From Alteriqipengyuania abyssalis (GTDB taxonomy: Bacteria > Pseudomonadota > Alphaproteobacteria > Sphingomonadales > Sphingomonadaceae): a stretch of 64,000 bases of DNA. Below the pieces are notes generated by a model. The model was not told the DNA's origin, did not search any database, and saw only the letters and a list, made by a program, of their open reading frames with translations. Of the stretch, positions 1-64,000 are shown one piece after another (the first letter of the stretch is position 1; each line of letters opens with the position of its first letter). The position numbers were made by a program, and so were the translations under genes. Where the stretch lies: assembly GCF_019857185.1 (NCBI RefSeq), contig NZ_JAHWXP010000002.1, forward strand, positions 868,001 to 932,000. The letters run 5' to 3'.

Positions 1-1221
1 GCCCGTCTCCTCGCCCAGCGCGGCGGCGACCCGCCGGTCGATCGCATCGAGGCCGGGCCGCGTCAGATAGAGCGCCGCTGCGGTCAAGACGAGCACCGCC
101 GCCACCGCGTAGCAGGCATAGGGCAGCCAGTGGGGCAGGGTGGTGCGCGCGTCGTCGTCCCACTCGGGATCGTCCTCAGCCTCATCCTCGGTCACCGCCA
201 CGCCGGCGGCGAGTTCCTTCTCACGCCGTTGGGCGAGCGCATAGCCGAGCACGCCAAGCCCGATCCCTGCGAGCAGGGCGAGCAGCGCCAGCGCAATGCG
301 GTCTTCCCGCTCTTCCTGCACCGCCAGCGCAGCTTCGAGCTGGAGGCGCGAGCGCCGCTCGCTCGCCGCCTCGGAGCGGGCTTCCATCTGCGCGCGCGCC
401 GCGTCGGCGGCGGCAGCGCGCCGTTCGCGCTCCGCCTCGTCGATCTCGGCCAGGCTGCGGCAGGGCAGGTCGTTGAGCTGGGCAGAGACCTTGTTGGCGC
501 GCAGGAACGGGAGCAGCTCTCGGTTGGAGACCGCGAAGTAGAACTCGGCATCGGTCCCGTCGCTTTCCGCGCCGAAGGAATTGACCCCCAGCACCCGCCC
601 GCAGGTATCGAGCAGCGGGCCGCCCGAATTGCCGCGCGCGATCGGTGCGGTGTGCAGGATCGTGTCGAACTGGCGGCTGGGCCGCTCCCCCGAAATGAAG
701 CCGCGGCTTTTTACCGGCGGCTGCGAGCGGACGATATCCTCGATGGAAAGACCCTGCGCGCGGTCGACATTCATCGGATAGCCGACCGAGGTCACCGAAT
801 CGCCGCTTGCCCCCGGTCGCCCGCCAACCAGCGTGAGCGGCGGCAGGCGCAGCGATCCCTCGATCGCGAGCAGGGCAAGATCGGTCCCCGGATCGACCGC
901 GACCACGCGTGCAAAGGCGGAGGCATCACCATCGGGCGGGATGATGCCGATCACCCGGTCCTCACCCAGCGTCCCTCCCGCCAGCGCCTCACGTACGACG
1001 TGGGCATTGGTGACGATCCGCTGCGGAGAAACCGCAAAGCCGGTCCCATGGCTGAGCGGGTAGAGCGACTCCCCGCCCTGGCTGTCGGTCCCCCTGGCGA
1101 AGATCACGATCCGCACCACACCGCGCGCGGCGGCGTCGATATCCGCAGGCTCGGCATGAGCGGGAGCGGGCATCGCGAGCGGCGCGATCAGCATGGCGAG
1201 CAGGATCAGGATTCGCATCAT
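1..1221 (-). CDS. Membrane-anchored trypsin-like serine protease (partial, runs off window start)
   Basis: The frame is open from the double-ATG start (MMRILILLAM) to base 1, giving 407 codons with no stop, so the C-terminus lies outside the window. An N-terminal signal peptide (about residues 1-23) precedes a chymotrypsin/DegP-like fold. The triad is visible: His74 (TNAHVV), Asp114 (PGTDLALL) and Ser199 (RGNSGGPL). No PDZ domain follows. Instead there is an Arg/Glu/Ala-rich stretch likely to be coiled coil (about 260-308), a membrane segment (about 309-329) and another near 364-386. It is therefore probably a periplasmic protease domain tethered to the inner membrane. It is divergent from ada. 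Family membership is secure; the substrate is unknown. Confidence 0.85.
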   Translation of the reverse strand, partial: MMRILILLAMLIAPLAMPAPAHAEPADIDAAARGVVRIVIFARGTDSQGGESLYPLSHGTGFAVSPQRIVTNAHVVREALAGGTLGEDRVIGIIPPDGDASAFARVVAVDPGTDLALLAIEGSLRLPPLTLVGGRPGASGDSVTSVGYPMNVDRAQGLSIEDIVRSQPPVKSRGFISGERPSRQFDTILHTAPIARGNSGGPLLDTCGRVLGVNSFGAESDGTDAEFYFAVSNRELLPFLRANKVSAQLNDLPCRSLAEIDEAERERRAAAADAARAQMEARSEAASERRSRLQLEAALAVQEEREDRIALALLALLAGIGLGVLGYALAQRREKELAAGVAVTEDEAEDDPEWDDDARTTLPHWLPYACYAVAAVLVLTAAALYLTRPGLDAIDRRVAAALGEETG

Positions 1222-1301
1222 CGGCGCTCTTTTGACCGCGCGCGGGTTTGGCCGCAAGCTTCGGGATGCGGTGGCTGCGCATTGTGTATAGGCCTTTCAC
1301 C

Positions 1302-2351
1302 ATGACGACCCGACCCGCCCCCTGCGATGCCGACGACGATATGCGCTGGGCCGCCGTGATGCGGCGCGACCGGGCGTGTGACGGGCAGTTCGTCACCGGC
1401 GTGCTGTCGACGGGTATCTATTGTCGGCCCAGCTGCGCCGCACGCCATCCTGCGCGATCCAACGTGCGCTTCTTCGTCGACGGGGCGCAGGCGCGTGCGG
1501 CTGGCCTCAGGCCCTGCAAGCGCTGCCTGCCCGACGACGTATCGCGAGACGAAGCGGCGGTGCGCGCCGCGATCGATTCGATCCGCAGCGGGGAAAGCGC
1601 AACGTTGAACGAACTGGGCGCGATCACCGGCTATTCGCCGACGCATTTCAGCCGCGTGTTCAAGCGCGCCACCGGCCTCTCGCCTGCCGCCTATGCGCGC
1701 GCGCTGAAGGAAGAACGCGCGCGAGACGCCTTGAGCGGTGCCGCGCGGGTGACCGATGCGATCTATGATGCGGGCTACGAGGCGCCGAGCCGCTTCTACG
1801 CCGCGATGGAAGGGAAACTGGGCATGAGTGCGAGCGCATGGAGGAATGGCGGACGCGGAGTGACGATCCGCTGGGCGGTGGTCGAGACCACGCTGGGCGC
1901 GATGCTCGTCGCGGCGACCGACAAGGGCGTATGCCGCCTCTCGTTCGACGAGGGCGAGGAAGATCTGCGCGGCCGCTTCCCACGGGCCGAACTGGCCGAG
2001 GGAGGCGCTGAGTTCTCAGACTTGCTCGAACGGGTGATCGCTGCGGTCGAGCGTCCGGGAATCGCGCAGGACATTCCGCTCGACGTCGCAGGCACCGCGT
2101 TTCAGGAAGTCTGCTGGAAGGCCTTGCGCGAAATTCCGCCGGGCGAGACGCGCAGCTATTCCGAGATTGCGGCGGCGGCGGGCAATCCAAAGGCGGTGCG
2201 CGCGGCAGGCAGTGCCAATGGGGCGAACAATGTCGCGGTGCTGATCCCCTGCCACCGGGTGATCCGCAGCGACGGCGGAATCGGTGGCTACGCCTATGGC
2301 ACCGCGATCAAGGAAGAGCTGCTGAAGCGGGAGCAGGGCGGCAAGGAGTAG
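1302..2351 (+). CDS. ada: Ada: methylphosphotriester/O6-methylguanine-DNA methyltransferase and activator
   Basis: The 349-aa length matches the Ada family (about 350). The N-terminal zinc domain has four cysteines (Cys41, Cys45, Cys72, Cys75 in YCRPSC and CKRC), where the phosphotriester methyl group is accepted in Ada proteins. An AraC-type helix-turn-helix follows (about 100-180, with SPTHFSRVFKRATG). The C-terminal methyltransferase domain carries the acceptor motif IPCHRVI. Known role: removes methyl groups from alkylated DNA and, once methylated on the N-domain, activates the adaptive response. ATG 1302 is preferred over an upstream in-frame start because it places the N-domain at the usual distance. 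No alkB or alkA gene is adjacent. Confidence 0.96.
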   Translation: MTTRPAPCDADDDMRWAAVMRRDRACDGQFVTGVLSTGIYCRPSCAARHPARSNVRFFVDGAQARAAGLRPCKRCLPDDVSRDEAAVRAAIDSIRSGESATLNELGAITGYSPTHFSRVFKRATGLSPAAYARALKEERARDALSGAARVTDAIYDAGYEAPSRFYAAMEGKLGMSASAWRNGGRGVTIRWAVVETTLGAMLVAATDKGVCRLSFDEGEEDLRGRFPRAELAEGGAEFSDLLERVIAAVERPGIAQDIPLDVAGTAFQEVCWKALREIPPGETRSYSEIAAAAGNPKAVRAAGSANGANNVAVLIPCHRVIRSDGGIGGYAYGTAIKEELLKREQGGKE

Positions 2352-2434
2352 GCGAGGCGGCGCAACGGGCAGCGCCCGGTACGCCGGCCCGTTTTCGATT
2401 GCCGGGGCCGGGCACCCCGGCCTAGTGTAGCTGC

Positions 2435-3418
2435 ATGTCCGCCCTCGACACCGTGCTGTCGCGCAGAACCCTGGCGACACTCGCGCCGCCCTTCGCGGTC
2501 GTCGCTGCTTTGGCGTTCGCGGCCAGCGGCTGGGCGGCGGCCAATCCCGGCATTGCTGCTTTATTGCTGTGCTGGATCGTGGCGGATGCGCTCGCGCTGG
2601 GCACGATCGCGAAACACGAAGCGCGTCGGCCCGGTGCGAAAGCGCTGTTGGGAGCCTTCGCCCTTGCCAGTCTGGTGCTGCTGATCGGCCCCCGCGGGCC
2701 GGTGCGCGATGCCATCATGGGCGTGCCTGCCGTCCCGCTGGCGCTGGGGCTTACGATCTTCTCCTACCTCGGCTGGTCAGGGCGGAAGGCATGGCAAGTG
2801 CGGCGCGGGGGCGGCTCGATGGAGGACGCGCTGGCGCAGGTCCTGCCGCGCCCGCTGGTCGCGCTGGCGCTGGCCGAAGCACGCGTGCTCCATCTCGCGC
2901 TGCTGAGCTGGCGGAGGCCCGCCGATGTGCCCGAGGGTGCCATCGGCTTTGCCTACCACCGCTATCTGGCGCCGATGATCTGGGTGCTGCTGGCCCTGCA
3001 GACGATCGAACTTTCGGTGGTCCACCTGCTGGTGATGCTGTGGAGCCCGACGGTCGCGTGGGTGCTGCTGGCGCTCAGCGTCTGGGGCGCGCTGTGGATC
3101 GTCGCCCTCTTGAAGAGCCTTTGGCTGCGTCCCGTTCTGCTGACGGACAAGGGCGTCCGGGTGCGTGCGGGGCTTCTCATCGATGTGCTGGTGCCATTCG
3201 ACCGGATCGCCGCAGTGCGCGGGCCTTCGGATGCGGCTGAGGTGAAGGCGAAAACCACGCTCAACGCGGCGCTGCTCGCCTGGCCGGACATCGTGTTCCA
3301 TCTGCACGAGCCCATGCGGGTGTCGGGTCCGCTGGGGCGGGAGCGGCTGGTCGACAAGGTGGCGTTCAAGCTCGACGATCCGGCTGCCTTCCACGAACAG
3401 CTCGGCAGGCTGCGCTAG
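2435..3418 (+). CDS. Multi-pass membrane protein of unknown function
   Basis: The 327-aa product has about six hydrophobic segments between residues 10 and 230 (two near the N-terminus, a pair around 70-115, and a strong pair around 180-230). A soluble tail of about 90 residues begins near LTDKGVRVRAGLL. The tail's strand-rich, short-loop character resembles bacterial PH-like tails of some membrane proteins, but this is only an impression. The gene ends convergently with the TetR gene, overlapping by 4 bases. I do not recognise a family, and no catalytic motif is evident. Confidence 0.75.
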   Translation: MSALDTVLSRRTLATLAPPFAVVAALAFAASGWAAANPGIAALLLCWIVADALALGTIAKHEARRPGAKALLGAFALASLVLLIGPRGPVRDAIMGVPAVPLALGLTIFSYLGWSGRKAWQVRRGGGSMEDALAQVLPRPLVALALAEARVLHLALLSWRRPADVPEGAIGFAYHRYLAPMIWVLLALQTIELSVVHLLVMLWSPTVAWVLLALSVWGALWIVALLKSLWLRPVLLTDKGVRVRAGLLIDVLVPFDRIAAVRGPSDAAEVKAKTTLNAALLAWPDIVFHLHEPMRVSGPLGRERLVDKVAFKLDDPAAFHEQLGRLR

Positions 3419-4011
3419 CGCCTGAAGATCGCCTGCGCGGCAAGATCGACGCAGGCTGCAAGATCCTTTTGCGCCGGAATGTCGTTGCCGAACAGCAGCG
3501 GCGAATAGAGCGGCGAATAGAGCAGGGCGAGTGCGGCGCGAGGCTCCACGCCTTCATGCAACTGCCCGGCCTTCGCCGCCCACGCGATCCGCCTGCGCGC
3601 CCAGTCGCGGCGCGGGTCGAGCCAGCGTTTGCGCACCGCGCTGGCCACTGCCGGGCTGTCGCGCCCACCGGCCAGCATGGCGGCGAACGCCCGGCCCGTG
3701 GGCCCGCGAAGCTGGTTCGCCATGCCCAATATCTGCGCGCGGAAATCCGCCTCGGCAGAGCCGGTGTCCTGCAGGTCGAGCGTTTCGTCGACCGCGGAAA
3801 AGAACGCGTCGATCGCCAGGTCGCTGCGCCCGTCCCACCAGCGATAGATCGTGCTCTTGCCCGTACCCGCCTCGCGCGCGACACCTTCGATGGTCAGCTT
3901 TTGATAGCCATCGCGGACCAGAATCTTGAGCGCTGCAATCAGGATTGCCTCGCGCGATTGCTCGCTGCGGGGGCGACCACGCGGCTTGGTGCTTTCAAAA
4001 GTTTCGGCCAT
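3415..4011 (-). CDS. TetR/AcrR family transcriptional regulator
   Basis: The 198-aa protein has a TetR N-terminal helix-turn-helix at about residues 20-65 (EAILIAALKILVRDGYQ, then the recognition-helix region GTGKSTIYRWW). The C-terminal ligand-binding domain is all-helical and of the type found in many proteobacterial TetR proteins. Its start codon lies inside a 32-bp near-perfect palindrome (4006-4037), which suggests autorepression. Bases 3500-3523 are a perfect 12-bp tandem duplication that encodes a repeated Leu-Tyr-Ser-Pro in the C-terminal domain. The gene sits downstream of and co-directional with the aldehyde dehydrogenase, separated by a hairpin, so that enzyme may or may not be a target. 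Confidence 0.9.
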   Translation of the reverse strand: MAETFESTKPRGRPRSEQSREAILIAALKILVRDGYQKLTIEGVAREAGTGKSTIYRWWDGRSDLAIDAFFSAVDETLDLQDTGSAEADFRAQILGMANQLRGPTGRAFAAMLAGGRDSPAVASAVRKRWLDPRRDWARRRIAWAAKAGQLHEGVEPRAALALLYSPLYSPLLFGNDIPAQKDLAACVDLAAQAIFRR

Positions 4012-4037
4012 GCGAAACGCTACCGTCTCGCATGGCC
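4006..4037. promoter_or_regulatory. Near-perfect 32-bp palindrome, probable TetR operator
   Basis: Outer arms GGCCATGCGA and TCGCATGGCC are perfectly complementary. The inner AACGCT/ACCGTC half-sites raise the match to 14 of 16 positions per half. Length, symmetry and the inner ACG/CGT core fit a TetR-family operator. It overlaps the start codon of the TetR gene (4011, reverse strand), so binding could block its own expression. Confidence 0.65.
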
Positions 4038-4046
4038 GATCACAAG

Positions 4047-4065
4047 CTCGCGCATGGTGCGCGAG
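4047..4065 (-). terminator. Hairpin after the aldehyde dehydrogenase gene
   Basis: A perfect 8-bp stem (CTCGCGCA / TGCGCGAG) with a 3-nt loop lies just past the aldehyde dehydrogenase stop codon on the reverse strand. There is only a weak T-rich stretch after it, so it may be a weak or Rho-assisted terminator. Confidence 0.35.
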
Positions 4066-4081
4066 TGCGGTTGGTTGGTGC

Positions 4082-5461
4082 TTACTCCGCGCCGACGAAG
4101 ATCGCCTTTGCGTTGGCGAATTCCTTCACGCCGAAGCCGCCATGCTCGCGCCCGTAGCCCGAGTTCTTGACCCCGCCGAACGGCATCGAGGGATCGGCAA
4201 GGCCAAAGGTGTTGATGAACACCATGCCGGTGTCGAAGTGCTTGCTGGCAAGCTCGATCGCGCGGTCGACATTCTTCGACATGATCCCGCCGCCAAGGCC
4301 ATAGCGGCTGTCGTTGGCGATCCGCATCGCATCCTCGTCGTCCTTCGCCTTGATCACGCTGGCGACGGGGCCGAACAGCTCGTCGTCATAGGCGGGCTGG
4401 CCGGGGGCGACATCGGTCAGGACGGTGGCGGGGTAGAAGGCGCCGGGGCCGTCGGGGATCGTGCCGCCGCAGGCGATCTTGGCGCCCTTCTCGACCGACT
4501 TGTCGACCTGTTCCTGCAGCGTCTTGCGCAGATCCTCGCGGGCCATCGGGCCCATGTCGGTATCGTCAGAGGTCGGATCGCCCGTCTTGATCGCCTCGAA
4601 CTTCGCGACGTATTTCTCGACGAATTCGTCGTAGACCTTCTCGGTCACGATGAAGCGCTTGCCCGCGATGCAGGTCTGGCCGTTGTTGTAGAGGCGCGCG
4701 GTGGCGCAGATGCCGACCGCCTTGTCGATGTCGGCATCCTCCAGCACCATGTAGGCATCGTTAGAGCCGAGCTCGAGCACGGTCTTCTTGAGCGCCTTGC
4801 CCGCTTCCTCCGCGATGTGCTGGCCCGCGCCGTCCGACCCGGTGAGCGTCACGCCGCGCACCTTGTCGTGCGCGATCAGTTCGTCCGACGTGTCGTGGTC
4901 GACCACCAGCACGGTGAACAGGTTTTCGGGCAGGCCGCCCTTGGTAAAGATCTCCGCGATCTTGAGCCCGCTGCCGGTGCAGTTCGCCGCGTGCTTCAGC
5001 AGCACGCCATTGCCGGTCATCAGGTTGGCGATCGCGTAGCGGATCACCTGGTAGGCGGGGAAGTTCCACGGCTGGATGCCGTAGATCACGCCGATGGGGG
5101 AGTAGGTGACGATGCCGCGCCCGGCATTGTTCGGGTCGCGCTTCTCGTCCGCCAGTTCCTTGGGGCCGTTGGCGGCGGTGTAGTCGCAGATCGCGGCGCA
5201 CAGCTCCACCTCGTCGCGGCTGTCGCGCAGCAGCTTGCCGACCTCTGCGGTCATCAGCTGGGCCAGCTCTTCCTTGTTGTCGCGCAGCGCCTTGCCGAGG
5301 CCCTTGATCACCTCGGCGCGCTCTTCGAGGCTGCGCAGCTTCCACTCGCTGAAAGCCTCATGGCAGGCATCGACCTTGGCGAAGGCCTCGTCCTTCGAGA
5401 GGTGGGCATAGCTGTCGATCTGCTCGCCGGTGGCGGGGTTGATGGTCGTAATATCAGTCAT
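4082..5461 (-). CDS. NAD(P)-dependent succinate-semialdehyde dehydrogenase (Sad/YneI-like)
   Basis: The 459-aa aldehyde dehydrogenase has general base Glu230 in LELGSND and nucleophile Cys264 in GQTCIAG. NFP and the KHAAN region (about 132-160) and the C-terminal PFGGVKNSGYGREHG stretch most resemble the short succinate-semialdehyde dehydrogenases of the Sad type. These oxidise succinate semialdehyde to succinate in GABA and related catabolism. Start ATG 5461 (MTDITTINPATG) fits the family N-terminus; an upstream extension is rejected. It is divergent from the siderophore-interacting protein gene. Substrate assignment is by family resemblance only. Confidence 0.88.
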   Translation of the reverse strand: MTDITTINPATGEQIDSYAHLSKDEAFAKVDACHEAFSEWKLRSLEERAEVIKGLGKALRDNKEELAQLMTAEVGKLLRDSRDEVELCAAICDYTAANGPKELADEKRDPNNAGRGIVTYSPIGVIYGIQPWNFPAYQVIRYAIANLMTGNGVLLKHAANCTGSGLKIAEIFTKGGLPENLFTVLVVDHDTSDELIAHDKVRGVTLTGSDGAGQHIAEEAGKALKKTVLELGSNDAYMVLEDADIDKAVGICATARLYNNGQTCIAGKRFIVTEKVYDEFVEKYVAKFEAIKTGDPTSDDTDMGPMAREDLRKTLQEQVDKSVEKGAKIACGGTIPDGPGAFYPATVLTDVAPGQPAYDDELFGPVASVIKAKDDEDAMRIANDSRYGLGGGIMSKNVDRAIELASKHFDTGMVFINTFGLADPSMPFGGVKNSGYGREHGGFGVKEFANAKAIFVGAE

Positions 5462-5555
5462 TGGGGGTAATCTTTCGTTTGGGGGTACTCCTGTCCAAGT
5501 CTCGCGACGGGCTCCCGTTCCAAGCCCACGCGAATTGCGCACCTGCCCCTCTCAT

Positions 5556-5578
5556 TGCAAATGAGAGTCGTTCGCATT
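5556..5578. promoter_or_regulatory. Fur-box-like operator
   Basis: The stretch contains GCAAATGAGA followed by GTCGTTCGCATT, which reads as interrupted inverted half-sites very close to the classical Fur site pattern (AATGAGAATCATT type). It lies in the gap between the divergent aldehyde dehydrogenase and siderophore-interacting genes, immediately before the latter. The expected role is iron-dependent repression of the siderophore-interacting protein. Confidence 0.65.
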
Positions 5579-5590
5579 ACATGGCCGGGC

Positions 5591-6346
5591 ATGAGCAACA
5601 GACCAGACCCCCGCGAACTCACCGTCATCAACCGCACCCGGATTACCCCCTCGCTCCAGCGCGTCACGCTGGGCGGGTCAGGGCTGGCGGGCTTTCCCGC
5701 AGACCAGCAGGGCGGCTACCTCAAGCTGTTCCTTGGCGAGGATGCCAAGGGCAAACCGATCGTGCGGACCTACACGATCCGCCACCAGCGCGAGACCGAG
5801 CTGGATATCGACTTTGCATTGCATGGCGACGACGCGGCGGGTCCAGCGACGAAATGGTCCCTGTCTGCCGAGCCGGGAAGCACGATCAGGGTCGGCGGCC
5901 CGGGCGCGGCGAAGCCGCTGCCCGAAGCGCACGATTTCTACCTGATTGCGGGCGACATGACCGCGCTGCCCGCGATTTCGGTCAACCTCGCGGCGCTGGC
6001 GGATGACGCGCGAGGGTTCGCCGCGATCGAGATCCAGAACGAAGCGGACAAGATCGAACTGGACGAGCCCGAGGGCGTGGAGATCTGCTGGCTGGTCAAC
6101 CGGGAGCCGGGCAGCCAGCCCGATCTGCTCGCCGACCAACTCCGCAGCGTCGATCTGCCGCAGGGCCGGGTGGCGGGTTGGGCCGCGTGCGAGTTCTCAG
6201 GCATGCGAAACCTGCGCGCCTTCCTGCGGGACGAGCTGGGCCTGCGTGGCCGCTCGCTCTACATCTCCAGCTACTGGAAGGCGGGCCTGATCGAGGACGA
6301 GCACAAGCTCGCCAAGCGCGAGGATGCGGAGGCGCAGCCGGCCTAG
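5591..6346 (+). CDS. Siderophore-interacting protein (FAD-dependent ferric-siderophore reductase)
   Basis: The 251-aa product matches the SIP family. It has an N-terminal flavin-binding barrel containing the RTYTIR motif (about residues 56-62) and a C-terminal NAD(P)H-binding half with GDMTALPAI. SIP enzymes use NAD(P)H to reduce ferric-siderophores and release iron in the cytoplasm. ATG 5591 is chosen because an earlier in-frame ATG (5561) lies inside the Fur-like box. Ribosome-binding sequence is weak. No TonB receptor or siderophore biosynthesis gene is adjacent. It overlaps the convergent photolyase by 4 bases. Confidence 0.9.
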   Translation: MSNRPDPRELTVINRTRITPSLQRVTLGGSGLAGFPADQQGGYLKLFLGEDAKGKPIVRTYTIRHQRETELDIDFALHGDDAAGPATKWSLSAEPGSTIRVGGPGAAKPLPEAHDFYLIAGDMTALPAISVNLAALADDARGFAAIEIQNEADKIELDEPEGVEICWLVNREPGSQPDLLADQLRSVDLPQGRVAGWAACEFSGMRNLRAFLRDELGLRGRSLYISSYWKAGLIEDEHKLAKREDAEAQPA

Positions 6347-7914
6347 TCGGCGCGCGCCCAGCCCTTCGCGGCGGGCTCCAGCGTTTCGAGGAAGTCTTGC
6401 GCGGTCTCCAGATAGGCGGCCTGTTTCTCCTCCCCCATCCGGTCCCAGTTGGAATAGATCCGCCCGATCCGGTGGTTGCTTTCCAGCGTGTCGCGATGGC
6501 GGTCCATGAAATGCCAGTAGAGCGCATTGAACGGGCACGCGCCGTCGCCCGTCTTCTTGCTCACCGAGTAGGCGCAATCCGAGCAGTAATTGCTCATTTT
6601 GTTGATGTAGTTGCCGGACGCCGCATAGGGCTTGCTCGCGAGCCTGCCGCCATCGGCATAGAGCACCATCGCGGCCACGTTGGGCAGTTCGACCCACTCA
6701 TAGGCGTCGGCGTAGACCACCAGGTACCAGTCCTGCACTTCGCGAGGGGAAATCCCTGCGATCAGGCAGAAATTGCCCAGCACCATCAGCCGCTGGATAT
6801 GATGTGCATGTGCATTGTCGCGCGTCGAGCGGATGCAGTCGGCGAGGCAGCGCATATCGGTCTCGCCGGTCCAGAAAAATTCGGGGAGGGCGCGCTGTGC
6901 ATTGAGCGCGTTCGCCTTCTGGAGATGCGGCATGTGCAGCCAGTAGAACCCGCGGACATATTCGCGCCAGCCGATCAGCTGGCGGATGAACCCTTCGACG
7001 CTGTTGAGCGGGGCCTTGCCATCCTTGTATGCTGTCTCGGCACGCTGGCACAGGTCGAGCGGGTCGAGCAGGCCGAGATTGAGGCTGGTCGACAGCATCG
7101 AGTGGAACAGGTCGTCCTGCCCGTGGACCATCGCGTCCTGGTAGGGGCCGAAGCACGCGATCCGCTCGGCGAAGAACGCGTCGGCGGCTTCTTCCGCCTG
7201 ATCGCGCGTTACCGGCCAGCCGAAGCTCTCGAGGCTCCCGAAATGGTCGCCGAACTTCTCCTCGACCAGATCGATGCATTCGCGGGTGATCTCGTCGGGC
7301 TTGAATAGCGGGCGCTCCGGCGCCTCAAGCCCTTCCTTGGGTGGCTTGCGGTTCTCGCTGTCGTAGTTCCACTCGCCGCCCTCGGGCTTGTCGCCATCCA
7401 TCAGCAGCCCGGTCTTGCGCCGCATTTCGCGGTAGAAGAACTCCATGCGCAGACTGTCGCGATCCTCCGCCCAGTCGCGAAAATCGGCCAGCGAGCAGAT
7501 GAAGCGGTCGTCGGGCAGGATTTCCACCTCGCAGGCGAACTTGTCGGGCCATTCCTCGATGGCCTGCTGCACGCGCCATTCGCCCGCCTCGACCACGTGG
7601 ATCGCGCGCGGATCGTGCCGCTCAATTGCGCGCGCGACCTCGCCGGTGAAGCTGCCCGCATTGTCCGGATCAGTCAGCTTGACGTAATCGACGGTCCACC
7701 CCGCATCGCGCAGTTCGGCTGCGAAGTGGCGCATGGCGGAGAAGATCAGCGCGATCTTCTGCTTGTGATGGCGCACATAGGTCGCCTCGTCCCACACCTC
7801 CATCATCAGGATGACGGTGTCGTCCTTTGTGCGCCCTCGCAGCGAGGCGATGGTTCGGGTCAGCTGGTCGCCCAGGATGGGGACGAGAACGGGGCGTTCG
7901 GCGGGGGATGGCAT
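6343..7914 (-). CDS. Prokaryotic FeS photolyase, (6-4)-type (PhrB/CryPro family)
   Basis: The 523-aa protein belongs to the deoxyribodipyrimidine photolyase-related (FeS-BCP) family. The N-terminal antenna-binding Rossmann domain begins PVLVPILGDQL, and a large helical FAD domain follows. Cysteines in RCLADC, YCSDC and ACPF match the pattern of ligands for the [4Fe-4S] cluster that defines the family. Known members repair UV-induced (6-4) photoproducts in a light-dependent way. ATG 7914 is used because the codon before it is TTG. The gene is convergent with the SIP gene. Repair versus photoreceptor function cannot be settled from sequence. Confidence 0.9.
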   Translation of the reverse strand: MPSPAERPVLVPILGDQLTRTIASLRGRTKDDTVILMMEVWDEATYVRHHKQKIALIFSAMRHFAAELRDAGWTVDYVKLTDPDNAGSFTGEVARAIERHDPRAIHVVEAGEWRVQQAIEEWPDKFACEVEILPDDRFICSLADFRDWAEDRDSLRMEFFYREMRRKTGLLMDGDKPEGGEWNYDSENRKPPKEGLEAPERPLFKPDEITRECIDLVEEKFGDHFGSLESFGWPVTRDQAEEAADAFFAERIACFGPYQDAMVHGQDDLFHSMLSTSLNLGLLDPLDLCQRAETAYKDGKAPLNSVEGFIRQLIGWREYVRGFYWLHMPHLQKANALNAQRALPEFFWTGETDMRCLADCIRSTRDNAHAHHIQRLMVLGNFCLIAGISPREVQDWYLVVYADAYEWVELPNVAAMVLYADGGRLASKPYAASGNYINKMSNYCSDCAYSVSKKTGDGACPFNALYWHFMDRHRDTLESNHRIGRIYSNWDRMGEEKQAAYLETAQDFLETLEPAAKGWARAD

Positions 7915-7989
7915 CAACGGTCAATCGGCAGGGAGCCGCAGTGTTCCGATCTCCGCAGGATGGACCCTCGCGGACGCGCATTCACGACC

Positions 7990-9504
7990 CTATTCGTCTC
8001 CTGTGCTTTCGTCCTCTTCCTCCGAGGGCTCGAAGCGGATCGAGGCGATCCCTCCGCTGTCGCGCGCTTTGGTGAGCGCTTCGATCACCGCTTTCGCCCC
8101 GCGATCTCCGTGCGGATTGTTGGCCAGCACCTTCAGGAGGAAGATCGCATCATCATAGCGTCCCTCACGCGCAAGCTGGGTGGCGTAGGCGAATCGCACT
8201 TCCGCAGCTTCGGGCGCCAACGAGAATGCCATCTTCAGCGCATCGGTTATTTGCGGATGGCTGGCGCCTTCACGCAGATAACTGTTGGCGAAGTCGTATA
8301 GCGCGAGCGGGTCGGCCGGATCGAGCCGGTTGGCCTTGCCGATATATTCGCGGGCTGCCGCCCAGTTGGCCGGGTCCGGATCGTCCCCATGGTCGAAAGG
8401 TTCGAGTAGCAGCCTGCCCTTGAGCAGGTTTGCTCTCACATGATTGCCGTCGAGTGCGAGCGCCCGGTCGACCGCGGCCTCGGCCGCGCTGAAGTCGTAA
8501 CCGGCCTCCTCCTTGTGGTTGAGTGCGAATTCGATCTCCGCGAACTGGTACCAGCTCTCGGCCGTGCCTTCGCCGCGTTCCGCGAGGCTGCGCAGCTTGT
8601 CGCGCGTCGCTTCGGGCTCGTATCGGGCGATCCTTTCCAGGGTCAGCTCGACAAGTTCGCCCTCGTACGAGGACAGATCGGTGATCCGAATGTCACGGGC
8701 GTAGGCAAGCGGAAGGTCGGACTTCGAATAGCCCATCGATCCCCGCACGTAGCGGCGCAAGTTGCTCTCCAGCTCGTCCAGATCGCCGAAGTGCTTGCGC
8801 GCCGCCTCAAGGTTCTCGGTCCCGCTATTGATCTCGCGCAGGTAGGCCTGAATCTGGTCCCCGCGCTTCTTCGGGTCCGAATCGAGCATGTGGGTCAATG
8901 CCCACGACCAGCCGTAGAAAGCGCCACCATCCCGAATCTCGGAGACGTCGGAAGTCAGCAACGCCTCGATCGGAATCTTTTGCCCGTTGTTGACCGAATA
9001 GGCCCGGTCCTTCTGGGGGTAGCCGAAGATCCATTCTCCGTTCGATTTGAATTCGGCGGTCGAGACATATTCGGCGAAGCCTTCCACGAACCACGCAGGA
9101 GCGGGAATGCCGAAATTGTTGAACATGAAGTGATGCGCATATTCGTGAAACAGCGTGCGAAGGCCGCGGTCGTTCGCTTCCCGGTTGCTGACTGCGTAGC
9201 TGCCCTCGACCCGCGGGGAATAGAAGCCCGCGATGTTGCGGCCGCGCAAATCCTCGACCTGGCCCATCGAGCGCAGCAGGTAGATGCGCAGTCGGGTCGG
9301 TTGTTCACTTGCCGGTCGACCGAACACCAGTCGAAGGAGAGCGTCGAACTTTTCCAGCTGGATTGCATAGTCCTCCAGCTGGCTGGTGCTGCCGTCCGAA
9401 TAGATGACGAAGTGGCGCGTTTCGGCCTTCTTCCAGTCCGCCGCGCTGGCAGGCACCGCCATCGCCATCAGCAGCGCGCACAGTCCCGCGACCCAGTTCT
9501 TCAT
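7990..9504 (-). CDS. Exported HEYAH-motif putative metalloprotease with TPR-like tail (DUF1570-like)
   Basis: The 504-aa product has a signal peptide (about 1-21, ending PASAA). A gluzincin-like motif follows: His120-Glu121-x-x-His124 in TLFHEYAHHF, with WFVEGFAEY (Glu143) as the expected third-ligand helix. Residues after about 320 form helical repeats resembling tetratricopeptide repeats (for example NRLDPADPLALYDFANSY). It is probably a periplasmic zinc-dependent peptidase or a peptidase-like protein. Its codon choice looks less strongly GC-biased than its neighbours'. No operon partner is evident. Enzymatic activity is inferred only from the motif. Confidence 0.75.
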   Translation of the reverse strand: MKNWVAGLCALLMAMAVPASAADWKKAETRHFVIYSDGSTSQLEDYAIQLEKFDALLRLVFGRPASEQPTRLRIYLLRSMGQVEDLRGRNIAGFYSPRVEGSYAVSNREANDRGLRTLFHEYAHHFMFNNFGIPAPAWFVEGFAEYVSTAEFKSNGEWIFGYPQKDRAYSVNNGQKIPIEALLTSDVSEIRDGGAFYGWSWALTHMLDSDPKKRGDQIQAYLREINSGTENLEAARKHFGDLDELESNLRRYVRGSMGYSKSDLPLAYARDIRITDLSSYEGELVELTLERIARYEPEATRDKLRSLAERGEGTAESWYQFAEIEFALNHKEEAGYDFSAAEAAVDRALALDGNHVRANLLKGRLLLEPFDHGDDPDPANWAAAREYIGKANRLDPADPLALYDFANSYLREGASHPQITDALKMAFSLAPEAAEVRFAYATQLAREGRYDDAIFLLKVLANNPHGDRGAKAVIEALTKARDSGGIASIRFEPSEEEDESTGDE

Positions 9505-9573
9505 ATCGACCCCCCGAAATGTCCTTTGGCGCTACCCTAACGGCTTGAAAGCGAGGGGCAAGATCAGCGTCGC

Positions 9574-11751
9574 CTAGACGAAACTATACGGATCGATGTC
9601 GATTCCCACGCGCACGCCGCGCGGCAGTTCCAGCGGGCCGAGCCAGTCGCGGATCGCGTCCTGCAGCGCGGCGGTGCGTTTGGCGTTGATCAGCAGGCGA
9701 TAACGATAGCGTCCGCGCAGCTGGGCAAGCGGGGCAGGTGCGGGGCCAAGGATCATGATGTCGTCCAGCCGCGGGCGCGCATCTCCGATCCGTGCAGCGG
9801 CCAGGCGCGCTTCTTTTTCGTCCTCGCTCGACACGATGATCGCTGCCCAGCGTCCGAAGGGCGGGGCATTGGCGTGGCGACGCGCCTCCAGCTCGGCCGC
9901 GTAGAAGGCATCGCGGTCGCCCTCCGCCAGCGCGGCGATGACGGGCGCCTCCGGGTGGCGCGTCTGGATCAGCACTTCTCCGGGCTTGGAGGCGCGGCCC
10001 GCGCGGCCCGCGACCTGTGCGATCTGCTGGTACACGCGCTCCGCCGCGCGCAGGTCGCCGCCCTCCAGCCCCAGATCCGCATCGACCACGCCGACCAGCG
10101 TCAGGTCGGGGAAGTGGAAGCCCTTGGTGACGAGCTGCGTGCCCACGATGACGTCGATCGCGCCGCTTTCCGCCATCGCGACGAACTCGGCGGCGCGGGC
10201 TGGGGTGTTGAGGGTGTCGGACGTGGCAACCGCGATCCGCGCTTCGGGTGCGATCTCGCGCACTTCGTCCGCCACCCGCTCCACCCCCGGACCGCAGGGG
10301 ACGAGGCTGTCCTTCTCGCCGCATTCGGGGCAGGCTTCGGGCGTAGGTTCCTCATGCCCGCAATGGTGGCAGGCGAGGCGGTGTGAAAAGCGATGTTCCA
10401 CCAGCCAGGCGCTGCACTGCTTGCACTGGAAGCGGTATCCGCAATTGCGACACAGCGTCAGCGGCGCGTAGCCACGCCGGTTGAGGAACAGCAGCGTCTG
10501 CTCGCCGCGCTCCATCCGCGCGAACAGCTCGTGGGCGAGCGTTGGGGCGAGCCAGCGGCCGCGCTCGGGCGGCTCCTCGGTCAGGTCGAGCAGGCGGATC
10601 GTGGGTAGCGTGGCACCGCCGAAACGGCTGGGCAGGTCGAGCTTCCGATAAGTGCCTGTCTCCGCCATGTGTAGGCTTTCGAGCGCCGGCGTGGCGCTGG
10701 CGAGAACGACTGGTATCCGCTCGAAATGCCCCCGCATCACCGCGACATCGCGGGCGTTGTAGCGCACTCCGTCATCCTGCTTGAAGCTGATCTCGTGCGC
10801 CTCGTCGACCACGATCAGGCCGAGATTGGCATAGGGCAGGAACAGTGCCGAGCGTGCGCCGACCACCACCTGTGCGCCGCCCTCTTCCGGCGCGCGGGCG
10901 ATCGCGCGCCATGCACGGCGCCGCTCCGAAGATTTGAGCGAGGAGTGCCACAGCACCGGGACCACTCCGAAGCGATCCTCGAACCGGCGCAGGAAGTTCT
11001 CGGTCAGCGCGATTTCCGGCAGCAGCACCAGCACCTGACGGCCCGCGCGGATCGCGGCGGCGACGGGTTCGAAATAGGTCTCGGTCTTGCCCGATCCGGT
11101 CACCCCGTCGAGCAGGATCGGCGCGAAGTCCTCCGCCTCGACCGCCCTGACCAGTTCGTCCGCGACTTCGGCCTGCTGCGGTGAGAGCACCGGCTCGGCA
11201 TGGTCGGGCTGCGCGCGGGGGTAGGGGCGGTCCGCGTCGACCTCTTCGGGTTCAAGCACGCCCTGGCTCACCAGGCCGCGCAATACCCCGTCGGAGACCC
11301 CCGCAATCGCGGCCAGTTCGCGGATCGTGCCCTGCCGGTCGACCAGCTTTTCCAGCGCCTGCTTGCGCTGCGGGGTCATCCGGTCGGGCTGCGTGCCGGT
11401 CAGGCGGTATTCGGTGACGGTGACGCCGCCCTTCAGCGCGCCTCCGCTGGCGAGCACCATCCGCGCGACCGAGGACATCGAGGCGCAGTAATAGTCCGCG
11501 GTCCATTCGATCAGGCGGCGCAGTTGTGCGTGCAGCGGGCGCACCGGGAGGACCGACAGGATCGGGCGCAGCTTCGCCTCGGGCACCGACTCGCCGGGAA
11601 GGCGTTCTTCCTCCCACACGATGCCGGTGACCTGGCGCGGGCCTAGCGGGGCGACCACGACGCTGCCATGCTCGACCGCCATGCCATCGGGCACGCGGTA
11701 ATCGAGTACGCCGAGCGCGGCGTTGAGGACGAGGAGGCGGATACGGCGCAT
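9574..11751 (-). CDS. priA: Primosomal protein N' (replication restart helicase PriA)
   Basis: The 725-aa protein has the N-terminal 3'-DNA-binding domain, then a superfamily 2 helicase core with Walker A GVTGSGKTETY, DEAH box DEAHEIS, and the motif SATPALES. A PriA-specific zinc-binding insert has paired cysteines (CRNCGYRFQCKQC, CHHCG, CPECG). PriA recognises stalled forks and loads DnaB. ATG 11751 (MRRIRLLVLN) gives the normal length; the upstream start adds an unlikely leader. Confidence 0.96.
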   Translation of the reverse strand: MRRIRLLVLNAALGVLDYRVPDGMAVEHGSVVVAPLGPRQVTGIVWEEERLPGESVPEAKLRPILSVLPVRPLHAQLRRLIEWTADYYCASMSSVARMVLASGGALKGGVTVTEYRLTGTQPDRMTPQRKQALEKLVDRQGTIRELAAIAGVSDGVLRGLVSQGVLEPEEVDADRPYPRAQPDHAEPVLSPQQAEVADELVRAVEAEDFAPILLDGVTGSGKTETYFEPVAAAIRAGRQVLVLLPEIALTENFLRRFEDRFGVVPVLWHSSLKSSERRRAWRAIARAPEEGGAQVVVGARSALFLPYANLGLIVVDEAHEISFKQDDGVRYNARDVAVMRGHFERIPVVLASATPALESLHMAETGTYRKLDLPSRFGGATLPTIRLLDLTEEPPERGRWLAPTLAHELFARMERGEQTLLFLNRRGYAPLTLCRNCGYRFQCKQCSAWLVEHRFSHRLACHHCGHEEPTPEACPECGEKDSLVPCGPGVERVADEVREIAPEARIAVATSDTLNTPARAAEFVAMAESGAIDVIVGTQLVTKGFHFPDLTLVGVVDADLGLEGGDLRAAERVYQQIAQVAGRAGRASKPGEVLIQTRHPEAPVIAALAEGDRDAFYAAELEARRHANAPPFGRWAAIIVSSEDEKEARLAAARIGDARPRLDDIMILGPAPAPLAQLRGRYRYRLLINAKRTAALQDAIRDWLGPLELPRGVRVGIDIDPYSFV

Positions 11752-11810
11752 GGGTCGTCCGCCAATATGGGTGCAGGGGCTCCCGCGCCACAAGCATGGA
11801 AGGTGAGACG

Positions 11811-12503
11811 ATGACCGGAATTCTGGAAAATGGCCTGAACCGGCGCAGCCTGCTGGGGGCTATCGGTGCCGGGGCGGGCGCGATGCTGCTGGGCGGCTGC
11901 GCGACCTACGAGACCCGCGTGACCAACGTGATCGAGCGGCTGCTGCTGCTCTCCAGCCAGCGCGCCTTCGCCCGGCTGACCGTGCCGGGCGGCTTCTGGG
12001 ACCAGCAGATCGCACAGGCCGGGCTCGACAATTTTCTCGGTGCGCGGGGCAATGTGCTCGCCGGGATTCTCACCTCGGGCCTGGTCAAGTCGCGGCTGGA
12101 GCGGGAGTTTGCAGGCTTTGCGGTCGAGGCGAGCGAGCGCGCCGCGCCGATTATCTATGATTCGATCCGGCTGATCGGGGTCGAGAACACGATCGGGCTG
12201 ATCACCGGCGGGCCGACCGCCGCGACGAGTTATCTGCGCGCGGACCTTGGCCCGCGGCTGGTCGATGCGATGGTGCCCGAACTCGGCGATGCGATGCGGC
12301 TGGCGCGCGATCCGGTGATCGGCCAGCTGGTCTCGGCGCTGGCCGGGGTCGATGTCGGCGGGGTGGCCGCGCGGCTCGCGAACGAGATCGACGATACCGT
12401 GTGGGCCGAGATCGGGCGCGAGGAAGCGGCGATCCGTGCCGATCCGCGCAGCACCAATGATCCGGTGCTGATCGGCGCCCTGGGCCTCGCCGGGCGGCGC
12501 TGA
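11811..12503 (+). CDS. DUF4197-family exported lipoprotein
   Basis: The 230-aa product begins with a twin-arginine-like run (NRRSLLGAIGAGAG) and ends its signal at a lipobox (LGGC), so it is probably a lipoprotein. The body matches DUF4197 features as I remember them: a helical protein with IRLIGVENTIGLITGGPTAA and a conserved tail with EEAAIRADPR. ATG 11811 is preceded by a GGAAGGTGAG ribosome-binding sequence, which decides it over the upstream in-frame ATG. Function of the family is unknown. It is divergent from priA. Confidence 0.78.
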   Translation: MTGILENGLNRRSLLGAIGAGAGAMLLGGCATYETRVTNVIERLLLLSSQRAFARLTVPGGFWDQQIAQAGLDNFLGARGNVLAGILTSGLVKSRLEREFAGFAVEASERAAPIIYDSIRLIGVENTIGLITGGPTAATSYLRADLGPRLVDAMVPELGDAMRLARDPVIGQLVSALAGVDVGGVAARLANEIDDTVWAEIGREEAAIRADPRSTNDPVLIGALGLAGRR

Positions 12504-12517
12504 TTGGCGAGGAGCGC

Positions 12518-13159
12518 CTAGAAGCGGTAGGCCGCGCTCAGCTGGGGCACGTGGGTATAGGTGTCGCCGCCCGGACGCGGGCGCAGTTGCAGCAGGTAAC
12601 CGCCGCTTACCTCCAATCGCTCCGCCACGCGGTAGGTCAGCCCGACGGCGAAGCGCAGCTGGTCGACCCGCTCCGGCCCGCCATCATTGCGATCGCGCAA
12701 CTGATACAGCAGTTCTGCCGATGCGCTGGCCTTGAGCTTTGGGGCGATCGTGTCGCTCAGCTGCACGCGCTGGCGCAGGCGCAGCGCCATCCGGTCCGAA
12801 TTGTCGTAGAAGCGCTCTTCGATCCGGGTGCGCAGCGACAAGATTCCGGTCGAAAAACCGACCTGCTGGTAGGGGCGAACCTCGGTAAAGCCGTCGATGT
12901 CGTGGATCTCGATCCCACCGCCCAGCGAAAAGCCATCGCCGATTTCGTGATCGACCACTGCACCGACGATATATTCGTCGGGCCCGGCCTTGCGCCGTTG
13001 CTCTACTTCCACCTTCAGGCTGGTGCCCTCGGCGATATCACCCTTGGCCGCCAGCTCGATCCAGAATTCGCTTTCGTCTGCCAGAGCTGCGCTCGGTTGC
13101 AAAAGCACGGTCGCGGCGGCAAGTGGGAGGGCGCGCGCCGCAAGATTGACTGATCGCAT
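12518..13159 (-). CDS. DUF2490-like outer membrane beta-barrel protein
   Basis: The 213-aa product has a signal peptide ending SAALADE. Alternating polar/apolar strands follow, ending in a C-terminal aromatic residue (QLSAAYRF), typical of outer-membrane barrels. Motifs such as VEQRRK and LRTRIEERF resemble DUF2490 proteins. A larger reverse-strand frame extends far upstream across the transaldolase and cobT genes and is rejected in favour of ATG 13159. Function unknown; probably envelope. Confidence 0.8.
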   Translation of the reverse strand: MRSVNLAARALPLAAATVLLQPSAALADESEFWIELAAKGDIAEGTSLKVEVEQRRKAGPDEYIVGAVVDHEIGDGFSLGGGIEIHDIDGFTEVRPYQQVGFSTGILSLRTRIEERFYDNSDRMALRLRQRVQLSDTIAPKLKASASAELLYQLRDRNDGGPERVDQLRFAVGLTYRVAERLEVSGGYLLQLRPRPGGDTYTHVPQLSAAYRF

Positions 13160-13216
13160 CGGGAATCCTTGAACAGGGTTCGGGTGTGACGCTTCCATGA
13201 CAGGTATGTGACCAAA

Positions 13217-13870
13217 ATGAAATTCTTCGCAGACACCGCCGACATCGCCGACATCCGCGACCTGGCCGAAACGGGCCTGATCGACGGGGTGACCACCAAC
13301 CCCTCGCTGATCCACAAATCGGGCCGCGATTTTATCGAGGTGACCAAGGAAATCTGCGGCATCGTCGATGGTCCGGTCAGCGCCGAAGTCGTCGCGCTCG
13401 ATCACGAGACGATGATGAAGGAAGCCGACAAGCTGCGCAAAATCGCGGATAATGTCTGCATCAAGGTGCCGCTGACGCTCGACGGGCTGAAGACCTGCCG
13501 TGCGCTCACCGACGATGGCACGATGGTGAACGTGACGCTGTGCTTCTCCGCCAACCAGGCGCTGCTGGCCGCGAAGGCGGGCGCGACCTTCATTTCGCCC
13601 TTCGTCGGCCGCCACGACGACAACGGCTTCGACGGGATGCAGCTGATCGAGGATATCCGGCTGATCTACGACAACTACGCGTTCGAGACCGAAATCCTCG
13701 TCGCAAGCGTGCGCCATGCGACCCACGTGCTGCAGGCGGCGAAGATCGGTGCGGACGTGATGACCGCGCCGCCCAAGGTGATCCGTGGCCTCGTCAACCA
13801 CGTGCTGACCGACAAGGGCATCGAGGGCTTCCTGAAGGACTGGCAGTCGACCGGTCAGAGCATTCTCTGA
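13217..13870 (+). CDS. tal: Transaldolase, small TalC/Fsa type
   Basis: The 217-aa single-domain TIM barrel begins [10 protein letters not shown], typical of the TalC subfamily. The Schiff-base lysine is Lys83 in [29 protein letters not shown] and SPFVGRHDD are subfamily hallmarks. It interconverts sugar phosphates in the non-oxidative pentose phosphate pathway. Fructose-6-phosphate aldolase activity is the alternative within the same fold, but the motifs favour transaldolase. It is divergent from the barrel protein and 10 bases ahead of cobT, possibly an operon. Confidence 0.92.
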
Positions 13871-13880
13871 GGTTTCGGGC

Positions 13881-15704
13881 TTGAGCGAAGAAACCCCTCT
13901 CGACCGTTTCAAACGCGCGCTGACCGGCGGCGCGCGAGCGATTGCGCGCGAGCCCGAGGTGGAAGTCGCGTGGAGCGCGGACCGACCCGGCGCGGCAGGC
14001 AAGAACTTCCGCGTGCCGCTGCCCGGACGCCAGCTGCCGCCCGAACAGGCCGCCGAGGCGCGCGGCTTTGCCGATAGCTTCGCGCTCAAGATCCGCCTGC
14101 ACGACAACGCACTGCATGATGCGGGCGCGCCGGGCGATCCGGTCGCGCGCGCCGTGTACGACGCGGTCGAGCAGGTCCGGTACGAGGCGCTGGGCGCGCA
14201 AGGGTTTGCGGGCGTGGGTGAGAACCTCGCCGCCGCGACCGAGCTGCGCGCCGCCAGCGACCCCATTGCCCGCGCCACCGAAGCGCGCGACGTGCCGCTC
14301 TCCACCGCCGTATCGCTGATGATGCGCGAGGCGCTGACCGGAAAGCCGATTCCCGAACGCGCGAAGAAGGGCGTCGATCTCGTCCGCAACTTCGTCAACG
14401 AGCGCACCGGCGGCGATTTCTCTGCGCTGGCCGACAAGCTCGACGACCAGAAGGCGTTTCAGGACCTCTCGATCGAGATGCTGCGCCAGCTCGACCTGAT
14501 CGAAGGCGCAGACAGCGCGCCCGATGATGCGGACGAGGACGGCGACGACGACGAGGGCGAATCGCCCGAGGACGATACCGACGAGGAAGACGCGGGCGAC
14601 CAGTCGCCGCAGCAGAGCCCCGAAGCCGCCTCCGAAATGGCGGAAGGCGATGCCGACGAGGATGGCGAGGGCGAGCTGTCCGAAGAGGACGGCGACAGCG
14701 ACGACGCTGGCGACGACGGCGAAGAGGGCATGATGCCCGTGCGCCCCAATCGCCACTGGACCGACATTCCCGACGATTTCGAGTATCAGGTCTATACGCG
14801 CAAGTTCGACGAAGAGATCGCCGCGACCGAACTGTGCGATGCCGACGAGCTGGACCGGCTGCGCGCCTATCTCGATAGCCAGCTGACCGGCTTGCAGCAT
14901 GTCGTCACGCGGCTGGCCAACCGGCTCCAGCGCCGGTTGATGGCGCAGCAGAGCCGCAGCTGGGATTTCGATCAGGAAGAGGGCATGCTCGATGCCGCGC
15001 GGCTGGCGCGCGTTGTCATCAGCCCCGGCCACTCGCTGAGTTACAAGGTCGAGCGGGAGACCGAGTTCAAGGACACGGTCGTCACGCTGCTGATCGACAA
15101 TTCGGGCTCTATGCGCGGGCGGCCGATCTCGATCGCTGCGATCAGCGCGGATATCATCGCGCGCACGCTGGAGCGGTGCGGGGTGAAGACCGAAATCCTC
15201 GGCTTCACCACCCGCGCGTGGAAGGGCGGGCACACGCGCGAAAAGTGGCTCGCCGATGGCAAGCCGCAGCAGCCCGGCCGTCTCAACGACCTGCGTCACA
15301 TCGTCTACAAGCAGGCCGACGAGCCGTGGCGCCGCGCGCGCCGCAATCTCGGCCTGATGATGCGCGAAGGGCTGCTGAAGGAAAACATCGACGGCGAGGC
15401 GCTGATGTGGGCGCACCAGCGCCTGCTCGCCCGGCCCGAGGACCGCCGCATCCTGATGGTGATCTCCGACGGCGCGCCGGTGGATGACAGCACACTATCG
15501 GTGAACCGGGCAGGGTATCTCGAAGCGCACCTGCGCAAGGTGATCGAGTGGATCGAGAAGGCCTCGCCCGTCCAGCTGGTCGCGATCGGCATCGGCCATG
15601 ATGTGACGCGGTATTACAAGCGCGCGGTGACGATCATGGATGTCGAGCAGCTCGGCGGGACGATGATCGGGCAGATGGCGGATCTGTTCGAGGTGGAGGG
15701 TTGA
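13881..15704 (+). CDS. cobT: Cobaltochelatase subunit CobT
   Basis: The 607-aa protein starts at TTG 13881. The N-terminal CobT domain is followed by a strongly acidic linker (about residues 212-285, runs of Asp and Glu). The C-terminal von Willebrand A domain has the MIDAS motif DNSGS near residue 405. In aerobic cobalamin synthesis CobT works with the AAA+ protein CobS to drive CobN-mediated cobalt insertion. Neither cobS nor cobN is in this window, so the role depends on genes elsewhere. It overlaps the next gene by 4 bases. Confidence 0.93.
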
Positions 15705-16057
15705 TACGGGCGCTGCCGGGTGCGATCACTGCATTGGCGGTGGGGGCGCTCTTATGGATCGTCTTCAACGGGCTCGCGGGAGTTGCTGAACCCTGGGATG
15801 CGCCGACTTTCGGATATGCCTACGCTGTGGCTCTTGTTCTTGCGGCAGGTCTCGGCTTGATCTTTCCGCAGCAAGGTTGGCTAGCGGGCGGTCTCGTAGT
15901 CTGGGCGATGTTGCCTGTCATGACAGTTCAGTCGGGTTTAGGTCCGCTGATGCTTGTTGGAGTGCTTTTTCTGTTCCTGCTCAGTATTCCGAGCGCTTTT
16001 CTTGCGTTCTGGATGGCTCGCTTGCGGCGAGGGATAATTGCCAGAGCCACAAGATAA
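15701..16057 (+). CDS. Small membrane protein of unknown function
   Basis: The 118-aa product starts at TTG 15701, overlapping the cobT stop codon, and has about three to four hydrophobic segments. Base composition is visibly less GC-rich than cobT. No family is recognised. The overlap suggests translational coupling with cobT, but the different composition suggests it may be a later arrival together with the adjoining toxin-antitoxin genes. Confidence 0.6.
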
Positions 16058-16076
16058 GAGCGTGTGAGATCCAGTA

Positions 16077-16105
16077 GCATATATCACACATCGTGTGATA
16101 TATGC
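16077..16105. promoter_or_regulatory. 29-bp perfect palindrome, probable ParD operator
   Basis: Two perfect 13-bp inverted arms (GCATATATCACAC and its complement) are separated by the three bases ATC. The site ends 6 bases before the parD start codon. Toxin-antitoxin operons of the ParDE type are repressed by ParD binding to such palindromes, so this is the likely autoregulatory operator. The AT-rich sequence contrasts with its surroundings. Confidence 0.75.
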
Positions 16106-16111
16106 ATACGC

Positions 16112-16396
16112 ATGAGCAAGCTTGAACGTATCACCGTCACCATGCCCGCCGAAATGGCTGCGCGGCTCCGCGCTGCGGTCGAGCGCGGCGAATACGCCAC
16201 CACCAGCGAAGTGGTTCGCGAGGCGCTGCGCGACTGGGGCGAGGAGCGTGAACGAACCGAAGCGGAGAACCTCGCAATCCGTAAGCTTCTGGACGAGGCG
16301 CGGCAGAGCCCTTCGCTCCCCGCGAATGAGGTGTTCGCTCGTGTTCGGCAGCGGGTTGCCGATGTCGTTGCAGAGGCCACGGCGCCCGGGAAATGA
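16112..16396 (+). CDS. parD: ParD-type antitoxin (ribbon-helix-helix)
   Basis: The 94-aa protein begins with a ribbon-helix-helix domain: strand ERITVTMP, then helices ending in TTSEVVREALRDW, the hallmark of ParD/CopG-type antitoxins. The C-terminal part is charged and would wrap the toxin. ATG 16112 is placed right behind the 29-bp palindrome, and an upstream in-frame start would run through that operator. Its stop overlaps the parE start by 4 bases (ATGA), indicating translational coupling. Confidence 0.9.
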   Translation: MSKLERITVTMPAEMAARLRAAVERGEYATTSEVVREALRDWGEERERTEAENLAIRKLLDEARQSPSLPANEVFARVRQRVADVVAEATAPGK

Positions 16397-16686
16397 CCTT
16401 GCGGTTCGCGCCAGAGGCCGAGCAAGATCTGCTGGCGATTGCCGAGTTCATCGGTGAAGACAATCCCGATCGCGCCGCCGATTATATCGAAGAGATCATC
16501 GGCTTCTGCACCGAACTCGAAGATCGCCCGTTAGCCTATCGGCTGAGACACGAATGGGGTCAGGCTGTTCGCGCCGCACGCTATGGCTCCTACCTCGTGA
16601 TCTACGAATGCCCTGATGATGCGGTCTTGATCTTGCGCATCCTGCGGGGCCGTCGTGATGTCGGCTCTATTTTGCGCGACACGTAG
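16393..16686 (+). CDS. parE: ParE/RelE-superfamily toxin
   Basis: The 97-aa protein has the RelE/ParE fold pattern: LRFAPEAEQDLLAIAEFI at the N-terminus, then RAARYGSYLVIYE and the C-terminal LRILRGRRDV. ParE toxins inhibit DNA gyrase, while RelE relatives cleave mRNA. The ParD partner and lack of RelE catalytic residues favour ParE. It appears intact. Confidence 0.9.
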   Translation: MTLRFAPEAEQDLLAIAEFIGEDNPDRAADYIEEIIGFCTELEDRPLAYRLRHEWGQAVRAARYGSYLVIYECPDDAVLILRILRGRRDVGSILRDT

Positions 16687-16701
16687 CTGCAGGCCTGTGC
16701 T

Positions 16702-17373
16702 TCACACCGTCATGCAACACGGGACCGACGGCATGACCGCTTCCAGCTCCGCCGCCTCCGCCACCAGCTCCGGCACAACATCCCCCCGCGCATCCAGCAC
16801 CTCCTCCCGAAACTGCGCCCACGGAAACGGGCTCCCCGGATCGCTCCTTCGCGCAGGGTCGAGCATCGCGTGGCTCACCACATGGCGCAGGTTGGGGTAT
16901 TTGGCCCAGGCGTAGCGGACGATTTGCGCAGTCGCCTCTATCTGCCAGTCGGAGAAATCGTCCGTGCGCACCTGCCGGTTCACCACCTCGATCCCGAGCG
17001 ACCAGTGGTTGATCCGTCCGCGCCCGCCCCAGATCGCGGGGTGAGAGCAGCTATTGCGCACGTGCCATGCCGCGCGTGCCTCGTGGCAGGTCGCCCACAC
17101 AAATTGCCCGTGCTGGGGCTCGTCCTCGTCGGGTACCAGCCAGTGAAAGCTCGCCTTGCGATCAAAGATCACGCTCGCCGCGCCTGCCGAGCTGCCACCC
17201 GCCGTGGCGTGGATTACCACCGCGCGCACGCCGAGGATCGCGTCGTAGATGCGCGCGCTCGATGCCTTGAGCGCCGCGTCGCGGATGTCCGGCCACCAGC
17301 GTTCCTCCAGCGGAGCGTGCGCCGGGCGCAGCGTGAGGTCGAGATCGAAATGATAGGTGGCGGGGTCGCCCAT
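16702..17373 (-). CDS. N-acetylmuramoyl-L-alanine amidase (Amidase_2 fold)
   Basis: The 223-aa protein has the zinc-amidase signature: VIHATAGGSS (first His ligand), GIEVVN, and VSHAMLDPARRSDPG (second His and the conserved Asp). Such enzymes cut the amide bond between muramic acid and the stem peptide. No signal peptide is evident, so it may be a cytoplasmic recycling enzyme or a phage-like endolysin relic. It is convergent with parE. No other phage genes are nearby. Confidence 0.88.
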   Translation of the reverse strand: MGDPATYHFDLDLTLRPAHAPLEERWWPDIRDAALKASSARIYDAILGVRAVVIHATAGGSSAGAASVIFDRKASFHWLVPDEDEPQHGQFVWATCHEARAAWHVRNSCSHPAIWGGRGRINHWSLGIEVVNRQVRTDDFSDWQIEATAQIVRYAWAKYPNLRHVVSHAMLDPARRSDPGSPFPWAQFREEVLDARGDVVPELVAEAAELEAVMPSVPCCMTV

Positions 17374-17492
17374 GTGGTCCTCCCGAAAGGGTCGCAGGGC
17401 GAGTCCAGCTAGAGCGCGATTTGCGAGTAGGACAGCGCGAAATGCAGCCTGCCGGGTTGGCGCGACGGCGGCCAGCCGCTAGCCAGCCGCTC

Positions 17493-18170
17493 ATGAGCGA
17501 TCAGACAATGTCCGTTTCCGAAGCCGTCACCTCGCGCCGTTCGGTGCGCGATTTCCTCGATACGCCGGTGCCGCTTGAGACGATCCGGCAGGTCATGGGC
17601 ACCGCGCGCTGGGCTCCTTCGGGCTGCAACTATCAGCCGTGGGAAGCGACGATCCTGACCGGCGAACCGCTCGCGCAGCTGCGCGAAAAGCTGCGCGGCT
17701 CCGAGATGAAGAAGCCCGATTACGACTGGGACGCGCCCAAGCAGGAGGATCGCTACAAGCAGCGCCTCTACGAACTTTCGGCCAGCATGTTCGAATCGCT
17801 CGGGATCGAGCGCGAGGACAAGGCGGGTCGCGCCGCGGCGATGGGCCGCAACGTCGTCAGCTTCGGCGCGCCCGTCCTCCTGCTGTGCTATTTCCCGCGC
17901 CTGATGAAGGAAGCGCAGTGGTCCGATACGGGGATGTGGCTGCAGACCATCATGCTGCTGCTGCGCGAGCAGGGGCTCGATTCCTGCCCGCAGGAATTCA
18001 TGGCCTACTACGCCGATCCGATCATGGAGCACATTGGCGTGAGTACGCAAACGCACCGCTTCTTCTGTGGCATGGGCATCGGCTATCGTGATCCGGATGC
18101 GCCGGTGAACAGCTTCGAGCGCAACCGCGTGCCGCTGGAAGAGCATGTCCGGTTTGAAGGCTTCGAATAA
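17493..18170 (+). CDS. Nitroreductase-family FMN oxidoreductase
   Basis: The 225-aa product shows the nitroreductase signature: SRRSVRDF near the N-terminus (FMN phosphate binding), APSGCNYQPWE, and a C-terminal GMGIGYRD. These homodimeric flavoproteins reduce nitro-aromatics or quinones with NAD(P)H. ATG 17493 is preferred; an upstream frame adds a composition-biased leader. It is followed 12 bases later by a membrane protein gene, likely co-transcribed. Confidence 0.9.
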   Translation: MSDQTMSVSEAVTSRRSVRDFLDTPVPLETIRQVMGTARWAPSGCNYQPWEATILTGEPLAQLREKLRGSEMKKPDYDWDAPKQEDRYKQRLYELSASMFESLGIEREDKAGRAAAMGRNVVSFGAPVLLLCYFPRLMKEAQWSDTGMWLQTIMLLLREQGLDSCPQEFMAYYADPIMEHIGVSTQTHRFFCGMGIGYRDPDAPVNSFERNRVPLEEHVRFEGFE

Positions 18171-18182
18171 GGATACACGCCC

Positions 18183-18668
18183 ATGAGCCCGCGCTACCTC
18201 GTTGCCCTGCTGCTCGCCCTGTCGGCGATCAACCTCGCGCTGATGATCCCCGGCGGCTTCGTCGAGACGCGCGATTTCAGTGCCTATCCGGCGAGCGGGC
18301 TGGCCGCATTCAACATCTTCCTGACCGTGCTTGGCCTCGGCTCTCTGGTGCTAGCATGGCTGACCTGGCGCGGCGGCGTGCGACGGGTGTGGAGCATGGC
18401 GGCGGCGGTCGGCTTTGCAGCGACCTATCTGCTCGACCTGTTCGAGATATTCCCGGTGACGCCCGTGCCGATGTCGTCGCTGCTCGAAACGCTCGAATGG
18501 CTGGGCACCGCGCTCGCCATCCTGCTTGCCACGGCGGTGCTGACCGCTGGTGGACGCGATGCGGGCGGCAGGGAAGGCGCGGCGATCCCGCGCGGGCTGA
18601 CCATCGTGATGGGAATCGCGGGCGTCGGCATCGTGATCTTTGCGACGATCGCCGCAATGGGCGGCTGA
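18183..18668 (+). CDS. Four-helix membrane protein of unknown function
   Basis: The 161-aa product has four clear hydrophobic segments (about residues 4-24, 38-62, 72-92, 100-122), with a further one at the C-terminus. An AAGGATAC ribosome-binding sequence lies just upstream of ATG. No recognised family. It is probably co-transcribed with the nitroreductase. Confidence 0.7.
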   Translation: MSPRYLVALLLALSAINLALMIPGGFVETRDFSAYPASGLAAFNIFLTVLGLGSLVLAWLTWRGGVRRVWSMAAAVGFAATYLLDLFEIFPVTPVPMSSLLETLEWLGTALAILLATAVLTAGGRDAGGREGAAIPRGLTIVMGIAGVGIVIFATIAAMGG

Positions 18669-18726
18669 GGCGCGGAACCGCTCCCTGCGCCGAGAGATTG
18701 ATGGGGCACCAACTCAGGGAGCGGAC

Positions 18727-19131
18727 ATGCGTATAATCGGATGGATTTCGACGATGGCGGCAGTCTGCGCGCTCGCGGCGTGCGATGCGCCCAACACGGC
18801 CACGTCCGATGCTGAGCCGCCCGAAGCGCAATCTTCGGTGGCTGAGCCTGCAACTCCGAGCGAGGCCGAGCCCGCTCCGCCCAGCGAGGAATATGCCAAC
18901 AGCCGTCCCGCGCTCGACAACGGCGCGGCCGAGCCGACCGAAGGCTCCTGCCTTGCCGAACTGGGGCGCGAGAAGGCCGAAACCCTGTCCGAGCAGTGCT
19001 ATGAGATGTCGCCCGCCACGCGGCCGGCGTGCAATATCCAGAACTCCTGCGACACGATCCGCGCCGAGCTGAAGCGCGGCTGCAACTTCGGGGAAACTTC
19101 TGACAATCCGGACTATTGCGAAGGTCTCTAG
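18727..19131 (+). CDS. Small lipoprotein of unknown function
   Basis: The 134-aa product has a signal peptide with lipobox (CALAAC) and a Ser/Pro/Glu/Ala-rich spacer. A cysteine-containing C-terminal domain follows with six cysteines (GSCLAEL, EQCYEM, PACNIQNSC, RGCNF, DYCEGL), suggesting disulfides in the periplasm. Start ATG 18727 gives the lipobox at residue 20; the longer frame has no signal at its N-terminus. It ends convergently with the next gene, overlapping by 4 bases. Confidence 0.72.
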   Translation: MRIIGWISTMAAVCALAACDAPNTATSDAEPPEAQSSVAEPATPSEAEPAPPSEEYANSRPALDNGAAEPTEGSCLAELGREKAETLSEQCYEMSPATRPACNIQNSCDTIRAELKRGCNFGETSDNPDYCEGL

Positions 19132-19856
19132 CTCCGCTCGTCTTCGGGGACGCGGCGGACAATGTCCGGGTCGCGCCAGATCATCACCCCCATGGCGACG
19201 AACCAGCCCAGCTTGCCGAAGGCGAGTGCGCGTTCGTAGAGCCCGTCCCACCCGGTCGGCACGACGAACAGGAACGGCGCGGCGATCGCCCACAGCACCC
19301 CGCCGACATACAGCGCAATGCCCAGCCGCCGGTCGATCTCGTAGAACTGGCCCGCGGTCAGCAGCACGGTGAGCGGGAAGGCGACGCCCATCAGGTAGAC
19401 CAGCTTGTAGTGGATCTGCGTGCCTTCGCCGGTCGAATAGGCCTCGTACGCCGCGATCAGCGAGTAATCGACTGCCAGAACCACCAGCAGAATCGTGCCC
19501 AGCCGCCAGTCCCAGCGGGATACGCGCCAGCGGATCAGCCCCACCGTCACCGCGAGCACGCCCACGACGAAGGCATAGATGCCGAGGTCGGAAAGGATGT
19601 CCCACTTGCCCGCCGCCAGATTGCTGATCGTGTCGCTGGCCAGCCCGATCCGGTCCGACAGGGCAGCCCCCAGCAGGTCGCACACCACAGAGATCGCGCA
19701 GCCCGCGATGGCCACGCAGCCCAGCGTGCGTGAGAGGGTGTCGGTTCCTGAATCCTTGCTGATATGATTGCTCCGGTGTTGCGCAGCCGCGCGGCTTGGC
19801 GCATTTGCGCGGGCTATGACCGACGCGCCGCAACTCAAGCTGTTCAATTCTCTCAA
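19128..19856 (-). CDS. DUF998-like multi-pass membrane protein
   Basis: The product has six or so hydrophobic segments and the DUF998-like motif DTISNLAAG followed by a DLGIYAF helix. The only in-frame ATG (19856) overlaps the start of divergent cysS by about 41 bases, and its first 40 residues look unlike a protein. The true start may be a downstream GTG near CVAIAGC. Function unknown. I am confident of the frame but not of the start. Confidence 0.65.
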   Translation of the reverse strand: MRELNSLSCGASVIARANAPSRAAAQHRSNHISKDSGTDTLSRTLGCVAIAGCAISVVCDLLGAALSDRIGLASDTISNLAAGKWDILSDLGIYAFVVGVLAVTVGLIRWRVSRWDWRLGTILLVVLAVDYSLIAAYEAYSTGEGTQIHYKLVYLMGVAFPLTVLLTAGQFYEIDRRLGIALYVGGVLWAIAAPFLFVVPTGWDGLYERALAFGKLGWFVAMGVMIWRDPDIVRRVPEDERS

Positions 19857-21360
19857 CCGTCAGCTGGAACCCTTCGTTCCGGTCCACGAGGGCGAGGCGC
19901 GCGTCTACACCTGCGGGCCGACGGTCTATAACTACCCGCACATCGGCAATATGCGGGCCTATGTGTTCGCCGATGTGCTGGGCCGCACGCTCAGCTGGCG
20001 CGGCTACAAACTCACCCACATCATCAACATCACCGATGTCGGCCACCTGACCGACGACGCGGATGCGGGCGAGGACAAGCTGGAGAAGATGGCTGCCAAG
20101 CAGAAGCAGTCGATCTGGGATATTGCCGAGCATTACACCAAGGCGTTCAAGGACGACATAAGCGCGCTCAACATACGTCAACCGGCGCAGTGGTCGGTCG
20201 CGACCGACTACATCGCGGAGATGATCGACTTCGCGAAGAAGATCGAGCCGAAGCACTGCTACCAGCTCGATAGCGGCCTCTATTTCGACGTCTCTACGGT
20301 CGAGGACTACGGGCGGCTGGCGCGTGCCGTGACCGAAGAGGGGGAGGGCCGGATCGACACGGTCGAGGGCAAGCGCAACGCTGCCGACTTCGCAATCTGG
20401 CGCACCACGCCCGCGGGCGAGACGCGGCAGATGGAGTGGGATTCGCCGTGGGGTCGCGGCGCGCCGGGCTGGCACCTCGAATGCAGCGTGATGGGCGGCA
20501 AGCTGCTCGGCTTCCCGTTCGACATCCATACCGGCGGGATCGACCACCGGGAGATCCACCACCCCAACGAGATCGCGCAGAATCAGGCCTACTGCGGCTG
20601 CGGCGGGCTCGACGACGCGGCGCATTCGGGCGCGAAGATCTGGATGCACAACAACTTCCTGGTCGTGCGGTCGGGCAAGATGAGCAAGTCGAGCGGAGAG
20701 TTCCTTCGGCTCCAGTTGCTGATCGACAAGGGTTACTCGCCCGTAGCCTACCGGATGATGTGCCTGCAGGCGCATTACCGCAGCGAACTGGAGTTCTCGT
20801 GGGAGGGGCTGGGCGCCGCGCTGACGCGGCTGAAGCGGATGGTGATGGCTGTTGAACAGCTCAAAAACCGTCATGCCGAACTTGTTTCTGCAAGCAGGTC
20901 TTCGACTCCGGCATCCAGCGAGCAGCCCGAGCCGTTTGTGCAGGAGGCGGGCTGGACCCTGAAACAAGTTCAGGGTGACGACTGGGGCAAGCTCGCGCCG
21001 GCGATCGAGAAGTTTCAGGCGGCACTGGCCGACGATCTCAACACGTCGATCGCACTGACTGCGCTCGAAGAGGCGTTGACGATCAAGAAGGTCGACCCAG
21101 CGCAAAAGCTGCGGGCAGTTTCCGCGATGGACGCCGTCCTTGGCCTCGGTCTGCTCGACCTCGCGCGGACCGATCTGCGCATTCGCCCGAAGGACGCGGT
21201 CATCACCGAAGCCGAAATCGAGGACGCGCTGGAGCGCCGCAAGGCCGCGCGGGTGGAGAAGGACTTCGCCACCTCGGACGCGATCCGGGACGAGCTCGCC
21301 GCGAAAGGCGTCGATGTGATGGATGGTGACCCCCTCGGCTGGGAGTGGAAGCTGGCTTGA
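19816..21360 (+). CDS. cysS: Cysteinyl-tRNA synthetase
   Basis: The 514-aa class I synthetase charges tRNA-Cys. HIGH motif is HIGN within CGPTVYNYPHIGN, KMSKS is KMSKSSG. Zinc-binding cysteines appear at CGPT and near CGCGG. ATG 19816 (MTDAPQLKL) fits the family start. The protein is about 50 residues longer than E. coli CysS (461 aa). About 37 of these (residues ~352-388) are encoded by a palindromic repeat inserted in frame (20869-20980), between the KMSKS region and the helical anticodon-binding part. The gene otherwise looks intact and must tolerate the insertion. Confidence 0.95.
   Translation: MTDAPQLKLFNSLNRQLEPFVPVHEGEARVYTCGPTVYNYPHIGNMRAYVFADVLGRTLSWRGYKLTHIINITDVGHLTDDADAGEDKLEKMAAKQKQSIWDIAEHYTKAFKDDISALNIRQPAQWSVATDYIAEMIDFAKKIEPKHCYQLDSGLYFDVSTVEDYGRLARAVTEEGEGRIDTVEGKRNAADFAIWRTTPAGETRQMEWDSPWGRGAPGWHLECSVMGGKLLGFPFDIHTGGIDHREIHHPNEIAQNQAYCGCGGLDDAAHSGAKIWMHNNFLVVRSGKMSKSSGEFLRLQLLIDKGYSPVAYRMMCLQAHYRSELEFSWEGLGAALTRLKRMVMAVEQLKNRHAELVSASRSSTPASSEQPEPFVQEAGWTLKQVQGDDWGKLAPAIEKFQAALADDLNTSIALTALEEALTIKKVDPAQKLRAVSAMDAVLGLGLLDLARTDLRIRPKDAVITEAEIEDALERRKAARVEKDFATSDAIRDELAAKGVDVMDGDPLGWEWKLA
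20869..20980. repeat. Palindromic repeat element inserted in cysS
   Basis: A 112-bp segment begins CGTCATGCCGAACTTGTTTC and ends with the imperfect complement (GAAACAAGTTCAGGGTGACG). The 20-bp ends match except at a few positions, so the segment can fold as a long stem. It keeps the cysS reading frame, encoding RHAELVSAS near its start and TLKQVQGD near its end. These peptide words are familiar to me from translated sphingomonad repeats. Confidence 0.8.
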
Positions 21361-21368
21361 GGCCGAAC

Positions 21369-21460
21369 CGCCACCCCGGACTTGATGCGGGGTTGGTGCT
21401 TCACTTCTGATCCGTTCGCGTGAGAGAGAAGCCCTGGCCTGGATCAAGTCCGGGCCGACG
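21369..21460. repeat. Palindromic repeat element after cysS
   Basis: The ends are inverted: CACCCCGGACTTGATGCGGG on the left and GGATCAAGTCCGGGCCGACG on the right. This is a diverged relative of the element at 46122-46207. It occupies most of the gap between cysS and the dehydrogenase gene and could act as a transcript-processing or attenuation hairpin. Confidence 0.7.
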
Positions 21461-21480
21461 AGACAAGAGAGGTTGAGCCT

Positions 21481-22419
21481 TTGACCACCGCAGTCCTGTC
21501 CGCCCTGATCCGCCCGCTGGTCGAACCACGCCTGCCCGACTGGGTCGAGCCGCTGTGGTTCATGAGCAAGGAGGAGGCGATCGAACTCGCGCCGCGTGCG
21601 GAGATCGGCTGGTTCGATTTCAACCAGCCCGGCCCGATGTGCGAGGTCGTGGCCGCCACGACAAACCTCAAATGGCTCAACTCCATCTATGCCGGGCTCG
21701 ATTTCCTGCCGCTCGACCTGCTCAACGAGCGCGGCACGATCGTCACCAATGGCGCCGGCATCAACGCGGTCACGATGGCGGAGTACATCGTCATGATGAT
21801 GCTCGTTCACGCCAAACGCTATCGCGAGGTTGTTCACGCGCAGGACCGGCATGAGTGGCTGCTCGACAGCCCGGGCAAGCGCGAGCTGAATGGCGAACGC
21901 GTGTTGCTGTTCGGACTGGGTGCGATCGGATCGCTGGTGAAACCACGGCTGGAGGCCTTCGGGATGGAGGTCGTTCCCGTTCGGCGGTCGGACAAGGATG
22001 GAGCGCTCGGACCAGACGAGTGGCGCGGCCAGCTCGCCGATTTTGACTGGGTAATCCTGGTGCTTCCTTCCACCCCGGAAACACATCACATGATCGGTGC
22101 GGACGAATTGGCAGAGATGAAAAGCACCGCGGTACTGGCCAACTTCGCGCGCGGCGATGTTGTCGATCAGGCAGCCCTGGTCGAGGCCCTGGAGGCGAAG
22201 CGCATCGAGGCCGCGCTGCTCGATGTGACCGATCCCGAACCGCTGCCCCAGGACCATCCGCTCTGGGCGCTCGACAATGCCCACATCACCATGCACCTGT
22301 CGGCACGGGCGCAAACCGGGATGTTTCAGCGCAGCGCGGACCGCTTCATCGAGAACCTTGCCCGCTGGCACGCCGGCGAACCGGTTGAACCGCGCTTCGA
22401 CCCCGCGCTGGGGTACTGA
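21481..22419 (+). CDS. D-2-hydroxyacid dehydrogenase family protein
   Basis: The 312-aa product starts at TTG 21481. The NAD(P)-binding motif is LFGLGAIGS (about residues 141-149). The expected catalytic residues are present: Arg in ANFARGDVVD, Glu in DVTDPEPLP, His in ITMHLSARAQ. The family reduces 2-keto acids to D-2-hydroxyacids, or the reverse. The substrate cannot be told. It is followed 66 bases later by the acetolactate-synthase-like gene. Confidence 0.88.
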   Translation: MTTAVLSALIRPLVEPRLPDWVEPLWFMSKEEAIELAPRAEIGWFDFNQPGPMCEVVAATTNLKWLNSIYAGLDFLPLDLLNERGTIVTNGAGINAVTMAEYIVMMMLVHAKRYREVVHAQDRHEWLLDSPGKRELNGERVLLFGLGAIGSLVKPRLEAFGMEVVPVRRSDKDGALGPDEWRGQLADFDWVILVLPSTPETHHMIGADELAEMKSTAVLANFARGDVVDQAALVEALEAKRIEAALLDVTDPEPLPQDHPLWALDNAHITMHLSARAQTGMFQRSADRFIENLARWHAGEPVEPRFDPALGY

Positions 22420-22485
22420 ACGCTTCGCGAAACCAATCCGTGCCGCCGCCCGTATAGGTCGGGCACACCAGGAGGGGAGAGAGCG

Positions 22486-24147
22486 ATGGCCGAGGGACAA
22501 GCGATCAAGACGAGCGATCTGTTCGTCCAATGCCTTGAAGCGGAGGGCGTCGAATATGTCTTCGGCGTTCCGGGCGAGGAGAACCTCGACCTGCTCGATT
22601 CGCTCTCGCGCTCCGACATCCGCCTGGTGCTCACCCGGCACGAGCAGGGCGCAGGCTTCATGGCCGCGACCTATGGCCGGCTGACGGGCAAGGCGGCGGT
22701 ATGCCTGACCACGCTGGGGCCGGGCGCGACCAATGCGCTGACCGCAGTCGCCTATGCGCAGCTTGGCGGGATGCCGATGCTGACCGTCACCGGGCAGAAG
22801 CCGATCAAGCATTCCAAGCAGGGCCGCTTCCAGATCCTCGATGTGGTCGCGATGATGAACCCGGTGACCAAGTTCGCGCACCAGCTGGCGAGCGGGGAGA
22901 CGCTGCCCGCGCGGGTGCGCGAGGCGGTGCGGCTGGCCGAGGAAGAGCGCCCCGGCGCGACCCATCTCGAACTGCCGGAAGACATTGCGGCGGAAGAGGC
23001 AATCGCTGCGCCTCTGAAAGCCTCGGTCGCGCGCCGCCCCTCTGCCGAGCCCAAGGCGGTGCGGATCGCGGTGGAGGCGGTGGAGGCCGCGAAGAAACCG
23101 CTGCTGGTGATCGGCGCGGGCGCGAACCGCAACATGGCGAGCAAGATGCTCGGCGAATTCGTCGACAAGACGGGTATCCCCTTCGTCACCACCCAGATGG
23201 GCAAGGGCGTGCTGGACGAGAAGCGGCCGCTGTTCCTCGGCTGCGCTGCACTGTCTTCGGGCGATTTCGTCCACCGTGCGATCGAGGAAGCGGACTGCAT
23301 CCTCTCGATCGGGCACGACGTGATCGAGAAGCCGCCCTTCTTCATGCACCGCGACGACAAGCGCGTCGTCATCCACGTGTCGTACAACACGGCGGAAGTG
23401 GACCCGGTCTACTTCCCGCAGATCGAGGTGATCGGCGATATCGCCAACGCGATCTGGCAGATGAAGGAGGCGATCACCCCCCGCGAAGACTGGGATGCAG
23501 GCTGCATGCTGCGCTACCGCGAGGCGGAGCAGGAGCATTCGCGCGAACTGATGGAGGATCGCCGCTTCCCGATCTTCCCGCCGTTCCTGGTTGCCGCGAT
23601 CCGCCGGGCGATGCCGCGCGACGGGGTGATCTGCCTCGACAACGGGGTCTACAAGCTGTGGTTTGCGCGCAATTACATGGCGCATCTGCCCAACACGATC
23701 CTGCTCGACAACGCGCTCGCCAGCATGGGTGCGGGCTTGCCCAGCGCGATCGCCACCGCGCTGGTCCATCCGCAGCGCAAGGTGCTGGCGGTGTGCGGCG
23801 ATGGCGGCTTCATGATGAGCGGGCAGGAACTGGAAACGGCGGTGCGGCTGGGCGTCGACCTGACCGTGCTGATCCTGCGCGACGATGCCTATGGCATGAT
23901 CCGCTGGAAGCAGAAGAACATGGGCCTGGCCGATTATGGCCTGACCTTCGGCAATCCCGATTTCGTCGACTACGCGACCAGCTTCGGCGCGCATGGCCAC
24001 CGGGTCGAAAGCGCGGAGCACCTCGAACAGCTGCTCGCCCAATGCCGCAATGCGGGCGGGGTGCATGTGATCGACTGCCCGGTCGACTATTCGGAAAACG
24101 ATTCGCTGCTCAACCACGAGATCAAGGAACGCAGTGCGCAGCTTTGA
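22486..24147 (+). CDS. Thiamine diphosphate-dependent acetolactate-synthase-like enzyme, large subunit
   Basis: The 553-aa ThDP enzyme has Glu in TRHEQGAGFMA (cofactor activation), GPGATNALTA, and the ThDP/Mg motif GDGGFMMSGQ...RDDAYGMIRWKQ. The order N-terminal PYR, central and C-terminal PP domains is clear. A strong AGGAGGGGAG sequence precedes ATG. No ilvN regulatory subunit follows. The next gene instead is an aldehyde dehydrogenase, arguing for a catabolic or AlsS-like role rather than branched-chain amino acid synthesis. Other ThDP enzymes of the same superfamily (acyl-CoA or sulfoacetaldehyde-type) remain possible. Confidence 0.88.
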   Translation: MAEGQAIKTSDLFVQCLEAEGVEYVFGVPGEENLDLLDSLSRSDIRLVLTRHEQGAGFMAATYGRLTGKAAVCLTTLGPGATNALTAVAYAQLGGMPMLTVTGQKPIKHSKQGRFQILDVVAMMNPVTKFAHQLASGETLPARVREAVRLAEEERPGATHLELPEDIAAEEAIAAPLKASVARRPSAEPKAVRIAVEAVEAAKKPLLVIGAGANRNMASKMLGEFVDKTGIPFVTTQMGKGVLDEKRPLFLGCAALSSGDFVHRAIEEADCILSIGHDVIEKPPFFMHRDDKRVVIHVSYNTAEVDPVYFPQIEVIGDIANAIWQMKEAITPREDWDAGCMLRYREAEQEHSRELMEDRRFPIFPPFLVAAIRRAMPRDGVICLDNGVYKLWFARNYMAHLPNTILLDNALASMGAGLPSAIATALVHPQRKVLAVCGDGGFMMSGQELETAVRLGVDLTVLILRDDAYGMIRWKQKNMGLADYGLTFGNPDFVDYATSFGAHGHRVESAEHLEQLLAQCRNAGGVHVIDCPVDYSENDSLLNHEIKERSAQL

Positions 24148-24175
24148 GGTTGCCTTGGTAAAGGAGATTGCCCCC

Positions 24176-25606
24176 GTGCCACAGCTCAAGGACACTTACC
24201 CCCTCTACCTTCGCAACGAGGCCGCGCAGCCCAACACCGATCTCGAGGTGACGGACAAGTACACCGGCGAGGTCGCCTTCCGCACCGCGCTCGCCACGCC
24301 CGAGATCATCGACGATGCGATCGTCGGCACGGTCGAGGCGACGGAGCCGATGGCGCGGCTCGCCAGCTATCAGCGGCAGGACGTGCTGATGCACTGCGTG
24401 AAGCGGTTCGAGGAGCGTTTCGACGAACTCGCCTACGCGTTGTGCGTCGAGGCCGGAAAGCCGATCGGCGACAGCGAGGGCGAGGTCACCCGCCTGATCG
24501 ACACCTTCCGCATCGCCGCCGAGGAAAGCGTACGGCTGGGCGGCGAGGTCATGCCGCTCGACATCTCCGAACGCGCCAAGGGCTATCAGTCGATCTGGAA
24601 GCGCGTGCCCATCGGCCCGTGCAGTTTCATCTCTCCTTTCAACTTCCCGCTCAACCTTGCCGCGCACAAGATCGCGCCGGCGCTTGCCGTGGGCTGCCCC
24701 TTCATCCTCAAGCCTGCGAGCAAGACGCCGCTGGGCGCGATCATCATCGGCGAGGTGCTGGCCGAGACCGACCTGCCCAAGGGCGCGTTCTCGATCCTGC
24801 CCGCCAGCCGCGACGGCGCGGACCTGTTCACCACCGACGAACGGCTCAAGCTGCTCAGCTTCACCGGGTCGGACGAGGTCGGCTGGGCGCTGAAGGCAAG
24901 GGCAGGCAAGAAGAAGGTCGTGATGGAGCTGGGCGGCAACGCTGCGGTCATCATCGACCATGATGCCGATCTGAAGGATGCCCTGCCGCGCGTCATCAAG
25001 GGCGCCTTCTACCAGTCCGGCCAGTCATGCATCTCGGTCCAGCGCATCCTCATTCACGAGGATGTCTACGACGAGTTTCGCGACATGCTGGTCGAGGAAG
25101 CCAAGGCCCTTGTCGCGGGCGATCCCAAGGACAAGGACACCTTCATCGGCCCGATGATCGACGATGGCGAGGCCGAGCGGGTCGAGGCATGGACGAAGGA
25201 AGCTCTCGACCATGGCGCAAAGCTGCTGTGCGGCGGCACACGCGAGGGGCGGATGATCCCCGCAACCCTGCTCGAAAACGTCGACCGCGACGCCAAGGTG
25301 GTGAACGAGGAAGTGTTCGGGCCGCTCGCCGTCCTCATGAAGTTCTCCACTTTCGACGAGGCGATCGAGGAAACCAACCGCTCCGAATTCGGGCTGCAGG
25401 CGGGCATCTTCACCCGCGACCTGTTCAAGATGTTCGATGCGTGGGACCGGCTGGATTACGGCGGCATCTGCATCAACGAAATCCCCAGCTACCGGGTCGA
25501 CAACATGCCCTATGGCGGGGTCAAGAACTCCGGCCTGGGCCGCGAAGGCGTGCGCTTCGCGATGGAGGACATGACCGAGATCAGGAACCTCGTGATCCGG
25601 CGGTGA
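24176..25606 (+). CDS. Aldehyde dehydrogenase family protein
   Basis: The 476-aa product is an NAD(P)-dependent aldehyde dehydrogenase. General base Glu251 (VVMELGGN) and nucleophile Cys285 (SGQSCISVQ) are present, as is the SPFNFPLN motif. Start GTG 24176 is chosen because AAAGGAG lies 9 bases before it, while the upstream GTG at 24134 overlaps the preceding gene. It sits 28 bases behind the ThDP enzyme, so the two are probably one operon. Its substrate is unknown; the PYGGVKNSGLG tail is common to several subfamilies. Confidence 0.88.
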   Translation: MPQLKDTYPLYLRNEAAQPNTDLEVTDKYTGEVAFRTALATPEIIDDAIVGTVEATEPMARLASYQRQDVLMHCVKRFEERFDELAYALCVEAGKPIGDSEGEVTRLIDTFRIAAEESVRLGGEVMPLDISERAKGYQSIWKRVPIGPCSFISPFNFPLNLAAHKIAPALAVGCPFILKPASKTPLGAIIIGEVLAETDLPKGAFSILPASRDGADLFTTDERLKLLSFTGSDEVGWALKARAGKKKVVMELGGNAAVIIDHDADLKDALPRVIKGAFYQSGQSCISVQRILIHEDVYDEFRDMLVEEAKALVAGDPKDKDTFIGPMIDDGEAERVEAWTKEALDHGAKLLCGGTREGRMIPATLLENVDRDAKVVNEEVFGPLAVLMKFSTFDEAIEETNRSEFGLQAGIFTRDLFKMFDAWDRLDYGGICINEIPSYRVDNMPYGGVKNSGLGREGVRFAMEDMTEIRNLVIRR

Positions 25607-25621
25607 CCGCCCGGGCCCCCT

Positions 25622-26344
25622 TCAGGGGCGCGGCACAATCGTCAGGCGATACGGAATATAGAGCAGGACTTCGCCCGGTCCCGACCGTGCCCAGCGGACC
25701 GGCATGTTGAGGCCTTCCACCTCGACCGCGTAGCCATCGCCCATGCTGCGCGCCATCGCGGCGGAATCCTGCGCGATCCGTTCCGCGATCTGCGGACGGT
25801 AACTGTCAGGGCCGACGATAGAGAGCGTCGCATCGCCCCATTCGTCTATCTGCGCGCGTCCTACCTCGGGCACCGATTTGATGAAGCGCGCGATCTGCGC
25901 CTCGGCCTGCTCGCCAGACTGGGTGTCCCCAAGCCGTGCCTTGACGAGGACGATCACCCGCTCGCTGTCGGGGCGATTGTCGCTTTGCAGCGCGACCTCC
26001 TCGACATTGTCGGGGGTGAGAGTGGTCAGGATATAGTCGCCATAGGCCAGTTCGACCCCGGCGGCGTTTGCCCGCCGCACCGCGTCGGAGAGCATCGCAC
26101 GGATTTCACGACGTCGCTGCGTCTGGTCGCGCGTGTCGCCCCGGATGACGACAGGCTGGACCAGGAAGTCGGCCGCTCGGCGCAGGCCCACGGCGGGCAT
26201 TTCGTCGGAATAATCGTCCTGGTCGATACGCGAGCCGGTGACGATGATCTCCTGCGTGTCCAGATCCTGAGCGGTGGCCGGCACAGCAAGAGCAAGGATA
26301 CAGGGAAGCAGTGTGATCTGCTTCAGAAATGGTCCGACATTCAT
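25622..26344 (-). CDS. Exported protein with TonB-box-like N-terminus, unknown function
   Basis: The 240-aa product has a signal peptide (ending PATAQD). EIIVTGSRI then follows, wording typical of the start of mature TonB-dependent receptors in sphingomonads. The remainder is too short for a receptor and alternates helices with strands, somewhat like SIMPL/DUF541 periplasmic proteins (repeated AI-like halves). I do not claim a family. ATG 26344 is used; the longer frame would cross a 12-G tract. It is convergent with the aldehyde dehydrogenase. Confidence 0.65.
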   Translation of the reverse strand: MNVGPFLKQITLLPCILALAVPATAQDLDTQEIIVTGSRIDQDDYSDEMPAVGLRRAADFLVQPVVIRGDTRDQTQRRREIRAMLSDAVRRANAAGVELAYGDYILTTLTPDNVEEVALQSDNRPDSERVIVLVKARLGDTQSGEQAEAQIARFIKSVPEVGRAQIDEWGDATLSIVGPDSYRPQIAERIAQDSAAMARSMGDGYAVEVEGLNMPVRWARSGPGEVLLYIPYRLTIVPRP

Positions 26345-26418
26345 TGTGCTTGTTCCTCCTCCAACCCTTGCCGCAATTGCTATCTCCAACCCTGTCCGAG
26401 CGGAAGCGGGAACACCCT

Positions 26419-26444
26419 TGACACACCTGACACACAGTCCAGGG
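26419..26444. repeat. 26-bp motif, copy 1 (identical to copy at 51291)
   Basis: The 26 bases here recur without a mismatch at 51291-51316, in the same orientation, upstream of a minus-strand gene in both places. Read on the minus strand it contains two direct GTGTGTCA units. It lies about 75 bases upstream of the exported protein gene. Function unknown. Confidence 0.7.
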
Positions 26445-26453
26445 GGGGGGGGG
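26442..26453. repeat. 12-base G homopolymer
   Basis: An uninterrupted run of 12 G lies in the upstream region of the exported protein gene, abutting the 26-bp motif. Such tracts are prone to slippage in replication and in sequencing, so its exact length is uncertain. Confidence 0.75.
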
Positions 26454-26481
26454 TAAAAACCACCCCCGCCACGCCACCCGC

Positions 26482-26829
26482 TCAACCGTCCTCCAGCAGC
26501 AGCAATTCGCAGGTGACGGTGAGTCGGGGCGAGGGCGCAAGGGCATGGTCCACCGCGCTTACCGTCGCATCGGCGACCAGCTGGCCGGGCAGGGCGAATT
26601 CGTGATCGGGCAGCTCGGCGATCAGTACTTCCCCGCCCGCGATTGCGTCGGGCGTGTCGAATGCCAGCCGCACCGTGTGGCGAGTGCCGGCGAAGGTGAT
26701 GCTCGCCCAGCCACGCTCGCGGTGGTCGAGCACGCGGCCCTCGCCCCCGGCGAGCGCGATGAGCGCCCGTTCGAGCCTCCCGGCGTTTCCCCGGCGCGGG
26801 GCGAGGGTGGGAAGGGCCTCAGCCTGCAT
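26482..26829 (-). CDS. Small conserved-looking protein, unknown function
   Basis: The 115-aa product from ATG 26829 has good reading-frame integrity and a pattern of strands (for example ITFAGTRHTVRLAF and LTVTCELLLLEDG). The start overlaps the end of the gene before it by 11 bases, so the two form a translationally coupled pair, divergent from the S24 repressor. No family recognised. Confidence 0.65.
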   Translation of the reverse strand: MQAEALPTLAPRRGNAGRLERALIALAGGEGRVLDHRERGWASITFAGTRHTVRLAFDTPDAIAGGEVLIAELPDHEFALPGQLVADATVSAVDHALAPSPRLTVTCELLLLEDG

Positions 26830-27019
26830 GGCGAGGCTCCTCCATCCGGGCGCGCCATTCGGCCATGAAACCGTCCACGCGCCGCTCCGTGCCGGAGCGC
26901 GGCATGCGCCCGTTGCGCAGGTCGAGCACGAAGCGTGGATCATGCGTCGCGAGCCGCCCGAATTTGGTCGCGGGCATATCGAATTCGCGCAAAAACCTCT
27001 CTATCCTTCGAATCAGCAT
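26819..27019 (-). CDS. Small conserved-looking protein, unknown function
   Basis: The 66-aa basic product (with FGRLATHDPRFVLDLRNGR) looks like a short DNA-interacting helical protein and resembles small proteins I associate with sphingomonads, but I cannot name a family. It is the first gene of a two-gene unit with 26482-26829 and is divergent from the S24 repressor, which might control it. Confidence 0.6.
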   Translation of the reverse strand: MLIRRIERFLREFDMPATKFGRLATHDPRFVLDLRNGRMPRSGTERRVDGFMAEWRARMEEPRHAG

Positions 27020-27088
27020 AAATTTCCCTCACAGATGGCTTTGACAGGTCGATTCGGCGCCGCGGTGAAGGATTGCTCGCCTGTGAAA

Positions 27089-27122
27089 TCCTACTTGTCT
27101 AGGAAAAATCTTTCGCTATAGG
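27089..27122 (+). promoter_or_regulatory. Candidate promoter/operator before the S24 repressor
   Basis: TTGTCT (27095-27100) and TATAGG (27117-27122) are spaced 16 bases apart, as -35 and -10 hexamers would be. A small inverted repeat (TCCTA, 6 bases, TAGGA) spans the -35 region. The start codon is only 9 bases past the -10, which would give a nearly leaderless transcript. Weak evidence. Confidence 0.3.
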
Positions 27123-27131
27123 AAATTGTGT

Positions 27132-27827
27132 ATGAGCGATGATCGACCCTCTGCGGGCAGCCTGCCAGGCGATCCGGCGCGTGCACGCCTGCTCGAACTC
27201 GCGCAGGCGCGCGGCTCCAGCCTTGCTGCGCTTTCCAAGCTTATCGACCGCAATTCCAGCTATCTGCAGCAGTTCATCCGCAAGGGGAGCCCGCGCAAGC
27301 TGGGGGAGCAGGACCGGCGAACGCTGGCCCAGTTCTTCGGTGTCGATGAAAGTGAGTTGGCCCCCGAGATGAGCGGCGTGGAGGAAAAATCCTATGGTGC
27401 GTCTCGGTACTCTGCGGGCGACGAGGATTTTCATGCGATCCCGCGCCTCTCGCTCGCCGCAGCGGCGGGGCCGGGGCAATTCGCCAATGGCGAGGCACCG
27501 TTCGACAATTTCGGCTTTTCGGGCCGCTGGCTGCGCGAAAACGGGTTCGATCCGAAAATGCTCTCCGCGCTCACCGTGGAGGGCGATTCGATGGAGCCGC
27601 TGCTGCGCCACGGCGACGAGATACTGATCGATCGCGGATCGCGGTTCGAGCGGGACGGGGTCCATGTCGTGCGCATGGGCGACACGCTGATGGTCAAGCG
27701 GCTGGCGAGCGCGGGGGCGGGGCGGATCGCCCTGCTCAGCCAGAACCTCGCCTACCCGCCGGTGGAGGTGGGGCTGGACGAGGTCGAGGTGCTGGGCCGC
27801 GTCGTGTGGAAGAGCGGGCGGTTGTGA
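27132..27827 (+). CDS. S24-family (LexA/CI-like) repressor-peptidase
   Basis: The 231-aa protein has an N-terminal helix-turn-helix (about 15-75, ALSKLIDRNSSYLQQFIRKG). The C-terminal S24 domain carries the Ser153 nucleophile in VEGDSMEP and the Lys189 base in LMVKRLA. Such proteins repress target genes until self-cleaved, often on RecA activation. The short HTH differs from LexA's winged helix, so this is a CI/ImmR-like regulator rather than the SOS master repressor. ATG 27132 is chosen over the TTG two codons earlier. Confidence 0.88.
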   Translation: MSDDRPSAGSLPGDPARARLLELAQARGSSLAALSKLIDRNSSYLQQFIRKGSPRKLGEQDRRTLAQFFGVDESELAPEMSGVEEKSYGASRYSAGDEDFHAIPRLSLAAAAGPGQFANGEAPFDNFGFSGRWLRENGFDPKMLSALTVEGDSMEPLLRHGDEILIDRGSRFERDGVHVVRMGDTLMVKRLASAGAGRIALLSQNLAYPPVEVGLDEVEVLGRVVWKSGRL

Positions 27828-27830
27828 GCG

Positions 27831-28337
27831 CTAAATTACGTCCCGAGACGGATCATCGGCCGATCGGAGTCTCCATGTTTGCGTGCCGCTGTCCGCCTTT
27901 CGATAGAAAAAGGTCACCGATGTGTTCTCTCTGACGCATTCTATGATTTCGTCATCGGCTGGCGGACCATGATCGACAGAGGACCAGCTTGCCGAGTCCT
28001 CCGATGGCATGACGATCGCGTACCAGTTGCCAGTTGCCTCGTACCACGCTGCCCCCGGACTGCATTTGAGTAGTGCGGAGACAAAGGCCTGATGTTCGCT
28101 GCCTGGAGGGGCATTCTCTCCCATTGAATCCATCGACCCGACGACCTTGGTGAAGCCCTTTGGATTGTCGTTTTCGCGATAGAACAGCGGGAAGACGAGT
28201 GACGAGCTCTTGGCTGCTTCGTCGACCGCTAGCTCCGGCGCGGCGCCCCGCTCGCTATCATCGGGCCTTCCCTCTTCCTTTGGCGAGCCGCAGCTGGCCA
28301 GGATGAGCATGCAGAATAACGAAGGCCAAGGGTTCAT
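27831..28337 (-). CDS. Lipoprotein of unknown function
   Basis: The 168-aa product has a short signal with lipobox LASC (residues about 13-16). A soluble domain rich in aromatic and acidic residues follows, with two later cysteines (KCSPG and ECVREN). Codon use is less GC-rich than the flanking genes, hinting at transfer. It is convergent with the S24 repressor. No family recognised. Confidence 0.65.
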   Translation of the reverse strand: MNPWPSLFCMLILASCGSPKEEGRPDDSERGAAPELAVDEAAKSSSLVFPLFYRENDNPKGFTKVVGSMDSMGENAPPGSEHQAFVSALLKCSPGAAWYEATGNWYAIVMPSEDSASWSSVDHGPPADDEIIECVRENTSVTFFYRKADSGTQTWRLRSADDPSRDVI

Positions 28338-28629
28338 GGCGTCACTGTTTGAGCGCGCTGCTTGGGAATGGCAAGCTGCGCGAGAGGAGCAGTCGGTCGA
28401 AGGGGGCGAGGCCACCGATCCGGCGCATGATCCTTGCAATCACCTCCACATCAATGGGGCGATCATGCTTGCGGGTCTGGAGCGCGCAGGCGAGCCAGGC
28501 AGCGCTGATCAGTCTCGACCGTGACGGAGTTTGGCTCGGTGCCGAAGTACGTATCCCTAACGTTTCTGCGCCGTTTAGAGGATTCTTCACCTTCGAGCGC
28601 CATGCTTCCCGCGCAATCCGGGGGACGTG
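28338..28629. other. Gap without a supportable gene
   Basis: These 292 bases contain only short overlapping frames with no start, ribosome-binding site or family resemblance that I would defend. The stretch may hold the promoters of the divergent lipoprotein and Flp pilin genes, or a gene remnant. Confidence 0.5.
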
Positions 28630-28875
28630 ATGATTACCAGACATCTGCTGCGCGACGAGACGGGCACATCGGCGATCGAATATGCGGTCATCATGGCGCT
28701 GATCGGGGTCGGCCTCGTCGGGGCGCTCAACGCGCTCGGCACCGAGACGGCGAACAGCTATTCCAATGCGGCGGTTGCGCTGGAGCCTGCTGCGGATGAA
28801 CCCGCGCCTGCGCCCACGACAACGCCCCCGCGCGTTCCCGGTCGACCGGGCGGGGGCAATCGCGTCCCACGCTAA
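28630..28875 (+). CDS. Flp/Fap-type type IVb pilin
   Basis: The 81-aa protein has the Flp prepilin form: a short positively charged leader, then GTSAIEYAVIMALIGVGLVG, with the conserved Glu-Tyr pair characteristic of Flp pilins. A Pro/Thr-rich tail follows. ATG 28630 is preferred over a GTG one codon earlier. Flp pilins are assembled by the Tad system, but no cpaA/tad genes are in this window. Confidence 0.85.
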   Translation: MITRHLLRDETGTSAIEYAVIMALIGVGLVGALNALGTETANSYSNAAVALEPAADEPAPAPTTTPPRVPGRPGGGNRVPR

Positions 28876-28904
28876 GGCGATTTGCGTGCCTTCCGGCTTG
28901 TTTT

Positions 28905-29306
28905 TCAGGATGGGGGGCGGCGGTAGTCGGGATCTTTCAGCGACAGCATGTAATCGGTGACCAGCGCGACATCCGCGTCGGTCAGCCCTACATCCATGAT
29001 GTCCGGGTAGTTGTGCGCATCGCGCAGATATGCGGTCAGCGTTTCGCGGGTCAGCCCGTCGCGGTTGGCGATTTCGGGGAAGGTCGGCGCCTGCGGCAGG
29101 GGCGAGAGCGCGCCCGGCGCCACCGCGTGGCAGCTGCCGCACACCGCGCCGACCAGCATCGGCACGCCGTCCGCATCGGTCTGGGCAAGCTCCGCGCGGC
29201 TCGGCTGCGGCTCGGCAGCGGTGGCCGACTGCACGGGCGTATCCGGCTGGCAGGCTGCCAGTGCGAGAGTGCCCACGGCTGCGAGCAGGACGAATTGCGG
29301 CTTCAT
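28905..29306 (-). CDS. Small c-type cytochrome (lipoprotein)
   Basis: The 133-aa product has a signal with lipobox-like LAAC and one haem-attachment motif CGSCH (about residue 56). A C-terminal candidate Met ligand lies in TDYMLSL. It is probably a periplasmic or lipid-anchored mono-haem electron carrier. A much longer in-frame extension upstream is rejected because ATG 29306 gives a proper signal peptide. It is divergent from the MBL hydrolase. Confidence 0.85.
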   Translation of the reverse strand: MKPQFVLLAAVGTLALAACQPDTPVQSATAAEPQPSRAELAQTDADGVPMLVGAVCGSCHAVAPGALSPLPQAPTFPEIANRDGLTRETLTAYLRDAHNYPDIMDVGLTDADVALVTDYMLSLKDPDYRRPPS

Positions 29307-29387
29307 GGTCTGCGATCCCTTCTCCAGGCCCTGGGGGAGGGGACCGCCGCCCTTGCCACCGATCAATCGGTGTTCCATCTCGGGGGC

Positions 29388-30065
29388 ATGACCCAGCCCA
29401 ACGCCTCTTCCCAAGCCTCCCCCATGAAAGCCGCGATCCTGCCGGTGACGCCGCTGCAGCAGAACTGCTCGCTGATCTGGTGTACGCAGACCAACAAGGC
29501 CGCGCTGATCGATCCGGGCGGCGATCTCGACAAGCTGAAGGCGGGCGTCGCTAAGGCGGGGGTGGAGCTGGAGAAGATCCTCATCACCCACGGCCATCTC
29601 GACCATTGCGGGCAGGCTGGGATGCTGGCGCAGGAACTGGGCCTGCCGATCGAAGGCCCGCACGAGGCGGACCGGTTCTGGATTGCGCGGCTCGATGAAG
29701 ACGGCGCGCGCTTCCAGATGGAGGCCGCGAGTTTCGAGCCCGACCGGTGGCTGGAGGATGGCGACACCGTCACCGTGGGCAATCTGACGCTGGAGGTGAT
29801 CCACTGCCCCGGCCACACGCCGGGCCACGTGATCTTCTTCAACCGAGACCGCAAGTTCGCGATCGTGGGCGATGTGCTGTTCCAGGGCAGCATCGGGCGC
29901 ACCGATTTCCCGATGAGCGATCACCAGAGCCTGATCGATGCGATCACCAAAAAGCTGTGGCCGCTCGGCGACGATGTCACCTTCATCCCCGGCCACGGTC
30001 CGACCAGCACCTTCGGTCAGGAACGCCGGACCAATCCCTTCGTGGGCGACGCGGCGCTGGCGTGA
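29388..30065 (+). CDS. Metallo-beta-lactamase-fold hydrolase (glyoxalase II/YcbL-like)
   Basis: The 225-aa product has the metal motif THGHLDHCGQ, further ligands in CPGHTPGH and VGDVLF, and a late PGHGPTS. This is the short glyoxalase-II-like (YcbL) architecture without the GloB C-terminal domain. It probably hydrolyses a thioester. ATG 29388 or the in-frame ATG 29424 could be the true start. Confidence 0.88.
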   Translation: MTQPNASSQASPMKAAILPVTPLQQNCSLIWCTQTNKAALIDPGGDLDKLKAGVAKAGVELEKILITHGHLDHCGQAGMLAQELGLPIEGPHEADRFWIARLDEDGARFQMEAASFEPDRWLEDGDTVTVGNLTLEVIHCPGHTPGHVIFFNRDRKFAIVGDVLFQGSIGRTDFPMSDHQSLIDAITKKLWPLGDDVTFIPGHGPTSTFGQERRTNPFVGDAALA

Positions 30066-30099
30066 GCGCGGTAGCGCCGCTCCCTTGAGAGAGGGGTGC

Positions 30100-30498
30100 T
30101 CAGACCACCCCGAATCCGATCAGCGCGGCGAACACGCTCAGCCCCAGCAGCGTGAGCATGGTGACGATCACACCGATCTGCCTCGGCAGCCCGCCTTTCT
30201 CCGCGTCCATTCCCACGCCGTGCAGGATTCGCCCGAACACGAACAGGATCGAGAGGAGGTGCAGCCACATCCCGCCGCGCCCCGTCAGTTCGATCAGCAC
30301 GATCAGCGCGAGCACGAAGGGCGCGGTTTCGACGAAATTGAGCTGGGCGCGCATCCGCCGGGCGAGCAGGGGATTGCCGCCATCGCCGTGGCCGACCTTG
30401 GCCTTCAGCCGCGCGCGGCCGCAGCGCACCGCCAGCCACAGCGCCAGCAGCCCGAACATGGCGGCGCTGGTCAGCGACACCGGCAGCATGATATCCAT
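30100..30498 (-). CDS. MAPEG-family membrane protein
   Basis: The 132-aa four-helix protein has the MAPEG motif QLNFVETAPFVLALIVL and RILHGVG. The MAPEG superfamily includes glutathione transferases and leukotriene-type enzymes; bacterial members are mostly of unknown substrate. It is convergent with the MBL hydrolase. Confidence 0.85.
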   Translation of the reverse strand: MDIMLPVSLTSAAMFGLLALWLAVRCGRARLKAKVGHGDGGNPLLARRMRAQLNFVETAPFVLALIVLIELTGRGGMWLHLLSILFVFGRILHGVGMDAEKGGLPRQIGVIVTMLTLLGLSVFAALIGFGVV

Positions 30499-30729
30499 CG
30501 CATTCTCTCCCGTGCAGATCGTACTGGGGGACAGGCTTTAGCGCGGTGTTCACGATGGCCAAGCGCCAAGCTGCGCTTGCATCGCGCGGCAGAATCGGTA
30601 TAGCGCGCGCCTCTTGCCGCCATTGACGGAGCGTGAGCGCCGCACGACATAGCCGTTGTGCAGGTGCTTCCCCTCGCTTAAGGGCGGCTCTCAAGTATTG
30701 ATTTTTAACCGTTTAGAACAGGTGCCGCC

Positions 30730-30912
30730 ATGGCCGTCCCCAAGAGAAAAGTATCGCCGCATCGCCGGGGCAATCGGCGCGCGCATGATTCGCTGAAGGT
30801 CGAAGCCTTCCATGAATGCGACAATTGCGGCGAATTGAAGCGCCCGCACAACATGTGCGGCCACTGCGGTCATTATAATGGCCGCCTGGTGCTCGAGCCC
30901 AAGGGCCTCTGA
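30730..30912 (+). CDS. rpmF: Ribosomal protein L32
   Basis: The 60-aa basic protein begins [14 protein letters not shown], the L32 hallmark. It contains two CxxC pairs (CDNC and CGHCGH) as in zinc-ribbon L32 variants. It is the first gene of the widely conserved rpmF-plsX-fabH cluster; yceD is not seen upstream. Confidence 0.97.
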
Positions 30913-30938
30913 GCCCATCACGGTAAGGACGTAATCGC

Positions 30939-32021
30939 ATGAGTCTTCCGCGTATCGCCGTCGACGCGATGGGCGGCGACGAAGGCGTGCGCGTGATGGT
31001 CGAGGGTGCAGCCCTCGCCCGCCGTCGGCACGAGAAGTTCAGCTTCTTACTGATGGGCGACCGTGCGCAGATCGAGCGCGCGCTGGAGAGCCACCCCGGG
31101 CTCGCCGGTGCGGCCGAGATCCGCCATTGCGAATCGGTGGTCGAGGGCGAGGACAAGCCTTCGCAGGCGCTCCGCCGTGCCAAGGGCACATCGATGGGCG
31201 AGGCTGTCGCCGCGGTGAAACGCGGCGAAGCCGGCGCTGCGGTCAGCGCGGGCAATACCGGTGCGCTGATGGCGATCAGCAAGGTCGCGCTGCGCACCCT
31301 GCCGGGGATCGACCGGCCCGCGCTCGCCGCATTGCTCCCCACGCTCGAAGAGCAGGACGTCATCATGCTCGACCTCGGTGCCAATACCGAGTGCGACGCG
31401 CGCAATCTCGTCCAGTTCGCGATCATGGGTGCGGCCTATTCCCGCATCGTCACCGGGCGCCCCCGCCCGCGCGTGCGACTGCTCAATATCGGCACCGAAG
31501 ACATCAAGGGCACCGGCGAAGTGCAGGAAGCGGCAAAGCACCTGCGCGCGGCCAAGACGCTGGCGATCGACTTCGACGGCTTCGTCGAGGCGGACAAGAT
31601 CAACCGCGGCGATGTCGACGTGGTGGTGACCGACGGTTTCTCCGGCAATATTGCCTTGAAGGCGATCGAAGGCTCGGCCCGGTTCGTGACCGACCTGCTC
31701 AAGACCGCGTTCCGCTCCTCGCTGCGGTCCAAGATCGGCTTCCTCGTCTCGCGCCCCGCGACCGAGCTGCTGCGTCATCATCTCGACCCCAACAACCACA
31801 ACGGCGCGGTCTTCCTCGGCCTCAACGGCGTGGTCGTGAAAAGCCACGGCAGCGCCACGGCCAATGGCGTCGCCAACGCGGTCGCAGTGGCAGCACGGCT
31901 GCTGGAAGAAGACCTCACCGCGCGGATCGGCGAAGACCTTGCCGAGCTGGGCGACAGCCTGATGGCCAATGGCCACCGTACCCCCAGCGACTCCAGCAAG
32001 ATCGAGAGCAGCGCCAAGTGA
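30939..32021 (+). CDS. plsX: Phosphate acyltransferase PlsX
   Basis: The 360-aa protein begins [11 protein letters not shown] and contains [10 protein letters not shown] and [14 protein letters not shown], both PlsX hallmarks. It makes acyl-phosphate from acyl-ACP for phospholipid synthesis with PlsY. Its stop overlaps the fabH start (GTGA), so the two are translationally coupled. Confidence 0.97.
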
Positions 32022-32998
32022 TCCGCTCCCTCATCCGCGGGGCTGGCTCTGCCATGCCCCAACGCGTCGTGACCAATGAAGAGCTGGCAGGCCGGCTCGA
32101 CACCAGCGACGAGTGGATCGTGGAGCGCACCGGCATCCGCCAGCGCCATATCGCGGGCGAGGGGGAAACCACCGGCACGCTGGCGATCGCGGCTGCGCGC
32201 GCCGCGCTCGCCGATGCGGGGATCGACGCGAAGAAGATCGACCTGATCGTTCTCGCCACCGCGACGCCCGACAACACCTTCCCCGCGACCGCCACCAAGG
32301 TGCAGGCCGCGCTGGGCTGCAGTGGCTGCCCCGCGTTCGACGTGCAGGCGGTATGCTCCGGCTTCCTGTACGCGATGACCACCGCCGACGCGATGCTGCG
32401 CAGCGGGCAGGCGACCTGCGCGCTGGTGATTGGCGCGGAAACCTTCAGCCGCATTCTCGACTGGGAAGACCGCACTACCGCCGTGCTGTTCGGCGACGGG
32501 GCGGGCGCGATCGTACTGGAAGCGCAGGACGTCGCCGAGGGCACCGCGAAGAGCGAGGGGCCGGGCATCCTGACCTCGCAGCTTCACGCCGACGGCGCGC
32601 AGCACGACCTGCTCTATGTCGATGGCGGGCCCTCGACCACGCAGACCGTGGGTCATCTGCGGATGAAGGGGCGCGAGGTGTTCCGCCACGCGGTCGGCAA
32701 TCTGGCGCAGGTGCTGGGCGATGTGGTCGCCAAGGCAGGCATCACCGTCGACCAGATCGACTGGGTGGTGCCGCACCAGGCCAATATCCGCATTCTGGAA
32801 GCGACCGCCAAGAAGCTGGGCCTGGCGCCCGAAAAGGTGATCGTCACGGTCGACCAGCACGCCAACACATCTGCCGCATCCGTGCCGCTCGCCTTCGCTG
32901 CCGCGCGTGCCGACGGGCGGATCAAGCCGGGCGATCTGGTGCTGTTCGAAGCGATGGGCGGCGGGTTCACCTGGGGCGCAAGCCTGGTCCGGCTCTGA
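32018..32998 (+). CDS. fabH: 3-oxoacyl-[ACP] synthase III (FabH)
   Basis: The 326-aa ketosynthase starts at GTG 32018. The catalytic triad is in place: Cys in VQAVCSGF, His in VPHQANIRI, Asn in QHANTSAAS. It condenses acetyl-CoA with malonyl-ACP to begin fatty acid synthesis. The frame also reads open through most of plsX, but that upstream part is a shadow. Confidence 0.97.
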
Positions 32999-33152
32999 AC
33001 ACCGCGCAGCCGGGTGGGGCCCGCGAATCGCCGATGGTGCAAAAAACGCTGTGTCGCATTTGCGGCACCACGTAATCATTGCTAGGCTTTCGGCGGTTTA
33101 TCGAGGCTCTTTCGAGAACACCCGGCAAGAACAGAAAAAGGGATTCCTCACG

Positions 33153-33455
33153 ATGTCGCGCTCGGCGGGTACGCTGACCAGGGCCGATCTGGCCGAAACC
33201 ATCAATCGCAAACTCGGCTTCAGCCGCGCGGAATCGCTGGCGCTGGTCGAATCGATCCTCGCGCATATGTGCGATTCCCTGAAGGACGGCGAGAACGTCA
33301 AGATTTCCGGCTTCGGCAGCTTCGTGCTGCGCGACAAGAAGGAACGCGTCGGCCGCAACCCCAAGACCGGGGTCGAGGTGCCGATCACCCCGCGCCGGGT
33401 GATGACCTTCCGCGCCAGCCAGACCCTGCGCGACCGGATCGCAGACGGAAGCTGA
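33153..33455 (+). CDS. ihfA: Integration host factor subunit alpha
   Basis: The 100-aa HU/IHF-fold protein contains ISGFGSF and [14 protein letters not shown] with the intercalating Pro in the arm and the alpha-type start [13 protein letters not shown] bends DNA in recombination, replication and transcription. Order fabH-ihfA-merR is common in alphaproteobacteria. It is separated from fabH by about 150 bases that probably hold its promoter. Confidence 0.96.
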
Positions 33456-33456
33456 C

Positions 33457-33927
33457 ATGGCCCGCCGCAGCTTCGACGATGGCAAGGACGCAGACGCGCT
33501 TCGGACCATCGGCGAGCTTGGCAAGGCGCTTGGCATAAAGGCCCACGTGCTGCGCTATTGGGAAGAGCAGTTCCCGATGCTGCAGCCTCTGAAGCGGAGC
33601 GGAGGCCGTCGGTATTACCGGGCCGACGATGTCGCGCTGGTCGAAACGATCGACCGGCTGGTGAACGGCGAAGGCTACACTCTCAAGGGCGCACGCGCGG
33701 CGATCGAGAAGGGGCGGGCAGGCATGAATCCTGCAGACGGGGACGACGAGGAACCAGAAGCACCGCGCGAGGGCGTGCGCCGTTACCTGACCGCGCGCGA
33801 CCTGCCCGATCACGACGAACCGTCCGCACAGCAGCCGCACCCGCGTCTGCGCCGCGCCGCCGACCGGGTCTTGCTCGACGAGTTGAAGGCGATCCGCGAG
33901 GGGCTGGCCGCAGCGATTGGCGACTAG
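33457..33927 (+). CDS. MerR-family transcriptional regulator
   Basis: The 156-aa protein has a MerR winged-helix domain (RTIGELGKALGIKAHVLRYW, then RSGGRRYYRADD). A C-terminal acidic stretch and short helix follow, with no metal-binding cysteines. It starts 1 base after the ihfA stop codon. This ihfA-linked MerR is a conserved neighbour; its target is not known to me. Confidence 0.9.
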   Translation: MARRSFDDGKDADALRTIGELGKALGIKAHVLRYWEEQFPMLQPLKRSGGRRYYRADDVALVETIDRLVNGEGYTLKGARAAIEKGRAGMNPADGDDEEPEAPREGVRRYLTARDLPDHDEPSAQQPHPRLRRAADRVLLDELKAIREGLAAAIGD

Positions 33928-33957
33928 GCGCCGCGGGCGTGGATCCGACTGCTGGGC

Positions 33958-36900
33958 CTACTCCGCTGCCAGCAGTTCGGCGGCTTGCAGGTCCACGCTG
34001 ACGAGGCGGCTGACGCCCTTCTCGATCATGGTCACCCCGAACAGGCGGTGCATCCGGCTCATCGTGACCGCATTGTGCGTCACGATCAGGTAGCGCGTGC
34101 TGGTCTCTTGCGTCATCGCCTCCAGCAAGTCGCAGAAGCGGTCGATATTGGCGTCGTCGAGCGGAGCGTCGACCTCGTCGAGCACGCAGATCGGCGCAGG
34201 ATTGGTCAGGAACAGCGCGAAGGTGAGCGCGATCGCGGTCAGCGCCTGTTCCCCGCCCGATAGCAGCGTGAGCGATTGCAGCCGCTTGCCCGGTGGCTGG
34301 GCGTAGATCTCCAGCCCCGCCTCCAGCGGATCGTCGCTGTCGATCAGCGCGAGATGCGCGACGCCGCCTTCAAACAGGCGCGCGAACAGTTTCTGGAAAT
34401 GCGCATCGACCTGCTCGAACGCGGCGCGCAGCCGTTCGCGCCCCTCGCGGTTCAGCTGTCCGATGGAACCGCGCAGGCGATGCACCGCTTCGGTCAGTTC
34501 CTCGCGTTCGGCGGTGGTCGAGCCGTGCTCTTCCTCGATCTTGGCGAGTTCGTCGGCGGCGACCAGATTGACCGGGCCGATCCGTTCGCGCGATTGGGTC
34601 AGCTTGTCGAGCGCTTCGGACTCGGTCTCCCGGTCGGCCACATCTGCTTCGTCGAACTCGTATGCGGCGGGCAGCAGCGGCGGGGGCTTGTGGAAGCGCT
34701 CGCCCGACACGCGCGCCATCTCGCTGCGGCGCGCATCCTCGTTCTCGGCCTGGTTGGCCAGCTGGGCGCGGCGCTCGCGCGCTTCGGAGAGCGCTTCGTT
34801 AGCGGCGCGCTGCGCGGAGTCGGCGGCGTCGGCTGCCGCCTGTGCGGTGTCGAGCGTGTCCTGCAGGGTGGCGAGCCGCGCGGCGGTTTCGCGGTGGCTG
34901 GTCCGCGCAGTTTCGATGTCGTGCGCCAACCGCTCGGGCTGATCGCCGACCTGTTCGCGCGCGGTGGCGATCTCGGCAAAGCGGCTGTCCATCTCCGCCA
35001 GTCGGCGCGCGGCCTCGTCCGCCCGGCGATCCCAGTGCGCGCGGTCGGCGCGATGGGCGGAGACCCGCTCCTTTGCGACCGCGAGCGCCTGTTCCTGCGC
35101 CGCGCGCGCGGCGGTGGCGGCGGAGAGCTGCGCACGTGCGGTTTCATGGGCGGAGCGGGCCGCATCGCGCCGTGCGGCGAGCGCTTCGGGATCGGTCAGC
35201 CCGGCCAGCGTCGCCTGCGCTGCCTCCAGCTCGCGCGTCGCGGTGGCGCGCTGGTCGGCGAGGTCGGTGCGCGCCTGTTCGAGCTGGCGCGCGCGTTCGG
35301 CGTGGCTGGCAAGCGCCGCCTCCGCGCGGTCGAGCGCACGCAACGCCTCGCGCTCGGCCTGCGCAGCGGCTTCGCGCTCGCTTTCGGCGCGGGAGAAGTC
35401 CGCCTGTGCCGCATCGAGCGCGGCGCGCGCTTCGCCCACGCGGGCCTCGGCACTGGCGGCGGACTGCTGCAATTCGGGCAGGCGCTCGGCCAGCGCGGCG
35501 AGGCGGTTGGCCGCTTCGAGCCGCGCCGCCTCCGCGCCGCCCTCGCCGCGCACGACCAGCCCGTCCCACCGGCGCAGCGCGCCTGTCAGCGTCACCAGCC
35601 AAGTGCCCGGCTCCAGAGCCCGGCCATCATCCGCCTCGACCACCTGCACCCGCGCAAGGCGCGCGCGTAGTTCCTCGGGGCAGTCGCCGAGATGATGCAG
35701 CAGCGAATCGGCGACCGGCTCGGGCTGCGGCGCGCCGGTCCAGAAGCGTCCATCCTCCGCCTCGGGCATTGCGCCCAGCGGGCTGCGGCCATCGCGCCCC
35801 AGCACTGCGGCCAGCGCCGCCTCGTATCCGGGCGCGGCACGCACGCGATCGAGCGCGACCGGCTTGCCCGCCTTGGCCGCGCGCGCCCTGTCACGGGTGC
35901 GCTGGTCCTTCTCCAGCGCAGCGTGTTCACGCTCCACCCCGGCGAGTTCGGCGCGTGCCTCGGCGAGCGCTTCCTGCGCCTGCTCCAGCGCGGTGCGCGC
36001 GGCATCGCGCGCCTCGCGGCGGCCTTCGATCCTCCCGGCCAGCGCCTCCTGCGCTTCGCCAGCTTGCGTTGCTGCAGCCTGCGCCTCGGCGAGCGCCTGC
36101 GCGGGGTCCTGCGCGCCCGCCTGCTGGCGCGCGCTCTCCTCCAGCCGTTCGGCCTCGCTCGCAAGCTTGGCGATCCGCCGCTCCGCCGCGTCGAGCGCGG
36201 CGCGCGCAACCCGCCATTCGGCATCGAGCGCGGCGTAGTCCGCATTGGCGCGCGCGAGCTCCAGCTCTGCCGAACGTTCGGCCTGCTCGGCCCGCTCGGC
36301 ATCCGCGATCACCTGCGGCAGCGCAGCCTCGGCTTCCCCACGCGCCTTCTCGCTCGCCGCCAGTTCGGCTTCGAGCCGCTGTAGCGCATCCGCCGCATCG
36401 CGCCCGGTGCGCCCGTAATCCTCGCGATCCTCTTCCAGCCGCGCGGCCTGCCGGTCGAGATCGGCGAGCCGGGCGAGCGCGGCGTCACGCTCTTTTTCCA
36501 GACTGGCGAGCCGCTGCTCCTGCGCGCCCGCATCGGTTCGCGCGGCGACCAGTGCATCGCGTGCATCGGCGAGTTTCTCGGCCGCATCGCGCTGCGCCGT
36601 CTCGGTCTCGCCCGCGCGCGTCTTGGCCGCCTCGACCGCTGCCTCCGCCTCGCCCGCCGCCTTGCGCGCGGCCTGCGCGCTGGCTGCCGCATCGCGCCAG
36701 CGGGCGAATACCAGCCGGGCCTCGGCGACGCCGATCTCGTCGGTCAGCTCTGCATAGCGTTCCGCCTGCTTGGCCTGCCGCCTGAGCGAGGTAATCTGGG
36801 TGTCGAGCCCGGCGAGCAGGTCTTCCAGCCGGGCGAGGTTGCTCTCGGTCTGGCGCAGCTTGCTCTCGGCATCCTTGCGCCGCACGTGCAGCCCGGCGAT

Positions 36901-37380
36901 CCCCGCCGCTTCTTCCAGCATCGCGCGCCGCTCGACCGGCTTGGCCGCGATCATGTGGGCGATCTTGCCCTGGCTGACGAGTGCGGGGGAGTGCGCGCCG
37001 GTAGCGGCATCGGCGAAGGCGAGCGCGACGTCCTTCGCCCGAACGTCATTGCCGTTGACGCGGTAGGCGCTGCCCGCACCCCGCTCGATCCGGCGGATGA
37101 CCTCCAGCTCGTCGCCGGAGTCGTCCGCGCCGGTCAGCACCACTTCGGCGAACTGGCGCGGCGGGCGCTCGGCCGTGCCGGCAAAGATCACGTCCTCCAT
37201 CCCGCCCGAGCGCATCGACTTGGCGGAGGTTTCCCCCATCACCCAGCGGATCGCTTCGAGCAGGTTGGATTTGCCGCAGCCGTTGGGGCCGACGACCCCG
37301 GTCAGCCCGGGTTCGATGCGCAGGGTTGCGGGCTCGACGAAGCTCTTGAAGCCAGACAGGCGAAGCTGCCGGATCTCCAT
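33958..37380 (-). CDS. smc: Chromosome segregation protein SMC
   Basis: The 1140-aa protein has the N-terminal Walker A GPNGCGKSN (about residue 32). Two long Ala/Glu/Arg-rich coiled coils flank a hinge (about 510-640). C-terminal signature LLSGGEQALTAIAL and Walker B CVLDEVDAPLDD follow. It is the ATPase core of condensin. It is the last gene of the dciA-dsbA-dsbA-smc run. The antisense frames within it reflect base composition only. Confidence 0.97.
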   Translation of the reverse strand: MEIRQLRLSGFKSFVEPATLRIEPGLTGVVGPNGCGKSNLLEAIRWVMGETSAKSMRSGGMEDVIFAGTAERPPRQFAEVVLTGADDSGDELEVIRRIERGAGSAYRVNGNDVRAKDVALAFADAATGAHSPALVSQGKIAHMIAAKPVERRAMLEEAAGIAGLHVRRKDAESKLRQTESNLARLEDLLAGLDTQITSLRRQAKQAERYAELTDEIGVAEARLVFARWRDAAASAQAARKAAGEAEAAVEAAKTRAGETETAQRDAAEKLADARDALVAARTDAGAQEQRLASLEKERDAALARLADLDRQAARLEEDREDYGRTGRDAADALQRLEAELAASEKARGEAEAALPQVIADAERAEQAERSAELELARANADYAALDAEWRVARAALDAAERRIAKLASEAERLEESARQQAGAQDPAQALAEAQAAATQAGEAQEALAGRIEGRREARDAARTALEQAQEALAEARAELAGVEREHAALEKDQRTRDRARAAKAGKPVALDRVRAAPGYEAALAAVLGRDGRSPLGAMPEAEDGRFWTGAPQPEPVADSLLHHLGDCPEELRARLARVQVVEADDGRALEPGTWLVTLTGALRRWDGLVVRGEGGAEAARLEAANRLAALAERLPELQQSAASAEARVGEARAALDAAQADFSRAESEREAAAQAEREALRALDRAEAALASHAERARQLEQARTDLADQRATATRELEAAQATLAGLTDPEALAARRDAARSAHETARAQLSAATAARAAQEQALAVAKERVSAHRADRAHWDRRADEAARRLAEMDSRFAEIATAREQVGDQPERLAHDIETARTSHRETAARLATLQDTLDTAQAAADAADSAQRAANEALSEARERRAQLANQAENEDARRSEMARVSGERFHKPPPLLPAAYEFDEADVADRETESEALDKLTQSRERIGPVNLVAADELAKIEEEHGSTTAEREELTEAVHRLRGSIGQLNREGRERLRAAFEQVDAHFQKLFARLFEGGVAHLALIDSDDPLEAGLEIYAQPPGKRLQSLTLLSGGEQALTAIALTFALFLTNPAPICVLDEVDAPLDDANIDRFCDLLEAMTQETSTRYLIVTHNAVTMSRMHRLFGVTMIEKGVSRLVSVDLQAAELLAAE

Positions 37381-37402
37381 CCGCCGTGCCCGCTACCCGC
37401 GC

Positions 37403-38176
37403 CTAGCGCGCGCCCGCGCGCTGGAGGGCCGCTTCGACCGCTGCCCAGCTCGATTCGTCGAGCTTCTTGCCGTTGAGCACGAAGGTCGGCGTCTGGGTGA
37501 TATCGTCCTGCGTGCCGTAGGTCTGCGAGAGTTCGGCCGTCCTGGTCAGCTGACCCGCATCGGCGAGGCAGGTGCGCGCCTGATCGCGGCTGATTCCGCG
37601 CGAGGCGAAGAAATCGAGCAGGCCGGCGGTTTCGCCGAACGCGACGAAGCGCTGGTCTTCCGGCAGGTTGAGCGCGGATTCGAGTTGCGGGCCGCGCTCC
37701 TGCAGCGGTTGCATGATCGTGGGCAGGTTGGCCCAGACCTGGTCGGCCAGCGGCACCGCCTGTTCGGGCGTGCCGCAATCGACCAGGCGGGTCAGCGCGA
37801 GATCGAGCGGGCCGTGGATCACGAAGCTGCGGAATTCGAAGCTGACCCGGCCGGTGTCGACATAGTCGTTCATCAGCGGCTCGCTTGCCTGCATCGAGAA
37901 GGCGGCGCAGGCGGGGCAGGTGAGCGAGCCGTATTCGACCAGCTTGATCGGCGCATCCGGGTTGCCGACGAGATAGCCGCCGCGATCGGTCTTCTGCGCG
38001 ATTTCGGACCATACCTGGCCGTCGGGCGCGGAGACTTCGGCCACCGGCTCGCCACTGATGGAGGCTTCGGCGTCATCGCCCGAGCCGCAGGCGGCCAGGC
38101 CGAGCGTGAGCGGCAGGGCCAGCGCGGTAAGGGCGAAGGTTTTGGAGCGGATCACGGATTTGATCGGGGCATTCAT
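37403..38176 (-). CDS. DsbA-like thiol-disulfide oxidoreductase, lipid-anchored
   Basis: The 257-aa product has a signal with lipobox LAAC and a thioredoxin-like fold with CPAC. Further parts are VEYGSLTCPAC and the cis-proline region QTPTFVLNG. CPAC differs from the CPHC of standard DsbA and may tune redox potential. It lies between smc (22 bases) and another DsbA-like gene, both on the same strand. Confidence 0.88.
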   Translation of the reverse strand: MNAPIKSVIRSKTFALTALALPLTLGLAACGSGDDAEASISGEPVAEVSAPDGQVWSEIAQKTDRGGYLVGNPDAPIKLVEYGSLTCPACAAFSMQASEPLMNDYVDTGRVSFEFRSFVIHGPLDLALTRLVDCGTPEQAVPLADQVWANLPTIMQPLQERGPQLESALNLPEDQRFVAFGETAGLLDFFASRGISRDQARTCLADAGQLTRTAELSQTYGTQDDITQTPTFVLNGKKLDESSWAAVEAALQRAGAR

Positions 38177-38278
38177 CGGGCGGTCCTTTTCGTGCCGATT
38201 GGAAAGCTTAGGCGGAAGGTCTGGCGATTCGGAAGGTGCGGGATGCGGGTTCTCCACCGGCACCGCTTCCGGGCAACG

Positions 38279-38980
38279 CTAGTCGGCGGGCGGCGCGGAT
38301 GCACCCGGCGCGCCCGCGTCGGCCAGCGCTTGTTGCAGCTGGTCCCAGGTGTGCACGCCTTCCAGCATGGTGCCGTTGACGACGAAGCTGGGGGTCGGGA
38401 TCGGGCCATACGTCTCGACATCAGCCTCGATCGCGCCCTCGATCCTGTCGGCCAGCGCCTGGTCGGCGAGGCACCGGTCCAGCTCCACCCGGGTATACCC
38501 GCGCCGCTCGAAAATCGCGTAGAGGTTGAGGTCGCTCGCCACCGCGCGGCGGCGCGTGGCCTTGTCGCCGTTGAACCAGCGGTCGGTTTGCGCCTTGGTC
38601 GCCAGCCGCATCAGCGCATTGTATTGCGGCTGCGCCATCATCAGCGCGGAATGGTTGCCGGGGAATTTCTCGGGCGCGCCGCAGCGGGCCATCATCGCCG
38701 CGGTGAGATCGACCGGGTTGGCCGAGACATCGCGGTATTCGTAGCGCAGATCGCCCTTCGAGACATAGCCGAGCTTTAGCACTTCCTCCCCCTGCATCGC
38801 GAATTCGCGGCAATGGGGGCAGGTGTAGCTGATATATTCGGTCAGCGTGACAGGCGCGTCGGGATTGCCGACGATGTGCGAAACCGGCGTGCGCTCGACC
38901 GTCTGCAGCCAGTCCTGTGCCGCAGCCGGGCTCGCCAGACCGGCCAGCATCAGCAGCAAGGCACCCATGATACGCGTCAT
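38279..38980 (-). CDS. DsbA-like thiol-disulfide oxidoreductase
   Basis: The 233-aa exported protein has active site CPHC (ISYTCPHCREF) and cis-proline PTPSFVVNG, with a signal peptide ending PAAAQD. Start ATG 38980 shares one base with the dciA stop (TGATG), so translation is coupled to dciA; a GGAG lies about 10 bases before it. It introduces disulfides into periplasmic proteins, like DsbA. Confidence 0.9.
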   Translation of the reverse strand: MTRIMGALLLMLAGLASPAAAQDWLQTVERTPVSHIVGNPDAPVTLTEYISYTCPHCREFAMQGEEVLKLGYVSKGDLRYEYRDVSANPVDLTAAMMARCGAPEKFPGNHSALMMAQPQYNALMRLATKAQTDRWFNGDKATRRRAVASDLNLYAIFERRGYTRVELDRCLADQALADRIEGAIEADVETYGPIPTPSFVVNGTMLEGVHTWDQLQQALADAGAPGASAPPAD

Positions 38981-39558
38981 CAATGCGTTTCTCCGTTCGT
39001 GTCGTCGCCCAGCGTGCGCGCGAGTCCTTCAAGCACGGCGCGCAGTTCGGGATCGCCGATATCGCGCAAAGACTCGCCCAGTTCCATCGGAATCGGCTTG
39101 AGTTCGGGCGGCCTCGTGCTGCGTTGCGGCTCTACCGCGCGCGGCTGAACCGCACCTTGCCGCAGCTTGACCCGCGCGACCGCGCGATAGCCGAAGAAGC
39201 GGTTGGTCCGCTCGATGATTTCGGGGATCACATGCTGGATCAGCGGCGCGTGGGCGGGCGCGACCACCAGCTGGAGGATGCCGTCGGCGCGCTCTCCCGG
39301 CGGGAAGCGGATCGATTCGGGCGCGCAGACCTTGGCGTGGTCCGGCCCGACGATCTCCGGCCAGCGGGTCACGACCGAGCTCTGCACGAAGCCGTAACGG
39401 CGGAACGCGGTGCGCCCGACCTGGGGCATCAGATCGCCGACCGGCTTAACCCCGCTGCCGCGCGAGCGCTCGAACGGGCGCACGTTTCCGGTTTTTGGGC
39501 CGGTCTTCTTCGCGCTTTTCCTGCCGGTCGCGGATTTGGGGGGAGGCTTGCGTTCCAT
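38980..39558 (-). CDS. dciA: DUF721-family DciA, replicative helicase loader
   Basis: The 192-aa product has a DUF721-like domain (about 55-125, with RWPEIVGPDHAKVCAPE and VAPAHAPLIQHVIPEI). DciA is the ancestral loader of DnaB in bacteria lacking DnaC. It has a Lys/Arg-rich N-terminal tail. It is the first gene of the run ending in smc and divergent from mutY, with a 29-base gap. Confidence 0.88.
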   Translation of the reverse strand: MERKPPPKSATGRKSAKKTGPKTGNVRPFERSRGSGVKPVGDLMPQVGRTAFRRYGFVQSSVVTRWPEIVGPDHAKVCAPESIRFPPGERADGILQLVVAPAHAPLIQHVIPEIIERTNRFFGYRAVARVKLRQGAVQPRAVEPQRSTRPPELKPIPMELGESLRDIGDPELRAVLEGLARTLGDDTNGETH

Positions 39559-39587
39559 CGCGCGGCCACCGATGCCATAGGCGGCGC

Positions 39588-40640
39588 GTGACCACCAGAG
39601 AGACCTGTGCGCAAATCCCGGCCCGGCTGCTGGCCTGGTACGACGAGCACGCCCGCGCGCTGCCGTGGCGCAGCGCTCCGGGCGAGCCGCCTGCCGATCC
39701 CTATCGCGTGTGGCTGTCCGAGATCATGCTGCAGCAGACCACCGTAGCGGCGGTGAAGCCCTATTTTGATGCGTTCACGACCCGCTGGCCCACTGTCGAA
39801 GCACTCGCTGCCGCGCCGCAGGAAGACGTGATGGCCGCGTGGGCGGGGCTGGGCTATTACTCGCGCGCGCGCAATCTTGTGAAGGCGGCGGGCGTGGTCG
39901 CCGAGCGGGGCGGTTTTCCCGATACCGAGGAGGGGCTGCGCGCGCTGCCCGGCGTGGGTGCGTACACCGCAGCCGCAATCGCCGCGATCGCCTTCGGACG
40001 GCGCGCGGTGGTGGTCGATGCCAATGTCGAGCGGGTGGTCGCGCGTCTGTTCGCGATCGATACTCCGTTGCCGGGTGCGAGGGCGGCGATCCGCGAAGGG
40101 GCGGATCTCATCACCCCGGACGAGCGCAGCGGCGATTTTGCGCAGGCAATGATGGATCTGGGCAGCCGCATCTGCACTCCGCGCGCTCCGAACTGCGACG
40201 CCTGCCCGCTCGCGGGCGATTGCGCGGCGCGCGAACACGATCCCGAGCGGTTGCCGGTCAAGGCTGCGAAGAAGACCAAGCCCGTGCGGCAGGGCAGGGC
40301 TTATTGGATCGAGCGCGAGGGGGCGGTGTGGCTGGTCCGGCGAGCGCCGCAGGGAATGCTCGGCGGAATGCGCGCGCTGCCCGACGATGGCTGGTCGGCC
40401 GCAGGCGATGGATCGGGCGATCCGCCGGTGGACGGCGCGTGGGAAGAGGCGGGCGTGGTACGCCACACCTTCACGCACTTCGTAATCGAACTGACCGTGC
40501 TGCGGCTGGAAAGCGCGCAGGAGAGCGGGCTGGCGCAGGGCGAATGGTGGCCGGTCGAGCGGATCGACGAGGCGGGCCTGCCGACCCTGTTCGCCAAGGC
40601 CGCCCGGCTCGCGATCGCGGCGCGCGAACGCCTGCTCTAG
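39588..40640 (+). CDS. mutY: A/G-specific adenine glycosylase MutY
   Basis: The 350-aa protein has a helix-hairpin-helix glycosylase domain (EIMLQQTTVA; GVGAYTAAAIAAIAFG; catalytic Asp in VDANVERV). The [4Fe-4S] motif CTPRAPNCDACPLAGDC follows, with a C-terminal NUDIX-like domain (about 230-350). It removes adenine opposite 8-oxoguanine. Start GTG 39588 is chosen because upstream in-frame sequence is unlike any MutY. Confidence 0.96.
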   Translation: MTTRETCAQIPARLLAWYDEHARALPWRSAPGEPPADPYRVWLSEIMLQQTTVAAVKPYFDAFTTRWPTVEALAAAPQEDVMAAWAGLGYYSRARNLVKAAGVVAERGGFPDTEEGLRALPGVGAYTAAAIAAIAFGRRAVVVDANVERVVARLFAIDTPLPGARAAIREGADLITPDERSGDFAQAMMDLGSRICTPRAPNCDACPLAGDCAAREHDPERLPVKAAKKTKPVRQGRAYWIEREGAVWLVRRAPQGMLGGMRALPDDGWSAAGDGSGDPPVDGAWEEAGVVRHTFTHFVIELTVLRLESAQESGLAQGEWWPVERIDEAGLPTLFAKAARLAIAARERLL

Positions 40641-40647
40641 TCCGCCG

Positions 40648-40869
40648 CTAGAGGAGGCCGCCGCCCAGGAACAGCCGGATCACCGCAAGGATGGTCACGA
40701 TGATGCAGAAGGTCCGCCCGCTGGTGCTCGACGACAGAAAGCCGAGGATAATCCCGAGGATCAGGAACGGCATGGCGAAATAGTTCGCCCAGCCCAGAAA
40801 CGGGATGGTTGCGGGGATGACGATGATGAGGCCGACGATTCCGAACAGCCAGGAAAGGATGTTGAGCAT
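40648..40869 (-). CDS. Small two-helix membrane protein
   Basis: The 73-aa product has two to three hydrophobic segments separated by a short loop (IPFLGWANYFAMPFLIL). It is convergent with mutY, with 7 bases between stops. No family recognised; the frame and start look real. Confidence 0.6.
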   Translation of the reverse strand: MLNILSWLFGIVGLIIVIPATIPFLGWANYFAMPFLILGIILGFLSSSTSGRTFCIIVTILAVIRLFLGGGLL

Positions 40870-40979
40870 GTGTCTTATATGGTTAACGCACCTAGTGCTG
40901 GCAAGACAGAAAATGCGCGATTGACGGCAGACGGGCGGGCTTTAAGTTTCGCCGCGAAACGGATTAGCGGAGACAAGAG

Positions 40980-42293
40980 ATGGCCTATCGGGAATTCACG
41001 GACAGCGGTCTGTCGCGTCGCGGCCTGCTGCGAGGCGGGGCCTATCTCGCGGGCGGATCGATGCTCGCGAGCCTGCCTTTTGGCAGCGCGCTGTTCGCCC
41101 ACGATGTCGGCGAGGCATGGCCGCACCTCTCCGCCGAGATCGAGAAATACCTGTCCGAAAAGAAGCTCGCCAACGCGATCGCCGCGCTGGGCTGGAAGCA
41201 GGACCCGCACGCCCACTCGGTCGGCGGTGGCACGCTGGCGCTGGGAGGCAGCACCAAGGCCGACCTCAACTCGCTCTACCGCATCTATTCGATGACCAAG
41301 CCGATTACCGGGATGGTCGCGATGCAGCTGATCTCCGAAGGCAAGATGGCGCTCGACCAGCCGCTGTCCGACATCCTCCCCGCCTTTGCGCAGATGCAGG
41401 TGCAGAAGGAATATGACGGCGCGATCAGCGAGGATAATCTCGAACCGGCGAAGAGCCCGATCACGATCCGCCAGCTGCTGACGCACACCTCCGGCCTTGG
41501 CTATCAGATCATCCAGCAGGGCGCGCTCAAGGACGAATATTACCGGCTGGGCCTCGCCCCGGGTCAGGTGAGCCGGATGCCGATTCCCGGCATCCCGACG
41601 ATCGAACCTGCCGAAAGCCTCGAGCTCTTCGCCGACCGGCTTGCCACCGTGCCGCTGGTCTATCAGCCGGGCACCAAGTGGTCCTACTCGGTCGGGCTCG
41701 ACCTGATGGGCCGGGTGATCGAAGTGGTCGAAGGCAAGCCGTTCGATCGGGTGATGCAGGACGTGATCCTCGGCCCGACCGGGATGACCAGCACCTTCTT
41801 CACCGTGCCGGAAAGCGAAGTCGGGCGGCTGACCACCAATTACGGAATCCTCAACGGGCAGATCTTCCCAATCGACCCGGCGGCATCCTCGATCTACCTC
41901 GACAAGCCTGCCTTCCCCTTCGGCGGCGCGGGCCTCGTCAGCAGTCCGCACGATTACGACCGCTTCCTGCGGATGCTGCTGGGCAAGGGCATGATCGACG
42001 GCACCCGCGTGCTGAGCGAGGCTGCGGTCAATATCGGCACCTCGAACATCCTGCCCGGCACGGTCGATCTCACCGGATCGTGGGTCGAAGGGCAGGGCTT
42101 CGGCGCAGGCGGGCGCGTGGTCGACAAGGCGTTCGGCTGGGGCGGCGCTGCGGGCACGGCGGCCTTCGTCGATTTCGCATCGGGCCTGCGCGCCGGGTTC
42201 TTCGCCCAGTACATGCCGAGCGAGGCCTACCCCATCCAGGGCGAATTCCCCGATTTGGTGCGCAAGGATCTGGCCGCCGCAACCAATGGCTGA
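40980..42293 (+). CDS. Serine hydrolase of the class C beta-lactamase/esterase family, Tat-type signal
   Basis: The 437-aa product has a twin-arginine-like signal (SRRGLLRGGAYLAGG). The penicillin-binding-fold motifs are S-x-x-K as SMTK (about residue 103), YxN-type as YSVGLD, and a late HXG-equivalent (GWGGAAG). Family members are esterases, D-aminopeptidases or beta-lactamases. It overlaps nudC by 8 bases. Confidence 0.88.
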   Translation: MAYREFTDSGLSRRGLLRGGAYLAGGSMLASLPFGSALFAHDVGEAWPHLSAEIEKYLSEKKLANAIAALGWKQDPHAHSVGGGTLALGGSTKADLNSLYRIYSMTKPITGMVAMQLISEGKMALDQPLSDILPAFAQMQVQKEYDGAISEDNLEPAKSPITIRQLLTHTSGLGYQIIQQGALKDEYYRLGLAPGQVSRMPIPGIPTIEPAESLELFADRLATVPLVYQPGTKWSYSVGLDLMGRVIEVVEGKPFDRVMQDVILGPTGMTSTFFTVPESEVGRLTTNYGILNGQIFPIDPAASSIYLDKPAFPFGGAGLVSSPHDYDRFLRMLLGKGMIDGTRVLSEAAVNIGTSNILPGTVDLTGSWVEGQGFGAGGRVVDKAFGWGGAAGTAAFVDFASGLRAGFFAQYMPSEAYPIQGEFPDLVRKDLAAATNG

Positions 42294-43191
42294 TCGTACC
42301 ACGTACCCGATCGCATTCTCGGGCTCCCCGCTCGACCGGGCGGACAACATGCGCGCCGATCCCGATGCGCTGGCCGGGATGATGAACTGGAAGGCGCGGC
42401 TGCTGCTGCTCGACGGGCTGATGCCTTCTATGGATGACGGCGGACGGCTGGCGTGGGGCACGCTGGCCGATGCGCCGCAGGATGCCGAGCTGGTGTTCCT
42501 CGGCATCGACCGGGCGGATGGAGGCGAGAAGGCGTGCTTCGCCGCGGTTCCGCCGCAGGGCGATGCCCGCCCGCGCATGGCCAACCCGCAGCTGTGGTCG
42601 CTGATGACCAGCCTCGCGCCCGACCAGCTGGCGCTGTACGGCGGCGCGCGCAGCATCATCGACTGGCACGCGCGGCACCGCTTCTGCGCGCAATGCGGCC
42701 ACCCGACGCATGTCGCCAAGGGCGGCTGGCAGCGCAATTGCGACACCGATCAAGGCTGCGGCGCGCAGCACTTCCCGCGCACCGACCCGGTCACGATCAT
42801 GCTGGTCGAATATGACGGCAGACTGCTGCTGGGGCGCGGGCTCGGCTGGCCGGAGGGGCGTTATTCCGCGCTCGCCGGGTTCGTCGAGCCGGGCGAAACA
42901 ATCGAAGAAGGCGTCGCGCGCGAGGTTCTGGAAGAGACCGGCGTGGTGGTGCGCGATGTATCCTACATCCTCAGCCAGCCGTGGCCTTTCCCCAGCCAGC
43001 TGATGCTCGGCTGCATGGCCTATGCGGACGACGACGCGATCACGCTGGACGAGACGGAGCTGGCCGAGGCCGGCTGGTTCACCCGCGAGGAGGTGGAGGC
43101 GGCACTGGCAGGGCGCGACGACGCACCCATCGTCGCGCCCCCGCCGCACACGATCGCGCATCAACTCTTCCGCTGGTGGATCGCCCAATGA
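42286..43191 (+). CDS. nudC: NAD(+) diphosphatase NudC
   Basis: The 301-aa protein has a four-cysteine zinc region (CAQCG, then CDTDQGC) and the NUDIX box GFVEPGETIEEGVAREVLEE. The SQPWPFPSQLMLG signature distinguishes NADH pyrophosphatases. It cleaves NAD(H) or removes NAD caps from RNA. It is coupled to both neighbours by overlaps (8 bases with the hydrolase, 4 with the FrnE-like gene). Confidence 0.95.
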   Translation: MADRTTYPIAFSGSPLDRADNMRADPDALAGMMNWKARLLLLDGLMPSMDDGGRLAWGTLADAPQDAELVFLGIDRADGGEKACFAAVPPQGDARPRMANPQLWSLMTSLAPDQLALYGGARSIIDWHARHRFCAQCGHPTHVAKGGWQRNCDTDQGCGAQHFPRTDPVTIMLVEYDGRLLLGRGLGWPEGRYSALAGFVEPGETIEEGVAREVLEETGVVVRDVSYILSQPWPFPSQLMLGCMAYADDDAITLDETELAEAGWFTREEVEAALAGRDDAPIVAPPPHTIAHQLFRWWIAQ

Positions 43192-43871
43192 CGCAGACGC
43201 TTACGATCGACATCTGGTCCGATGTCATGTGCCCGTGGTGCCTCGTCGGCTGGGGTGGCTTGCGGCAGGCGCTGGACCAGCTCGATGGCGAGATCGACGC
43301 GCAGCTCCGCTGGCACGCGTTCGAGCTCAATCCCGATATGCCGGAAGAGGGCGAGGAGCGCACCGCGCATATCGCGCGCAAGTATGGCCGCACAATGGAA
43401 CAGTCGCGCGGCGTGCAGGACCAGATGCGCGAGGCGGCGCAGCGCGCGAGCGTCTCGCTCGATTATGAGGGCGGCGAGCCTGCTCCCGATGCGATGATGT
43501 GGAACACGCTCGCCGCGCACAAGCTGCTGACATGGACGCTGGAAGAGCATGGGCCTGAGAAGCAGACCGAGCTCAAGCTTGCGCTGTTCCACGCGCATTT
43601 CAACCAGCGCCGCCGGATCGGCGAGCACGCTGTGCTGCTCGATATTGCAGAAGAGGTCGGGCTGGACCGGGAGGCCGCACAGGCCGCGCTCGAAAGCGAG
43701 GAGTACACCGCGAAAGTCCGCGCAGAGGAACGCGCGGCGTACGAGATGAACATCACCGGCGTGCCCGCAATGGTGGTCGCGGGCAAGTTTCTGATCCCCG
43801 GCGCCCAGCCTGCCGAAGCCTATGCCGATACGCTGCGCCGGGTGGCGGAGAAGGTGGCGGATGCTGGCTAG
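43188..43871 (+). CDS. FrnE-like DsbA-family oxidoreductase
   Basis: The 227-aa protein has the CPWC motif in DVMCPWCLVG and cis-proline region ITGVPAMVVAGK. There is no signal peptide, so this is the cytoplasmic FrnE/2-hydroxychromene-2-carboxylate isomerase-like subgroup. It probably acts in thiol redox or isomerisation. Confidence 0.9.
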   Translation: MTQTLTIDIWSDVMCPWCLVGWGGLRQALDQLDGEIDAQLRWHAFELNPDMPEEGEERTAHIARKYGRTMEQSRGVQDQMREAAQRASVSLDYEGGEPAPDAMMWNTLAAHKLLTWTLEEHGPEKQTELKLALFHAHFNQRRRIGEHAVLLDIAEEVGLDREAAQAALESEEYTAKVRAEERAAYEMNITGVPAMVVAGKFLIPGAQPAEAYADTLRRVAEKVADAG

Positions 43872-44868
43872 GTTCGCACTGGCGCTGCTGTGCTGGCTCG
43901 GCATTCTTGCCGCCAGCCCCGCTGCCGCCGACGAACCTCGCAATTTCATCTACACCGGCGAACTGGCGGAGCATCTCGACCTGCTCGATCGCCCCGATAT
44001 CGAGGGTGCGCAGGTCGTCTATCCGTGGCGGATGCTCGAACCCGAGAAGGGCGAATACGATTTCAGCGCGATCGAGGCGGACCTTGCGCGCACCGATGCG
44101 CGGGGCAAGCAGCTGTTCGCGCAGATTCAGGACCGCTTCTTCCTGCCGACCGCGCGCAACGTGCCGCAATATCTGCTCGACGATCCCGAATATGGCGGGG
44201 GGCTCGCGCGGCAGTACGATAACCCGGGCGAGGGCGAGCCGGAGGGGCAGGGCTGGACCGCGATGCAGTGGAACCCCGCCGTCCGCGCGCGCTTTCAGGC
44301 GCTGTTGCAGGCGCTGGCGGAGCGGTTCGATGGGCGCCTCTATGGGGTGAACCTGCCCGAAACCTCCTTCGATCCGCTATCCGAAGAGGGCGGAGAGGAC
44401 GGCTTTACCTGCGATGCCTATTTCGCCGGCACGCTCGACAATATGCGTGCAGCCCGCGCGGCTTTCGAGGAAACGCAGGTGGTCCAGTACATCAATTTCT
44501 GGCCCTGCGAGTGGAACAACGACCACCGCTATATGGAGCGTGCATTCGCGCTCGCGGTGGAGCAGGGGATCGGCACGGGCGGGCCGGACATCGTGCCGCA
44601 CAGGCGCGCGCAGATGAAGAACAGCTACCCCTTCTTCAATCGCCACAAGGACGATCTGCCGCTGATCGCGATGGCAATCCAGGAGCCGACGCTGAGCTAC
44701 ACCAACCCCGAAACGGGCAAGAAATTCGCCCGCGAAGAATTCGTCGCCTTCGCGCGCGACTATCTGCGCGTCGACGTGATCTTCTGGAGCGTGGAAGCGC
44801 CGTGGCTGGCTGGCGACCGGACACAAAAAACCCCGCCATCGCGGGCGGGGCTTTCTGTAGGCGGATAA
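43861..44868 (+). CDS. Secreted glycoside-hydrolase-like (TIM barrel) protein
   Basis: The 335-aa product starts at ATG 43861 and overlaps the previous gene by 11 bases. Signal peptide (about 1-23) is followed by a barrel with VVYPWRMLEPEKGEYDFS and YGVNLPETSFDP, phrases seen in glycoside hydrolases with an acidic catalytic residue in NLPETSF. No carbohydrate-binding module. Its last ~13 codons pass through a terminator hairpin, so the C-terminus may be a read-through extension. Substrate unknown. Confidence 0.7.
   Translation: MLARFALALLCWLGILAASPAAADEPRNFIYTGELAEHLDLLDRPDIEGAQVVYPWRMLEPEKGEYDFSAIEADLARTDARGKQLFAQIQDRFFLPTARNVPQYLLDDPEYGGGLARQYDNPGEGEPEGQGWTAMQWNPAVRARFQALLQALAERFDGRLYGVNLPETSFDPLSEEGGEDGFTCDAYFAGTLDNMRAARAAFEETQVVQYINFWPCEWNNDHRYMERAFALAVEQGIGTGGPDIVPHRRAQMKNSYPFFNRHKDDLPLIAMAIQEPTLSYTNPETGKKFAREEFVAFARDYLRVDVIFWSVEAPWLAGDRTQKTPPSRAGLSVGG
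44831..44858. terminator. Rho-independent terminator, probably bidirectional
   Basis: CCCCGCC and GGCGGGG form a 7-bp stem around ATCGCG. A-tract on the left (AAAAAA) and CTTTCTGT on the right suit termination of both the plus-strand gene and the reverse-strand DUF4168 gene. It lies inside the 3' end of the plus-strand reading frame. Confidence 0.8.
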
Positions 44869-45213
44869 TCAGCCTTCGGCTTGCTGTGCGCGCAGCTTGG
44901 TGACGGCCTGCTCTGCCCGCGCTTGCAGGTTCTTGTCGGTCTGGAGTGCGGCACCAATACTGTTGAAGCGTGTCGGCGTCAGCTGGGCCTGCGAGAGGAT
45001 CTGGATCGCCTTCTGATCCTTCTCCGCCTTCTCCATCTCGGCATTCTGCTGAAGATTGCCGATCATCGACGCGGCGATGATGAAGTTCTCCAGTTCGGAG
45101 TCCGAAACCGGCGCCATTTCCGTGGCGGCGGGTGCCTCTGCCTGCTGGGCCAGCGCGGGCTGCGCGGCGATGGCGAGGGATGCGGTGGCGATCGTGCTGA
45201 GTAGAAGCTTCAT
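44869..45213 (-). CDS. Exported DUF4168-family protein
   Basis: The 114-aa product has a signal peptide ending QPALAQ. A helical domain follows (SDSELENFIIAASMIGNLQQ, then LTPTRFNSIGAALQTD), which resembles DUF4168. Function unknown, periplasmic. Start ATG 45213 is supported by the signal peptide; the longer frame has none. Confidence 0.8.
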   Translation of the reverse strand: MKLLLSTIATASLAIAAQPALAQQAEAPAATEMAPVSDSELENFIIAASMIGNLQQNAEMEKAEKDQKAIQILSQAQLTPTRFNSIGAALQTDKNLQARAEQAVTKLRAQQAEG

Positions 45214-45362
45214 GAAAGTGTCTCCCGTTCGTGGAAAATCGATACGGGTGCGCACCTCGTGACGACCGGCGCGTGGCTCAACCATACCGCGCCGGGCCGT
45301 GAATGAGTTTGGACGAGTGGGGCGCGCCAGAGGGAAAAGCGCCGCCCCACCCGGAAAAGCGA

Positions 45363-45608
45363 TCAGGCCTGATTGCCGTTCTTGATCGCGCGCATGGTCT
45401 TCTCACCCTTGCGCGCATCCTGTTCGGGATTGTCCGAGCCGACGGTGGGCTCGCGGTTGTCGGGATCGGTCGCGCGGTTGAGCTCGTCGCGCGCGCCGAC
45501 GCGGCGATTGACGTCGCCCTCGGCGCGGCCCTGCTGCGAAGGCGTGGCTTCTTCGGTGATGCGGTCGATCAGCTCATTGTCTGGGTGACGCGATTGGCGT
45601 TCGGGCAT
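45363..45608 (-). CDS. Small charged hydrophilic protein
   Basis: The 81-aa product is rich in Asp, Glu, Arg, Asn and Gln with no hydrophobic core, so probably disordered. GGAAAGGAGAA precedes ATG 45608, a good ribosome-binding site. No family recognised. Confidence 0.6.
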   Translation of the reverse strand: MPERQSRHPDNELIDRITEEATPSQQGRAEGDVNRRVGARDELNRATDPDNREPTVGSDNPEQDARKGEKTMRAIKNGNQA

Positions 45609-45674
45609 AAAAATTCTCCTTTCCCCTTCAATGGTTAGAGGCAGGGGAGCGTTCCGATTTTCCGCAACTCGCGA

Positions 45675-46064
45675 CTAGATCAGGCCGAGCCGTTGCAGCT
45701 TGGTCGCCAGCGCGCCGGGGAGCACGTCGCCGACCTCCTCGCCTTCCGCCAGATCGCGCGGGGGCTCGCCCTTGAGGTAGCGCCAGCCCTGGTGCGCGCG
45801 TTTGGGCTGCGGATAGACCGGGATCAGCCGCGGCTCGAGGTCGATCGACCAGCGGCCGTTGTCGGTCTCGCTGAAGCCGAGGATTCCGCTGCGCGCGACA
45901 AGGTTGTGCTGGTGGATCCAGAACAGCGACCCGCCGATGCATTCCTCCCACCGCGTCGGGCGATAGCGGGTGGTGAGATTGGGGCTGCGCCGGTTGGCGT
46001 ACCAGCTTTCGAGGTCGGCAAAGCTCTGCGCGCCGAACGCGATCTTGGTCAGGTTGAGCGGCAT
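45675..46064 (-). CDS. DUF1489-family protein
   Basis: The 129-aa product has MPLNLTKIAFGAQSFADLE and TRYRPTRWEECIGGSLFWIH, phrases of the DUF1489 family, which is common in alphaproteobacteria. Start ATG 46064 matches family starts. Function unknown. Confidence 0.83.
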   Translation of the reverse strand: MPLNLTKIAFGAQSFADLESWYANRRSPNLTTRYRPTRWEECIGGSLFWIHQHNLVARSGILGFSETDNGRWSIDLEPRLIPVYPQPKRAHQGWRYLKGEPPRDLAEGEEVGDVLPGALATKLQRLGLI

Positions 46065-46121
46065 GAGGGTGAGGTAGGGGCTGTGTGGTCGCGCATCAAC
46101 TTGCCCGACAATCAACCGACC

Positions 46122-46207
46122 CGTCGCCCCGGACTTGATCCGGGGCAAGGCTACCTTTGCAGTGTTGCTGAAAGGAAGCTGGACCCCGGATCAAGTCCGG
46201 GGTGACG
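46122..46207. repeat. Palindromic repeat element
   Basis: An 86-bp element starts CGTCGCCCCGGACTTGATCC and ends in the inverted sequence (GGATCAAGTCCGGGGTGACG). The 20-bp ends pair almost perfectly. It lies in the 249-base gap between the DUF1489 gene and a lipoprotein gene. It is the clearest copy of the family also found at 21369-21460. Confidence 0.8.
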
Positions 46208-46313
46208 GGGGGGTGATGAATTAATGACTCACGCTCACCAACCCGCTTACGACGGCATTCCGATGAACCGCCGCCGTTGACCGCTATGTTCGGGCGACTA
46301 CGCTGCGCGCCCC

Positions 46314-46697
46314 ATGCGCAAACTTATCGCCATTCTGCCATTTGGGCTGCTCGTATGGGGATGCACCGATTTCACTGAGCCGGACGTACTCGATCCTTCT
46401 CCCGTCTTGGGGTGCTACCTCGCTGCAGAGGGGCCTTCTCTTAGCGTTCAGTCCAATGGCGTTCGGGTCGGACAAAGCTCGGAAATCCTCCCGCTTCGCT
46501 ACGAACAGCACAAAGTAGGGATGGTTCTCGAGATACCGATGATTGCCTCAGTGGACAGAGGCAAGTTGGAGATACGGTCAGGAGACACACACCTATACAG
46601 AGTTCTAAGGACCAATGAAGGACCCGTCATACGGGTGGCGGCCAACCCGGATGGAACGCTATGGCGCTATGAACGACGTTCACAAGATCCTTGCTGA
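46314..46697 (+). CDS. Small lipoprotein of unknown function
   Basis: The 127-aa product has a signal with a lipobox-like cysteine (LVWGC) and a strand-rich domain with a second and third cysteine (LGCYLA, C-terminal DPC). Base composition is less GC-rich than its neighbours, suggesting recent acquisition. No family recognised. It is convergent with mgtE. Confidence 0.6.
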   Translation: MRKLIAILPFGLLVWGCTDFTEPDVLDPSPVLGCYLAAEGPSLSVQSNGVRVGQSSEILPLRYEQHKVGMVLEIPMIASVDRGKLEIRSGDTHLYRVLRTNEGPVIRVAANPDGTLWRYERRSQDPC

Positions 46698-46740
46698 TGC
46701 GAAGTCTGGAATTGGGTCTTTAGCTGACCGGCTGGCAGAA

Positions 46741-48201
46741 CTAACCCACCAACCCGCTCGCCACCGCCAGCCCGAGGAACGCGAAGAAGCCCATCGAGTC
46801 GGTCACCATCGTCACGAACACAGACGAAGCGACCGCCGGGTCCTGCTTGGCGCGTTCGAACAGCACGGGGACCAGCACGCCTGCCAGCCCCGCGGTCACC
46901 ACGTTGATGACCATCGCCAGCGCGATCACGCCGCCCAGCTTCCAGTCGAACACCAGCGCGGTCGCGAGGCCGACCAGCACCGCGATGGTTACGCCGTTGA
47001 GGATCGCGACGCGCATTTCGCGCCATAATATCCTGCCCGTATTGGCGCGGGTCAGCTGGTTGGTGGCGATCGCGCGGACAGTCACCGCCATGGTCTGCGT
47101 GCCCGCATTGCCGCCGATGCTCGCGACGATCGGCATCAGGATCGCGAGCGCCACCAGCTGCTCGATCGCGGCGCCGAACGCCGCGATGATGAGGCTGGCG
47201 ACCAGCGCGGTGCCCAGGTTCGCGACCAGCCAGCGCACGCGGCTGGAGAAAGCTTCGCGAATCGGCTCGTTGATGTCGCCGTCGCCCGCACCCGAGAGCA
47301 GCAGGGCGTCCTCGCCCGCTTCTTCGGAGATGATGTGGACCACGTCGTCGACCGTCATCTGGCCGACCAGCCGCCCGGTCGAATCGATCACCGCGGCGGA
47401 GATCAGCGCGTATTTCTGGAACATCAGCGCGACCTCTTCCTGATCCATCAGGACCGGAATGACGGTCTGGTCGCGCTTCATCACATCGGTCAGTGCGACT
47501 GCACGCGGGGTGGTCAGAATCCAGCTGAGCGCACAGGTGCCCACCGGGTGGTGCGCCTCGTCGACCACGAAGACTTCGAAGAAATCGCCCAGCAGCGTGC
47601 CGTGGACGCGCAGGTAGTCGATCAGGTCGCCGACGGTGAAATGCTCGGGCACCGCGACGAATTCGCGGCTCATCAGGCGGCCGGCGGTCTCTTCCGGGTA
47701 GGACAGCGCGCTTTCGATCGCGGCGCGGTCCTCCGCGTCCATCTCGGCGAGGACGGCTTCGCGTTCGTCCGCGCCCATGTCCTCGATCATCTGGACCGCG
47801 TCGTCGGTTTCCAGCTGCTCCGCGATCAGGGCCACTGCCTCGGCGGGCATGCCCTCCATCATTTCTTCGCGAACCCAGTCGTTCAGCTCGGCGACGACCT
47901 CGCTGGTCATCAGGTCGCTGATCGCGATGGTCAGCTCGGCACGCTGGTCATTGTCGAGCAGTTCGAGCAGGTCGGCGACGTCGGCCGGGTGGAGCGGCTC
48001 GACCAGTTCGTAGAGTTCGCCGCGCCGGTCTTCCTCCAGCGCGGTGCGCACGGCGCGGAGATATTCGGGCTTGAGGCGGTTTTCCTCGTCGTGCCGCTCG
48101 TCATCGACGCGGTCGTCGGGGCGGCCGCCTTCGTGGGTATCGTCCTCGGCTGCCAGATCGGCAGGGTCGATCGTTTCGTCGAGGAGAGGATCGGCGCTCA
48201 T
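46741..48201 (-). CDS. mgtE: Magnesium transporter MgtE
   Basis: The 486-aa protein has the MgtE N-terminal helical domain (about 45-150), two CBS domains (about 150-280) and five C-terminal membrane helices with SIGGNAGTQTMAV, a pore motif. It is an Mg2+ channel gated by intracellular Mg2+. The first ~45 residues are acidic and probably disordered. Confidence 0.95.
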   Translation of the reverse strand: MSADPLLDETIDPADLAAEDDTHEGGRPDDRVDDERHDEENRLKPEYLRAVRTALEEDRRGELYELVEPLHPADVADLLELLDNDQRAELTIAISDLMTSEVVAELNDWVREEMMEGMPAEAVALIAEQLETDDAVQMIEDMGADEREAVLAEMDAEDRAAIESALSYPEETAGRLMSREFVAVPEHFTVGDLIDYLRVHGTLLGDFFEVFVVDEAHHPVGTCALSWILTTPRAVALTDVMKRDQTVIPVLMDQEEVALMFQKYALISAAVIDSTGRLVGQMTVDDVVHIISEEAGEDALLLSGAGDGDINEPIREAFSSRVRWLVANLGTALVASLIIAAFGAAIEQLVALAILMPIVASIGGNAGTQTMAVTVRAIATNQLTRANTGRILWREMRVAILNGVTIAVLVGLATALVFDWKLGGVIALAMVINVVTAGLAGVLVPVLFERAKQDPAVASSVFVTMVTDSMGFFAFLGLAVASGLVG

Positions 48202-48318
48202 GGCTTTGCGCCCCTAAGCGGATGCGGGGCAAAAGCAAGTCGCAGACGCAGCGCAGGGTGACAGGCGCGCGCGCTGCCGCTAGCCGGGCGGCAAGGCAAA
48301 TTTGCAAGGAGATTCCCC

Positions 48319-48780
48319 ATGGCCGAGAAACTGACCCTCACGCTCGACACCGGCGACGGCGAAAACAAGGACGTCGTCATCAAGCTGCGCCCCGATCTGG
48401 CGCCCGGCCATGTCGAGCGGATTACCGAACTGGCCAAGGACGGGTTCTATGATGGCGTGGTGTTCCACCGCGTGATCCCCGGCTTCATGGCGCAGGGCGG
48501 CGACCCGACCGGCACCGGGATGGGCGGCAGCGACAAGCCCGACCTGAAGGCCGAGTTCAATTCCGAACCGCACACCCGCGGCACCTGCTCGATGGCGCGC
48601 ACCCAGGTGCCCGACAGCGCGAACAGCCAGTTCTTCATCTGCTTCAACGACGCGGAATTCCTCGACGGCCAGTACACCGTGTGGGGCCAGGTCGAGAGCG
48701 GCATGGACCACGTCGACGCGCTGCCCAAGGGTGAGCCGCCCGCACAGCCGGGCAAGATCGTGAAGGCGAGCGTTTCGTAA
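48319..48780 (+). CDS. ppiB: Peptidyl-prolyl cis-trans isomerase (cyclophilin)
   Basis: The 153-aa single-domain cyclophilin has FYDGVVFHRVIPGFMAQGGD, SMARTQVPDSANSQFFI and WGQV. No signal peptide, so cytoplasmic. The catalytic Arg (FHRV) and Phe/Gln positions are intact. A ribosome-binding AAGGAG precedes ATG 48319. Confidence 0.96.
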   Translation: MAEKLTLTLDTGDGENKDVVIKLRPDLAPGHVERITELAKDGFYDGVVFHRVIPGFMAQGGDPTGTGMGGSDKPDLKAEFNSEPHTRGTCSMARTQVPDSANSQFFICFNDAEFLDGQYTVWGQVESGMDHVDALPKGEPPAQPGKIVKASVS

Positions 48781-48820
48781 CTCCGCCTTGATCAGCGCCA
48801 GAGCAGCGCAATGACAAGAA

Positions 48821-48851
48821 GGGCCCCCTCCGTGCGAGGCGGGCCCTTTTT
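48821..48851 (+). terminator. Rho-independent terminator
   Basis: GGGCCC and its copy GGGCCC (self-complementary) enclose CCTCCGTGCGAGGC, itself paired (CTC/GAG), followed by five T. It terminates the cyclophilin transcript. Confidence 0.85.
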
Positions 48852-48856
48852 CGTGC

Positions 48857-49741
48857 CTAGAGCCCAGCCTTGACCAGCCAGTCGTGGAACATGCGCACGG
48901 GGCGCTCTTCCAGCGCGCCGGGCTTGCACACGAACCAGTAGGAATAGGGGCTTTCGACCTCCGCGTCGTAGAGGTTGACCAGCCGGTTGTCGGCCGCGCG
49001 GCGGCGGTGGTCGTCGTGCATGATCGCGATGCCCAGACCCTGCGCCGCGGCGGCGAGCATCAGCTGGCCCGAATCATAGTGATCGATCGCGGCGGGCTCC
49101 AGATCGGTGAGATCGAGCGCGGCCTTCCACGCGGTGAAGCTCTCGGGCAGCCCGTTGTGGATCAGGAAGGTCTGTCGCGCGAGCAGGCCCGCATCGGGCG
49201 TGTCGCCCAGCGTCGCCGCCAGTTCGGCATTGGTGATCGCATGAACCTTGTTCTCGTCCAGCCGCACCGCGTGCAAGCCAGCGCTGGGCCGGTTGGAGAG
49301 GATGATCGCCGCGTCCAGCGTATCGCCCACCCGGTCTTCCAGATGGGGGCCGGTGTCGATGTCGATATGCAGGATCGGGTGCAGCCGCCGCAACTCGGCA
49401 AGGCGCGGGAACAGCCGCTGGGTGCCGAACAGCGGCAGGACGCCCAGGTGCAGGCGAAGCAGGCTGGTGCTTTCCGACTGGCCTTCCACCGCGCGGGCGA
49501 GCGCTTCGAAATGCGGCAGCACCGCCTCGTGAAACGCCGCGCCTTCGTCGGTCAGCTGCATTGCCTGGCGGGCGCGGGTGAACAGCTTCTTGCCGATGAA
49601 CTCTTCCAGCGTGGCGATCCGCCGGCTGAGCGCCGAGGGGCTGAGCCCGAGCTGGTTAGCCGCCGCACGGGCGGAGCCCAGACGGACGGTGTGCATGAAC
49701 GCTTCGAGCGAGCGCAACGGGGGGAGGCGGCGGTTGACCAT
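48857..49741 (-). CDS. LysR-family regulator (GcvA-like)
   Basis: The 294-aa protein has an N-terminal LysR helix-turn-helix (PPLRSLEAFMHTVRLGSARA...LGLSPSALSRRI) and a periplasmic-binding-like effector domain. It lies downstream of corC on the same strand. No divergent target is evident, because the gene upstream is co-directional. Effector unknown. Confidence 0.9.
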   Translation of the reverse strand: MVNRRLPPLRSLEAFMHTVRLGSARAAANQLGLSPSALSRRIATLEEFIGKKLFTRARQAMQLTDEGAAFHEAVLPHFEALARAVEGQSESTSLLRLHLGVLPLFGTQRLFPRLAELRRLHPILHIDIDTGPHLEDRVGDTLDAAIILSNRPSAGLHAVRLDENKVHAITNAELAATLGDTPDAGLLARQTFLIHNGLPESFTAWKAALDLTDLEPAAIDHYDSGQLMLAAAAQGLGIAIMHDDHRRRAADNRLVNLYDAEVESPYSYWFVCKPGALEERPVRMFHDWLVKAGL

Positions 49742-49820
49742 CAGGGCGACCTTGGCAGGATGGCCGGGCGCGCAAAAGCCCTATTTTTGGCAAGTTGCCG
49801 GGGCATGGCGGCGCGCGAGC

Positions 49821-50759
49821 CTACTCCTCCTCGCTGGCATCCTCGTGTGCGTGCAGGCGGACTTTCTTCACGTGGGTTTCGTCGCCCTCGATCACCTCGA
49901 TCGTCCAGCCATTGGGATGCTCCACACTGGTGCCGACCTGCGGCACCTGTTCGGCGAGGATGAAGGTCAGGCCGCCCATAGTGTCGACCGATTCCTCCAC
50001 CTCGGCCAGCGCCGGGTCGATCCGCTTGGCAATATCCTCCAGCTCGGCGCGGGCATCGATTTCCCACACGCCGTCGCCGATCGGGGTGATCCAGTCCTCC
50101 CGTTCGTCGTCATGCTCGTCCTCGATCTCGCCGACGATCTCCTCGACCAGATCCTCGATCGTGATGATCCCGTCGGTGCCGGAGAACTCATCGACCACGA
50201 TCGCGAGGTGCATGCGTTTCGCGCGCATGTCGGCCAGCACGTCGAGCGCACCGCGGCTCTGCGGCACGTAGAGCGGTTGGCGCATCAGCGTCGTCCATTC
50301 CGCAGGGGCCGGCTTGCCGCCGGTGAGGAAGGGGAACACGTCCTTGATGTGGATCATCCCGATCACATCGTCGAGCTGCTCGCGATAGACCGGCAGGCGC
50401 GAATGGCCGTGTTCGGTGAACACCTCGAGCAGCTCCTCCCATGAGGCACCGGCTTCCACCGCGACGATCTCGCCGCGCGGGATCGCCACGTCGTCCGCAT
50501 CGTGTTCGCTGAAATGGAGGAGATTGCGCAGCATCTCGCGCTCTTCGCGCGACAGATCGCCGTCGTCGTGCGAATCGCCGCCCTGGGCTTCTTCCTCGCC
50601 CTCCTCGCGATCGCGTTCGTTGATTGCGTCCTCGATCTCGCGCCGCAGGCTGCGTTCGCTGCCCTGGCCGTTCAAGAACTTGCGCATGGCGAGCCAGAGC
50701 CCGCCTCTACTGTCCGCGTCTCCCGCGCCAGCAGACTTGTCGCTATCGTTTTCGGGCAT
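49821..50759 (-). CDS. corC: CorC/YbeX-type CBS-domain protein (hemolysin family)
   Basis: The 312-aa protein has two CBS domains (about 80-200) and a CorC_HlyC transporter-associated domain (about 210-300, with DGVWEIDARAELEDI). It is associated with magnesium/cobalt efflux and ribosome/RNA-related gene clusters. It lies 24 bases behind ybeY. The cluster partner lnt is absent; the next gene is LysR. Confidence 0.93.
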   Translation of the reverse strand: MPENDSDKSAGAGDADSRGGLWLAMRKFLNGQGSERSLRREIEDAINERDREEGEEEAQGGDSHDDGDLSREEREMLRNLLHFSEHDADDVAIPRGEIVAVEAGASWEELLEVFTEHGHSRLPVYREQLDDVIGMIHIKDVFPFLTGGKPAPAEWTTLMRQPLYVPQSRGALDVLADMRAKRMHLAIVVDEFSGTDGIITIEDLVEEIVGEIEDEHDDEREDWITPIGDGVWEIDARAELEDIAKRIDPALAEVEESVDTMGGLTFILAEQVPQVGTSVEHPNGWTIEVIEGDETHVKKVRLHAHEDASEEE

Positions 50760-50783
50760 GGCCCTGGAATGCTCTCCTGTTTC

Positions 50784-51266
50784 TCAAGCGTCACCATATG
50801 GGTCGGGCAGGCCCAGCAGTGCAAGCGCCTTCACCTCCAGCGCCTCCATTTCCTGTGCGTCCGTAGGCGAGATTTCATGATCGAGCCCCGCGAGATGGAG
50901 CAGGCCGTGGACCACCAGATGGCTTGCATGTGCCTCCAGCGCGATGCCTTTCTCGGCCGCTTCGCGTGCGCAGGTCTCATGCGCGAGCGCGATGTCGCCC
51001 AGCAGTGCGGGCGGGCCATCGGGGGCGAGATCGAGCAGTTCGTCGCGCTCCAGCATCGGGAAGCTGAGCACGTTCGTGGGCTTGTCCTTCTCGCGCCAGT
51101 CGCGGTTCAATTCGTGGACCTGCGCATCGGAGGTGAACAGGATGCTCACCTCCAGCCGCGCATTCGCCAGCGCGGGCTCGACCTGAGCGGCAGCATCCGC
51201 CGCGCGGCTCGCCAGCGCATCCCATTCGCCATCCGGCCAGTGCTCCACGTCGATCTCAAGCTCCAT
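50784..51266 (-). CDS. ybeY: Endoribonuclease YbeY
   Basis: The 160-aa protein has the zinc motif HLVVHGLLHLAGLDHE (His-x3-His-x5-His), the YbeY hallmark, and TNVLSFPM. It takes part in 16S rRNA 3' maturation and ribosome quality control. ATG 51266 gives the family start; longer frames are rejected. A 26-bp repeated motif lies 25 bases upstream. Confidence 0.95.
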   Translation of the reverse strand: MELEIDVEHWPDGEWDALASRAADAAAQVEPALANARLEVSILFTSDAQVHELNRDWREKDKPTNVLSFPMLERDELLDLAPDGPPALLGDIALAHETCAREAAEKGIALEAHASHLVVHGLLHLAGLDHEISPTDAQEMEALEVKALALLGLPDPYGDA

Positions 51267-51290
51267 GACGCCCTCCGCAAGGAGAGCGCC

Positions 51291-51316
51291 TGACACACCT
51301 GACACACAGTCCAGGG
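51291..51316. repeat. 26-bp motif, copy 2
   Basis: Identical to 26419-26444. On the minus strand it is about 25 bases before the ybeY start codon, where it would be part of the leader or the promoter region. Confidence 0.7.
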
Positions 51317-51438
51317 ACTGAAAAAACGGCCCGCCTGCGAAGTCCGGGTGAGGAGGGCTCAAGGGAGGGCGCGCGCGTGATCATCGATGCTCCCCTAGCG
51401 AATCCGGGTCTGGGTAGGAAAGTGTGCTGATGGCACGC

Positions 51439-51780
51439 CTAGACCGGAGTGGCCGACAGTGCTTCGCGCCAGTGCGCGACCCGGTCTTCTAGGCGGGAGG
51501 TGCGGATGAAATCGGTCACATCGTCGGGGAGGTCGAGCGTTTCGAGGATCTCGAAGCTGAAAGCTGCCTCGCCGTGCTCCTTCCACGCAGCCTGAAGCTC
51601 GCGGCGCGGGTGGCCGCCGGTGCGCATGGTGAAGCGCTGGCGGTTTTCGATCCCCGAAAGATCCTTCGCGCCGCCGACCCAGACGCGGTCCTCCCCGGCG
51701 AAGCGCAGCGCGTATACTCCGGTTGCGATCGTGCGGTCCTTGTATGCCGCGATCGCGGCCTTGCGGGCTTCGCCCTTCAT
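51439..51780 (-). CDS. GIY-YIG-like nuclease-fold protein, divergent from DUF2239 gene
   Basis: The 113-aa product has GVYALRF near residue 20 and VWVGGA near 33, a divergent GIY...YIG pair. An Arg in the following helix and the ending FSFEILETL are typical of the GIY-YIG domain. The tyrosine of YIG is replaced by tryptophan, so nuclease activity is uncertain. It shares a divergent promoter region with the DUF2239 gene. Confidence 0.72.
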   Translation of the reverse strand: MKGEARKAAIAAYKDRTIATGVYALRFAGEDRVWVGGAKDLSGIENRQRFTMRTGGHPRRELQAAWKEHGEAAFSFEILETLDLPDDVTDFIRTSRLEDRVAHWREALSATPV

Positions 51781-51804
51781 GACTCGTTCCTTTCGGCCCG
51801 GTCT

Positions 51805-51852
51805 ATTATTACCCGGGTTATATTGACGCAAGGATTTTATCCGGGCAATAAT
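51805..51852. promoter_or_regulatory. Divergent promoter region with inverted repeat
   Basis: Arms ATTATTACCCGGG (51805-51817) and TCCGGGCAATAAT (51840-51852) match at 11 of 13 positions as inverted repeats. The left arm contains a near-palindrome centred on CCCGGG. The AT-rich surroundings contrast with the flanks. Both genes start within 30 bases of it, so it is a plausible shared operator. Confidence 0.55.
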
Positions 51853-51857
51853 CGTGC

Positions 51858-52514
51858 ATGACCGATTTTGCCGACATCGCCGCAACTGCCTTTGCGGGCC
51901 ACAACCTGCTCGCCTCCGGCCCGCTCGACCTGGTGGCGCTTGCGGTGCGCAAGGCGGAACGGGAGGGGGCCGACGGCCCGCTGCTGGTGTTCGACGATGC
52001 CAGCGGCAGGGTGATCGATCTGGATCTGCGGGGCAGCGAGGCGGACGTGCTGGCCCGGCTTGCGGATCGCGGAGCGGCGAAGCCCGGCCCGGCGCAAGCC
52101 CAGGAAAAGCCGCGCGGGCGCGGGCGGCCCAAGCTCGGCGTGGTCGGGCGCGAGGTGACCCTGCTGCCGCGCCACTGGGACTGGCTGGAGCAGCAGCCGG
52201 CCAGCGCGTCTCAGGTGATCCGCCGGCTGATCGACGCCGCGCGGCGGGAGGAGGGCGGTGATGCTGTCGCCGCTGGCCCCGCTGACCCTGTTCACCCAGT
52301 TCGCGCGACGCGGCCCGTGCCGCGCAGGGTCCGTGCCGAACGGACTTATCGCGTGATGACGGACCTGGCGGGCGACCAACCGGGCTACGAGGAAGCGCTG
52401 CGCGCGCTGTTCGTTGGCGATGACGCCGCCCTCGCCGCAAACATCGCCGACTGGCCTGGCGATGTGGCCGCCTATGTGCATCGGCTTGCAGGACTGGAGG
52501 AGGCAGACGGATAG
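51858..52514 (+). CDS. DUF2239-family protein
   Basis: The 218-aa product matches DUF2239 in its phrases (TAFAGHNLLASG at the start; GRPKLGVVGREVTLLPRHWDW; EALRALFVGD). The segment ASASQVIRRLIDAARR resembles a DNA-binding helical pair. Function unknown. Divergent partner of the GIY-YIG-like gene at 51439-51780. Confidence 0.8.
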   Translation: MTDFADIAATAFAGHNLLASGPLDLVALAVRKAEREGADGPLLVFDDASGRVIDLDLRGSEADVLARLADRGAAKPGPAQAQEKPRGRGRPKLGVVGREVTLLPRHWDWLEQQPASASQVIRRLIDAARREEGGDAVAAGPADPVHPVRATRPVPRRVRAERTYRVMTDLAGDQPGYEEALRALFVGDDAALAANIADWPGDVAAYVHRLAGLEEADG

Positions 52515-52590
52515 CGGTAGCGGGAGACCCCGCCGGGAACATTTGGTTTTACGGCGAGTTAGGAAACACCGCGCAACGCGAAGGGCCGCC

Positions 52591-54081
52591 TTGAATATCG
52601 ATTTTCTCGAACTGGCCGAAGCCTCGCCCAACCCGTACGTCCTGATGGATCGGGACTTGCGGCTGGTGTGGATGAACCGGGCGTATTGCGCGGTCACGAT
52701 GCGTGCGCGTGAGGACATCATCGATCGCAAGATGTTCGATGCCTTCCCCGCCGATCCGGATTCGGAAAGCTATCGCCTGCTTCGGGAGTCGCTCGACCAC
52801 GTGCTCGAAACGGGCGAGCCGGACGAGATCGCGCTGATCCGCTACGACATTGCGCGCCCCGATGGCGGGATGGAAAGCCGCTACTGGAGCGCAACGCACA
52901 CGCCGCTTCACGGGGCGGATGGCAAGCCCGATTACATCCTCCAGCACACCGTCGACGTAACCGAACTGCAGGAACTGCGCCGCCTGCGTGACGAGATGGG
53001 CGTGTTGCGCCGCGCGGACGCGGTGCAGGCGCGCAACCGCAGCCTCGAACGCGAGAGCCAGCGGCTGCTCGAATTCTTCCAGCAGGCTCCCGGATTCGTC
53101 GCGGTTCTGGGCGGGCCGACCCATGTGTTCCAGATGGCCAACGCAGCCTACCTCCGGCTGGTCGGCCGCGACGATCTTGTCGGCAGGACGGTGGCAGAGG
53201 CCTTGCCCGAAGTCGCCGCGCAGGGCTTTATCGACACGCTCGACGAGGTGTACCGCACGGGCGAAGCCTATATCGGGCGGCGCGAGCCGGTGCTGCTCGA
53301 CGGAGACCGCGAACCTGCCCACGCCAGGCGGGTGCTCAACTTTATCTTCCAGCCGATTTCGGATGGTGACGGTGCGATTACCGGCATCATCGTGCAGGGT
53401 GCCGACGTGACCGAAGAGGTCGAGTACGAGGAACGGCAGGAACTGCTGATTCAGGAGCTCAACCACCGGGTCAAGAACACGCTGGCGGTGGTGCAGAGCA
53501 TCGCCCAGCAGACCTTCCGCACCGTGCCGGATTCCGCGCCCGCGATGGCCACCTTCAAGGCGCGGCTGCACGCGCTGGCGGCGGCGCACGGCTTGCTCAC
53601 CGAATCGAGCTGGAGCCCGGCGAGCGTGCGCGAGATCGTCGAGCTCACGGTGGGAGCAACCTTCGGTTCGCTCGACGATCGCGTGCTACTCGACGGGCCC
53701 GATTTCCTGCTCAACCCCGAGGTCGCGCTGGCGCTGACCATGATCGTGCACGAGCTGACCACCAATGCGATCAAGTATGGCGCGCTCTCTGGCGACGACG
53801 GCCAGGTGCACATCGAGTGGTCGGTGAACGCAGGCGAGGATTGCGACGTGCTGTCGCTGACCTGGCGCGAGCGGGGCGGGCCGCCCGTTGCGCACGCTCC
53901 GCGCGAAGGCTTCGGCACCCGGCTGATCCGCACCGGGATAACCTCCAGGCGCGGAACCTCGGTCGATCTGCGGTTCGAGCCCGAAGGCGTGGTCTGCGCG
54001 CTGGAGGTGATGCTCGAATGCGGTGCCCATCGCGCGCCGAGCGCAGAGGGCCCGATCAGATCATCCGTCATTCCGGACTGA
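52591..54081 (+). CDS. PAS-domain HWE histidine kinase
   Basis: The 496-aa soluble kinase has two PAS domains (about 5-130 and 155-280), an HWE-type dimerisation/phosphoacceptor box (ELNHRVKNTLAVVQSIAQQT), and an ATP-binding domain containing the family signature SLTWRERGG. There is no membrane segment, so it senses in the cytoplasm. Start TTG 52591 is favoured because GAAGG lies 7 bases before it and the upstream part is unlike the family. Cognate response regulator not adjacent. Possible stress/light sensor; ligand unknown. Confidence 0.88.
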   Translation: MNIDFLELAEASPNPYVLMDRDLRLVWMNRAYCAVTMRAREDIIDRKMFDAFPADPDSESYRLLRESLDHVLETGEPDEIALIRYDIARPDGGMESRYWSATHTPLHGADGKPDYILQHTVDVTELQELRRLRDEMGVLRRADAVQARNRSLERESQRLLEFFQQAPGFVAVLGGPTHVFQMANAAYLRLVGRDDLVGRTVAEALPEVAAQGFIDTLDEVYRTGEAYIGRREPVLLDGDREPAHARRVLNFIFQPISDGDGAITGIIVQGADVTEEVEYEERQELLIQELNHRVKNTLAVVQSIAQQTFRTVPDSAPAMATFKARLHALAAAHGLLTESSWSPASVREIVELTVGATFGSLDDRVLLDGPDFLLNPEVALALTMIVHELTTNAIKYGALSGDDGQVHIEWSVNAGEDCDVLSLTWRERGGPPVAHAPREGFGTRLIRTGITSRRGTSVDLRFEPEGVVCALEVMLECGAHRAPSAEGPIRSSVIPD

Positions 54082-54256
54082 TCCGACCCGCTGGGGCGGC
54101 TGATGGCCGTTGTGCCCGCACGGCATGCGCCGACGGCCGGATAACATGCTCGTCGCGACACATGACTTTTACCCAATCGCAAGCTTGCCGGGGTAGCACC
54201 CGCGCGGCCCGTCGCGCACAGGGGGGCATTGCTCGCAAGAGGTAACTGCCAGACCA

Positions 54257-55447
54257 ATGCCCCAGGCCATCCTGCCATTGCTGATGAACCTGCTGATCGC
54301 GATCATGTTTGTCGCGGGTTTCATGGCTGTGGCCCATGCCCATCCGGTGGTCAGCAAGGCGCGCTGGTTCGCGCTGTGCTTCCTGCTCGGGCTAGCGGAT
54401 CCGCTGGCAAATCTCGCGGTGTGGTTCGGTGTCAACCCGGACGCAACGCGGTTGCTGGGGTTCACCCTGTTTCTGGCCGCGATGCTGGGCCTCGCGCTGG
54501 CGCTGTCCCATTTTCACGACCGCAAACCCTTCTGGAAGATCGCGATCGCCATTCTGGCGGGCGGGTTCCTGTACCGGCTCTTCACGCTCGATGCGCCGCG
54601 CGATGCGACGTGGAACCTGCTGGCGTTCCAGAGCTGGTATGCGATGGCCGCCGCGCTGTGTGCTTACGCGGTCAGGCGTCATGCGCGCCCGTCGCCGATC
54701 AACACCATGCTCTTCGTGCTGTTTCTGGTTCTCACGGTCCACTTCCCGATCAAGGCATTATTTGCCGCGCATCTGGGAAATGGCCGGAGCGAGGGCGAGT
54801 ATGCCAACACGCTGTATGCGGTGATCTCGCAGACCACCAGCGGCGTGCTGATGGTCGCGGCGGGGCTGCTGATCATCATCAACTTCCTCCAGTCGGTGGT
54901 GCAGAACACGCAGGCGCAGGCACTGTCCGATCCGCTGACCGGGCTGCCCAACCGCCGCGCGATGGACCGCTGGTTCGACGAACTGGCCGACGCAGAGGCG
55001 GACGAGCCGGCGGTGGTCGCGGTGATCGACATCGATCATTTCAAGACCTTCAACGACCGCTTCGGCCACCATGTCGGCGACAAGGTGCTGCGCGCGGTGG
55101 CGACCTGCCTTGACCGGCATCGCCCCTCCGCCGCACGGCTGGCGCGGCTCGGCGGGGAGGAGTTCGTCCTGCTGCTGCTGAAGGACGAGGCGGAGGCGCT
55201 GCTGACCTGCGAGAGCATGCGGCTGGCGATCTCCCGGCTCACCTTCGCAGAGACCGACCCGGTGACCGTGAGCATCGGGCTGGCCAGCGCGCTGCCCGGA
55301 GAGGCCATGGGCGGGCCGTTGCGGCGTGCCGACCAGGCGCTCTACCGCGCGAAGGGACTGGGCCGAAACCGCTGCCAGGTCGCACCGCGCCCCGAACGGC
55401 GGCCGCCATCCGGCACGCCGGACCTCAAGCTTGTGGCGAAGACCTGA
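54257..55447 (+). CDS. Membrane-bound GGDEF diguanylate cyclase
   Basis: The 396-aa protein has six or seven N-terminal membrane helices (residues 1-225). A GGDEF domain follows: DPLTGLPNRRAMD, DIDHFKTFND and the active-site GGEEF (about residue 298). The residues where an RxxD inhibitory site would be read PSAA, so product inhibition through that site is unlikely. It makes cyclic di-GMP. Close to the HWE kinase gene and on the same strand. Confidence 0.93.
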   Translation: MPQAILPLLMNLLIAIMFVAGFMAVAHAHPVVSKARWFALCFLLGLADPLANLAVWFGVNPDATRLLGFTLFLAAMLGLALALSHFHDRKPFWKIAIAILAGGFLYRLFTLDAPRDATWNLLAFQSWYAMAAALCAYAVRRHARPSPINTMLFVLFLVLTVHFPIKALFAAHLGNGRSEGEYANTLYAVISQTTSGVLMVAAGLLIIINFLQSVVQNTQAQALSDPLTGLPNRRAMDRWFDELADAEADEPAVVAVIDIDHFKTFNDRFGHHVGDKVLRAVATCLDRHRPSAARLARLGGEEFVLLLLKDEAEALLTCESMRLAISRLTFAETDPVTVSIGLASALPGEAMGGPLRRADQALYRAKGLGRNRCQVAPRPERRPPSGTPDLKLVAKT

Positions 55448-55545
55448 TCGCGCCACCGGGCGGGCAATCAATGTCCGTGGTCGATTGACGGGGGAGCCTC
55501 CCAGGGTAAGTCTGCCAGTGTCGATCCTGCCGAAAGGATGATCGC

Positions 55546-56328
55546 ATGCAGCAACCCCTCCAGCGCAGACCGGGCCAGATCTGGGGCGACATGGCCCGCA
55601 ATCGCACGGTGCGCGACGTGCAATTTGGCGTGTACCAGCCGCTCGGCATAGAGATCGAGCCGCATGTCCACGAAGACCGCCACCTCGTGTTCGTGTTCGG
55701 CGGCAATTACATCACTTCGGCGCAAGGCGCGCCGCCGGTCACCAGCGCGCCGATCCTGGTCGACAATCCCGCAGGCACCGCGCATCGCGACCGTTTTCTG
55801 CGGCCAGAGGGGCGGTTTCTCACACTGAACCTTGCCCCCGAAGCCTCTCACGAAGGCCACGCGCGCGCCTCTCGCAACCCGCGCGACATCGCCCGGATGC
55901 TCAGCGTGGTCGCTGAACTGGAGTTCGACGCGCCCACGCTGCTGCTCGAGGAAGTCGCCGAGACCGTGCGGTCGAACGCCCGGCCGGCGGACGAAGCGCC
56001 CGGCCCCGGCTGGCTAGGCCGCGCCTACGAGATGGTGATGGAGGAGGATGCGCGAGGCGTCACGCTCGATGCACTCGCGCGCGAGGCGGACATGCACCCG
56101 GTTCACATCGCCCGCTCTTTCCGTGCCGCCTGGGGGCGCACCGCGGGCGAATTGATCCGCGAGCGCCAGTTCGAGCGTGCGTGCGACCTGCTTGCCCGCA
56201 GCGAGCAGCCCATCGCGCAGATCGCGCTGGAGCTGGGCTTTTGCGACCAGGCCCATTTCACCCGCTTCTTTCGCCGCCGGGCTGGCCTGCCGCCGCTCAG
56301 GTTCCGCCGGGCGAGCGGGGTGGCATAA
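55546..56328 (+). CDS. AraC-family transcriptional regulator
   Basis: The 260-aa product has a cupin-like N-terminal domain (HVHEDRHLVFVFGG, about residues 40-52) and a C-terminal AraC double helix-turn-helix ending in QIALELGFCDQAHFTRFFRR. Immediately upstream of and co-directional with a serine hydrolase gene, which may be its target. Confidence 0.9.
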   Translation: MQQPLQRRPGQIWGDMARNRTVRDVQFGVYQPLGIEIEPHVHEDRHLVFVFGGNYITSAQGAPPVTSAPILVDNPAGTAHRDRFLRPEGRFLTLNLAPEASHEGHARASRNPRDIARMLSVVAELEFDAPTLLLEEVAETVRSNARPADEAPGPGWLGRAYEMVMEEDARGVTLDALAREADMHPVHIARSFRAAWGRTAGELIRERQFERACDLLARSEQPIAQIALELGFCDQAHFTRFFRRRAGLPPLRFRRASGVA

Positions 56329-56412
56329 GCCTGCACGATGTTTGAAACATACAAGAAATGCGCGCGCCATGCGGGCAGCGCCGTCGGGATACCCGAACAA
56401 GGAGCCGACCCT

Positions 56413-57480
56413 GTGAAATTCCCGATTGCCGCCTTGCTGTGTTTTCTCACCCCCGGCGCGCTGCTCGCCCAGCCGGCGCCCGATTTCTCCGCAGCCTTCG
56501 ATGCCGCGCGGACCGACGACTTCGCCGGAATCACCAGCGTGGTGGTGATGCAGGATGGAGAGATCGTCGCCGAGCGCTATTTCGACGATGGCGGTGCCGA
56601 CGCGCTGCGCAACACGCGCTCTGCCACCAAGACGGTCACCGGCATGCTCGCGGGGATCGCGGCGGGCGACGGCAGGCTGGCCCGCGACACGCGCATCCGC
56701 AGCCTGTTGCCAGACTATGCGCCCGCCAACCCCGATCCGCGCAAGGAACAGGTCACCGTGGAAGACCTGCTGACCATGAGCTCGATCGCCGAATGCAACG
56801 ATTCGAACCCCTATTCGCGCGGCAATGAGGAGCGGATGTATCTGATCGAGGACTGGGTCGGCTTCTATCTCGACCTGCCGGTGAAGGGCTTTGCCGCGTG
56901 GGAAACCCGGCCCGAAGACAGCCTTTATGGCCGCGCCTTCTCCTACTGCACCGCTGGCACGGTTACATTGGGCGCGGTGGTCGAGAATGCGACCGGGCAG
57001 CAGCTGGAGGATTTCGCGCAGGAGCGCCTGTTCGGCCCGCTGGGTGTCGAGAGCGCCGCGTGGCAGTTCAGCCCGCTGGGCCTCGCGATGGGCGGCGGCG
57101 GGCTGGAGCTGACCAGCCGCACGCTGGGCAAGCTGGGCCAGCTGTTCCTCGATCAGGGGCGCGTCGGCGAGCGGCAGATCATGCCGCGAGACTGGATCGA
57201 ATCCTCGATGACGCCGCAGGTCGCAATCGATGACGGGCGCGGCTACGAATACGGCTACCTGCTGTGGATCCAGCCGTTCACCCTCGGCGATCGCACGGTC
57301 CACGCGCGGCTGATGAACGGCAATGGCGGCAACAAGGTGATCATCCAGCCCGAAACGCGCTCGGTCACGGTCATCACCGCAACCAATTACGGCCAGCGCG
57401 ACGCGCACGCGAAGAGCGAGCGGCTGTATCAGGATTATATCCTGCCCGAGCTTTTGCGCCGTTTGAGCGCGCGGAAATAG
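56413..57480 (+). CDS. Exported serine hydrolase, class C beta-lactamase-like
   Basis: The 355-aa product starts at GTG 56413, preceded by AAGGAG. Signal peptide ends GALLAQP. The S-x-x-K motif SATK (about residue 75) and YCTAGTVTLG (Tyr base region) are clear. Esterase or peptidase of the beta-lactamase fold rather than a resistance enzyme. A second protein of this broad family is at 40980-42293. Followed by a hairpin. Confidence 0.86.
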   Translation: MKFPIAALLCFLTPGALLAQPAPDFSAAFDAARTDDFAGITSVVVMQDGEIVAERYFDDGGADALRNTRSATKTVTGMLAGIAAGDGRLARDTRIRSLLPDYAPANPDPRKEQVTVEDLLTMSSIAECNDSNPYSRGNEERMYLIEDWVGFYLDLPVKGFAAWETRPEDSLYGRAFSYCTAGTVTLGAVVENATGQQLEDFAQERLFGPLGVESAAWQFSPLGLAMGGGGLELTSRTLGKLGQLFLDQGRVGERQIMPRDWIESSMTPQVAIDDGRGYEYGYLLWIQPFTLGDRTVHARLMNGNGGNKVIIQPETRSVTVITATNYGQRDAHAKSERLYQDYILPELLRRLSARK

Positions 57481-57513
57481 GGCCCGTATCGCGTTTGCGA
57501 AAGCGCACGGGCC
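57481..57513 (+). terminator. Hairpin after serine hydrolase gene
   Basis: GGCCCGT and ACGGGCC pair as a 7-bp stem right behind the stop codon. There is no good T-run, so it is only a candidate terminator. Confidence 0.4.
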
Positions 57514-57724
57514 GTCCCTCTTCTGCCTCAAGCCATCGTGAATCGGTCTGTTGCCTCCCATCGCTCCGGAACCGGGCGAGGGGGGTGGCATTGGGGTTCC
57601 TCGTCAGACGACGTTCGTCACATTTTCTGACGGGGGCTTCACACGCCGGTCTGCCAGCAACGGGCGACCGGTTCCATTCTCGCGGGCCAGCACAGGCTCG
57701 CGCGACCAATTCGATGGAGTCGCA

Positions 57725-58642
57725 ATGATGAAGAGCAATTCTACCTCCACCTTCACCTCCACCAAGGCCGCGCTGGTCTGCGGGATCGCCGTTCTGGCCA
57801 TGCCGGCGAGCGTTTCGGCGCAGCAGCAGTGGGCGGACACCTCTGCGCAGACCACCGCCGACACCACGCTGACCGTCACCGGCATGCTTCCCGACGAGAT
57901 TTCCAACCTGCCCGAGGGGCCCGAGATCGACGGGTTCATCTCCGCGCGCAGCGACAACCGCATCCAGGTGACGACCGAAGACGGTGCGAAGACCGTCGTA
58001 TTCGTTTCGCCGGAGACCGAGATCAAGGCGCGCGGCGGCTTCCTCGGCCTGGCGCGGACCTCGCTCGAGGATGAGCAGCTGTATAACGGCGTGCCCGTCA
58101 CCGTGCGGACCGTGCAGTGGGAAGACGGCCTGATCGCCCAGCGGATCAGCATGAAGGACAGCGATCTGAAGACCGCCGCGATGATCCAGCGCGGGACCGA
58201 GCAGGGCTTTGCCGAACAGACCGCCGCGACCGAGGCGCTGCGCGGGCGCGTGGCCGATATCGACAACTACAACGTCAAGGGCACGACCAACGTCTATTTC
58301 GACACCGGCGAATACAAGCTGTCGGGCCAGGCGCAGGCCGAGCTGTGCAGCGCTGCCGCGCAGGCGGACCAGATGGACAACGCGCTGCTCCTGGTGGTCG
58401 GCTACACCGACTCGACCGGCAGCTACGAGATCAACCAGGAGCTGAGCGAGAAGCGCGCCGAGCGGGTGGTCAACTACCTGCAGCAGCAGTGCGGCTGGAA
58501 GCCGTACCGCATGCTGACGCCGACCGGGATGGCGCAGGCCGATCCCGTGGCGGACAACTCCACCGACTACGGCAAGCAGCAGAACCGCCGCGTGGCGGTG
58601 AACATCCTCGTCAGCAAGGCTGTCGACGGAATGGGCGGCTGA
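57725..58642 (+). CDS. OmpA-family outer membrane-associated protein
   Basis: The 305-aa product has a signal peptide ending SVSAQQQ. Residues about 50-160 are two DUF5666-like or SH3-like strands. The C-terminal OmpA peptidoglycan-binding domain has YTDSTGSYEINQELSEKRAE and the expected Arg near NRRVAVNI. It has no N-terminal barrel. Starts at ATG 57725. A terminator follows. Confidence 0.87.
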   Translation: MMKSNSTSTFTSTKAALVCGIAVLAMPASVSAQQQWADTSAQTTADTTLTVTGMLPDEISNLPEGPEIDGFISARSDNRIQVTTEDGAKTVVFVSPETEIKARGGFLGLARTSLEDEQLYNGVPVTVRTVQWEDGLIAQRISMKDSDLKTAAMIQRGTEQGFAEQTAATEALRGRVADIDNYNVKGTTNVYFDTGEYKLSGQAQAELCSAAAQADQMDNALLLVVGYTDSTGSYEINQELSEKRAERVVNYLQQQCGWKPYRMLTPTGMAQADPVADNSTDYGKQQNRRVAVNILVSKAVDGMGG

Positions 58643-58653
58643 GCCCGATGATC

Positions 58654-58686
58654 GAAGGGGCGGGCTGAAAGGTTCGCCCCTTTCCC
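58654..58686 (+). terminator. Rho-independent terminator of the OmpA gene
   Basis: AAGGGGCG (58655-58662) pairs perfectly with CGCCCCTT (58675-58682), followed by T- and C-rich sequence. Confidence 0.65.
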
Positions 58687-58696
58687 TTTGCCTCTA

Positions 58697-58727
58697 CGTC
58701 ATCCCCGCGAAGGCGGGGATCCCGCTT
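58697..58727. repeat. Left 31-bp terminal inverted repeat
   Basis: Starts CGTCATCCCC and ends GATCCCGCTT. Contains a perfect 6-bp hairpin with GAAG loop. Confidence 0.75.
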
Positions 58728-58737
58728 TCCTTAAGTC

Positions 58738-59025
58738 TCACAGAATATCCCCGTACCGGTCCAGCCAGTCCGGGTTCTGCTCCTCGACCAAGCGGATTTT
58801 CCATTCGCGGCGCCATTTCTTCATCGCCTTCTCGCGCGCGATAGCATCCTCGATCCGGTCATGCTGCTCGGCGTAGACGATGCGGTTGAGGCCGTAACGC
58901 TTGACGAAGTCGGAGCCATCCCCGGTCCGGTGTTGGCGAATTCGCACAGCCAAATCCGCCGTCACGCCGATGTAAATCGTCCCGCGATAGCGGTCGGCCA
59001 TGATGTAGACCCAGCCGCCCTTCAT
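58738..59025 (-). CDS. GIY-YIG endonuclease-fold protein inside inverted-repeat unit
   Basis: The 95-aa product has GWVYIMADR as the GIY-equivalent near its start and GTIYIGVTADLAVRIRQHR as the YIG segment with the catalytic Arg and following His. Then EDAIAREKAMKKW provides the metal-binding Glu. This is the complete small GIY-YIG domain, as in UvrC N-terminus and UPF0213-type proteins. The start lacks a purine-rich ribosome-binding site and falls 6 bases inside the right inverted repeat. Confidence 0.9.
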   Translation of the reverse strand: MKGGWVYIMADRYRGTIYIGVTADLAVRIRQHRTGDGSDFVKRYGLNRIVYAEQHDRIEDAIAREKAMKKWRREWKIRLVEEQNPDWLDRYGDIL

Positions 59026-59031
59026 TCAATT

Positions 59032-59062
59032 AAGCGGGACCCCCGCCTTCGCGGGGGCGACG
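59032..59062. repeat. Right 31-bp terminal inverted repeat
   Basis: Starts AAGCGGGACC and ends GGGGGCGACG. Inverted relative to 58697-58727 with 3 mismatches. Confidence 0.75.
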
Positions 59063-59072
59063 ATGTGAGAGA

Positions 59073-60116
59073 TTAGGCACCCGTCCCCTCATACGCATCG
59101 ACGATGCGCCCCACGATCGGGTGGCGCACAACGTCGGCGCTGGTGAAGCGGATCGTGCCCAAGCCTTCGATGCCCTCCAGCTTTTCGACCGCGTCGGCGA
59201 GGCCGCTCATGCGGTCGCCGCCGGGGATGTCGACCTGGCGCGGGTCGCCCGCGATCACCATCCGGCTGTTCTGGCCGAAGCGGGTGAGGAACATCTTCAT
59301 CTGTTCGCGAGTGGTGTTCTGCGCTTCGTCGAGGATCACGAAGGCATCCGCCAGCGTGCGTCCGCGCATGAAGGCGATAGGCGCGATCTCGATCACGCCG
59401 CTGGCGATGTGCCGTTCCACCTGCTCGGGCGGCATGCAGTCGTACAGCGCGTCGTAGAGCGGGCGCAGGAAGGGATCGACCTTCTCCTTCATGTCGCCGG
59501 GCAGGAAGCCGATCTTCTCGCCCGCTTCCACGGCCGGGCGGCTGAGGATCAGGCGCTGCACGCTGCCGCTGGTCAGCTGCGCGACCGCCTGTGCGACCGC
59601 GAGGTAGGTCTTGCCGGTTCCTGCCGGGCCCAGCGCAAAGATGATGTCGTCGCGGCTGAGCGAGCGCATGTAATGCGCCTGCACCGCACTGCGCGGGACG
59701 ATGGTCTTTCGCCGGGTGCGGATCATGATCGGCGGTGCGCCGTCTTCGCCCGCCTTGCGCCCCTTGATGATCCCGTCGAGCGTGGGTTCGTTGGTCATGG
59801 CGATGATCGCCTCGATCGCGCCTTCGTCGAGATCCTGCCCCAGCGCCAGCTTGTCGTACATCGCCTGGAGGACATCGCGCGCGCGGGCGACCGAATCCTC
59901 GGGCCCCTCGATCATCACCTTGTCGCCGCGGGCGGAGATGAACACCGACAGGCGGTTTTCCACCTGCACGAGGTTGGCGTCGAACTGGCCGAACAGCGGG
60001 ACCAGCAGCGACTGGTTCTCGAAATTCATTTCGGCCCGTGCGCGGCGTATTTCGCGCTGGGGGTGCGGTGGCGGGGAGAGCCGGGGCTCTCCGGCGCGGG
60101 TTGGTCTGCGGCCCAT
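59073..60116 (-). CDS. phoH: PhoH/YbeZ ATPase
   Basis: The 347-aa protein has an N-terminal KH-like part (about 60-95), Walker A GPAGTGKTYLA and Walker B FVILDEAQN. PhoH ATPases associate with YbeY in RNA handling. Normally next to ybeY, here it is 7.8 kb away. ATG 60116 is the first start; a longer frame that opens at 60336 is out of phase with the family. Confidence 0.95.
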   Translation of the reverse strand: MGRRPTRAGEPRLSPPPHPQREIRRARAEMNFENQSLLVPLFGQFDANLVQVENRLSVFISARGDKVMIEGPEDSVARARDVLQAMYDKLALGQDLDEGAIEAIIAMTNEPTLDGIIKGRKAGEDGAPPIMIRTRRKTIVPRSAVQAHYMRSLSRDDIIFALGPAGTGKTYLAVAQAVAQLTSGSVQRLILSRPAVEAGEKIGFLPGDMKEKVDPFLRPLYDALYDCMPPEQVERHIASGVIEIAPIAFMRGRTLADAFVILDEAQNTTREQMKMFLTRFGQNSRMVIAGDPRQVDIPGGDRMSGLADAVEKLEGIEGLGTIRFTSADVVRHPIVGRIVDAYEGTGA

Positions 60117-60240
60117 GCGCTCCTTTCAGGCTCGAGGCATTGCGAGTCCCGAATGTAAGGCGCGCGGCGGGCGAGGCAAGCGGCAGCATCTCGCGCCGGT
60201 GGAAAGTCACCCGAGTGTCACGTGCGTGCAGGCGCGATAC

Positions 60241-60315
60241 ATTGCGCGACACAAAAAATGCGATCCTGAACGGCCTAATGCGCCTTGCGTTCATATTGAG
60301 CGACATAAATATGAA
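60241..60315. promoter_or_regulatory. Candidate operator upstream of RcnB-like gene
   Basis: Perfect 8-bp inverted arms TTCATATT (60290-60297) and AATATGAA (60308-60315). A related direct repeat (ATTGCGCGACACA at 60241 and ATTGAGCGACATA at 60295) shares 11 of 13 bases. The AT-rich stretch sits 40-110 bases before the gene, where a promoter is expected. Confidence 0.4.
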
Positions 60316-60354
60316 TGCATGCCCGGTGGTGGGCATTGTTCAGGAGTGACCGGA

Positions 60355-60981
60355 ATGCGAAATCTTGTGATCATGGCGGTTGCCGCAGGACTGGTCCTGC
60401 CCACCGCTGCAAGTGCCCAGCAGCGTAGCCCCGCCGAACAGGCGGCGTGGAATGCGCGGCTCGAATCGCGCGAAGCCTATGCCGCGCAGCAGCGCCGCGA
60501 CGACCGGCGTGACGACCGCCGCGAGGCGCGCGAGGACCGGCGTGAAGACCGCCGTGAAGAATGGCGCGACGATCGTCGCGATGCGCGTCAGGATCGCCGC
60601 GACGACCGCCGCGAATGGCGTCGGGACCAGCGCGAGGACCGCCGCGACTGGCGGGAAGACCGCCGTGACGACCGCCGCGACTATCGTCAGGCGCGCCGCG
60701 ATTACCGCGACTGGCGCGCGTACCGGCAGGCCGAGCGTAACGCCTTCCGTCGGGGTGCCTATTACGCCCCGCGCGGGCTGGCCTATCGCCCGGTGCGGGT
60801 CGGTGCGCGGCTCAACTCGAACCTGTTCTGGGGCTCGCGCTATTGGGTCGACCCTTACGACTACTACCTGCCGCAGCCGCGCTACGGCTACCAGCGCTAC
60901 ATCCGCTACGGCAATGATGTGCTGCTGATCGACACCCGCAACGGCCGCGTGCTGGTGGTGTACGACCGCTTTTTCTGGTGA
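60355..60981 (+). CDS. RcnB-like exported protein with Arg/Asp-rich repeat region
   Basis: The 208-aa product has a signal peptide ending SAQQ. About 90 residues (45-135) are dominated by degenerate short units of Asp-Asp-Arg-Arg type. The C-terminal domain has YYLPQPRYGYQRYIRYGNDVL and DTRNGRVL, seen in RcnB-family periplasmic proteins that affect nickel/cobalt homeostasis. The charged repeats are probably extended or helical. Confidence 0.75.
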   Translation: MRNLVIMAVAAGLVLPTAASAQQRSPAEQAAWNARLESREAYAAQQRRDDRRDDRREAREDRREDRREEWRDDRRDARQDRRDDRREWRRDQREDRRDWREDRRDDRRDYRQARRDYRDWRAYRQAERNAFRRGAYYAPRGLAYRPVRVGARLNSNLFWGSRYWVDPYDYYLPQPRYGYQRYIRYGNDVLLIDTRNGRVLVVYDRFFW

Positions 60982-61000
60982 TGTGAGAGCCAGTAAGCGC

Positions 61001-61030
61001 GCCCGGCACTCCCTTTGCGGAGCGCCGGGC
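61001..61030 (+). terminator. Long hairpin after RcnB-like gene
   Basis: GCCCGGC-A-CTCC pairs with GGAG-C-GCCGGGC in a stem of 12 bp with one mismatch and a 6-nt loop. No T-tract follows, so it may be an RNA-stabilising or Rho-assisted hairpin. Confidence 0.45.
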
Positions 61031-61116
61031 GTCGTTCGTCGAAAGAACGCGCGCTAAGTCTTTGTTACCAGAGGAGTGACTGCTACCGAGCGGCACCCCC
61101 GCTTGGAGTCCTGAAC

Positions 61117-62031
61117 ATGCGCCGCCTCTTCCCGCTCGCAGCCTTCGGTCTGGCTGTTGCTCTCGTTTCGCCGGTTGCCGCGCAGGAGCCTGCGCAACAG
61201 GCCGAGCCCGACGCGTCCGCCCAGGGGGTGGAAATCATCGTCGAGGGTATCCGCGAGAAGGAAGAGCAGGTCCAAGCGATGACCCGCCAGATCACGCGCC
61301 GGGCGCGGGTCGACAAGCCGGTTTCCAAATTCTACTCGCAGGTCTGCATCGGCGTGATCGGGATGACCCCGGACTACGCCCGGACCCTGATCGCGCGGAT
61401 GGAAGAGAACGCGCGCAGCGTCGATCTGCCCGTGGGCGGCGAGGGATGCCAGCCCAATATCCTGATCGCCTTCGTGAAGGACGGCGAGCAGGAGCTGGAC
61501 GAACTGCGCAAGGCCGAGCCCAAGCTGTTCGCGACGCTGCTCGACTACGAATACGATCGGATCAAGCGCGGCAACGGCGCGGTGCGCGCGTGGCACGGCA
61601 CGCAGCTGAAGGGCAAGGACGGGCGCGATTTTTCCGATAGCGGGATGGGCGACGCGCCGCTCAACAACCAGTACTCCTCCTCGCGCCTGTCCAAGCAGGT
61701 GCGCGTGGACATGACCGGCGCGATCGTCATCATCGACAGCAACCGGGTGCCGGGCAAGACGCTGCAGCAGCTGGCCGACTACGCATCGATGCGCGCCTTC
61801 GTCTCGATCGACGACACCTCGACCGGCGGGGCCAGCGGAATCCCGACGATCCTCTCGCTGTTCGAAGAGGGGACCGACGCTCCCGACGGGATGACGACCT
61901 TCGACCGCGCCTATCTGGAAACGGTCTACCGCCTTCCGGCCACCGCCAATGACAGCCAGATCCACGACGCGACCTGGACCATGTATCGCAAGCTGGAAGG
62001 TCTGCCCGACATTGACGGCGACGACGACTAG
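61117..62031 (+). CDS. Exported protein of unknown function
   Basis: The 304-aa product has a signal peptide ending SPVAAQEP. After it comes VEIIVEGIRE, similar to the EIIVTGSR of the exported protein at 25622-26344. The main domain has KFYSQVCIGVIGM and GEGCQPNILIAFV, with a pair of cysteines that may form a disulfide, and ends with an acidic tail. No family recognised. Confidence 0.72.
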   Translation: MRRLFPLAAFGLAVALVSPVAAQEPAQQAEPDASAQGVEIIVEGIREKEEQVQAMTRQITRRARVDKPVSKFYSQVCIGVIGMTPDYARTLIARMEENARSVDLPVGGEGCQPNILIAFVKDGEQELDELRKAEPKLFATLLDYEYDRIKRGNGAVRAWHGTQLKGKDGRDFSDSGMGDAPLNNQYSSSRLSKQVRVDMTGAIVIIDSNRVPGKTLQQLADYASMRAFVSIDDTSTGGASGIPTILSLFEEGTDAPDGMTTFDRAYLETVYRLPATANDSQIHDATWTMYRKLEGLPDIDGDDD

Positions 62032-62128
62032 GGAGCGGAGCGGCGCGCGGGGACCGCTAAAGGGCAGTTGAGAGCGCGTCGATCTTCGCTAATGTGGTGA
62101 CAACGCATTGCCGCAGCAGAGGTCTTGC

Positions 62129-62641
62129 ATGTTTCCCACGCGCGTCACCCTGATCCCGCTCGCGCTCATGGCGTGCACCCCGCTGCCGCCATCCTCAGCG
62201 TCAACTCCGGCGGCGCCTGTCGACGGTACCGGACTGGTCTGGTTGCAGAACGAGGTGGGCGCAGATGCGCTCTACCGCAGCGGGAATGTCGATCTCGATG
62301 GCGATGGGATCGACGAAATGCTGTTCTACGTCGGCGGCCCCGGCAGATGCGGGAGCGGTGGCTGCGACCTCTACGTGCTGCGCAATACCGCCAATGGTAT
62401 CGCGGTGATCGCACGAACCAGCGTCACGCAACTGCCGATCGGCGTCCTCGATACAAGCCATCATGGAATGCGCGATATCGTTGTTTCCGTGGGCGGCGGC
62501 GGAATGCCCTTCGGCCATCGCGTCTTGCGCTTCGACGGACAGACCTATCCGGGCAATCCAACCGTCGCGCCCGCCGAGCCGATCGACACGATCGGCACGC
62601 CGGTCATTTCGCAGGGCGATATGCGACCGATTGTGTTCTGA
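62129..62641 (+). CDS. Lipoprotein with EF-hand-like/FG-GAP-like segment
   Basis: The 170-aa product has a lipobox (ALMAC). NVDLDGDGIDEMLFY is a calcium-loop-like DxDxDG motif. GGGGMPFGHRVLRF follows. Stop codon is directly adjacent to that of miaB (convergent). No family recognised. Confidence 0.68.
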   Translation: MFPTRVTLIPLALMACTPLPPSSASTPAAPVDGTGLVWLQNEVGADALYRSGNVDLDGDGIDEMLFYVGGPGRCGSGGCDLYVLRNTANGIAVIARTSVTQLPIGVLDTSHHGMRDIVVSVGGGGMPFGHRVLRFDGQTYPGNPTVAPAEPIDTIGTPVISQGDMRPIVF

Positions 62642-63979
62642 TCAGGTCAGCGGAGGCTCTCGCACCGTGCCCGCGAGCGAGTTCGGCCCGGCTTCGACCA
62701 GCTCCACCTCGACCAGATCGCCGATCTTCGTGTCCTCGCGCTCGAAGAACACCGATTGCAGCCAGGGCGACTTGCCCAGCCACTGGCCGGGATACTTGCC
62801 CTTCTTCTCCACCAGCACTGCGCAGGTTTTGCCTACGCTGGCGATATTGAACGCGTGCTGGTCGCGGTTGAGGCGGTCCTGCAGCCGGGCTAGCCGGTCC
62901 TTCATCACGTCCGGAGCAATCTGCCCGTCCATCCCCGCAGCGGGCGTGCCGGGACGGGGCGAATACTTGAAGCTGAAGGCGTGCATGTAGCGGACTTCGT
63001 CCACCACCTTCAGCGTATCCTCGAACTCAGCCTCGGTCTCGCCCGGGAAGCCGACGATGAAATCGCCGCTGAGCGCAAGATCGGGCCGCGCAGCGCGGAA
63101 GCGTTCGATCAGCCTGAGGTAGCTTTCGACCGTGTGGCTGCGGTTCATCGCCTTGAGCACGCGGTTGTTGCCCGCCTGCACCGGCAGATGGAGGTAGGGC
63201 ATCAGCTTGTCGAGCTCGCCATGCGCGGCGATGATCTCTTCATCCATGTCCGCCGGGTGGCTGGTGGTGTAGCGGATGCGCGCGAGGCCGTCGATTTTGG
63301 CCAGCTCGCGGACCAGCCCGGCCAGGCCGGTGCGGTGGCCCTTCGCGTCCTCGCCCGACCACGCGCTGACGTTCTGGCCGAGCAAGGTCAGCTCGCGCGC
63401 GCCGCCGTCGACCAGCCGCTGCGCTTCCGCGATCAGCTCTGCGAACGGACGGCTGATCTCCGCGCCGCGCGTATAGGGAACCACGCAATAGGTGCAGAAC
63501 TTGTCGCACCCTTCCTGAATGGTGAGGAAGGCGGCAGGCGGCGCGGTGCGCCGCTGCGGGAGGCCGGCGAACTTCGCCTCGGCGGCGAGGTCCATCTCGG
63601 TCGTGCGCTGGCCGGAGACCGCGCGTTCGAGCATCGCGGGCAGGTTCTGGTAGGCCTGCGGGCCCACCACCATGGAGACGGCGGGCGCGCGGGCCATGAT
63701 CTCCTCACCCTCGGCCTGTGCGACGCAGCCCGCGACCGCAATCAGCGGCGATGTGCCGTCTTCGCGCCGCAACCGGCCGATGTCCGAATAGACCTTCTCG
63801 GTCGCCTTCTCGCGGATATGGCAGGTGTTGAGCACCACCAGCTCCGCCTCCTCGCCCTCGGGTGCGGGCGTAATGCCCTGCGCGGCAAGCAGCTCGCCCA
63901 TACGCTCGCCATCATAGACGTTCATCTGGCAGCCGAAGCTCTTGACGCGGTAGGTCTTGGGAGGAGTCGTAGGTTTCAT
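62642..63979 (-). CDS. miaB: tRNA-2-methylthio-N6-dimethylallyladenosine synthase MiaB
   Basis: The 445-aa radical-SAM methylthiotransferase has the N-terminal cluster cysteines (FGCQMNVYDGER; NTCHIREKA; AGCVAQ), the radical SAM CxxxCxxC motif (CDKFCTYC), and a C-terminal TRAM domain. It modifies A37 of tRNAs that read UNN codons. In alphaproteobacteria miaB usually directly precedes phoH; here 2.5 kb with three genes intervene. Confidence 0.97.
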   Translation of the reverse strand: MKPTTPPKTYRVKSFGCQMNVYDGERMGELLAAQGITPAPEGEEAELVVLNTCHIREKATEKVYSDIGRLRREDGTSPLIAVAGCVAQAEGEEIMARAPAVSMVVGPQAYQNLPAMLERAVSGQRTTEMDLAAEAKFAGLPQRRTAPPAAFLTIQEGCDKFCTYCVVPYTRGAEISRPFAELIAEAQRLVDGGARELTLLGQNVSAWSGEDAKGHRTGLAGLVRELAKIDGLARIRYTTSHPADMDEEIIAAHGELDKLMPYLHLPVQAGNNRVLKAMNRSHTVESYLRLIERFRAARPDLALSGDFIVGFPGETEAEFEDTLKVVDEVRYMHAFSFKYSPRPGTPAAGMDGQIAPDVMKDRLARLQDRLNRDQHAFNIASVGKTCAVLVEKKGKYPGQWLGKSPWLQSVFFEREDTKIGDLVEVELVEAGPNSLAGTVREPPLT

Positions 63980-64000
63980 GGGAGGCGCGCATTTACGCGA

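Follow-up and report, generated by a model that had tools for sequence, protein, structure and literature searches.

Can a gene for a small nuclease, enclosed by two inverted hairpins, form a mobile unit of its own? This question is raised by a 366-bp locus in a 64,000-nucleotide stretch of the Alteriqipengyuania abyssalis genome (G000:C2:868001-932000; hereafter, the window), which a first-pass annotation had regarded as a candidate mobile element with a single gene.

Anatomy of the unit and its dispersed palindromes

The locus consists of the following features (window coordinates).

58697..59062, no strand assigned: entire 366-bp unit, a GIY-YIG gene within a head-to-head CGTC REP pair
58697..58727, plus strand: left REP, with CGTC tag 58697-58700, stem 58701-58708 / 58713-58720, loop 58709-58712, and tail CCCGCTT 58721-58727
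58738..59025, minus strand: gene of the 95-aa GIY-YIG nuclease, recognized by its ORF, domain match, and invariant residues
59032..59062, minus strand: right REP of the same type as the left, with CGTC tag on the outer side (59059-59062) and tail 59032-59038

The inverted ends of 31 bp with 3 mismatches, described in the first-pass annotation, were recovered at 58697-58727 and 59032-59062: the two arms are complementary at 28 of 31 positions (90%) and lie 304 nt apart. Both arms are composed of an outward CGTC, a stem, a 4-nt GAAG loop, the returning stem, and the CCCGCTT tail. The stem of the left arm measures 8 bp and begins with AT; that of the right arm has 7 bp and a G facing a T, and begins with GC. 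Each end had been described as a hairpin, and both arms are indeed predicted to fold (left, -9.8 kcal/mol, z -3.11; right, -10 kcal/mol, z -1.85). The sole gene between the arms is the GIY-YIG ORF, which begins 6 bases away from one arm and stops 10 bases short of the second, in agreement with the annotation; the 95-aa product matched the GIY-YIG domain PF01541 with 51.4 bits against a curated cut-off of 22.6. The unit is a head-to-head REP pair whose spacer is a gene. In the alignment of 18 sequences, including the window protein, the invariant columns included Y7, Y18, R28, H32, E65, and K69. Among these, Y7, Y18, R28, and E65 correspond to the Y, Y, R, and E residues with catalytic roles in GIY-YIG enzymes. 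The A. abyssalis genome contained seven GIY-YIG loci, one of which was judged by length to be UvrC; with the window protein as query, 2-6 matches were obtained per genome of the genus.

The arm pair (unit A) scored 22 (+1/-2, ungapped), compared with a maximum of 12 in 1000 dinucleotide shuffles of the flanks. When a gap of gene size was moved along the window in 150-base steps, a score of 14 was reached at none of 419 positions; these steps cut the unit's own arm, so that the unit itself is absent from the set. The palindrome core (at most 2 mismatches) occurred four times in the window, two of these being the unit arms, with 0.32 expected. CGTC-tagged REPs of the family CGTC-1 have been described as a CGTC tag, an 8-bp stem, and a 4-nt loop (Di Nocera et al. 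2013, PMC3733652). According to the main text of that paper, they occur mostly as head-to-head dimers and mostly in alphaproteobacteria, include the dRS3 of Neisseria, start the stem almost invariably with A-T, and in most cases have an unpaired tail that fits CCA (PMC3733652). Judged by their sequence, the arms of unit A are CGTC-tagged REPs placed head-to-head.

Palindromes of the unit A type (at most 1 mismatch) numbered 14 in the A. abyssalis genome and 5-23 across ten genomes of the genus, unit arms included, and the reversed-pattern control gave 0 in all ten. The six genomes that carry unit A had counts of 13-23 and the four that lack it 5-14; that REP dosage tracks the presence of unit A is suggestive only, in ten related genomes with the unit's own arms counted and other paralogues uncontrolled. 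The same genomes contained gene-less head-to-head REP pairs with a short spacer. By eye, these spacers resembled neither one another nor the interior of a GIY-YIG unit; the idea that gene-less pairs are internal deletions of the unit was not favored, the spacers of the pairs inspected sharing their tails only. A tagged-hairpin finder that counted hairpins singly, with head-to-head pairs left out, gave almost no excess over reversed sequence in three genomes (42 vs 40, 46 vs 39, and 55 vs 53). Hence, the estimate of the general REP load rests on the palindrome-pattern counts. Four species compared over 400-kb stretches showed few clear REP differences, and their intergenic flanks were too diverged for target sites to be fixed.

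Association of the gene with hairpin pairs across relatives

A total of 67 relatives was found by protein alone. The pair score was at least 16 in 45 of them, at least 14 in 47, and at least 12 in 54 (below 12 in 13), while the same thresholds were reached by 0, 1, and 5 of 248 shifted controls. Among the 47 pairs scoring at least 14, the CGTC or TGTC tag was located on the outer side of both arms in 33 and on the inner side in 3, with 11 following neither rule, and 42 had an arm with a stem of at least 7 and at most 1 mismatch. Many units of this set carried the CCA tail, unlike the CCCGCTT of the window. Within the genus, a pair scoring at least 14 surrounded 28 of 30 loci versus 0 of 120 shifted controls; these are 30 loci fetched out of 38 matches and include orthologues, so they are not independent. 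The two misses (L093 and L094) were gene fragments, and two other loci (L085 and L086) encoded a distant GIY-YIG type with another palindrome.

A second survey covered 36 loci, some of which overlap the genus set. Among 20 close members (at least 46% identity, intact stretch), 14 scored at least 14 and 18 at least 12. L015 has an exact pair, but its frame runs into the right arm, so that the scoring script missed it; the close member L032, below 12, had no left-side arm. The remaining 16 loci (distant GIY-YIG proteins, two UvrC-like ones, and one broken frame) reached at least 14 in two cases and at least 12 in three, and the shifted controls (n = 140) in two and five, respectively. A relative on a Rhizobium tumorigenes plasmid (48.8%) had no inverted pair (score 7).

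The palindromes differed widely between loci and were alike within one locus. Units A-E of the A. abyssalis genome had five different palindromes, with one arm of B resembling D. The pairing of gene and hairpins recurred with different palindromes in many lineages, including one clear case in Bacteroidota (L289). In the sequences surveyed, the association of such GIY-YIG genes with flanking REP pairs is general, and the check proposed in the first-pass annotation, whether the protein lies between matching hairpins, came out as usually so (45/67 against 0/248 controls; 28/30 in the genus). A Mantel test on 34 of 35 tagged hairpins gave a correlation between protein and hairpin distances of r 0.45 overall and r 0.24 below 70% protein identity. 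Below 60% identity, there was no correlation (r 0.06, p 0.27), so specific recognition is unsupported by this test.

These data leave a negligible probability to an ordinary gene enclosed by an unrelated inverted repeat through chance or artefact: shuffled flanks reached 12 at most against the observed 22, the orthologue has the arms in all six species that carry unit A, and the excess of pairs among the 67 relatives over the shifted controls at a score of at least 16 also refutes it.

Other arrangements were also seen. Four loci (L085, L086, L008, and L033) belong to a distant second GIY-YIG subfamily, which in some genomes is located within other inverted palindromes, and three of the four share CTGAGCYTGTCGAAGG or a close variant. 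In an Ahrensia MAG (L276, about 691-1704), a GIY-YIG unit occurs twice in tandem.

A relative in N. gonorrhoeae (L227, CP119142) was 48.9% identical and, by eye, had dRS3-like repeats on both sides of 2001-2270. Its nearest dRS3-like CGTC tags face the gene, whereas the usual alphaproteobacterial tags face outward. This relative may be the published Ssn protein. The Ssn nucleases, a GIY-YIG family reported in Nature Communications in 2025, reportedly cut single-stranded DNA site-specifically, at a repetitive sequence of Neisseria. In this genus, Ssn reportedly modulates transformation and is described as a nuclease whose targets are dispersed.

Presence, absence, and copies of the units

Unit A was present at the same site, with both arms kept, in six of ten Citromicrobium species, between an OmpA-like gene and phoH (names assigned by reading the sequence). 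Of the species without it, G008 carried at this site a small ORF together with a REP pair whose stem type differs, and G003 had an unrelated 1-kb ORF and no REP by eye. In G001 and G004, the stretch adjoining phoH had neither the OmpA-like nor the GIY-YIG gene, and neither genome yielded a close copy of the unit. The content of the phoH-ompA gap as such (window 58643-59072; L098 and L102) varies between species. The six orthologues gave dN/dS values of 0.07-0.19 in 15 pairs with stop codons left out, indicating purifying selection. Those of G002 and G005 are each interrupted by an in-frame TAG, a different one in each, and in G002 it takes the place of the catalytic glutamate; these stops may reflect sequencing error. 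Such a pattern fits a gene that was long maintained and in places is now decaying, and the window copy looks old and, at present, stationary.

At the gap between rplT and pheS (names again from reading the sequence), unit C was present in G000 (A. abyssalis), G003, and G008 and absent from the seven other species. The anchor-to-anchor length was 64-66 bp in G001, G002, G005, G007, and G009, and 474 bp in G000 and G008; the anchor was absent from G003. G004 had a short diverged gap without unit C, and the five species with 64-66 bp had no REP by eye. The exact insertion point was not fixed because the junctions have diverged. G006 (L131) also lacks unit C, and its gap holds a different sequence of less than 200 bp that ends CGTCAT...ATGACG. 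For unit D, no clean unit-less site was found, the flanks being 432-1347 bp apart in seven relatives. At another site (G000:C2:372414-372438), a gene-less head-to-head REP pair of G009 and G005 has as its counterpart in the A. abyssalis genome one symmetric palindrome, as if the pair had collapsed, a difference like that on the Sphingobium plasmids below.

On Sphingobium plasmids, seven records had a unit in the gap between fnrL and a response-regulator gene, and the gene of TomTYG73 had a one-base deletion; the alignment covered three of these seven records together with the four that lack the unit. TomTYG64 and TomTYG74 had a single palindrome that can be read as the outer halves of the left and right hairpins joined together, with two changes in TomTYG74. 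The site was occupied in TomTYG72 and TomTYG65 by unrelated filler with no REP by eye.

Oricola indica had three copies at different places, whose proteins showed 100, 99, and 92% identity to the query, in addition to one divergent (60%) and one truncated copy. O. nitratireducens had, also at different places, a second type in two copies that were 91.6% alike across 393 bp. The 40 bp just inside the tags of the Oricola units were 0.90-1.00 identical, except for the interrupted left arm of L304 (0.62), whereas the 40 bp outside were 0.10-0.65 identical, with one pair at 0.82; homology thus mostly stops at the tags. Among the three O. indica copies, identity in the left flanks was 0.62-0.65 because these units sit in a larger mosaic repeat. 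Outside the units, the Oricola loci (L298-L305) have flanking motifs in common, e.g. GGCTAATCGCCGA. By eye, the rplT-pheS, Oricola, and Sphingobium sites, where junctions have diverged, showed no target-site duplication.

These comparisons suggest that in relatives the box comes, goes, and multiplies as one piece, the direction of each gain or loss being inferred. The first-pass annotation had called for a search for empty sites and a count of copies: sites without the unit were found in the Citromicrobium rplT-pheS gap and on the Sphingobium plasmids, and related units proved to be multi-copy in mostly different surroundings in Oricola. Its mobile-element reading is partly supported: the related units agree with it, with the protein as the putative mobilizer, but the window copy does not, since it lies at one place in six of ten species, as vertical inheritance predicts, and showed no target-site duplication by eye.

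Explanations and comparison with known systems

The explanation that we favor, and consider rather probable, is a REP-bounded nuclease cassette: a GIY-YIG gene in a pair of CGTC REPs that is gained, lost, and copied as a block through putative hairpin cutting and repair. Most likely, the GIY-YIG protein would recognize a single-stranded tagged hairpin and cut it, and the cut ends would pass to host repair or annealing. The outcome could be deletion of the box, joining of the two outer half-hairpins, or a copy of the box in another site. Cutting by the protein would be what drives movement, and the unit would work like a REPtron in which a hydrolytic GIY-YIG nuclease replaces the HUH transposase. 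CGTC REPs are known from five phyla and, in the view expressed by the authors in the main text, are apparently without a dedicated transposase (PMC3733652). More tentatively, the short GIY-YIG proteins could be these missing mobilizing enzymes, a GIY-YIG counterpart of RAYTs that, as hydrolytic single-strand nucleases and not covalent HUH transposases, would spread their own hairpin-bounded gene and, in trans, the gene-less pairs.

The maintenance of unit A at one site in six of ten species under dN/dS of 0.07-0.19 would also suit a nuclease useful to the host, i.e. a domesticated Ssn-type enzyme for which the REPs serve as genomic addresses, e.g. in tuning DNA uptake or recombination, with the adjoining REPs as targets or regulatory hairpins. 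The dispersal of unit A type REPs in all ten genomes and the reported role of Ssn in Neisseria transformation agree with it. We nevertheless consider it unlikely, since two of the six orthologues have different stop codons, the units are patchy between species, O. indica has three copies and O. nitratireducens two of another type at different places, and each of units A-E has its own palindrome. It is quite improbable that the gene is a passive passenger, caught between REPs that owe their spread to RAYT/IS200, to an IS acting in trans, or to recombination of palindromes by the host. Gene-less REP pairs do exist in the same genomes, and the single palindrome of Sphingobium could come from slippage between the 8-bp stem repeats; but many lineages, including one clear case in Bacteroidota, show the gene-hairpin pairing with palindromes that are not the same, and a search that covered the Y1_Tnp (RAYT/IS200-type) profile only gave no match in any of the ten genus genomes, its control being positive in 5 of 14 known genomes. 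Hence, a RAYT as the mobilizer is unsupported in the genus.

A homing endonuclease gene sits inserted in its own recognition site. By analogy, the nuclease could cut REP pairs or single palindromes elsewhere, and break repair would then copy the box into them; this is a sub-case of the cassette explanation, and the probabilities of the two overlap. It is possible but rather doubtful: a REP is present at some unit-less sites (TomTYG64 and TomTYG74) and a REP pair of another stem type at the window site of G008, but no REP was seen by eye in TYG72 and TYG65, in the five short rplT-pheS gaps, or at the window site of G003.

A GIY-YIG gene boxed by CGTC palindromes, often a different one for each paralogue, and behaving as a block provides a testable candidate for the partner enzyme of CGTC REPs. 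Should the nuclease prove causal, the cassette would belong to neither the DDE nor the HUH class: a mobile unit with a single gene, roughly 370-450 bp long, whose spread depends on cutting and on repair by the host. It would also connect REPs and dRS3 with single-strand GIY-YIG nucleases. A literature search for GIY-YIG with REP, CGTC, or palindromic repeats, judged by titles and the beginnings of abstracts, did not find the association. We grade its novelty cautiously because the Ssn work may already link such nucleases to neighboring repeats. With the Ssn family reportedly on record, 'not described' is too strong for such a unit. In addition, CGTC-tagged REPs themselves are published (PMC3733652).

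The window arms share with CGTC-1 REPs, as the paper's main text describes them, the CGTC end, the 8-bp stem (left arm), and the 4-nt loop, and the unit likewise has dispersed copies and head-to-head pairs in the same genomes (PMC3733652). They differ in the tail, which is CCC and not CCA, and in the right arm, which is without the A-T stem start; moreover, the spacer holds a GIY-YIG gene, and the term 'GIY' is absent from that main text (PMC3733652). An insertion sequence carries a DDE or HUH transposase, whereas the window unit has a GIY-YIG gene instead. The short GIY-YIG proteins of the UPF0213/YhbQ type (PDB 1zg2 and 1ywl) are related to the window protein by profile (E 9e-15 and 3.9e-11), but the flanks of E. 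coli yhbQ, viewed by eye and unscored, are without such a hairpin pair. Like Ssn, the window protein is a short stand-alone GIY-YIG protein; mobile-unit evidence is not known for Ssn. In a REPtron, a RAYT (HUH tyrosine transposase) is flanked by GTAG REPs. The window unit resembles it in having one gene between tagged hairpins, with dispersed gene-less hairpins in the same genome, and differs from it in the enzyme, which is GIY-YIG rather than HUH/Tyr, and in the tag, CGTC rather than GTAG.
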